In this document: positions 1 to 33,216 of the stretch, piece by piece | Layout: every line of letters starts with the position of its first letter | Numbering within the stretch: position 1 is the stretch's first letter | Source: Micrococcales bacterium | Lineage (GTDB): Bacteria; Actinomycetota; Actinomycetes; Actinomycetales; Microbacteriaceae | NCBI GenBank assembly: GCA_947452235.1 | Contig: CANGBK010000010.1 | Location: forward strand, 1-33,216 | Length of the DNA stretch: 33,216 bases | Direction of reading: 5' to 3' | Notes under the pieces: generated by a model | The model's database searches: none | Told to the model about the DNA's origin: nothing | What the model saw: the letters and a program-made list of their open reading frames with translations, nothing else | Translations under genes and position numbers: made by a program

Positions 1-2923
1 TAGCAATCCAAGGGTAAACCTTGTTTGGTGGCAACTGACCGCCTTCACCAGGTTTAGCACCTTGAGCCATCTTGATTTGGATGTCATCGGCATGAGTTAG
101 ATACATGCTGGTAACACCGAAACGACCTGAAGCAACTTGCTTGATAGCGCTTCGTCTAGCAGGGTCCAATAATCGTGCAACATCTTCCCCACCTTCACCG
201 GTGTTGGACTTAGCACCCAATTTGTTCATTGCAATTGCTAGAACTTCATGAGCCTCAGGAGAGATGGAACCATAAGACATAGCTCCGGTTGAGAATCGTT
301 TAACGATTTCAGATGCTGGTTCAACTTCTGAAAGAGAAACCGTTGGCCTGACACCTTCACGAAGCAAGAACAATCCACGAAGAGTCATCAAACTCTCTGC
401 TTGGTCGTCGATTAGCTTGGTGTATTCCTTGAAAATGTCGTAGCGCTTAGATCTGGTTGAATGCTGAAGTTTGAAAATAGTTTCTGGGTTGAAAAGATGC
501 GGAGGTCCTTCACGACGCCACTGGTATTCACCGCCGGTCTCAAGATCTTCGTGCGGTCGCATAGCTCTTTCAACTGGATACGCACTCGAGTGTCTAACAG
601 CAATCTCTTCGGCAATGACTTCTATCCCGATACCGCCCAGTTGACTTGTAGTACCGGTAAAGAAAGCATCAACAAATTCTGGTGAAAGACCAATAGCTTC
701 AAAACATTGAGCCCCGGAATATGAAGCAACAGTTGAAATGCCCATCTTGGACATAATCTTCAAGACGCCTTTGCCAAGAGCCTTGATTAGGTTTTGCGTT
801 GCATAGTCAACGCTTAGACCCTGAATCTCACCATTACGAACCATAAGTTCGACCGATTCCATTGCTAGGTATGGATTGATTGCAGCTGCTCCGAAACCAA
901 TTAGCGTAGCTACATGATGAACTTCACGAACATCGCCAGCTTCAACAACCAAACCAACCTTCGTTCTGTTGCCAGTTCTGAGCAGGTGGTGGTGAACGGC
1001 TGAAGTCAGAAGTAATGAAGGAATTGGCGCTAATTCCCTATTGCTGTCTCTATCCGAAACAACGATGAAGATGCAGCCATCTTGAACTGCTTTATCCAGT
1101 TCATCGTAGATTTCACGGAGTCGGCTCAGTAAGCCTTCAGCGCCATCATCAACTCTGTAAAGACCCTTAACCAAATATGACTTTCCAATACCTGAATCTT
1201 CGGAGTGTTTGATCTTGGAAAGTTCATCATTAGATAAAACAGGGAAATCAAGAATCACCATACGGGCATGCTCTGGAGTTGCCTCAAGTAGATTCTGTTC
1301 AGGTCCAATGCCTACGCTTAGAGATGTCACGATTTCTTCGCGGATTGAGTCAAGCGGAGGGTTAGTAACCTGTGCGAATTGCTGAATGAAGTAATCGAAT
1401 AGAAGACGTGGTCTATCGCTTAGAGCCGCTATCGGTGTGTCAGAACCCATGGCGCCGATAGGTTCGGCTCCGGTTCTAGCCATTGGCGAAAGAATGACTC
1501 TTAACTCTTCCTCTGTGTAGCCAAAGGTTCGCTGTCTTCTTGAAACAGAGCTCTTTGTGTATGCAACATGCTCACGCTCGGGAAGGTCCTTCAAGTTGAT
1601 TCGGTTGTCTTCTAACCATTTACCCCAAGGTTCACTTGCAGCAATTTCTGATTTGATATCGGAATCATCAATAAGGCGACCGCTTGCAGTATCCGCGAGG
1701 AACATTCGACCTGGTTGCAGTCTTCCCTTTCGAACAATCTTGCTCGGATCAATATCAACCACACCGATTTCAGAAGCAAGAACAACTAGACCATCGTCAG
1801 TAACTATGAATCTGCCTGGCCTTAGACCATTGCGGTCAAGAGTTGCACCAACTAGATCGCCATCTGTGAAGATAACTGCTGCAGGTCCATCCCAGGGTTC
1901 CATGAGCATGGAATGGAACTCATAGAAGTCTCTAAGCTCTTGAGACATGTCCGTTTGTTTTTCCCAAGCTTCAGGAATCATCATCATCATTGCGTGTGGC
2001 AATGATCTTCCGCTTAGGACAAGTAGTTCCAGCACCTCATCAAATGATGCAGAGTCAGAACCGCCAGGGGTAACGATCGGTGCTAGTTCTGAGAGATACG
2101 GAAGAGCATCCGAATGCAATCTAGGCTCTCTCGCCTTCATCCAGTTGCGGTTACCTTTAACGGTGTTTATTTCACCGTTGTGGGCAATCAGCCTAAAAGG
2201 ATGGGCTAGCGGCCAGGAGGGGAAAGTGTTAGTTGAGAATCGTGAGTGAACTAGAGCCAGCTTTGAAGCAAACAGCTCATTAGATAGGTCAGGATAGAAC
2301 GGCTCGAGCTGCAAAGTGGTAACCATTCCCTTGTAAACAAGAGTCTTTGAAGAAAGAGAAGGATGGTAGCTACCGAGCTTAAGTTCAGAGTTCTTCCTCA
2401 GAAAGAAAAGATCTCTTTCAAGCTCAAGATCCGTTGCTCCCCTAGTGCTAGAAACAAAGACCTGAAGAATTGTTGGCATCGCTGCTCTAGCCAAATCACC
2501 TAAAACATCTGGGCTCGTTGGAACAGTTCTTAAACCAAGAACCTGAAGATCTTTGGTTTCGGCGATCTGAGTGAAGCTAGCCAGCCACTCGCGTTGGTCA
2601 TCGTTATCTTTGAGAAAAACCAAACCAACACCATATTGGCCCTCTGCAGGTAAATCAAAATCAACAACTGACCTTAGGAACGCATCTGGGATTTGTGAAA
2701 GGATACCCGCTCCATCACCGGTACCAGCATCTGAACCCACCGCTCCACGGTGTTCTAGATTTCTCAGTGCGGTTAGAGCAGTGTCGATAATGTCATGCCC
2801 AGCAGTTCCTCGAAGAGTTGCCACCATGGCCAAGCCACAGGCATCTTTGTCTCGAGTTGGGTCATATAGTCCAGATGCTTCTGGCGCGGTATTGAACCGC
2901 TCAAAAGCTGTTGGCCTAGACAT
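1..2923 (-). CDS. gltB: Glutamate synthase large subunit, 5' two thirds (runs off the left edge)
   Basis: About 974 N-terminal codons of the large (alpha) subunit of glutamate synthase, which takes amide nitrogen from glutamine and builds glutamate from 2-oxoglutarate. The start is set by GGAG six bases before the ATG at 2923; an in-frame ATG at 2935 lacks a good SD. After a short propeptide comes DACGLAMVA with the presumed nucleophile Cys29 of the class II amidotransferase domain, followed by [11 protein letters not shown] and RNGLRPGRF. The central domain follows, and the start of the FMN/synthase domain is visible ([35 protein letters not shown]), just before the window ends. The Fe-S cysteines of the family lie further on and are not seen; full length is usually about 1500 residues. 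gltD is not in the window. It is separated from lgt by 61 bp and a terminator, so it probably has its own promoter, which I could not identify. Confidence 0.96.
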
Positions 2924-2970
2924 GACTATCTCCATTCAAAGAAAAGTGAAATGGGGACGTCTATGGCCCG

Positions 2971-3000
2971 AGAAGAAAACCGACCTATTTAGGCTCGGTT
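2971..3000 (-). terminator. Intrinsic terminator wrapped around the lgt stop codon
   Basis: On the minus strand AACCGA (3000-2995) pairs perfectly with TCGGTT (2983-2978). After a one-base bulge, CCT pairs with AGG across an AAAT loop, and the stem is followed by the U-rich run TTCTTCT (2977-2971). The lgt stop TAG (2987-2985) lies in the loop and inner stem. This is a textbook Rho-independent shape and the only convincing one in the window. It should end transcripts coming through lgt and insulate gltB. The call rests on visual pairing only. Confidence 0.75.
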
Positions 3001-3926
3001 GACTCCAATTCTACTGGTGGAATCTCGCTCTTTTTAGGTTTATTTGGCTTAGGTTCATAGCTTCTGCCAGGGAGGTAACCGCTCAGTTCTATACCTGTGT
3101 GACGGTATCTCTGAACCACCATAAGAGTTAGACCCAAGAGGAAACCGAATACCGCTGACCACTGGTTGGTTCGAAGACCGAAGTAAACATCTGAAGGATC
3201 TAGTCTGATGGATTCGATGAAGAAGCGACCGAATGAGTACCACATCAGGTAACTAGCAAACATCTTGCCCCAACGTAGGTTGAATCTAGATTCGAGGAAC
3301 AGTAGAACACCAACACCTAACAATGACCAAAGCGATTCATAAAGGAATGCTGGATGGAATGTAACGCCTGAAGGTAAACCCAACGGGTAAGCAGGGTTAG
3401 CTTGAGAAATCTCCAGGCCCCAAGGTAGATCTGTTGGAGCTCCAAAAAGTTCGTTGTTGAAATAGTTGCCCCAGCGGCCAATTGCCTGAGCAATCAAGAT
3501 TCCAGGAACAAGTGCATCTGCGAAGCTAAAGAATCTAATCCCAGCAGATTTAAGACCGATAAGTTTGATGTCAACCTGACAGCCGATGTATGCTCCGATA
3601 GCTCCAAAGATTAGAGCTCCGTAGATAGCTAGGCCGCCTTCCCAAAGCTTGAACATAGAAGTCCAGTCTTTGCCTTCACCAAAGTAATCATTGAAGTGGG
3701 TGAAAACGTGAAAAAGTCTGCCACCGATAATTCCAAATGGCACAGCCCAAATTGCGATATCAACAGCAAGACCTGGCTCCATGCCGCGTGCCTTCGTGCG
3801 AGAGGCGGTTACGAGAGTTGCCAAAATGATGCCGGTGAGGATAAATAACGCGTAAAAGTGAACTTCGAAAGGACCAACCTGGATTGTGCTAATAGTTGGT
3901 GAAGGAATAGAACCTAGGTAATTCAT
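2985..3926 (-). CDS. lgt: Prolipoprotein diacylglyceryl transferase
   Basis: Integral membrane enzyme that transfers diacylglycerol from phosphatidylglycerol to the lipobox cysteine of prelipoproteins, the first step of lipoprotein maturation. The 313-residue product has about seven hydrophobic segments, starting near residue 22. The Lgt signature GRWGNYFNNE (150-159) is intact. WEGGLAIYG (95-103) replaces the HxGGL seen in enterobacteria, as I recall for other actinobacterial Lgt proteins. The C-terminal tail (about 285-313) is charged and Lys/Pro/Glu rich, which is common in actinobacterial Lgt. The ATG start overlaps the trpA stop as ATGA, so translation is probably coupled to trpA. It is the last gene before the terminator. 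Placement of lgt directly after trpA is common in Actinobacteria, although the functions are unrelated. Confidence 0.96.
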   Translation of the reverse strand: MNYLGSIPSPTISTIQVGPFEVHFYALFILTGIILATLVTASRTKARGMEPGLAVDIAIWAVPFGIIGGRLFHVFTHFNDYFGEGKDWTSMFKLWEGGLAIYGALIFGAIGAYIGCQVDIKLIGLKSAGIRFFSFADALVPGILIAQAIGRWGNYFNNELFGAPTDLPWGLEISQANPAYPLGLPSGVTFHPAFLYESLWSLLGVGVLLFLESRFNLRWGKMFASYLMWYSFGRFFIESIRLDPSDVYFGLRTNQWSAVFGFLLGLTLMVVQRYRHTGIELSGYLPGRSYEPKPNKPKKSEIPPVELESTEPK

Positions 3927-4708
3927 TTACTCGAGCCTGCTTTCAGATTTCTAACACAGTTTACAAGTTCATCTAGGCCACCCTGCTGATAAGCCTTTAT
4001 CAAGGCCGAGCCAACAATCGCTCCATCAGCATATGAATTGACTTCTGCGACCTGCTCACCAGTTGAAATACCAATACCAACACAAACAGGCGTTCCGGTC
4101 TCAGATTCGTTCACGCCTGAAACAACTTTCCTGGCGGCTTTATCCAAATCTTCACGTGCACCAGTAATGCCCATTGTTGAAACTGCGTAGACGAAACCAC
4201 GGCTGGAGTTAGCTGCCTGCTCTAGACGTTCAGGTGAAGATGAAGGTGTTGCCAAGAACACTCGATCCAAATCGAACTCTTCACTGAGTCGTAGCCAGTC
4301 TTTAGCCTCATCAGGAATTAAATCAGGCGTGATTAGCCCCGCTGCTCCAGACTCCTTCAAACCCATAGCAAACTTCTCAACACCGAACTGCAGAATTGGG
4401 TTCCAATAACTCATGACCAAAACTGGAGTTGAGACTTTTGAAGTTATCTCCTTGATTACTCCAAAGAGCTCACGAAGTTTGAAGCCGTTTGCCAAAGCAA
4501 GTTCTGTTGCTTCCTGAATAACTAGTCCATCCATAACTGGATCAGAATAAGGAACACCTAGCTCTAGAACATCAACACCAGCCTCGCAGATAGCAACGCA
4601 GGCATCGATAGAAGCTTTTACATCTGGGTAACCAGCTGGGAAGTAACCAATAAGTGCGCTTTCCCCGTTCGCTCTCGCTGCTCTAATCGCGTCTGCAGTT
4701 TTACTCAT
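3923..4708 (-). CDS. trpA: Tryptophan synthase alpha chain
   Basis: Cleaves indole-3-glycerol phosphate to indole and glyceraldehyde 3-phosphate; the indole is channelled to TrpB. I prefer the ATG at 4708 (261 aa) over the in-frame GTG at 4717. AGGTGG lies about five bases before that ATG, and with this start the catalytic residues fall at Glu49 ([10 protein letters not shown]) and Asp60 (VMDG), the same numbers as in the enterobacterial enzyme. The phosphate-binding end is visible as [10 protein letters not shown] and GAIVGSALI. It overlaps the end of trpB by 8 bases and the start of lgt by 4 bases. Confidence 0.97.
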
Positions 4709-5906
4709 TGTTGCCACCTAAGAAACCAAAGTATTTACCAACAGTTTCCATGTCCTTATCCCCGCGACCACTGAGGTTAATCAGAATGCTTGAGCCCGAA
4801 GGGAGTTTTCCACCATGTTTGATGACACCGGCAAGAGCATGGGCTGTTTCAATCGCAGCGATGATTCCCTCCGTTTGGGCCAAGTCTCTCAGCGCTTGCA
4901 TAGCTTCAGCATCGGTAACACCGAAGTATTCAGCTCTATTCAAATCTTTCAACCAAGCGTGTTCTGGGCCAACACCTGGATAGTCCAAACCAGCTGAGAT
5001 GGAATGACTTTCAACTGTTTGACCGTCTTCGTCTTGGAGCATGTAACTCTTAGCGCCGTGCAACACTCCGATGCGGCCTTCGCTTAGAGTCGCAGCATGC
5101 TTGCCGGTTTCGATACCTTCACCTGCGGCTTCAAAGCCCCAAAGAGCAACATCGTCATCTAAGAATGCGTGGAACAGCCCGATAGCGTTTGAACCTCCAC
5201 CAACGCATGCTGCAGCAACGGTTGGAAGAGAACCAATAAGTTCAATCATTTGCTCACGAGCTTCTTTACCAATGATTGAGTGAAAGTCACGAACCATAGT
5301 TGGGAAAGGATGAGGTCCGGCAACTGTTCCAAGAAGATAGTGAGTGTTCTCAACGTTGGTAACCCAATCACGAAGAGCTTCGTTGATTGCGTCTTTTAAT
5401 GTTTTAGATCCGGTTGTTACGGGAATAACTTTTGCACCTAGAAGCTGCATACGTGCCACGTTTAGCGCCTGACGCTGGGTGTCAACTTCACCCATGTAAA
5501 CAACACATTCAAGTCCGAAAAGCGCTGCAGCTGTTGCGCTGGCAACACCGTGCTGACCGGCACCTGTTTCTGCGATTATTCGAGTCTTGCCCATACGTTT
5601 TGCTAGCAAGGCTTGACCAATAACGTTATTGATCTTGTGTGAACCGGTGTGGTTGAGGTCTTCGCGCTTTAGGAAGATTCGAACATCGCCAACTAGCTTT
5701 GCGAATTTTGGAACTTCAGTGATGATGGATGGTCGACCAACGTAGTCACGGTTAAGTTCAGCTAGCTGCTGAATAAAGGCAGGGTCCTTCTTAGCATCCT
5801 CATAGGTCTGTTCAAGTTCATCTAGAGCAGCGATAAGTGACTCGGGTACGAAACGACCACCATACTCACCAAAGTATGGACCAGACTGATCTCTTAGATT
5901 GCTCAT
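4701..5906 (-). CDS. trpB: Tryptophan synthase beta chain
   Basis: PLP enzyme that condenses indole with L-serine to make tryptophan, working as an alpha2-beta2 complex with TrpA. 401 residues. The PLP lysine is Lys91 in [10 protein letters not shown], and the PLP phosphate loop is [10 protein letters not shown]. The N-terminus has the usual [16 protein letters not shown] at 5909 is also in frame, but AGGA sits seven bases before the ATG at 5906 and favours that start. The trpC stop and trpB start form TAGTGATG, only two bases apart, so coupling is likely. The 3' end overlaps trpA by 8 bases. Confidence 0.97.
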
Positions 5907-5908
5907 CA

Positions 5909-6694
5909 CTAAATCCTAATCTTTGGAACTGCTTTGAACTCTTCGATGAGTCTTGCTGCATCTCCAGTTACTAAGGCTTCCCCAACCAAAACGCAGTCAG
6001 CGCCAGCTTTGGCGTAGGCCACAACATCCTCAACATTTCTAACCGCTGATTCCGCAATGGCAATACTTCCAGAAGGGAGAAGATCAACTAGCGAGCCAAA
6101 CAATTCTCTGTCTGTTTCAAAAGTTGAAAGGTCTCTGGCATTGATGCCTATCACTTCAGCTCCTAAATCAACTGCTCTGAGAACTTCTTCTCTGTTATGG
6201 GTTTCAACGAGAGCAGTCATTCCTAGAGAGCCAATAAGACGGTATAGATGCTGAAGCTGCGGCTGATTTAGTCCCGCGACGATGAGCAAGACTATATCTG
6301 CCCCATGCGCTCTAGCTTCAAGCACCTGATACTCACTCGCAATGAAATCTTTGCGCAGCAGCGGAATTTCAACAGCACGTCGAACTGCATCAAAGTCTTT
6401 TAGGGAACCCTTGAACTTACGTTCTTCGGTCAGCACGCTGATTGCAGATGCTCCTGCGCTTTCATAGGTGAGAGCAAGACCGGCAGGATCTGGAATTGGA
6501 GCTAAATCACCTTTTGAAGGACTGGCTCTCTTAATTTCAGCAATAACATTCATGTGATTGCCAGCGGATAAGAAGCCCTTAGCGTCTAAAGAAGCTGCTT
6601 GGTTTGATATAAGTTCTTCGAGTTTTGCGATAGGAGTTAGTTGGGCACGCTGTTGCGAGTCAGCAATACTGCCCGCATACAGATCCTCGAGCAT
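5909..6694 (-). CDS. trpC: Indole-3-glycerol phosphate synthase
   Basis: TIM-barrel enzyme that decarboxylates and cyclises CdRP to indole-3-glycerol phosphate, the substrate of TrpA. 261 residues. The conserved elements are [10 protein letters not shown] (53-62, catalytic Glu and Lys), LLRKDFI (112-118) and IGINARDL. The phosphate-binding turn reads AESAVRN (214-220) where AESG is usual, so a glycine is replaced by alanine. It is a stand-alone TrpC, not fused to TrpF. The ATG follows the tandem stops (TAATAA) of the upstream small membrane protein gene by a few bases, and no strong SD is visible, so translation is probably coupled. Confidence 0.96.
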
Positions 6695-6697
6695 TTA

Positions 6698-6916
6698 TTA
6701 CTTGCTTGACTTACCTGCTACGCCGAAACCTAGCTTTGCTAGAACTGGCCCAACAAACAGTGAAACAACGGTCAGAGCAGCACCTGTGTATGTGATCACA
6801 TCAGCGCGAACTAGGTAGCCCCAAGTTGCAAGGGAGATTCCAACAATCGCAACAATAACTGCAGTCCAAGCTGCAACTGAGTTTCCGTGGCCTGGTTCGT
6901 CGTGGTGAGTGCTCAT
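6698..6916 (-). CDS. Small two-TM membrane protein, HGxxPAAW (DUF6704) family-like
   Basis: 72-residue protein of unknown function between trpE and trpC. I place the start at the ATG at 6916, because GAAAGGT lies just before it and the family motif falls near the N-terminus; the longer upstream reading (to 6970) overlaps trpE and has no support. It has a His-rich start (MSTHHDEPGHGNS), then two hydrophobic segments at about 17-36 and 42-62, and a short basic tail (GKSSK). No signal peptidase site is obvious. Position and motif match the small actinobacterial proteins annotated as HGxxPAAW family, but the motif here is HGNSVAAW, with Val for Pro. The family function is unknown to me. Its position suggests co-expression with trp genes and does not prove a role in them. 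Confidence 0.8.
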   Translation of the reverse strand: MSTHHDEPGHGNSVAAWTAVIVAIVGISLATWGYLVRADVITYTGAALTVVSLFVGPVLAKLGFGVAGKSSK

Positions 6917-6942
6917 TTTGACCTTTCTACCTTCTAATCTTA

Positions 6943-6962
6943 ACCAAGGTTTAGTCCTTGGT
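6943..6962 (-). other. Perfect 7-bp hairpin over the trpE stop codon
   Basis: On the minus strand ACCAAGG (6962-6956) and CCTTGGT (6949-6943) form a perfect stem with a six-base loop, ACTAAA, that contains the trpE TAA stop. No U-tract follows, so it is not a standard terminator. It could stabilise or process the mRNA between trpE and the downstream trp genes, or it could be chance. Confidence 0.4.
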
Positions 6963-8471
6963 CTGCCCAAACAAGGCGTTTGCTTGTGAAATTGCGGCTA
7001 TTACAGCCGAAGCCTTGTTTACTGTTTCCTGATATTCGGACTCAGGGACTGAATCCAAAACAATCCCCGCGCCTGCTTGGACTCGAGCTATGCCATCTCT
7101 TATAACCGCAGTTCTAATCGCAATAGCCAAATCAGCATTGCCTTCGAAGTCAAGGTAGCCAACTACCCCACCAAAAACGCCGCGGTTACTTGGTTCAAGA
7201 TCGTCAATTATCTCAAGAGCCCGAGGCTTAGGAGCGCCAGAGAGGGTTCCAGCTGGGAAAGTTGCTTTGAAAACATCCAAAGGAGTTTGATTCTCTCCCA
7301 ATTCGCCTTCAACAGTTGAAACCAAATGCATGATGTGACTAAAGCGCTCTACCTTCATGAATTGAGTAACTGCTACAGAGGCAGGTTTACAAACTTTAAG
7401 AAGATCATTTCTAGCTAAGTCAACCAACATCAGGTGCTCAGCTTTTTCCTTTGTGTCGGCTAGTAAGTCGTCCGCTAGATCCATGTCTGCTTTAGGGTCA
7501 GCACCGCGAGGCCTTGAACCGGCAATTGGATGCATGATTACCTTTTCACCTTGAACCTTAACTAATGCCTCAGGTGAAGAGCCAACAACGGAGTAATCGC
7601 CAGAATCATCACTAAAGTTCAAAAGATACATATACGGTGAAGGATTTAAAGTTCGCAATACTCGATAAACATCAAGCGGGCTAGCACTTACCTCAACATC
7701 GAATCGCTGTGAGATAACAACCTGGAAAACATCGCCGATGCGAACGTATTCCTTAGCTTTCTCAACGGATTTCAAGAAGTCATCTTTAGCTGTGTTGTAT
7801 GAGATCCTTGCCGGAACGATATCACTTTCAGTTGCAAAGACTGCTCTCGTCGGTTCTTGAAGCGAACTAAAAAGATTTTCAATACGAAGAACAGCCTCTT
7901 CGTATTTGATGTCGTAATCATCTTTGTCGTCGCAATAAACGTTAGAGACTAGTAGCAAGCTATTGAACTTGTGGTCAACGACAACAAGGTCCTGGGCCAT
8001 CTGCAAATGAATCTTTGGACGCTGGTAGTCGAGATTGCCTTTGGGCTCCAGCTTCTCAATGTCTCTGATGACATCCCAAGAGAACAAACCAACTAGACCA
8101 GATGTCAGTGGCGGTAAATCGCTAAGTTCTGCAATCTTCCAGGAGGACTGAACTGTCTTGATTGCCTCAAGTGGAGAGCGTAGGTCGAGATTGCCGGTAG
8201 GTAAAGCAAGATTTACATCGCTTACTCTAAACCCTGTTTCAGTTTCAAGAAACGAAGCTCTCGAGTTGACGCCTATAAAGCTGTATCTCGACCAAACCCC
8301 TTGTTCTGCAGATTCCAGAAGGAAGGTTCCTGATTTTCCGGTTGCAAGTTTTTCATAGAGACCAACTGGAGTCTCGTTACCGCCGAACACTTTCAAATAA
8401 ACAGGTACGACCTTACCCAAACGTGCCTGCTCGAGGAATTGCTCTTTAGTTAGATTAAGTTTGAAGCCCAT
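6951..8471 (-). CDS. trpE: Anthranilate synthase component I
   Basis: Converts chorismate to anthranilate, with ammonia supplied by TrpG; first committed step of tryptophan synthesis. 506 residues. LLESAEQG (51-58) is the LLES element of the tryptophan feedback site, together with [11 protein letters not shown]. The chorismate-binding domain shows [19 protein letters not shown] and [16 protein letters not shown]. The start ATG overlaps the rpe stop by one base (TAATG). There is therefore no room for a leader peptide or attenuator directly upstream, and expression probably depends on rpe translation and an upstream promoter. trpG and trpD are not in the window and must be elsewhere if the pathway is complete. 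Confidence 0.97.
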
Positions 8472-9133
8472 TAGTGTTTGTGACTTCCCTCTAGCGCCAG
8501 TGAACGTAGGAGTTCTATCTGAGCGTTTCTGTCGGCAGCCTTAAACACAGCTGAACCAGCAACAAATGTATCGACACCGGCTTCAGCGAGCACGGCTATG
8601 TTCGTTTCGTCAACACCACCATCTATCTGTAGCCAGATGTCCCTGCCTTCAAGAAGTATCTTGGACTCGATTACTTTTTCCACCGAACTCTCAATAAAGG
8701 ATTGACCACCAAAGCCTGGCTCAACAGACATCACCAGAACCTGATCGTAGAACTCAATGAACTTTGCAATGTCTTGAACTTTAGTTCCTGGTTTTATGGC
8801 AATCCCCGCTCTAGAACCATTTGACCTGATGTCTTTAGCAATCTTTCTTGGATCGAGGCATGCCTCGTAATGAACCGTAGTCGAAAAAACGCCAAGCTCT
8901 GCATACTTAGCTGCCCAGAAATCTGGCTTCTCAATCATTAGGTGAACATCTAGAGGCAGTTTCGAAATTTCCTGCATGCGTTTGACCATAGGAAGGCCGA
9001 ATGTCATGTTTGGAACAAAGTGACCATCCATAACATCAACGTGAATGCCGTCAGCAGCGGAAATGCTCTCGAAGTCGCGTTCGAAATTAACGAAATCCGC
9101 ACTCAAAATACTCGGCTGAATTCTGATGGTCAT
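8471..9133 (-). CDS. rpe: Ribulose-phosphate 3-epimerase
   Basis: Interconverts ribulose 5-phosphate and xylulose 5-phosphate in the pentose phosphate pathway, which feeds PRPP for the pyr and trp genes nearby. 220-residue TIM barrel with IQPSILSADF at the N-terminus, the metal and catalytic element GIHVDVMDGHFVPN (29-42), SVEPGFGGQSF and QIDGGVDE. The ATG has AGG about seven bases upstream and follows the rsmB stop by 16 bases. The stop overlaps the trpE start (TAATG). Confidence 0.96.
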   Translation of the reverse strand: MTIRIQPSILSADFVNFERDFESISAADGIHVDVMDGHFVPNMTFGLPMVKRMQEISKLPLDVHLMIEKPDFWAAKYAELGVFSTTVHYEACLDPRKIAKDIRSNGSRAGIAIKPGTKVQDIAKFIEFYDQVLVMSVEPGFGGQSFIESSVEKVIESKILLEGRDIWLQIDGGVDETNIAVLAEAGVDTFVAGSAVFKAADRNAQIELLRSLALEGSHKH

Positions 9134-9149
9134 AGTTAAGCCTAACCTG

Positions 9150-10502
9150 TTAGGGCTTGGTTATTAAAGCCATGAACATAGAGTCAGTGTTATCACGCTG
9201 GGTGTGCAACTGAACGGTCTTACGTCCATTTGGCAATGCGCCTGCCATGTATTCGGCATTCATGAACGAGGTTAGATCGAGAACCTGAACTCCTAGGTTT
9301 CTAATTGCCTTATCAATAATCGCTGTTGTCTCAGATAAGTGCGGCGAACAAGTCACGTAAAGCAACAAACCGCCTGGGGCTAGTGCCTCATAGCCGCTGG
9401 CGAGCAGTTCAAACTGTAAAGCAGTGAGCGTCTTCAGGTCTGCGGCACTTTTACGCCACCTAGCTTCTGGTCTTCTTCTAAGCGCTCCAAGGCCGGTGCA
9501 AGGGGCATCAATCAAAATCCTCTGAAACTTGTTGGGCATCATTTCACCGAAGTAACGACCATCTTCAACAGTGACCCTAAGCTTTGGGTCTATAGGCGCA
9601 AGAGCATCCCTAACCAAATCTGCACGATGATCTTGAACCTCATTTGCCGTGAACAGTGCCCCACTTGATTTTGCTAGAGCAGCAAGAAGAGCTGCCTTTC
9701 CGCCAGGGCCAGCGCACAAATCAAGCCAATTCTCCCCTGGTTCAACACTTCGATACTGGGCAAGAGCTAAAGCAGCAAGTTGCGATCCTTCGTCCTGCAC
9801 TCTAACCCCTGAGCCGAAACCTATTAGTTCATCAGGGCGACCTGATTCAACGCTGAAACCAATAGGGCTATGACGATCAAGTTCAACGTTTTCTTCTCTG
9901 TAGTCATCTCGTGATGCAAAGCCCGGAAGAGCTACTAGATTCACCTCGGCTGGGGTGTTATTGCTTCGAAGCAGAGCTTCAAGTTCATCACCAATGCCAT
10001 CGGTAATAAGAGACTGTCTTAGAGCTTGAACTATCCAAACTGGATGAGAGTACCGTATTGCGAGGGCTTCAACTTCTGACTTTCCTTCGACTAGGATTTC
10101 TATCCACTCATCAATCGTCTTTTCACTGACTCTTCTTAGAACCCCATTACTGAATCCGACAACCCTCTCGCCCAAGTTCTTCCGAACTAACTCAACTGTT
10201 TCGCTTATCGCAGCGTGAGCTGGAACCCTCATGTTCAAAAGTTGGTGACAACCGAGCCTAAGCGCATTTAGTAATCCAGGTTCAATTTCAGCTACTGGCC
10301 TTGAGCTGACCTTATCCAAAATGCAGTCATAGGTGTATTGCCAGCGAATGGTTGAAAAGCCAAGTTCTTGAGCAAAAGCTGACTCACGTGTATCAAACGC
10401 AGCCTTTCTCAAAAGCGCTGGCATCAAAAGATTTGCGTAAGCATCATCATTGGTGACTTTATTTAAAAGATCAAAGGCCACTTGTCTTGCTGATATTGTC
10501 AA
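9150..10502 (-). CDS. rsmB: 16S rRNA (cytosine-C5)-methyltransferase RsmB
   Basis: SAM-dependent enzyme that methylates C967 (E. coli numbering) of 16S rRNA. 450 residues. An N-terminal NusB-like RNA-binding domain (about 1-140) is followed by a Rossmann methyltransferase domain. The latter has the SAM loop LDLCAGPGGKAALL (260-273), DAPCTGLGALRRRPEARW with Cys335, and VTCSPHLSET with Cys385, the two cysteines used by m5C enzymes. The start is TTG at 10502, overlapping the fmt stop as TTGA, with AAGGA about nine bases upstream. No nearby ATG would keep the conserved N-terminus. Confidence 0.94.
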   Translation of the reverse strand: MTISARQVAFDLLNKVTNDDAYANLLMPALLRKAAFDTRESAFAQELGFSTIRWQYTYDCILDKVSSRPVAEIEPGLLNALRLGCHQLLNMRVPAHAAISETVELVRKNLGERVVGFSNGVLRRVSEKTIDEWIEILVEGKSEVEALAIRYSHPVWIVQALRQSLITDGIGDELEALLRSNNTPAEVNLVALPGFASRDDYREENVELDRHSPIGFSVESGRPDELIGFGSGVRVQDEGSQLAALALAQYRSVEPGENWLDLCAGPGGKAALLAALAKSSGALFTANEVQDHRADLVRDALAPIDPKLRVTVEDGRYFGEMMPNKFQRILIDAPCTGLGALRRRPEARWRKSAADLKTLTALQFELLASGYEALAPGGLLLYVTCSPHLSETTAIIDKAIRNLGVQVLDLTSFMNAEYMAGALPNGRKTVQLHTQRDNTDSMFMALITKP

Positions 10503-11416
10503 TTAAGTCTTTCCTTGTGGTCTGCTCCACGATACCAATCAACAGCTGCCATTGGCTTTTTTGAACTTGGTTGAACCTCGACTAGCTCAATTGCGCTTGC
10601 CTGTCCACAACCAACAACCACTTTTCCATCTACCAGACTAAGTTCGCCAATACCGGTTGAGTGAATCCCTACGTGCTCACGGGCAAGCAAAACTCTAAAC
10701 GGTTCACCTTTGTATGAGCACCAAGCCATAGGTTCTGGATTGAATGCTCGAACCTGGTTGAGGATCTGTTCAGCGTTGTTGCTAAAACGAATTCTTGCCT
10801 CATCGCGGGTTGGCTTAGGGGCTATCGTCGGAACTCCAGTTTGTTGTTCTAGCTGGAAGGTACCGTTGTAGATATTAGGTAGTTCTTGGTTCAACAATGA
10901 AACACCGAGCTGATTCAACCTTGTTAGAAGATCTCCCGCAGTTTCATTTGTCTGAACTATGACTGGAAGTGTTGCTAAGACGTCACCAGTGTCCATACCT
11001 TCATCTAACTTGAAGATAGTTATCCCGGTTTCAATATCACCGTTTTCAAGTGCCCTTTGAACTGGCGCAGCACCTCGGTACTTAGGTAGCAAGCTGTAGT
11101 GAAGGTTGAACCAACCATTTGGAATAATCTCAAGTGCACCCTTTTTTAAAATCACTCCGTAAGCAACTATTACTCCAAGATCTGCTTTGAGAGAGTCAAT
11201 TACGCTGATAATTTCAGAGGTTATTTTATTCGCCTTGATAACCTGGATGCCCAACTCATTTGCAGTCTGAGCAACAGCTGATTCCGTTAAAACTTTCTTA
11301 CGTCCAACAGGTGCATCTTCGCGGGTTAGAACACCAACAACTTCATGTCCCGATGCAACAAGACCTCGCAACACAGTTGCTGCTGTTTCCGGGGTTCCTG
11401 CAAAAAGTATTCTCAC
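10499..11416 (-). CDS. fmt: Methionyl-tRNA formyltransferase
   Basis: Formylates initiator Met-tRNA using 10-formyl-THF. 305 residues. The N-terminus reads MRILFAGTPETA. The catalytic triad is in place as Asn104 and His106 (FNLHYSLLPKYRGAAPVQ) and Asp142 (GMDTGDVL). A C-terminal OB-like tRNA-binding domain starts at about residue 205. The start is GTG at 11416, nine bases after priA, with no clear SD. No def (peptide deformylase) gene lies beside it, so deformylase must be encoded elsewhere. Confidence 0.96.
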   Translation of the reverse strand: MRILFAGTPETAATVLRGLVASGHEVVGVLTREDAPVGRKKVLTESAVAQTANELGIQVIKANKITSEIISVIDSLKADLGVIVAYGVILKKGALEIIPNGWFNLHYSLLPKYRGAAPVQRALENGDIETGITIFKLDEGMDTGDVLATLPVIVQTNETAGDLLTRLNQLGVSLLNQELPNIYNGTFQLEQQTGVPTIAPKPTRDEARIRFSNNAEQILNQVRAFNPEPMAWCSYKGEPFRVLLAREHVGIHSTGIGELSLVDGKVVVGCGQASAIELVEVQPSSKKPMAAVDWYRGADHKERLN

Positions 11417-11425
11417 TCGTCAAGG

Positions 11426-13282
11426 TTAGAGCACGCTGGCATCATCCATGCTGATGCGAAACAGTCTTTGGCCAGGTTTTCTGAATTTACTCTTGTTGGA
11501 AATTTTCATTGAAAGTTCAATAAGAGTAGTTGCCACCTGATTTCCCTGTGCATATGGGTAGGTGAAGGCAATCTGATTTCCGCTAGCTGGTAGCTTACGT
11601 AGATAGTTCGCCACATCTGAATTTAGTGTCTCAGCCGTCAAGTCGTTCAAATCTGCTTGAGAAGTTGAACTGATGCTAAGAAGTCTTTGAGCCGGTGGTA
11701 ATCCGAGCTCAACACGGTCTGTGTAGTCAGCCTGAATCATTGAATAGAAGTCAAATTGTTTAGCCTGATCTGCTATTAACCCTGTCAGCCCGACAAAGAT
11801 CACTAACCCTTGTTGACTTACCAAAGATGCGGCATTAGCCCAACGAAGTGCAGATTGTTCAAGGGAACGCAGCCTAGATCCAGCAACCATTGAATAGGCA
11901 TCGGCTATCAACACACAGGAGTAACCACCATCAACAAAAGGCTCGGCTCCATTGGTGGCGATGACTAGTGTTGCCCCTGAAGCAACTCTGGTTATTTTTT
12001 CAGCACCAGAAGAGTGAACAATCTGAGCCTCAGGAAAGCCTTTAGCTAGTGATTCAGCTAAGCCTGAAGATCCAAGCTTGATGATTGAAACATCTACTCC
12101 ACCGCACGAACAAGCGCCAATTGGGCCAGAGAACAAACAACTACGGCATCTGAACTTTCCAGAAGCATCAATCCAAATGCGGCCAGAGCATTCAGGACAC
12201 TCCCTCAGTTCTCTACAATTGCGACAAGCAACACCAGTTGCCTGGCCTAGGGTTGCCGTTTGAATAAGGACAGGTTTTCCTGCACGCAAGCAACTAGAAA
12301 TAAATCCAAAACTCTCATCGTCAAGTCTGGTGTGATTGTCGGTGACTCTGGTCATTGGTTTCGCTTGAACTAGCTCAGCTTTTTTGAAATAACCAAGTTC
12401 AACCAGTCGCACCATATCGGCACTCGGAGAATATGAGGTAACCAACATGGCAGCTTTCTCGATTTCTTGGCGTTGCAGCAAGACATCTCTCGAGTTCCAA
12501 TATGGTGCGGATTGCTCGATGTGTGATTCATCCCCATCATCGATTAAGACGATTAATCCCAAGTTCTTTGCTGGAGCGAAGGATGCAGACCTAACTCCAT
12601 AGTTGATAGCAACTTCATCTAGAGCACGTAGATAGTTGGTGTAACGAACCGAGCCGGTATCGCTACTTTCATGTCTGATTGAATAATTACTAAATCCCAA
12701 AGCATCAATTGCCACTTCCAGAGCCTCAACGGCGCGATAGTCAGGAGCGACAATTAGTGTGCTTTGTCCTCTCCCTAGTTGCCAAGCTCCGAGAAGTGCA
12801 ATTTCCTTGGCCCAAGCTGGGTACCCATTTGGTTCAACTTTGTAGTCAAAAGAAGCGAACACTCGTTTATGCGAAAGCAACTCGTTTTCAATGAGCGGTT
12901 TAGCTTCTAGTCCAGAGAATGTTTCATTTCTAGCTGCATACGCAGCTTCTGCTCGTTTAAGTCTTTTCGGTAAAATCTGGGAAAGTAATTCACCAACCGA
13001 TCCAGCCTGCCTTTGCGCAACAGCAAACGCTAAATCTAACTGACTCTTGGTAAGAAGAGGGATAGAACACGAGATTGATTCAATAGATGAAGCCTTGCTG
13101 GAGAATTCAGAATCACTTGAAAGCTCAACCACGATGCCAACCTTGTTATCCTTCTTTGGACCAAATGGAACATTTACAAGTTGACCGAATTCCAGTTCAA
13201 GACCATCGGGTATTGAGTAATCAAACTCTTTATCAAGTTGAGGTAAGGCCGAAGGGAACCTGACCTTGGCATACCGAGTCAA
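11426..13282 (-). CDS. priA: PriA-like replication restart protein lacking helicase motifs
   Basis: 618-residue primosomal protein N' homologue of the actinobacterial type. The N-terminal DNA-binding domain is recognisable (ARYAKV-like start, FDYSIPDGLELEFGQLVNVPFG). In the usual Walker A region there is only LLGAWQLGRGQSTLIV, with no GxxxxGKT, and the DEAH position reads LIDDGDES. The zinc-binding insert is well kept, with Cys at 353, 356, 362, 365, 379, 382, 391 and 393. Actinobacterial PriA proteins are known to lack detectable helicase motifs, so a structural role in restart is more likely than strand unwinding. The start is TTG at 13282 with AGGAG six bases upstream, one base after the metK stop. 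Confidence 0.9.
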   Translation of the reverse strand: MTRYAKVRFPSALPQLDKEFDYSIPDGLELEFGQLVNVPFGPKKDNKVGIVVELSSDSEFSSKASSIESISCSIPLLTKSQLDLAFAVAQRQAGSVGELLSQILPKRLKRAEAAYAARNETFSGLEAKPLIENELLSHKRVFASFDYKVEPNGYPAWAKEIALLGAWQLGRGQSTLIVAPDYRAVEALEVAIDALGFSNYSIRHESSDTGSVRYTNYLRALDEVAINYGVRSASFAPAKNLGLIVLIDDGDESHIEQSAPYWNSRDVLLQRQEIEKAAMLVTSYSPSADMVRLVELGYFKKAELVQAKPMTRVTDNHTRLDDESFGFISSCLRAGKPVLIQTATLGQATGVACRNCRELRECPECSGRIWIDASGKFRCRSCLFSGPIGACSCGGVDVSIIKLGSSGLAESLAKGFPEAQIVHSSGAEKITRVASGATLVIATNGAEPFVDGGYSCVLIADAYSMVAGSRLRSLEQSALRWANAASLVSQQGLVIFVGLTGLIADQAKQFDFYSMIQADYTDRVELGLPPAQRLLSISSTSQADLNDLTAETLNSDVANYLRKLPASGNQIAFTYPYAQGNQVATTLIELSMKISNKSKFRKPGQRLFRISMDDASVL

Positions 13283-13283
13283 T

Positions 13284-14474
13284 TTAGACTCCTAAAGCGC
13301 GCTGAAGGTCAGCCACCTTGTTGGTTCTTTCCCAGGTGAACTCTGGTAGCTCTCTTCCAAAGTGCCCATAGGATGCGGTCTTGCTGTAGATAGGTCTTAG
13401 AAGGTCAAGCTCGTTGATGATTGCTCTAGGACGAAGGTCGAATACTTCCAAGATCGCCTTTGTGAGCCTAGATTCATCTACCTTGTTGGTTCCAAAAGTT
13501 TCCACATAAAGGCCAACTGGTCGCGCAGAACCAATTGCGTAGGCAACTTGAACCTCAGCTTTATCAGCTAAACCTGCTGCGACGACGTTCTTGGCAACCC
13601 AACGCATTGCATAGGCTGCAGACCTGTCAACTTTTGATGGATCCTTACCGCTGAAGGCACCGCCTCCGTGACGGGAGTATCCACCGTATGTGTCAACGAT
13701 GATCTTTCGACCGGTAAGACCAGCATCACCTTTTGGTCCACCGATTTCAAACTTTCCAGATGGATTAATCAAAAGGTTGCTTGCCTCTGTGGTGAATCCG
13801 AAAGAGTCCAACACAGGATAGATAACGAATTTAGCTATGTCGGCTTTCAAAGTGTCCTGAGAAACATTTGGATTGTGCTGAGCACTAACTACAACTTTAT
13901 CTACGGTGACAGGTTTACCGTTTTCGTAACCAATAGTCACCTGAGTCTTGCCGTCAGGTCGTAGGTAATCCAAAGTTCCATCTTTACGAACGTGAGCAAG
14001 CTTCTCAGCTAGTGAATGAGCAAGTTTGATAGGTAGTGGCATCAGAGACTCGGTTTCATTACAGGCAAAACCGAACATTAGTCCTTGATCGCCAGCGCCT
14101 TGAGCATCAAGCTCATCTAAGTTACCGAGGCGAAGCTCAAGAGAATTATCAACACCACCTGCGATATCTGGTGATTGTTTACCGATCGATACTGAAACGC
14201 CACAGCTCTCGCCGTCAAAACCGATTTGTGAGGATGTGTACCCGATATCTAGAAGCTTTTGACGAACGATGTCAGGGATTTCAGCGTATCCTTCGGTGGT
14301 GATTTCACCAGCAACATGAACAAGTCCTGTAGTGACAAGTGTCTCAACGGCTACGCGAGAACTCGGGTCCTGTTCCAACAGGTTATCGAGAATAGTGTCG
14401 CTGATCTGGTCACAGATTTTATCTGGGTGACCTTCGGTAACAGATTCGGAGGTAAAAAGTCTCAATTCGCTCAT
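13284..14474 (-). CDS. metK: S-adenosylmethionine synthetase
   Basis: Makes SAM from methionine and ATP; SAM is also the donor for neighbouring RsmB. 396 residues, usual length. Signatures: [20 protein letters not shown] at the N-terminus, [15 protein letters not shown], and the glycine-rich [19 protein letters not shown]. The ATG at 14474 has GGTGGG close upstream. It follows coaBC after 39 bp containing a palindrome with a -10-like TATACT, and it is almost fused to priA (one-base gap). Confidence 0.97.
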
Positions 14475-14482
14475 AGCCCACC

Positions 14483-14494
14483 AAGTATATACTT
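14483..14494. promoter_or_regulatory. 12-bp palindrome with -10-like element upstream of metK
   Basis: AAGTATATACTT is a perfect 12-base palindrome in the 39-bp coaBC-metK gap, ending nine bases before the metK ATG. Read on the minus strand it contains TATACT, a good match to a TANNNT -10 box, which would place the transcription start at or next to the ATG. I see no -35 match at the right distance. It may be a promoter giving a very short leader, an operator, or chance. Confidence 0.3.
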
Positions 14495-14513
14495 CACGGG
14501 CGACACGATAGGA

Positions 14514-15713
14514 CTAACCCTCTAGCAATGTGTAAAGAGAATCAAGAATCGTGTTAGCAACATCGTATTTAGAGCCTGAGGCCTTAGTTGTGTGACCTTC
14601 TGTTACTACCAAAACCTCAGTGTCATCCTGGCCAAATACAACTCCCCTAGAAACCCAGTTAGCGACAATAGCATCAACACCTTTACCATGAAGCTTTTTC
14701 TTAGCTAGGGACTCAAGGCTTTGCACTTGATCGTCTGAGCCAACCTCTGCCGCAAAGCCAATAAGAACAGGCTTTTTTGATGAAATGCGCTTCTTGCTTA
14801 GTTCTGAAAGCAAGTCAGGGTTTGAAAGCAAGTGGAGTTCTAATTCAGGATTCTCTGACCGATGGAGTTTTCCCTCGATTGGATTAGCAAGTCTGTAATC
14901 GCTAACTGCTGCAGGCATGATTATTGCATCCGCTGAATCGAAAGCTAATTGCAGTGCATTATCAAGATCGCTAACACTAGCAACTCGAATCAGTCTCTGA
15001 ACATTCGGAATTGGTAAATCTATATTCGCTGCAATGAAAGTAACCTCAGCACCTCTATCTAGTGCTGCTTGAGCCAAAGCTATTCCTTGTTTACCACTTG
15101 AGTGATTTCCAATGAAGCGAACCTCGTCGATCACTTCTCTAGTTCCACCAGCCGCGATAATGATTTGCTTACCGACTAGTTGATCGACTCCTTCACTAAA
15201 TAAGAGTGCTCGTCTAACTATGTCCTCGGGTTCAACCATTCTGCCCACACCAGTGTCATTTCCGGTCAGTCGCCCGGCTTCTGGACTGAGAATGTGGACA
15301 CCGCGATTAGTGAGAGTCTTAACGTTCTCTTTGGTAGCAGGGTGATCCCACATCGCAGTGTGCATCGCTGGAGCGATAACAACTTTGGCTTCAGTAGCCA
15401 TCAAAACGTTGGTTAGAAGATCATCAGCAAAACCACTCGCGTATCTAGCAAGGAACGCAGCTGTCGCAGGTGCAACGATAATCAGGTCAGCTTCTTGAGC
15501 TAGTTTGATGTGCTTAACATCAGCAACTTGGGTATAGAGATCTGGGTCGATGTTGTTATGAGAAAGGGCTTCTAAAGTTGCAGACCCAATAAACTTCAAG
15601 GCATTTTGGGTTGGTAATACTTTGACGCTGTGACCAGCTTCTGTAAGTAGTCGAACAATGTTCGCTGACTTGTATGCCGCGATACCGCCGGTGATGCCAA
15701 CTAGTATGCGCAA
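14514..15713 (-). CDS. coaBC: Bifunctional CoaBC (phosphopantothenoylcysteine synthetase/decarboxylase)
   Basis: Performs two steps of coenzyme A synthesis: ligation of cysteine to 4'-phosphopantothenate (CoaB) and decarboxylation to 4'-phosphopantetheine (CoaC). 399 residues. The N-terminal flavin-dependent CoaC half starts GITGGIAAYKSA, with His68 in VKHIKLAQEAD and PAMHTAMW (115-122). The CoaB half starts near 183, with AAGGTREVIDEVRFIGN and SSGKQG (205-210). The loop where enterobacterial CoaC has an active-site Cys reads RLTGNDTGVGRM, which resembles what I recall of actinobacterial forms. The start is TTG at 15713 with AGGG about five bases upstream, 12 bases after rpoZ. Confidence 0.95.
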   Translation of the reverse strand: MRILVGITGGIAAYKSANIVRLLTEAGHSVKVLPTQNALKFIGSATLEALSHNNIDPDLYTQVADVKHIKLAQEADLIIVAPATAAFLARYASGFADDLLTNVLMATEAKVVIAPAMHTAMWDHPATKENVKTLTNRGVHILSPEAGRLTGNDTGVGRMVEPEDIVRRALLFSEGVDQLVGKQIIIAAGGTREVIDEVRFIGNHSSGKQGIALAQAALDRGAEVTFIAANIDLPIPNVQRLIRVASVSDLDNALQLAFDSADAIIMPAAVSDYRLANPIEGKLHRSENPELELHLLSNPDLLSELSKKRISSKKPVLIGFAAEVGSDDQVQSLESLAKKKLHGKGVDAIVANWVSRGVVFGQDDTEVLVVTEGHTTKASGSKYDVANTILDSLYTLLEG

Positions 15714-15725
15714 GGTTGCCCTAAA

Positions 15726-15983
15726 TTACTCAGTTTCGCTAGTAGCAGTAACTGCGCCAGCAACAATTTCCTTCATAGCAATTGAAAGAGGCTTGTCGTT
15801 AACTTCAGAGTCAACTAGAGGACCAACGTTGGTAAACAATGAACCCTCGTGAAGAGCTGAGTAGTAGTCGTTGATTTGACGAGCGCGTTTAGCTGCGAAA
15901 ATAACCAAACCGTACTTTGATGGGTGCTTGTCCATAAGCGCGTCGATGGACGGGTTTACGATACCTTCTAATTTCTCAGACAT
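15726..15983 (-). CDS. rpoZ: RNA polymerase omega subunit
   Basis: 85-residue omega subunit that helps assemble RNA polymerase around beta-prime. [34 protein letters not shown] contains the conserved omega core, and [29 protein letters not shown] is the actinobacterial extension. This latter stretch looks most like Microbacteriaceae. The position after gmk and before coaBC is standard. The 44-bp gap from gmk is one of the larger ones here, but I could not find a convincing promoter in it; the SD is weak (GAAAG). Confidence 0.95.
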
Positions 15984-16027
15984 GTTCTAGTTACTTTCTA
16001 TAAATGGATTCAAAAAATGATGGCTAA

Positions 16028-16576
16028 CTAGGCCTGCATCAAGTCTAAGACATCCTGGGCACACTTGGCTACATCCTCATTGACTACAACATGGTCGAAT
16101 TCCGCCTGGGCAGCGAGCTCCTCCTTGGCGGTTTCTAGGCGAACGGCTATTTGTTCTGGGGACTCAGTGCCGCGTTCAGCCAGTCTTCTACCCAGTTCTT
16201 CCCAACTTGGCGGAGCGATAAAGATCAGGTTGGCCTCAGGCATTGCCTTCTTGACTAAACGAGCTCCCTGAAGGTCAATTTCAAGAATTATCTGTTGATT
16301 ATTGGCGATTGCCTCCTCAACAGGATTTCTAGGTGTTCCATACTTATGTTTCTTATGAACCACCGCGTATTCAAGAAGTTCACCCTTTTTGATCATCTCG
16401 TCGAATTGAGCGTCAGATACAAAGTGATAATGAACACCGTCAAGCTCCCCTGGTCTAGGTTCACGAGTTGTTGCTGAAATTGAGAGTTTCACCTCTGGAT
16501 GATGCTCCAAAATGTATCGAACGACAGTTCCCTTGCCAACCGCAGTTGGCCCAGCGATAACCGTCAATTTTGTCAT
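16028..16576 (-). CDS. gmk: Guanylate kinase
   Basis: Phosphorylates GMP to GDP. 182 residues. P-loop GPTAVGKGT at 9-17, GMP-binding SISATTREPRPGELDGVHYHFV, and LEIDLQGARLVKKAMPEANLIFIAPPSWEEL. Usual length, with no N-terminal extension. It starts 12 bases after pyrF with no strong SD. In many actinobacteria the small nucleoid protein gene mihF lies between pyrF and gmk; it is absent here. Confidence 0.96.
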   Translation of the reverse strand: MTKLTVIAGPTAVGKGTVVRYILEHHPEVKLSISATTREPRPGELDGVHYHFVSDAQFDEMIKKGELLEYAVVHKKHKYGTPRNPVEEAIANNQQIILEIDLQGARLVKKAMPEANLIFIAPPSWEELGRRLAERGTESPEQIAVRLETAKEELAAQAEFDHVVVNEDVAKCAQDVLDLMQA

Positions 16577-16588
16577 GCTTTAAGACTA

Positions 16589-17443
16589 CTAACTAAGGGC
16601 TTGCGCTAGTTCTGAAACATCAGCAGAAACAGCTTGCGAGACATTATTCATGCCATCTCTAAGAGCACTACGACTGATGCTGAAGATAACATTTGATGCG
16701 TTTGAACCAAATATCATCTTTGCTTGCGATATAAGAGCTCCCTGTGCTCCAAATCCTGGCGCAAGGATAGGCGCTGCCAGTTCAGTTAACCCCGCGTTTA
16801 AGCCTTCAAGATCAAACTTTGATTTATCAAGAGTTGCACCAACAACTAAACCAAGATGACCAAATCTACCTTTACTTGTTGCAGTTGCCTTATTGAGTTC
16901 AGCAACTTCCAAAGCCACTTGATTTGCAACGGTTGTCCCACCTGTTTGGGCCGTTTGGATAGTTTTACCCTCTGGGTTTGAAGTTGCACTGAGAATGAAC
17001 AAACCCTTGCCACGCTCGGCTGCAACAGCAATTGCTGGAGATAGCGACCCAACTCCCAAATAAGGAGAAACAGTCAGGGCATCACAAATAAACGGAGCAT
17101 CCTTGCTTAGCCACGCATCGGTATAGGCCTGCATCGTTGTCCCAATATCTCCACGCTTAGCATCGGCTATAACGAGTAGGCCACGTGAAGAGGCCTCTGA
17201 AAGAAGTTTTTCTAGAACTTGGAAACCCTTTGAACCAAAAGATTCAAAAAACGAAATTTGAGGTTTGATAATTCCAACCAGTCCAGAAACCTGGTCCAGC
17301 AAATCAAATGAGAATTTCTCAAGGCCAGCAACATCTAGCGAATAGTCGTTTTCAACAAGCAATTCCCTATGCGGGTCAATCCCAACACAGAGCTGACTCT
17401 TACTGAAAGCTAACTCAAGTTTTCTAGAAAATGACTCAGGCAA
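16589..17443 (-). CDS. pyrF: Orotidine 5'-phosphate decarboxylase, type 2
   Basis: Last step of UMP synthesis, OMP to UMP. 284 residues, the length of the longer (type 2) family found in actinobacteria. [12 protein letters not shown] (18-29) and the catalytic [10 protein letters not shown] (94-103, with Lys96) are intact; the phosphate-binding end shows [11 protein letters not shown]. The start is TTG at 17443, inside the last codons of carB (8-base overlap), with AGGAG eight bases upstream. It is the last gene of the pyr operon. Confidence 0.95.
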
Positions 17444-20400
17444 GAAGCGCTCTCCTATCAGCTGCGTGCTCTTGAAGAGATCTCACTCCGAAAGGACCTG
17501 CAATTACCGTTTCGAAAGATCCAATGGCAGCAGATAACTGAGCGATAGTTGTGAAGATAGGTGCATCTGCTGCTGTTGTTGCTGCACGAATCTCATAACC
17601 ATCCTTACGAGCATCTGAACCGCTAGGAGTATTCACAACGACATCAACTTCACCAGCTGAAATCAATTCAACGATTGAAGGACCCGCAGGTGCTTGATCA
17701 TCAGCTGAGTGTTTGCGAACAACTGTTGCGTTAATGCCATGCCTATTTAGAATCGCAGCCGTTCCGCTGGTTGCAAGAATCTTGTAACCGAGTTGCGAGA
17801 GTCTTCTAACCGGAAGAATTACCTGATGCTTATCTCGATCAGCAACTGAGATGAAGATAGTCCCTGATGTTGGAAGAGCGGATCCAGCTGCAGATTGCGC
17901 TTTCGCAAAAGCGGTTGGAAAATCTACGTCGATACCCATAACTTCACCGGTTGAACGCATCTCTGGACCCAGAAGAGAATCTACAAAGCGGCCATCTTTT
18001 GTTGCGAATCTCTTGAAAGGTAAAACAGCTTCCTTCACTGAAATTGCTGCACCAGCAGGAATATGCGTTCCATCCTGCTTAGGAAGGTGACCTTCTGCAA
18101 CTAGTTCAGCGATTGACTTTCCGACCATAACTAAAGCAGCCGCTTTTGCAAGAGTGATACCAAGTGCTTTAGAAACAAATGGAACTGTTCTAGATGCTCT
18201 TGGGTTTGCTTCAAGAACATAAAGAACATCGTGCGCTAGAGCAAACTGAACATTCAGTAACCCCCTAACACCTATACCTTGAGCAATCTTTAGCGTTGCT
18301 TCACGAACACGATCAATTTGAACATCGCTCAAAGTGATTGGTGGAAGTGTGCAAGAAGAGTCACCCGAGTGAATACCAGCTTCTTCGATGTGTTCCATAA
18401 CTCCACCAACGTATAGCTGTTCACCGTCGAATAAAGCATCAATGTCGATCTCGATGGCGTCATCCAGGAAACGGTCAACTAAAAGTGGATGCTTAGGGCC
18501 CACGATCGCCTGATCTGCAATTCGATCAAAGTATCCTTCAAGTGAATTCTCGTCATAGACAATCTCCATGCCACGTCCACCAAGAACGAAACTTGGGCGA
18601 ACCAGAACTGGGTATCCAATTCGGTTTGCAATTACCTTAGATTCCTCCAAGCTGATTGCTGTTCCGTTAGCCGGAGAGATTAGCTTGGCATCATCCAAAA
18701 TCTTGGAGAAAGCTCCGCGTTCTTCAGCTAGGTCAATAGCATCCGGTGTTGTTCCAAGAATTGGAATGCCATTTTGCTCTAACCCTTGGGCCAAACCTAG
18801 AGCGGTTTGACCACCCAGCTGAACGACAACACCAACAAGTTCCCCACTTTGAGATTCAGCGTGAATAACTTCCAGAACATCTTCTAAGGTCAAAGGTTCG
18901 AAGTAGAGCCTGTCGCTAGTGTCATAATCAGTCGAAACCGTTTCTGGGTTGCAGTTGATCATGATGGTCTCGAAACCAGCGTCATGCAAAGCAAACGATG
19001 CATGCACGCAAGAGTAATCAAACTCAACTCCCTGACCAATACGGTTAGGGCCTGAACCTATGATGACAACCTTACGACTAGCCGAAGGTCTGACTTCTGT
19101 TTGCTGCTCATAGGTGCTGTAGTGATATGGGGTAAGTGCCGGGAATTCACCAGCACAGGTATCAACAGTCTTGAACACCGGCCTGATCCCAGCTTCATAG
19201 CGTTGATGCCTAACCTCTTCTTCAGTTCTTCCCCTAAGTTGTGCAAGTTGAATGTCTGAGAAGCCGTGAGACTTAGCAAAAATCATAAGGTCTTCTGTGA
19301 GCTTGTCTGCAGATGAAAGCTCTTCGGCTATCTGGTTAATGTATTGAATTTGCTCTAGGAACCAAGGATCAATCTTGGTTGCCTCGAACATTTCCTCGAT
19401 TGACGCTCCAAGTCTCATGGCCTGTTGAACAGTAACGATACGACCATCAGTTGGCACCTTAGAGATAGAAACAAGTTCGTCTTTGGATTTAGTTTGCTCT
19501 CCCCAATGGAAAGATGAACCTCTACGCTCCAGGCTTCTAAGAGATTTCTGAAGTGCCTGAGTGAAGTTTCGCCCAATAGCCATAGCTTCACCAACAGATT
19601 TCATGGTCGTGGTTAGGGTTGCATCTGCTGCTGGGAACTTCTCGAAAGCAAATCTAGGAACCTTTACGACAATGTAGTCAAGAGTTGGTTCAAAAGATGC
19701 TGGAGTGACCTTTGTGATGTCATTAGGAATTTCATCCAAACGGTAACCAATAGCTAGCTTGGCTGCAATCTTTGCAATTGGGAACCCAGTTGCCTTAGAT
19801 GCCAATGCTGAAGACCGGCTCACGCGAGGGTTCATCTCAATAACGATGATTCGACCGGTGTCTGGTTCAACTGCAAACTGAATGTTGCAACCACCTGTGT
19901 CAACACCAACAGCACGAATGATGTCAATAGCAATGTCACGGAGTCTCTGATATTCGCGGTCTGTTAAAGTCAGTGCTGGAGCAACAGTTATTGAATCTCC
20001 TGTGTGAACGCCAACCGGATCAACGTTTTCAATAGAACAAACAACGACTGTGTTGTCTGCCTTATCCCTCATCAGCTCAAGCTCATACTCTTTCCAGCCC
20101 AGAATTGATTCTTCAAGCAGAACTTCTGTGGTGGGGCTGGCTTGCAAACCTGCGCCAGCGATTCTGCGAAGGTCTTCTTCGTTGTATGCAAAACCAGACC
20201 CGAGACCACCCATGGTGAAAGATGGTCTGACAACAACTGGGTAACCGAGCTGTGCTGCTCCAGAAAGAACTTCGTCCATCGTGTGCGCGATAACAGACTT
20301 AGCAACATCAGCTCCTGCGTCCAGAACTAGTTGCTTGAAAGACTGTCTGTCTTCACCGGCACGAATGGCGTCAACGTTTGCTCCAATTAGTTCGACGTTG

Positions 20401-20732
20401 TATTTATCAAGAATGCCAAGTTCATGCAGAGACATCGCGGCATTTAGAGCGGTCTGGCCACCGAGTGTCGGCAAGATGGCATCCGGTTTCTCCTTGATGA
20501 TGATTGACTCAATGATCTCTGGTGTGATTGGTTCTATATATGTAGCATCCGCGAAATCAGGGTCGGTCATGATCGTCGCAGGGTTGCTGTTAATCAAGAT
20601 AACTCGAACCCCTTCGGCGCGAAGGACTCGGCAGGCTTGGGTGCCTGAATAGTCAAACTCACATGCCTGACCGATAACAATTGGCCCTGAGCCAATAACT
20701 AGAACGCTTTTGATGTCTTCTCTACGTGGCAT
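17436..20732 (-). CDS. carB: Carbamoyl-phosphate synthase large chain
   Basis: Uses ammonia from CarA, bicarbonate and two ATP to make carbamoyl phosphate for pyrimidines and arginine. 1098 residues, full length. It has duplicated ATP-grasp halves, each opening with a GSGP element ([19 protein letters not shown] near 13; [18 protein letters not shown] near 555). A C-terminal MGS-like allosteric domain occupies about 950-1098 ([23 protein letters not shown]). The ATG overlaps the carA stop by one base (TAATG), and the 3' end overlaps pyrF by 8 bases. Confidence 0.98.
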
Positions 20733-21877
20733 TAGTTAACCTTTGATTTTCTGTTTTCGGCAATCATTTCAATCAGACGATCGAATAAATAGTTGGCATC
20801 GTGCGGGCCAGCAGCTGCCTCTGGGTGGTATTGAACCGAGTACGCAGGAATATCAACACACTCTAACCCTTCGACAACATCATCATTCAGACAGATGTGG
20901 CTTACCTTCACTTGACCAAATCCAGCCGGTGATGGAACAACTTCCCCACCTTCAACCTTCACAGCGAAACCATGGTTGTGAGCTGTAACTTCAACCTTTC
21001 CTGTTGTTCTATCCAGAACAGGCTGGTTAATACCTCGGTGTCCGAAAGCAAGCTTGTAGGTTTCGAAACCTAGAGCTCTACCTAGAAGTTGATTTCCAAA
21101 GCAGATCCCAAAGAAGGGAATCTTCTTGTTGAGAACCTCACGCAGAGCGGCTACTTGAGATTCAGCAGTACTTGGATCTCCTGGGCCATTGCTATAAAAC
21201 ACGGCATCAGGGTTCTCGGAAAGCAAAACATCTGCTGAGGATCTAGCTGGATAAACAATCACATCTAAACCTCGGGCGGTCATGTTTTGAATAGTTGAAC
21301 GCTTGATACCAAGATCCAGTATTGAAATCTTTCCGAAGTATTCACCTTCGTGCTCAACTCTGTAAGGTTCCTTAGTTGAAACAATATCGCTTAGAGATCG
21401 TCCAGCCATAGGCTCTGAAGCTTTGACGAGTTCGATAAGTTCCGTAACTGGTCGTTTTGCTTCGTCGCCGCTGAAGACACCTGCACGCATAACTCCAACA
21501 TCTCTCAGGTGAAGTGTTAGGGCACGAGTGTCCAGTTCCGAGATGCCAACTACTCCATCACGAAGCAGGTCATCTTCAAGAGATCTCTGTGAACGGAAGT
21601 TTGATGTGATTCTTGAAACATCTCTAACAATGTATCCAGCAACCCAAATACGATCTGATTCCGCATCGGTGTCGTTCATACCAGTGTTGCCGATGTGAGG
21701 TGCCGTTTGAAGAACAATCTGCCCGGCATAAGAAGGGTCAGTTAGTGTTTCTTGGTATCCAGACATTCCAGTTGAGAAAACTATCTCACCAAGAGAACTA
21801 CCCTCCTTACCAAAAGGAACTCCGGTGTAAACCTGGCCATCTTCTAGAACTAGAACTGCGTCGCGTGCTCTAATCAA
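20732..21877 (-). CDS. carA: Carbamoyl-phosphate synthase small chain
   Basis: Glutaminase subunit that passes ammonia to CarB. 381 residues. The class I amidotransferase domain carries Cys259 in FFGICFGNQ and His351/Glu353 in [12 protein letters not shown]. The N-terminal domain is typical ([21 protein letters not shown]). The start is TTG at 21877 with AGGAG seven bases upstream, forming a TTGA overlap with the pyrC stop. In mycobacteria a membrane protein gene sits between pyrC and carA; here there is no space for it. Confidence 0.97.
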
Positions 21878-23172
21878 TTGTTCTCTCCTAGCTCTAGAAC
21901 TTTGCCGTCTCTGACTGTCAAAGTACCTTTGTAAATGGTGTGCTTCACAGCACCGTTTAGTTCCATACCCGCGTATGGGTTGTTGTTACTCTTGCTTTCG
22001 CCTTCGCGATCAATAACCTGTTTAGCCTTTGGGTCAATCAAAACAATGTTTGCGTAAGAACCTGGTGTCAGTTCTTGACCTTGGTCGCTCAGCTTTCCAA
22101 TTCTTGCTGGATTGCTTGAGAGCACTTCTTGGAATCTCTTCCAGTCGATAAGTCCAGTTTCAATCAGTGTTGTTTGAGCAATTGCTGCTGCAGTTTCTAA
22201 ACCGAGCATTCCAAATGCGGCCTCACCCCATTCGCAATCCTTGCTATCTTCTGGATGAGGTGCGTGATCGGTTGCGATGATATCTATAGTTCCATCGGCT
22301 ACAGCCAATCTCAACGCTTCAACATCCTTCTGTGTTCTTAGCGGAGGATTTACCTTATAGAGCGGGTCATATTCACTCGCTAAATCTTCGGTTAGTAGTA
22401 AGTGATGAGGTGTCACTTCAGCAGTAACTTTGATTCCTCTAGCCTTAGCCCAACGAATGATGTCTACTGAACCTGCAGTTGAAACATGGCAAATATGCAA
22501 TCTTGAATCCACCTCTTCTGCAAGAAGAACATCTCTAGCTATGATTGCTTGCTCGGCAACCTGAGGCCAACCGGTAAGCCCTAGCTTCATTGAAAGTTCG
22601 CCTTCATTCATCTGCGCATTGACAGTAAGAGCAGGATCTTGAGCATGCTGAGCAATCACACCCTCGAAACTCTTGACGTATTCCAAAGCTCTTCTCATCA
22701 CTAGAGAGTCGCTAACACACTTACCGTCGTCGCTAAAGACTGTCACGGTAGCTGAAGACTTATTCATCTTGCCCATGTCTGATAGCTGAGAGCCTTCAAG
22801 ATTTACTGTTACTGCTCCGATTGGCTGAACCTGGACGTAACCTGCTTTCTTGCCTAAGGCAAATACCTGCTCAACAACAGCTGCGTTATCAGCTACCGGA
22901 GCGGTATTAGCCATTGCATGAACCGAAGTGAATCCACCTTTTGCGGCCGCCTTTGAACCAGTGAGGATGGTTTCACTTCCTTCAAAACCTGGCTCTCTAA
23001 GGTGAGTGTGAAGGTCGACTAGACCACTAAGAGCAATCAATCCAGAAGCATCAATGAGTTCACCGGTGGAACTTAGGTTGCTTCCAACCTGGACAATCAT
23101 TTGATCATTGATTTCTATGTCAACAACTGTTCCGTCGGCTAGTTGAGCATTCTTGATTAGGTAATGTGACAT
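21874..23172 (-). CDS. pyrC: Dihydroorotase (class I)
   Basis: Zinc enzyme cyclising carbamoyl aspartate to dihydroorotate. 432 residues. Metal ligands as expected: [10 protein letters not shown] (His55, His57), FSDDG (146-150, the Asp used in place of a carboxylated lysine in this class), His176 in IAQHAQDP, His229 in HICHVS, and TDHAPH (301-306). The start ATG overlaps the pyrB stop by one base (TAATG). Length and motifs indicate a catalytically active form, not the inactive pseudo-dihydroorotase found next to some PyrB proteins. Confidence 0.97.
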
Positions 23173-24113
23173 TACGCTTTCCCTTCTTGAGCTAAAAGTC
23201 TGTAGAGAACAGCCATTCGCACGGCAACACCGTTTGCTACCTGTTCCAAGATTGTTGATTGAGCTGAATCAGCAGCCTTTGAAGAAATTTCTAGGCCTCT
23301 GTTCATAGGTCCTGGGTGCATCACGAGAGTCTTAGAAGATAACGAGTCAAACCTTGAATCTGTAAGGCCAAAGAGCTGTGAATACTCTTTAGCGTTAGGG
23401 ATGAATGCTGAGTTCATTCGCTCTGCCTGAATTCTAAGCATCATCACGACATCAAAGTTCTGAGCAAGTGCTTGGTCAAAGTCATAATAGATTTCATCAA
23501 CGAGACCAAGAGAAGCTGATGGAACCAAAGTCGAAGGCCCACAGTAAGAGACCTTTGCACCAAGTTTTCTAAGCAAAAGCGCGTTAGATCTGGCAACTCT
23601 TGAATGAAGTATGTCTCCAACAATTAACACTCGAACACCAGATAGATCCCCCTGGTCTAATCCATTCAACCTTTGTCTGATGGTCAGGCTATCCAATAGT
23701 CCTTGAGTCGGATGTTCGTGTGTTCCATCGCCAGCGTTGATAACGGCTGAGGTTGACCATGGTGCATTAGCAATAGTGAGAGCTGCTCCGCTGTGATGAT
23801 GGCGAACGATAAGTGCGTCAACACCCATAGCTTCGAGAGTTCCGATTGTGTCTTTTAGGGATTCACCTTTACTAACTGAAGATCCTTTAGCGGTGAAATT
23901 GACTACGTCAGCCGACAATCTTTTGGCGGCGAGTTCGAATGAGAATCTAGTTCTGGTTGAATCCTCAAAGAAGAGATTCACCACTGTTCTGCCATTCAGA
24001 GCGGGAAGCTTCTTCACGTCCCTCTTATTTACTTCTTGCATCTGAGCGGAAAGATTCAGAAGGTCAATTGCTTCTTGTTTAGAAAGATCGTTGATGGATA
24101 GAAGGTGCCTCAC
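23172..24113 (-). CDS. pyrB: Aspartate carbamoyltransferase catalytic chain
   Basis: Joins carbamoyl phosphate and aspartate, the first committed pyrimidine step. 313 residues. The carbamoyl phosphate loop is [11 protein letters not shown] (50-60), with [19 protein letters not shown] and the aspartate-site [10 protein letters not shown] following. No pyrI regulatory subunit gene is present, so allosteric control of the enterobacterial kind is not expected; control probably comes from PyrR. The start is GTG, overlapping the pyrR stop as GTGA; the N-terminus [10 protein letters not shown] fits the family. Confidence 0.97.
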
Positions 24114-24649
24114 TGCTCAATCACCACTGACTGCTCTTCATCTGTTTCTGTAAGGTGAACGTTGATTCGTTCAGTAACACTAGTGGGTAGGTTCTTTCCA
24201 ACATAGTCAGCTCGAATGGGGAGTTCTCTGTGACCTCTGTCAACAAGAACAGCTAATCGAACAGCTTTAGGTCTTCCATATGAAACTATGGCGTCAAGAG
24301 CTGCTCTAATAGTTCGTCCGCTGAACAGGACATCGTCAACTAAAACAACAGTTTTTTCATCTAATGAACCAACAGGAATCTCGGTTGGTGTGACTTCCCT
24401 ATTGGGTTTGGCGCTTAGATCATCTCTAAACATCGTGACATCAAGCCGTCCAAGGGATTCTTCAACATCGAAATCTGGGTAGTTCTTCTTTATGGAGTTG
24501 GCTATACGTTTAGCCAAAAACACGCCTCTAGTTGGAATTCCTAAAAGTAAGAGATTTTCTGTTCCGTGATTCGCTTCGACTATTTCATGAGAAATGCGAA
24601 TTATGGCCCGATCGATATCGGCCGCGTCTAAGACTGTGCGTAGGCTCAT
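24110..24649 (-). CDS. pyrR: Bifunctional pyr operon regulator / uracil phosphoribosyltransferase
   Basis: RNA-binding regulator of the pyr operon with uracil phosphoribosyltransferase activity. 179 residues. The PRPP-binding motif [13 protein letters not shown] is at 101-113. Two in-frame ATGs lie close together (24655 and 24649). AAGGAG touches the first directly but is six bases before the second, so I choose 24649, giving [13 protein letters not shown]. Just upstream is a hairpin that fits a PyrR-binding loop and can hide the same SD. PyrR therefore probably represses its own translation and, through coupled starts, that of pyrB onward when UMP is high. Confidence 0.96.
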
Positions 24650-24655
24650 GCACAT

Positions 24656-24690
24656 CTCCTTCTGCGCCTCACAGGACGCCTTTAAAGGAC
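24656..24690 (-). promoter_or_regulatory. PyrR-binding hairpin that sequesters the pyrR SD
   Basis: On the minus strand an upper stem GCGTC/GGCGC (24679-24675 with 24668-24664) holds the hexaloop CTGTGA. Below it is a purine-rich internal bulge (AAAG on one side, AG on the other). A lower stem TCCTT/AAGGA then pairs 24689-24685 with 24661-24657. This stem, bulge, stem and hexaloop layout, with GTCCTGTGAGGC across the top, is what is known for PyrR-binding loops. The 3' strand of the lower stem is the pyrR SD itself, so PyrR bound to UMP would block translation. PyrR-dependent translational repression has been described in Mycobacterium smegmatis; application here is inference from fold and position. 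Confidence 0.8.
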
Positions 24691-24702
24691 TTGTTTGGAA
24701 AT

Positions 24703-24708
24703 AGTTTA
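24703..24708 (-). promoter_or_regulatory. Possible -10 box of the pyr operon
   Basis: TAAACT on the minus strand in the 79-bp nusB-pyrR gap, the widest in the window. A start about seven bases downstream (near 24696) would place the transcript 5' end a few bases before the PyrR hairpin, which is sensible for a short regulatory leader. There is no good -35 at 16-18 bases (TTAGTT at best), so this is tentative. Confidence 0.3.
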
Positions 24709-24728
24709 GTGCTATTTGTTGCTTGAAA

Positions 24729-25148
24729 CTAAATTGGCTTGCGTGTTGCCGCTATTGCAGCCAAAACACCGTTCACGAAAGTCGATGAATCGTCGGTTGA
24801 GAGCTCGCTGGCCAGAGCAACAGCTTCAGAGATGACCACTTGAGCCGGAGTTTCATTAGCGAAAGCAAGTTCGTAAGTTGCAACCCTAAGAATCGCACGG
24901 TCAACGGCAGGCATGCGCTCTAAAGGCCAGTTCTGTGAAACGCTCTCTAGCAAAGCATCGATTTCGAGCTGGTTAGCTAGAACACCTTGAACTAGATCGT
25001 TAGCGAAGTCAAATATCTCATCTTGATTCTGATGATCTATGACACTTTGCTTAGTTTCTTCAAGTAAATCGGTAGCCATCGCATCACGCAGTTCAGCTGC
25101 GTATAGAGCGTCAACTGCGCGTTTGCGGGATTTAGTTCTAGAACTCAC
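24729..25148 (-). CDS. nusB: Transcription antitermination factor NusB
   Basis: All-helical RNA-binding protein of the rRNA antitermination complex with NusE (S10). 139 residues. SRTKSRKRAVDALYAAELR at the N-terminus, NWPLERMPAVDRAILRVATYEL and INEAV-like [25 protein letters not shown] are the family landmarks. The start is GTG at 25148, four bases after efp. The only AGG lies immediately against the start codon, too close for normal use, so translation may depend on coupling to efp. Confidence 0.95.
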   Translation of the reverse strand: MSSRTKSRKRAVDALYAAELRDAMATDLLEETKQSVIDHQNQDEIFDFANDLVQGVLANQLEIDALLESVSQNWPLERMPAVDRAILRVATYELAFANETPAQVVISEAVALASELSTDDSSTFVNGVLAAIAATRKPI

Positions 25149-25152
25149 CTGT

Positions 25153-25716
25153 TTAGTCAGTCACGCGGCCAAGGTAGTCACCGGTTCTGGTGTCAACCTT
25201 AACTTTTGTGCCCTGTTCAACGAAAAGAGGAACCTGGATCTGAAGGCCGGTCTCTAGAGTTGCTGGCTTAGTTCCTCCAGAAGAACGATCTCCCTGAAGG
25301 CCAGGCTCGGTGAAAGTGATCTCCAAAACAACTGATGCCGGAAGTTCAACATAGATTGGTAAACCCTCGTGAATAGCAACGATAGCCATCTGGTTCTCTA
25401 ATAGGTAGTTAGCTGCGTCTCCGACTAGTGCATTTGAAAGAGTAATCTGGTCGTAATCGGTGGTGTCCATGAAAATGTAGCCATCACCATCGGCGTATAG
25501 GTACTGCATTTCACGCTTGTCTACTGTTGCGGTTTCAATCTTCACACCTGCGTTTAGGGTACGGTCAATGACCTTACCGCTGATAACGTTCTTTAGCTTT
25601 GTTCTAACGAAAGCAGGACCTTTACCTGGTTTTACGTGTTGGAATTCGACGACAGTCCATAGCTGGTTTTCCATGTTTAGAACCATGCCGTTTTTTAGAT
25701 CATTGCTTGTTGCCAT
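25153..25716 (-). CDS. efp: Elongation factor P (PGKGP-loop type)
   Basis: Translation factor that rescues ribosomes stalled at polyproline. 187 residues, three beta-barrel domains in the usual arrangement (KOW-like, OB and C-terminal S1-like domain). The loop that enters the peptidyl transferase centre reads VKPGKGPAF, with Lys32 flanked symmetrically as PGKGP. In Corynebacterium glutamicum the PGKGP subfamily is reported to work without modification of the lysine, so an EpmA/EpmB or similar system may not be needed here. The ATG has GAGG seven bases upstream. Confidence 0.97.
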
Positions 25717-25762
25717 TTTTATGCCTCGCAGGAATTAATTATTTGGCCAGACGGCCTAGAGC

Positions 25763-25771
25763 AGTTTATCA
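25763..25771 (-). promoter_or_regulatory. Possible extended -10 promoter for efp-nusB
   Basis: TGATAAACT on the minus strand, in which the TGA is the aroQ stop codon, fits an extended -10 (TGN then TANNNT). The predicted start lies near 25756, giving an efp leader of about 40 bases. The gap of 52 bp before efp is large for this window. The small GGCC/GGCC hairpin (25745-25756) would sit at the 5' end. No -35 is evident, so the call is weak. Confidence 0.3.
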
Positions 25772-26203
25772 GGAAGCCAGTTGAGTTAGCGCTAGGCGGT
25801 AGGAATCTAAGCCAAAACCAGCGATAACACCGGTTGCTACCCCAGATATAACTGAAGTTTGTCTAAATTCTTCTCTGGCATGAGGGTTAGAGATGTGAAC
25901 CTCAATAAGCTTCAAGCCAGATTTGGTAAGCATTGCGCAGGCATCTCGCAGAGCATACGAATAGTGAGTAAAGGCAGCAGGGTTTAGAACAACTGAATAC
26001 TTGTTTTCATAAGCTTCGTGAATCCACGAAATAAGTTCTGCTTCATCATTTGTTTGTCGGATGTCCGTCTCAAGACCTAAATTGACACCAAAAGCTGTCA
26101 GATCGCCTACCAATTGGGTGTAGTCAACTGTTCCATAAACATCAGGTTCACGTGAACCCAATTTAGAGAGATTAGGGCCATTCAGGATTAAAACTTTAGA
26201 CAT
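25769..26203 (-). CDS. aroQ: 3-Dehydroquinate dehydratase, type II
   Basis: Third step of the shikimate pathway, dehydroquinate to dehydroshikimate. 144 residues, the size of the small dodecameric type II enzymes. NGPNLSKLGSREPDVYG contains the catalytic Tyr23 loop; NPAAFTHYS (74-82) and EVHISNPHAREEFR (101-114) carry the substrate- and acid-base residues (Asn74, His80, Glu101, His103). It follows aroB by 15 bases with a weak SD. Confidence 0.96.
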   Translation of the reverse strand: MSKVLILNGPNLSKLGSREPDVYGTVDYTQLVGDLTAFGVNLGLETDIRQTNDEAELISWIHEAYENKYSVVLNPAAFTHYSYALRDACAMLTKSGLKLIEVHISNPHAREEFRQTSVISGVATGVIAGFGLDSYRLALTQLAS

Positions 26204-26218
26204 AGGTCTAATCTACCT

Positions 26219-27298
26219 TTAGTTAGCTATTTCTAAGAAGGCCGAGTAGAGCATCTCCTCAGTTGGAGCTTCTAGGATTCCAGGTTTTGCCAAACCATCG
26301 AGAACTACGAAACGAAGAATTCCGCCACGACTCTTTTTATCGATCTGCATTCCTGTGTAAAGTGCTGACCACTTATCTTTCGAATAGCTGGTAGGTAAGC
26401 CAATCAGGTCAAGAATTCTCTTGTGCCTATCGGCAGTCTCATCATCAAGACGTCCAGCAGAACGTGCGAGTTCGGCTACAAAACACATGCCGATGGAAAC
26501 AGCGTGTCCGTGCTTCATTTTGTAGTGTTCTGCAAGCTCAATAGCGTGACCTAGAGTGTGGCCGTAGTTCAGAAACTCTCTGTTGCCTGATTCTCTAAAA
26601 TCAGATCCAACGGTGTTCACCTTGACTTGAATAGTTCTGTTCACAAGCTCTAAGAAGCGATCTGAACGAACATCTACGGCATCGCTTACGTTCTCCTCGA
26701 TTAGGTCAAGGATTGTTGGGTCTTTGATAAAGCCACATTTTACGATTTCCCCAAACCCGCTTCCCAATTCAACTTTAGGAAGAGATTCAAGAGTGTCCAG
26801 GTCGGCTATGACAGAGTGAGGGTCATGAAAAGCACCAACAAGGTTTTTACCCTCTAAAGTGTTGATTCCTGTTTTGCCGCCGATGCTTGCATCCACAATA
26901 GCCAGCAATGTGGTCGGAACATGAACCACCTTTATTCCCCTAAGCCAAGTTGCTGCAATGAACCCTGCAAGGTCGGTGGTCGAACCCCCACCTAAAGAAA
27001 CAACGGCATCAGATCTTGAGAACTCAGCTTGCCCCAATGAAGACCAAGCAATAGTTAGCCAGCGATCTGCTTTAGCAGACTCGCCATCAGCAACTGGAAA
27101 CTGCCAAACTGACTTACCGGATTCAGTAAGTGCATCGGCTAGTGCTTGAGCACTAATCTCCAGAGGTTCTGGATAAACCAAAAGAACTTTCTTAGTAGCG
27201 CTTCCAAGACTGCTTGCGACTTCGTCTAGTAGGCCTCTGCCGAGCAAGATTTCATAGGAGTTATCTCCTTTAGCCTGAATTCGTTTTAGTTCGGTCAT
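26219..27298 (-). CDS. aroB: 3-Dehydroquinate synthase
   Basis: NAD- and metal-dependent cyclisation of DAHP to 3-dehydroquinate. 359 residues. Signatures: SLGGGSTTDLAGFIAATWLRG, VPTTLLAIVDASIGGKTGIN and LNYGHTLGHAIE, with the metal-binding Glu and His residues of the family. The start ATG overlaps the aroK stop as ATGA. The DAHP synthase that supplies its substrate is not in the window. Confidence 0.97.
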   Translation of the reverse strand: MTELKRIQAKGDNSYEILLGRGLLDEVASSLGSATKKVLLVYPEPLEISAQALADALTESGKSVWQFPVADGESAKADRWLTIAWSSLGQAEFSRSDAVVSLGGGSTTDLAGFIAATWLRGIKVVHVPTTLLAIVDASIGGKTGINTLEGKNLVGAFHDPHSVIADLDTLESLPKVELGSGFGEIVKCGFIKDPTILDLIEENVSDAVDVRSDRFLELVNRTIQVKVNTVGSDFRESGNREFLNYGHTLGHAIELAEHYKMKHGHAVSIGMCFVAELARSAGRLDDETADRHKRILDLIGLPTSYSKDKWSALYTGMQIDKKSRGGILRFVVLDGLAKPGILEAPTEEMLYSAFLEIAN

Positions 27299-27792
27299 TG
27301 TGCTTCAAGTTTCTCGCATATGAGCGAAATAGTCTCGTTCAAACTCGTGTTTGATGTGTCAACTTCAAAATCGGATAGTCTCTCGTAAAGAGGCTTGCGT
27401 TCGTTATAGATACGAGTCCAATCTTCCATACCGTTTTTCAGTAGCGGTCGCTTGGAGTGTGACAGCCTGGATTTCATGTGCTTGCCATCAGTAGATAAAT
27501 AGACCACGAACGCATCAGCTAAGTTCCGTTGAGTCTCTCCATTGAGAACTGCGCCACCGCCAGTTGCAATAACAGCTTTAGAATTCAAGGCTTTGGCCAC
27601 AACGCCTGCTTCGAGTTCTCGGAATTTCTGTTCTCCTAAAGTTTCAAAGATTTCAGGAATTGGACCATGCTCAGCAGTAACAAGTTGGTCGGTATCCAAG
27701 AAGTCACAGCCAAGTCTTCTTGAAAGTTTCTTACCAATAGTTGTTTTACCAACACCCATAGGGCCGATTAGAACTATTGGTTTAGTCAGCAT
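27295..27792 (-). CDS. aroK: Shikimate kinase
   Basis: Phosphorylates shikimate at the 3-hydroxyl. 165 residues. P-loop GPMGVGKTT (10-18), DTDQL for the Asp that binds shikimate and Mg, FRELE, and GGGAVL. The lid region contains RPLLKNG. It starts two bases after the aroC stop without a clear SD and is coupled to aroB by a 4-base overlap. AroA (EPSP synthase), the next enzyme, is not encoded here. Confidence 0.96.
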   Translation of the reverse strand: MLTKPIVLIGPMGVGKTTIGKKLSRRLGCDFLDTDQLVTAEHGPIPEIFETLGEQKFRELEAGVVAKALNSKAVIATGGGAVLNGETQRNLADAFVVYLSTDGKHMKSRLSHSKRPLLKNGMEDWTRIYNERKPLYERLSDFEVDTSNTSLNETISLICEKLEAQ

Positions 27793-27794
27793 GA

Positions 27795-28985
27795 CTATCT
27801 AACTATGTTTGATTTCAGTGTTTCAGGGATGTTCGCAAGGTAAGAGTCAAGGTTGCGTTTGGTTTCTGCTATCGAATCTCCCCCAAACTTCTCAAGTACC
27901 GCATTTGCAATTGTCAGTGCAACCATTGCTTCCGCAACAACTCCAGCTGCTGGAACTGCACAAACATCAGATCGTTGGTGATGTGCCGTTGCTGCTTCAC
28001 CAGTTGCTGTATCAATGGTTTGAAGTGCACGAGGAACAGTTGAAATAGGTTTCATGGCTGCTCGAACGCGAATGATCTCTCCGTTAGACATTCCGCCTTC
28101 GATGCCGCCAGCGCGATCTGAGAGTCTAGAAACGACACCATCAACTCTGGTCATCTCATCATGGGCAACAGATCCTCTGCGTCTAGCTGTTTCAAATCCA
28201 TCGCCAATTTCAACACCCTTGATGGCTTGAATACCCATCAATGCTCCCGCAAGCTGACTGTCTAGACGTCTGTCCCAGTGGACGAAACTCCCAACACCAG
28301 GTGGCATGCCATAAACCAGAGTCTCTACTACGCCACCTAAGGTGTCGCCATCTTTGTGAGCCTTATCAACCTCTTCAACCAAACGAGCACTCAAATCAGC
28401 ATCGAAGGCTCTAACCAAATCGGAATCGACGGTTTCTACATCATCTGGACGAGGCAGCACTTCCCCACCTGATACAGAACCAATAGCCACAGTGTGTGTG
28501 ATGAGTCTTATGCCTAGTTCACGAAGGAAAGCTGAAGCTACCTCACCAAGGGCAACTCTTGCAGCCGTTTCTCTAGCCGAAGCGCGTTCCAAAACAGGTC
28601 GAGAATCATCAAAGCCATACTTCTGCATTCCCGTGAAATCTGCGTGACCAGGGCGAGGTCTAGTTAGAGCCTCAGCTCTTGCTCCAGTCAGTTCGCTTTC
28701 ATCCACCACGTCTGCAGCCATGATCGCCGACCATTTTGGCCATTCGGTGTTCTTGATATTTATGCAGACCGGTCCACCCATAGTTAATCCGTGTCTTACG
28801 CCAGCGGTGATTGTTGCTAAATCTTGTTCAAGCTTCATGCGAGCGCCTCGACCATAACCTAAACGTCGTCTAGCCAGAGCTCCCTTAACATCTTCTGTTG
28901 AAATGTGAATACCAGCAGGCAGGCCTTCAATTATCGCGGTCAATTCAGGACCGTGCGATTCACCTGCGGTAAGCCAACGTAACAT
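27795..28985 (-). CDS. aroC: Chorismate synthase
   Basis: FMN-dependent last step to chorismate, the substrate of TrpE. 396 residues from the ATG at 28985. That start gives [15 protein letters not shown], the usual N-terminus of actinobacterial AroC; an ATG six codons upstream has no support. Other signatures: [54 protein letters not shown], and the [17 protein letters not shown] stretch near the C-terminus. It lies 25 bases downstream of aroE. Confidence 0.96.
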
Positions 28986-29010
28986 GGCTATATTCTCGCA
29001 CATTTACCGG

Positions 29011-29817
29011 CTAGTTATTAAGTGCCTCAAACATTGCTTTAACCACTAGATCTTCATTAGGCAATTCTTCATTTAGGTTTAGTCCGGAGAACAACCGAAT
29101 TTGTTGCAATGCTTGCCAAACCAGCATGGTCTGACCTTTGATTACTCTCTGAGAGTCAAAGGAAGCCACAAGCTCGTGGTCTGAGCCAGCATAATTCACG
29201 TTTAGTAAGTAGCCGTCTTGCTTAGAAACCGGAAGGGTCGACGATGCGCCTTGAGGAAGCGTGTTTATAGTCAACTCTTGGAAATTGGAGAACTCATTCA
29301 GCGGGTGGACGCTAGTAAAAACACCTAAATCGCCTGCGAGATCTAAGAGGTCTTCAGCTCGCGTCTCGTCTCGAACATAGATATCAAAAAGGCACGAGGG
29401 TTTGTTCTTGGCAACAGCAACCATCGCGGATTTCGCAGTAGCGCCAGCTCCTATCAATGCGACGACTTCAACCTTGTTTTTCAAGACTGCTTCGAGTGCT
29501 TTACTCATTCCGAAGATGTCGGTGTTGAAGGCTGCAAAGCCATCAGTGTTTCGAACAAGCGTATTGGAAACTCCAGTCAGAATCACGTTTGCATCTGTCT
29601 TAGCTGCTAAAGAGGCAGCTTCAACTTTCAAAGGCATGGTAACGCTGAATCCATCAATAGTTGATGACTCTAGGAACGAGCGAAGACCACCTTCAGAAAC
29701 TTGGATTGCTTCATAGTTCCAGTCAAGGCCTAAAACTTTATAGGCAGCCTCGTGGATTACTGGTGAGAGGCTATGGCCAATTGGATCACCTAAGACTGCA
29801 AAAGTTTTGCTAGCCAT
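29011..29817 (-). CDS. aroE: Shikimate dehydrogenase
   Basis: NADPH-dependent reduction of dehydroshikimate. 268 residues from the ATG at 29817. That start overlaps the mltG stop by 8 bases and has AGG upstream; the reading can be extended to 29904, but this lies within mltG and precedes the conserved N-terminus. Substrate site: GDPIGHSLSP (10-19), Lys64 in SVTMPLK, Asp100 in AFNTDIFG. The nucleotide-binding loop is LIGAGATAKSA. The NADPH-selecting basic patch is weak (YVRDETRAED), so cofactor preference is uncertain, and a quinate/shikimate dehydrogenase role cannot be excluded from sequence alone. The operon argues for shikimate synthesis. Confidence 0.94.
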   Translation of the reverse strand: MASKTFAVLGDPIGHSLSPVIHEAAYKVLGLDWNYEAIQVSEGGLRSFLESSTIDGFSVTMPLKVEAASLAAKTDANVILTGVSNTLVRNTDGFAAFNTDIFGMSKALEAVLKNKVEVVALIGAGATAKSAMVAVAKNKPSCLFDIYVRDETRAEDLLDLAGDLGVFTSVHPLNEFSNFQELTINTLPQGASSTLPVSKQDGYLLNVNYAGSDHELVASFDSQRVIKGQTMLVWQALQQIRLFSGLNLNEELPNEDLVVKAMFEALNN

Positions 29818-30886
29818 TCCAACCTGGGTTCTCAGCCATCCATTTATCCCACTTAGCAACTCCAGCCAAGTGTTGAGCATATGTTTCGCTAAAGATAGTT
29901 TCACCGGTTGAAAGGTTCCAGGTTACGAAGTAAAGCCATTTACCCTCGGCAGGATGCAATGCGGCATCAAGCGCGAGAGATCCCGGTGCTGAGATTGGGC
30001 CTTTTGGAAGACCAGGATACTTATAAGTGTTGTAAGGGTTGTCGTCATTCAAGATCTTGTTGGTAACGATAATTGAGAATTTTCCAACACCATAAGAAGC
30101 AGTTGCACACGACTGTAGTGGCATGTTTACCGCAAGACGGTTCTTAAATACTCTCGCAACTTTATAGAAGTCATCGTGGATACGAGCTTCTCTTTGAATG
30201 ATTGAGGCAAGGGTTAGAGTGTCCTGCCAATCTTTTCGCTTGATACCAAGTGAGACAAGTTCCTGTTTCATTCGGTGAACCATCGTAAGAAGAATCTCTT
30301 TAGGTTTCAAGTCAGGATCAAAAGAGTATGTTGCTGGGAATAAATAACCTTCAAGCGATGGAGCAGTTCTAGGAATACCAAAGTAACTAAGGTCATCTCC
30401 AGCTGCCTTGAACGCATTAACAGAAATACCTGTCTTATCTGAAAGCCTCTGATAGATGTCAACCAATCGCAAACCCTCAGGAATGGTTACTTGATTTGAA
30501 ACCAGGCTTCCTCCACCGGTTATTAGAGAGATAGCTTTATCGCTACCTATTCCTTTGGGAAGAGAATATGTTCCTGGGAAAAATGTTGGATTAGCGGCAT
30601 TAACGTGTCTCAGAGTTGAAGAGTAAGTCTTAGTGATTCCCTGCTCAGCCAAATGCTTTGCGATAGTTGCACCAGATTCACCTGATTTGATGGTGAAAGA
30701 GACTTGACCCGACCCTGAACCTGAATACTCTTGGCCCGTGATGATGTCCAATGTTCCACGCAGTGCTGAACGATTTAAATAACCAACAGCAATAGCAAGA
30801 ACTAAAACGAGAGAAGTGATAAGAAGGATTCTTCCTCGTTTTGGCTTTCTTAGCTGTCGTCTAGTCATAGGAGGAAGTTCAGTCAT
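29810..30886 (-). CDS. mltG: Endolytic murein transglycosylase MltG (YceG-like)
   Basis: Membrane-anchored enzyme that cuts nascent glycan strands and sets peptidoglycan chain length. 358 residues. A short basic cytoplasmic N-terminus (RRQLRKPKRGR) is followed by one TM segment (about 19-37) and an outer LysM-like/YceG domain. The catalytic glutamate is probably Glu233 in ASIIQREA. YLFPATYSFDP, VFKNRL and YPGLPKGPISAPG are family hallmarks. GGAGG precedes the ATG at 30886, which overlaps ruvX by 8 bases. A Gly/Ser linker (YSGSGSGQ) follows the anchor. Confidence 0.94.
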   Translation of the reverse strand: MTELPPMTRRQLRKPKRGRILLITSLVLVLAIAVGYLNRSALRGTLDIITGQEYSGSGSGQVSFTIKSGESGATIAKHLAEQGITKTYSSTLRHVNAANPTFFPGTYSLPKGIGSDKAISLITGGGSLVSNQVTIPEGLRLVDIYQRLSDKTGISVNAFKAAGDDLSYFGIPRTAPSLEGYLFPATYSFDPDLKPKEILLTMVHRMKQELVSLGIKRKDWQDTLTLASIIQREARIHDDFYKVARVFKNRLAVNMPLQSCATASYGVGKFSIIVTNKILNDDNPYNTYKYPGLPKGPISAPGSLALDAALHPAEGKWLYFVTWNLSTGETIFSETYAQHLAGVAKWDKWMAENPGWNG

Positions 30887-31361
30887 TGGCCAGCCTCCAT
30901 TCTTCTAAGGTGAATCCAGGTCTTTTACCTGTATTGCTCTCTACTTGAAAAGCGTATTCCAGAATTGCCACCGCAGCCATCTGATCTATTGTGCTGCGGG
31001 CGTCACGTTGACTCTTGCCAATCTGCTTGAGTTGTTGATTAGCAAGGCTCGTTGTAAGCCTTTCATCGATCAGCAGCACTTCCACCTTTGTTTTGGCAGC
31101 TACTATCTCGGCAAAGGACAGAGCATCTTGGGTTGATAGTGTGCTCGCCCCTTTTAGATTCAGTGGGATGCCAATGTAGATTTCCAGTAGTTCACCCTCA
31201 GCTAAGCCTGTGTTCAGTACTTCTTCAACGCTGTTTTCTAGGTCGTCGGAGCGAGAAATAGTAGTCAAGGGGCTGGCAAGAATTGCGTGGATATCAGAAA
31301 TAGCCAAACCAATTCGAGCTTGGCCTACATCTATCGAAAGTCTTCGACCTGGGCGAAGCAA
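30879..31361 (-). CDS. ruvX: Putative pre-16S rRNA nuclease / Holliday junction resolvase-like protein (YqgF)
   Basis: RNase H-fold protein of the YqgF/RuvX family, shown in E. coli to act in 16S rRNA 5' end maturation. 160 residues. The acidic active-site residues are Asp11 (SIDVGQARIG), Asp99/Glu100 (LIDERLTT) and Asp126 (STIDQMAAVAIL). The start is TTG at 31361, immediately after the alaS TAG with no gap; the SD is weak (AGAGAG about ten bases away), so coupling to alaS is probable. The order alaS-ruvX-mltG is conserved in many actinobacteria. Confidence 0.93.
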   Translation of the reverse strand: MLRPGRRLSIDVGQARIGLAISDIHAILASPLTTISRSDDLENSVEEVLNTGLAEGELLEIYIGIPLNLKGASTLSTQDALSFAEIVAAKTKVEVLLIDERLTTSLANQQLKQIGKSQRDARSTIDQMAAVAILEYAFQVESNTGKRPGFTLEEWRLAND

Positions 31362-33216
31362 CTAGTTGATGCTCTCTTTAATTGCAGTTATAGCAGCATC
31401 GAACTTGGTAGTGTCCGTTCCGCCACCTTGAGCTAGGTCAGCTTTGCCGCCGCCACCACCACCTAAAACACCAGAAGCAGTTCTAACGAGATCTCCAGCT
31501 TTCAATCCAGCCGACTGAGCAGCTGAAGTGGCAGCGATAATCACAACAGGTTTGCCGTCAATGTCAGCCAATAAAGCGATGACTGCTGATTCCTGAGCCA
31601 ACTGGTCACGTACTTTCACGACCAAACTACGTAGAGCTTCAGAACTAGAAACGTTAGGAATGACACTGGCAACAAACTTGATTGAGCCAACGCTAAGTGC
31701 TGATGAAACTAGTTGGGGAACAAGAGTTGCTAGGGACGAATCTTGAATAGCTGCAAGTTTCCTTTGAGCATCCCTGAGCTCTGTAATTATCTGCTCGAGT
31801 TTCTCGGTTGCGCTTAAAGGAGAAGTCTTTAGCTGCTCCGCGATTTGGTGAAGCAGAATGCGTTCTTGAGTCAGTGTTCTAAAAGCATCGATTCCTACCA
31901 ATGCTTCAATTCTTCTCGAACCAGAACCAACCGATGATTCATTAGTTAGAGAAACTAACCCGATTTGGGAAGACCTTGAAACGTGAGTTCCACCACAGAG
32001 CTCTCTAGACCATGGGCCACCTACTTGAACAACGCGAACACTCTCTTCATATGTCTCACCAAAAAGAGCAACTGCTCCCCACTGTTTAGCCTCAGGCAAA
32101 CTCATGAACTGAGCACTAACCGCTAGGTCTTGGCGAATAGCGAGATTGGAAACTTCCTCTATTTCAGATTTGGTCTCAGCGCTAAGTGCTTGGTTCCAAG
32201 AGAAGTCAAGGCGCATGTATCCAGGCTTGTTATAAGAACCTGATTGCAACGCTGTTGGTCCCAATACCTGACGTAACGCAGCGTGAACAACGTGAGTTGC
32301 CGAGTGAGCTTGAGCAGCTCCAAGTCTCCAGTCGGGGTCAACGGAGGTTATGACTCTAGATCCTGAACCGACTTCACCTTTACGAACGAGAACGCGGTGC
32401 GAGACTAAACCCTTAACAGGCTTTTGAACATCTAAGACTTCAAGTTCAAAACCATCGCCATAAATAATTCCGGCGTCAGCAGTTTGACCACCAGATTCTG
32501 CATAGAAGCTAGTTGAGTCAAGAATCAAATCAGCGGTTGAACCCTGCTTGATTGATTGCACTTGAAGGCCATCTTCAACTAGGCCGATAACTTTACCTTC
32601 AGACTGAAGAGTTTCGTATCCGGTGAAGTTGGTGGTGCCAAGTGCTCGGAACTCAGCGAAAACAGATAGATCAGTTCCACCGGCCTTCTTAGCTTTAGCG
32701 TCGGCTTTCGCTCTGGTCTTCTGCTCAAGCATCAATGAGCTGAAACCTTCACGGTCAACAGTCAAACCATTTTCTTCTGCGATTTCAACTGTCAGATCAA
32801 TCGGAAAACCATAGGTGTCATGAAGGAGGAATGTCACATCGCCAGAAAGTTGTGTTTCTCTAGAGTTTTTTGCAGTAGCGATTGCTTCATCGAGAACAAC
32901 AGTTCCAGAAACAAGAGTTCTGAGGAAAGCTTCCTCTTCGGCTATAACAGTTCTGGAGATTCTTGAGTATTCTCCCTCAAGTTCTGGGTAAGCATCGACC
33001 ATCGCATTTTTGGAAGCCAAGAAAAGTTGACTAAATACGGGCTCGTTGACACCCAGCAATCTCATAGCACGAACGGTTCTCCTAAGAAGTCTTCTAAGAA
33101 CGTATCCACGGCCATCGTTACCAGGTGAAACACCATCACCGATAAGCATTAGAGCTGAACGAACGTGATCTGCAACAACGCGAAGACGAACATCGTCAGA
33201 TTCGTTTGCTCCATAA
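31362..33216 (-). CDS. alaS: Alanyl-tRNA synthetase, C-terminal two thirds (runs off the right edge)
   Basis: 617 C-terminal codons of alanyl-tRNA synthetase; about 260 N-terminal residues with the catalytic core motifs lie outside the window. The visible part begins with YGANESDDVRLRVVADHVRS, continues as GDGVSPGNDGRGYVLRRLLRR, and includes the editing domain (FYAESGGQTADAG, zinc ligands in HSATHVVHAAL and CGGTHV). The C-Ala domain ends in a glycine-rich GGGGGGKADLAQGGG that is typical of the family. The frame is open to the edge with no sign of damage. The stop TAG is directly followed by the ruvX TTG. Confidence 0.97.
   Translation of the reverse strand, partial: YGANESDDVRLRVVADHVRSALMLIGDGVSPGNDGRGYVLRRLLRRTVRAMRLLGVNEPVFSQLFLASKNAMVDAYPELEGEYSRISRTVIAEEEAFLRTLVSGTVVLDEAIATAKNSRETQLSGDVTFLLHDTYGFPIDLTVEIAEENGLTVDREGFSSLMLEQKTRAKADAKAKKAGGTDLSVFAEFRALGTTNFTGYETLQSEGKVIGLVEDGLQVQSIKQGSTADLILDSTSFYAESGGQTADAGIIYGDGFELEVLDVQKPVKGLVSHRVLVRKGEVGSGSRVITSVDPDWRLGAAQAHSATHVVHAALRQVLGPTALQSGSYNKPGYMRLDFSWNQALSAETKSEIEEVSNLAIRQDLAVSAQFMSLPEAKQWGAVALFGETYEESVRVVQVGGPWSRELCGGTHVSRSSQIGLVSLTNESSVGSGSRRIEALVGIDAFRTLTQERILLHQIAEQLKTSPLSATEKLEQIITELRDAQRKLAAIQDSSLATLVPQLVSSALSVGSIKFVASVIPNVSSSEALRSLVVKVRDQLAQESAVIALLADIDGKPVVIIAATSAAQSAGLKAGDLVRTASGVLGGGGGGKADLAQGGGTDTTKFDAAITAIKESIN

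Follow-up and report, generated by a model that had tools for sequence, protein, structure and literature searches.

The window, which is the whole stretch of 33,216 nucleotides that was analysed, has nusB (stop at 24729) and pyrR (ATG at 24649) as neighbours on its minus strand, separated by a leader of roughly 80 nt. The pyrR gene (24110..24649) was identified by NCBIfam NF003547 (253.4 bits, cut-off 230) and matched solved PyrR structures to 1e-53. It is followed on the same strand by pyrB (23172..24113, GTGA overlap with pyrR), pyrC (21874..23172, TAATG overlap with pyrB), carA (20732..21877, TTGA overlap with pyrC), carB (17436..20732, TAATG overlap with carA) and pyrF (16589..17443, 8-base overlap with carB). 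The first-pass annotation had read these genes as one operon reaching to pyrF with overlapping starts, and all five overlaps as well as the order pyrR-pyrB-pyrC-carA-carB-pyrF were found. The start codon of pyrR was taken to be the ATG at 24647..24649 (minus strand), 7 nt past an AAGGA motif, which is the most frequent spacing among relatives; the ATG at 24655, the choice of the ORF finder, was rejected because it sits too near to the Shine-Dalgarno (SD) sequence. The genus of the window is of Microbacteriaceae type and, its PyrR being 80% identical to that of a MAG named Rhodoluna sp., probably Rhodoluna-like. At the far end of the operon, gmk (16028-16576) begins 12 nt after pyrF, and pyrimidine control may therefore reach guanylate kinase.

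Both reading of the sequence and folding gave a PyrR-type loop at 24657-24689 of the minus strand, with a lower stem built from the pyrR SD. The 5’ arm of the lower stem, UCCUU (24685..24689), falls within the match of a covariance model made from relatives only (24653-24693). It leads into an internal loop with UAAAG on its 5’ side (24680..24684, AAAG being 24683-24680), where a TTTAA motif is conserved among relatives. The upper stem pairs GCGUC (24675..24679) with GGCGC (24664..24668), its closing pair covarying above a tree null as detailed below, and it carries the hexaloop CUGUGA (24669..24674), which has the pattern CNGNGA and fits the Rfam PyrR loop. The 3’ arm of the lower stem is AAGGA (24657..24661), whose position and pairing are kept in relatives, and U24684 can form a wobble with G24662, extending the lower stem of U24689-U24685 with A24661-A24657. 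Upper stem, hexaloop and lower stem had all been named in the first-pass annotation and were reproduced here. That AAGGA serves the ATG at 24649 as SD, also stated there, was borne out as well, the SD being AAGGAG (24661-24656) with the 7-nt spacing and with stem pairing conserved in relatives.

The isolated 34-nt loop folded exactly as described at −10.6 kcal/mol (z −1.46). Given that 17/200 shuffles were equally stable, stability of the loop by itself is weak evidence. The 72-nt leader (24625-24696) was no more stable than its shuffles (z −0.23), and in a 100-nt transcript of the window (24597-24696) another fold won and the probability of the loop fell to 0.18, while averaged folds of the genus kept the loop at about 0.7. 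The competing fold, which the genus does not conserve, places the SD in a loop and engages bases of the hexaloop and upper stem with codons near the start of pyrR. We did not build on this optimum of the longer transcript, in which loop bases CUGUG pair with codons 4-6, because it is tied to a coding change of the window’s own lineage and the genus average retains the PyrR loop. A coding CCGUC that mimics the 5’ arm of the upper stem was likewise rejected as an anti-loop, for it remains CCGUC where the stem is GCGUC/GGCGC.

Homology was decisive for the identity of the loop. A search of the window leader with the Rfam PyrR model (RF00515), named as a check in the first-pass annotation, ranked this family first, with a score of 31.7 bits and an E of 0.018 over 601 bases, though under the gathering score of 54 bits. 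Seven other actinobacterial leaders scored 28.2-32.8 bits, with 7/7 below the gathering score, indicating that the shortfall is not specific to the window. The 115 positions of RF00515 also take in a segment further downstream, which the window either lacks or has in dissimilar form. The leader does have the hexaloop CNGNGA on an upper stem of 5-6 bp, and the 5’ internal loop with the conserved lower stem CCUU/AAGG; the intrinsic terminator that follows the loop in the attenuator form is absent. A second covariance model (R1), constructed from the loops of 27 relatives with the window excluded, found a single site in the window’s genome at 48.5 bits (E 7.9e-12). The PyrR loop was accepted on these grounds, RF00515 being the best family and the R1 match the only one in the genome. 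Across the class, R1 found a site in 147/148 sampled genomes, nearly always one per genome, and across the phylum in 84/119, and it works without the Rfam cut-off. This widens the signature of translational control by PyrR from one tested mycobacterium to nearly all sampled genomes of the class.

Six genomes were re-examined. Five of them (G023, 82% complete, G072, G038, G055 and G316) had no R1 site at E 0.01 or better, and in the same five no PyrR was found, or a weak phosphoribosyltransferase match only (G316). In the sixth, G037 (locus L182), PyrR is present, yet no R1 site was found at E 0.01 or better. Further Rfam PyrR matches in the window’s genome (28.1, 25.7 and 20.9 bits), with an H1-like/MFS pair, rpsT and groEL as neighbours by names from reading translations, were dismissed as chance, and R1 misses them. 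Two loop matches each were seen in G249 in the class search and in G425 and G450 in the phylum search, G249 belonging to another family than the genus g138 described below.

Conservation was examined in 154 family leaders on an anchored alignment, from which L101, L105 and L130 were dropped for irregular spacing or loop and in which L020 had no leader. The tree held 151 distinct rows (122 from the family and 29 from the window’s own genus), and the null was obtained by simulating columns along a tree built from the pyrR sequence that follows the leaders. The closing pair of the upper stem covaried in the 122 family leaders (E 0.003; C-G 107, U-A 6, U-G 4) and in the 29 genus leaders (0/300 nulls as high; C-G 15, G-C 12, U-A 2), thus bearing out the covariation among related leaders that the first-pass annotation had looked to as a check. 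Among the 27 sequences of R1, 92.3% of cells were paired compared with 51-71% for slid versions, five pairs had two-sided changes, and 0/500 shuffles attained the covariation score. As for the SD, AAGG lies exactly 13 nt past the start of the hexaloop in 171/177 loci, and the four-pair core CCUU/AAGG is intact in 119/122 family and 29/29 genus leaders. The CNGNGA hexaloop was found in 29/29 genus leaders and in nearly all family leaders, the loop being one base shorter in three of the latter (L035, L084 and L109). An SD hairpin independent of PyrR, such as a thermosensor or a constitutive brake, that merely resembles a PyrR loop is hardly credible when this specific hexaloop is conserved class-wide and the loop adjoins pyrR, or carA in split operons.

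As to where the transcript begins, a −10-like box TAAACT (24703..24708, minus strand) lies 19 nt upstream of the lower stem. In 155/168 leaders a TANNNT box precedes the lower stem by 12-24 nt, compared with an average of 0.34 hits per distance at control distances; a consensus −35 was not found, and a sigma-70 scan of the window leader gave nothing. The conserved box places the predicted transcript start near 24696, just a few bases ahead of the loop, in which case the operator would occupy the entire 5’ leader. A terminator scan of 24500-24900 returned no terminator-like site, in agreement with the claim of the first-pass annotation that the leader has none. Bacillus-like transcription attenuation, in which PyrR binding frees a downstream terminator, would suit a loop homologous to the Bacillus anti-antiterminator loop. 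It is nevertheless very improbable here, with the scan negative, a gap of just 7 nt between AAGGA and the start codon, and a stem that is the SD itself; a polarity-type effect may follow once translation is lost. The pyr attenuators of Bacillus subtilis and RF00515 share hexaloop, upper stem, internal loop and lower stem with the window leader, which differs from them in lacking antiterminator and terminator and in scoring under the gathering threshold.

A closer counterpart is the pyr operon of Mycobacterium smegmatis, for which Fields and Switzer reportedly described PyrR-dependent translational repression in 2007, and in which regulation is reportedly absent from a transcriptional fusion that carries a foreign SD. 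As in the window, a PyrR loop stands at the 5’ end of that operon, a terminator is absent and the first ribosome-binding site is occluded. In the window the SD is itself the 3’ arm of the lower stem, which may set it apart from that operon, and it differs in that a helix from the coding region holds the start codon. In the window the loop occludes the first pyr SD and a PyrR gene is present in the genome, as control of the M. smegmatis type entails. We consider it very probable that the element is a PyrR translational operator under this type of control, with the start-codon helix as likely second lock, and the translational interpretation of the first-pass annotation is supported.

Loops of this kind are the targets of PyrR at high UMP levels. 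By homology and by analogy with M. smegmatis, PyrR almost certainly binds the loop of the window as well, presumably together with UMP: with UMP plentiful, PyrR would occupy the loop at the extreme 5’ end of the pyr mRNA and lock the lower stem that holds the pyrR SD, so that 30S subunits would be unable to dock. The untranslated pyrR would in turn leave the genes down to pyrF untranslated through the overlapping starts, by which control is presumably coupled along the operon. Scarcity of UMP would let the short lower stem open, and the operon would be translated. In Microbacteriaceae, a helix formed with the first pyrR codons in addition holds the start codon, most likely slowing 30S docking such that PyrR wins the race.

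This helix emerged from the coding sequence. Codons 3-6 of pyrR in the window’s genus (NCA CGC ACC GTC) are under synonymous constraint (z 5.7-7.9); no other of the 119 codon columns, the start codon apart, is constrained as strongly. With the bases that directly follow the SD they form a hairpin, H2, which has the start codon inside it or at its closing end. In the window its 5’ arm is UGUGC (24650..24654) and its 3’ arm GCACA (24635..24639, codons 4-5), both on the minus strand; the 5’ arm is found in the MFE and centroid folds of 24625-24696, the helix having a probability of 0.71 in this 72-nt transcript, and the 3’ arm is backed by the synonymous constraint and the helix probability. H2 coexists with the PyrR loop in the minimum and centroid folds of the window’s first 72 nt. 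The first-pass account of the leader did not include this conserved start-codon helix from the coding region.

Across the genus, a stem of 4 bp or more holds the start codon in 26/26 distinct sequences, and the mean probability of the H2 core helix is 0.90, compared with 0.11 for synonymous variants, being higher in 27/28. The start region is also more stable than its synonymous versions (z −1.3, 33 sequences), compared with z −0.27 to 0.06 at five intragenic control places. Changes that preserve H2 were observed, with A-U replacing G-C in L032 and U-A at the loop end in L218 and L220, and shifted hairpins are used by L005/L006, of the window’s lineage, and by L224. Covariation of H2 columns was weak (a two-sided change in 1/7 pairs; 55/500 shuffles as high) since there is little variation in these columns and the shifted or changed cases are split up by the aligner. 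Synonymous codon choice maintains a helix over the pyrR start codon, a feature that is apparently undescribed, and selection holds protein-coding sequence to form part of an operator. H2 may act as a second lock or as a competitor of an extended binding loop.

The control by the PyrR loop would be of the already known M. smegmatis type, and the start-codon helix is the new part. Our literature search for PyrR with start codon, stem-loop or translation initiation, or with Microbacteriaceae, listed no paper whose title pointed to an element within the coding region, although its coverage excludes the majority of subscription papers. PMC13328217 cites Fields and Switzer 2007, PMC3766115 treats PyrR sites among RNA regulons including those of Corynebacteriaceae and Mycobacteriaceae, and the passages of PMC4347634 on PyrR give the Bacillus mechanism only.

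The rest of Microbacteriaceae has a different helix at this place. There, codons 10-11 supply a CUGA[C/U] that pairs with the GUC[A/G]G immediately following the SD (P2), enclosing an inner GCAC/GUGC hairpin of codons 3-4 with 6-7 (P3), and both emerged unaided in averaged family folds. Codon 10 of family pyrR is GCT in 74/90 Ala compared with 8% elsewhere in the gene (binomial p 5e-65, uncorrected for ancestry), and it is also NCU in 8/12 Ser, 5/7 Pro and 2/2 Thr. Among 44 four-fold columns its third base changes least often on the tree (21 times, against a median of 44), followed by that of codon 6 (26). At least 4/5 P2 pairs form in 93/122 family leaders, with slid versions reaching at most 11. 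With the PyrR loop present, P2 has a probability of 0.40 compared with 0.05 for synonymous variants, and the lower stem of the loop is unaffected by these variants (0.67 vs 0.66).

The synonymous bias could also reflect a codon or translation effect (a 5’ codon ramp, an internal promoter or a protein site) and involve no RNA helix. The weak covariation of H2 columns would be in keeping with this, as would Leu codon 16 of family pyrR (e.g., L041 and L047), which is likewise biased, being TTG in 45/115 compared with 4% elsewhere; it is usually followed by AC[C/T] to give TTGAC and has no partner in averaged folds. However, the bias follows the nucleotide and not the amino acid, as NCU prevails at codon 10 whether the residue is Ala, Ser, Pro or Thr, the biased codons 3, 6 and 10 lie in helices that average folds recovered unaided, and the same layout recurs in another gene (carA) of another genus (g138). 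We therefore regard an explanation by codon effects as improbable and retain the helix.

How such a helix would act is a separate matter. It could be an ON element, a competitor: the coding helix, once formed, would leave the lower stem shorter, and ribosomes would be admitted until PyrR binds. The GUC past the SD in the family has two partners, the GAC at the 5’ edge of the loop, with which it pairs in most family leaders to lengthen the lower stem, or GA[C/U] of codon 11. Given that P2 and the extended lower stem have GUC in common, the two helices are mutually exclusive. Both partners are kept, with at most 1/300 tree nulls as high for each extension pair, and at least 2/3 extension pairs are present in 104/122 leaders. 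The ensemble shows both helices (about 0.27 and 0.43), and folding from the SD onward gave P2 a probability of 0.64 compared with 0.10 for synonymous variants. Against this, the window’s genus has lost the GUC and its hairpin on the start codon looks lock-like, and the AAGG core would still be free to pair in either state with P2. The competitor role is thus the less probable one, though it deserves serious consideration, and the second lock is the reading that we prefer.

Outside Microbacteriaceae, a start-codon hairpin of pyrR as a class-wide rule was unsupported: pairing of the start codon showed no excess over randomised sequences in 41 order/class sites (0.40 vs 0.45) or in 64 Micrococcaceae-type sites (0.48 vs 0.47). 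In g138, another actinomycete genus that we guess to be Nocardioides-like, a local helix at the pyrR start was found in 16/20 sites, somewhat commoner than random.

The same genus offered a further view of the layout. Six g138 genomes in the class search carried a second loop 4-16 kb from the first, and two sites were found in 23/40 g138 genomes. We read 24 second sites (20 + 4, including L214-L217 and L314-L333), leaving out G465 and G482. All 24/24 precede carA with AAGGA as the 3’ arm of the stem, carAB being split from pyrR-pyrBC. A carAB that acquires a separate loop and SD on leaving the operon is expected if the operator acts on translation. Like the window, the carA sites have a −10 box, an SD within the lower stem of the loop and a start-codon hairpin; unlike in the window, they precede carA after a split and the hairpin sequence differs. 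Codon 4 of carA is CAT in 12/12 His, CCT in 9/9 Pro and CGC in 3/3 Arg of the 24 sites, in contrast to the carA body, where His is CAT in only 2/79. The bases of this codon close a hairpin of the GGCGUGC-nnnn-GCAUGCC type with the start codon, representing a third helix. With three lineages using different helices at the same place, the role of the clamp becomes testable by synonymous mutations alone. As a tentative generalization, for which the balance falls slightly short of even, PyrR translational operators in several actinobacterial lineages may be two-part RNA devices in which the SD is taken up by the loop and the start codon by a helix that is specific to the lineage and encoded in the first codons through synonymous choice. 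For the majority of Microbacteriaceae, that helix would share GUC with the lower stem and so make a switch, and the layout would have been made anew at carA upon the operon split.

Two of the leaders dropped from the alignment have unusual loops. L130, from one Microbacteriaceae genome, has a degenerate binding loop ahead of an intact pyrR, and L105 has tandem hexaloop hairpins, CUGUCCCGAGAGACAG and CCGUACGAGAGACGG, within one lower stem, possibly a doubled PyrR loop.
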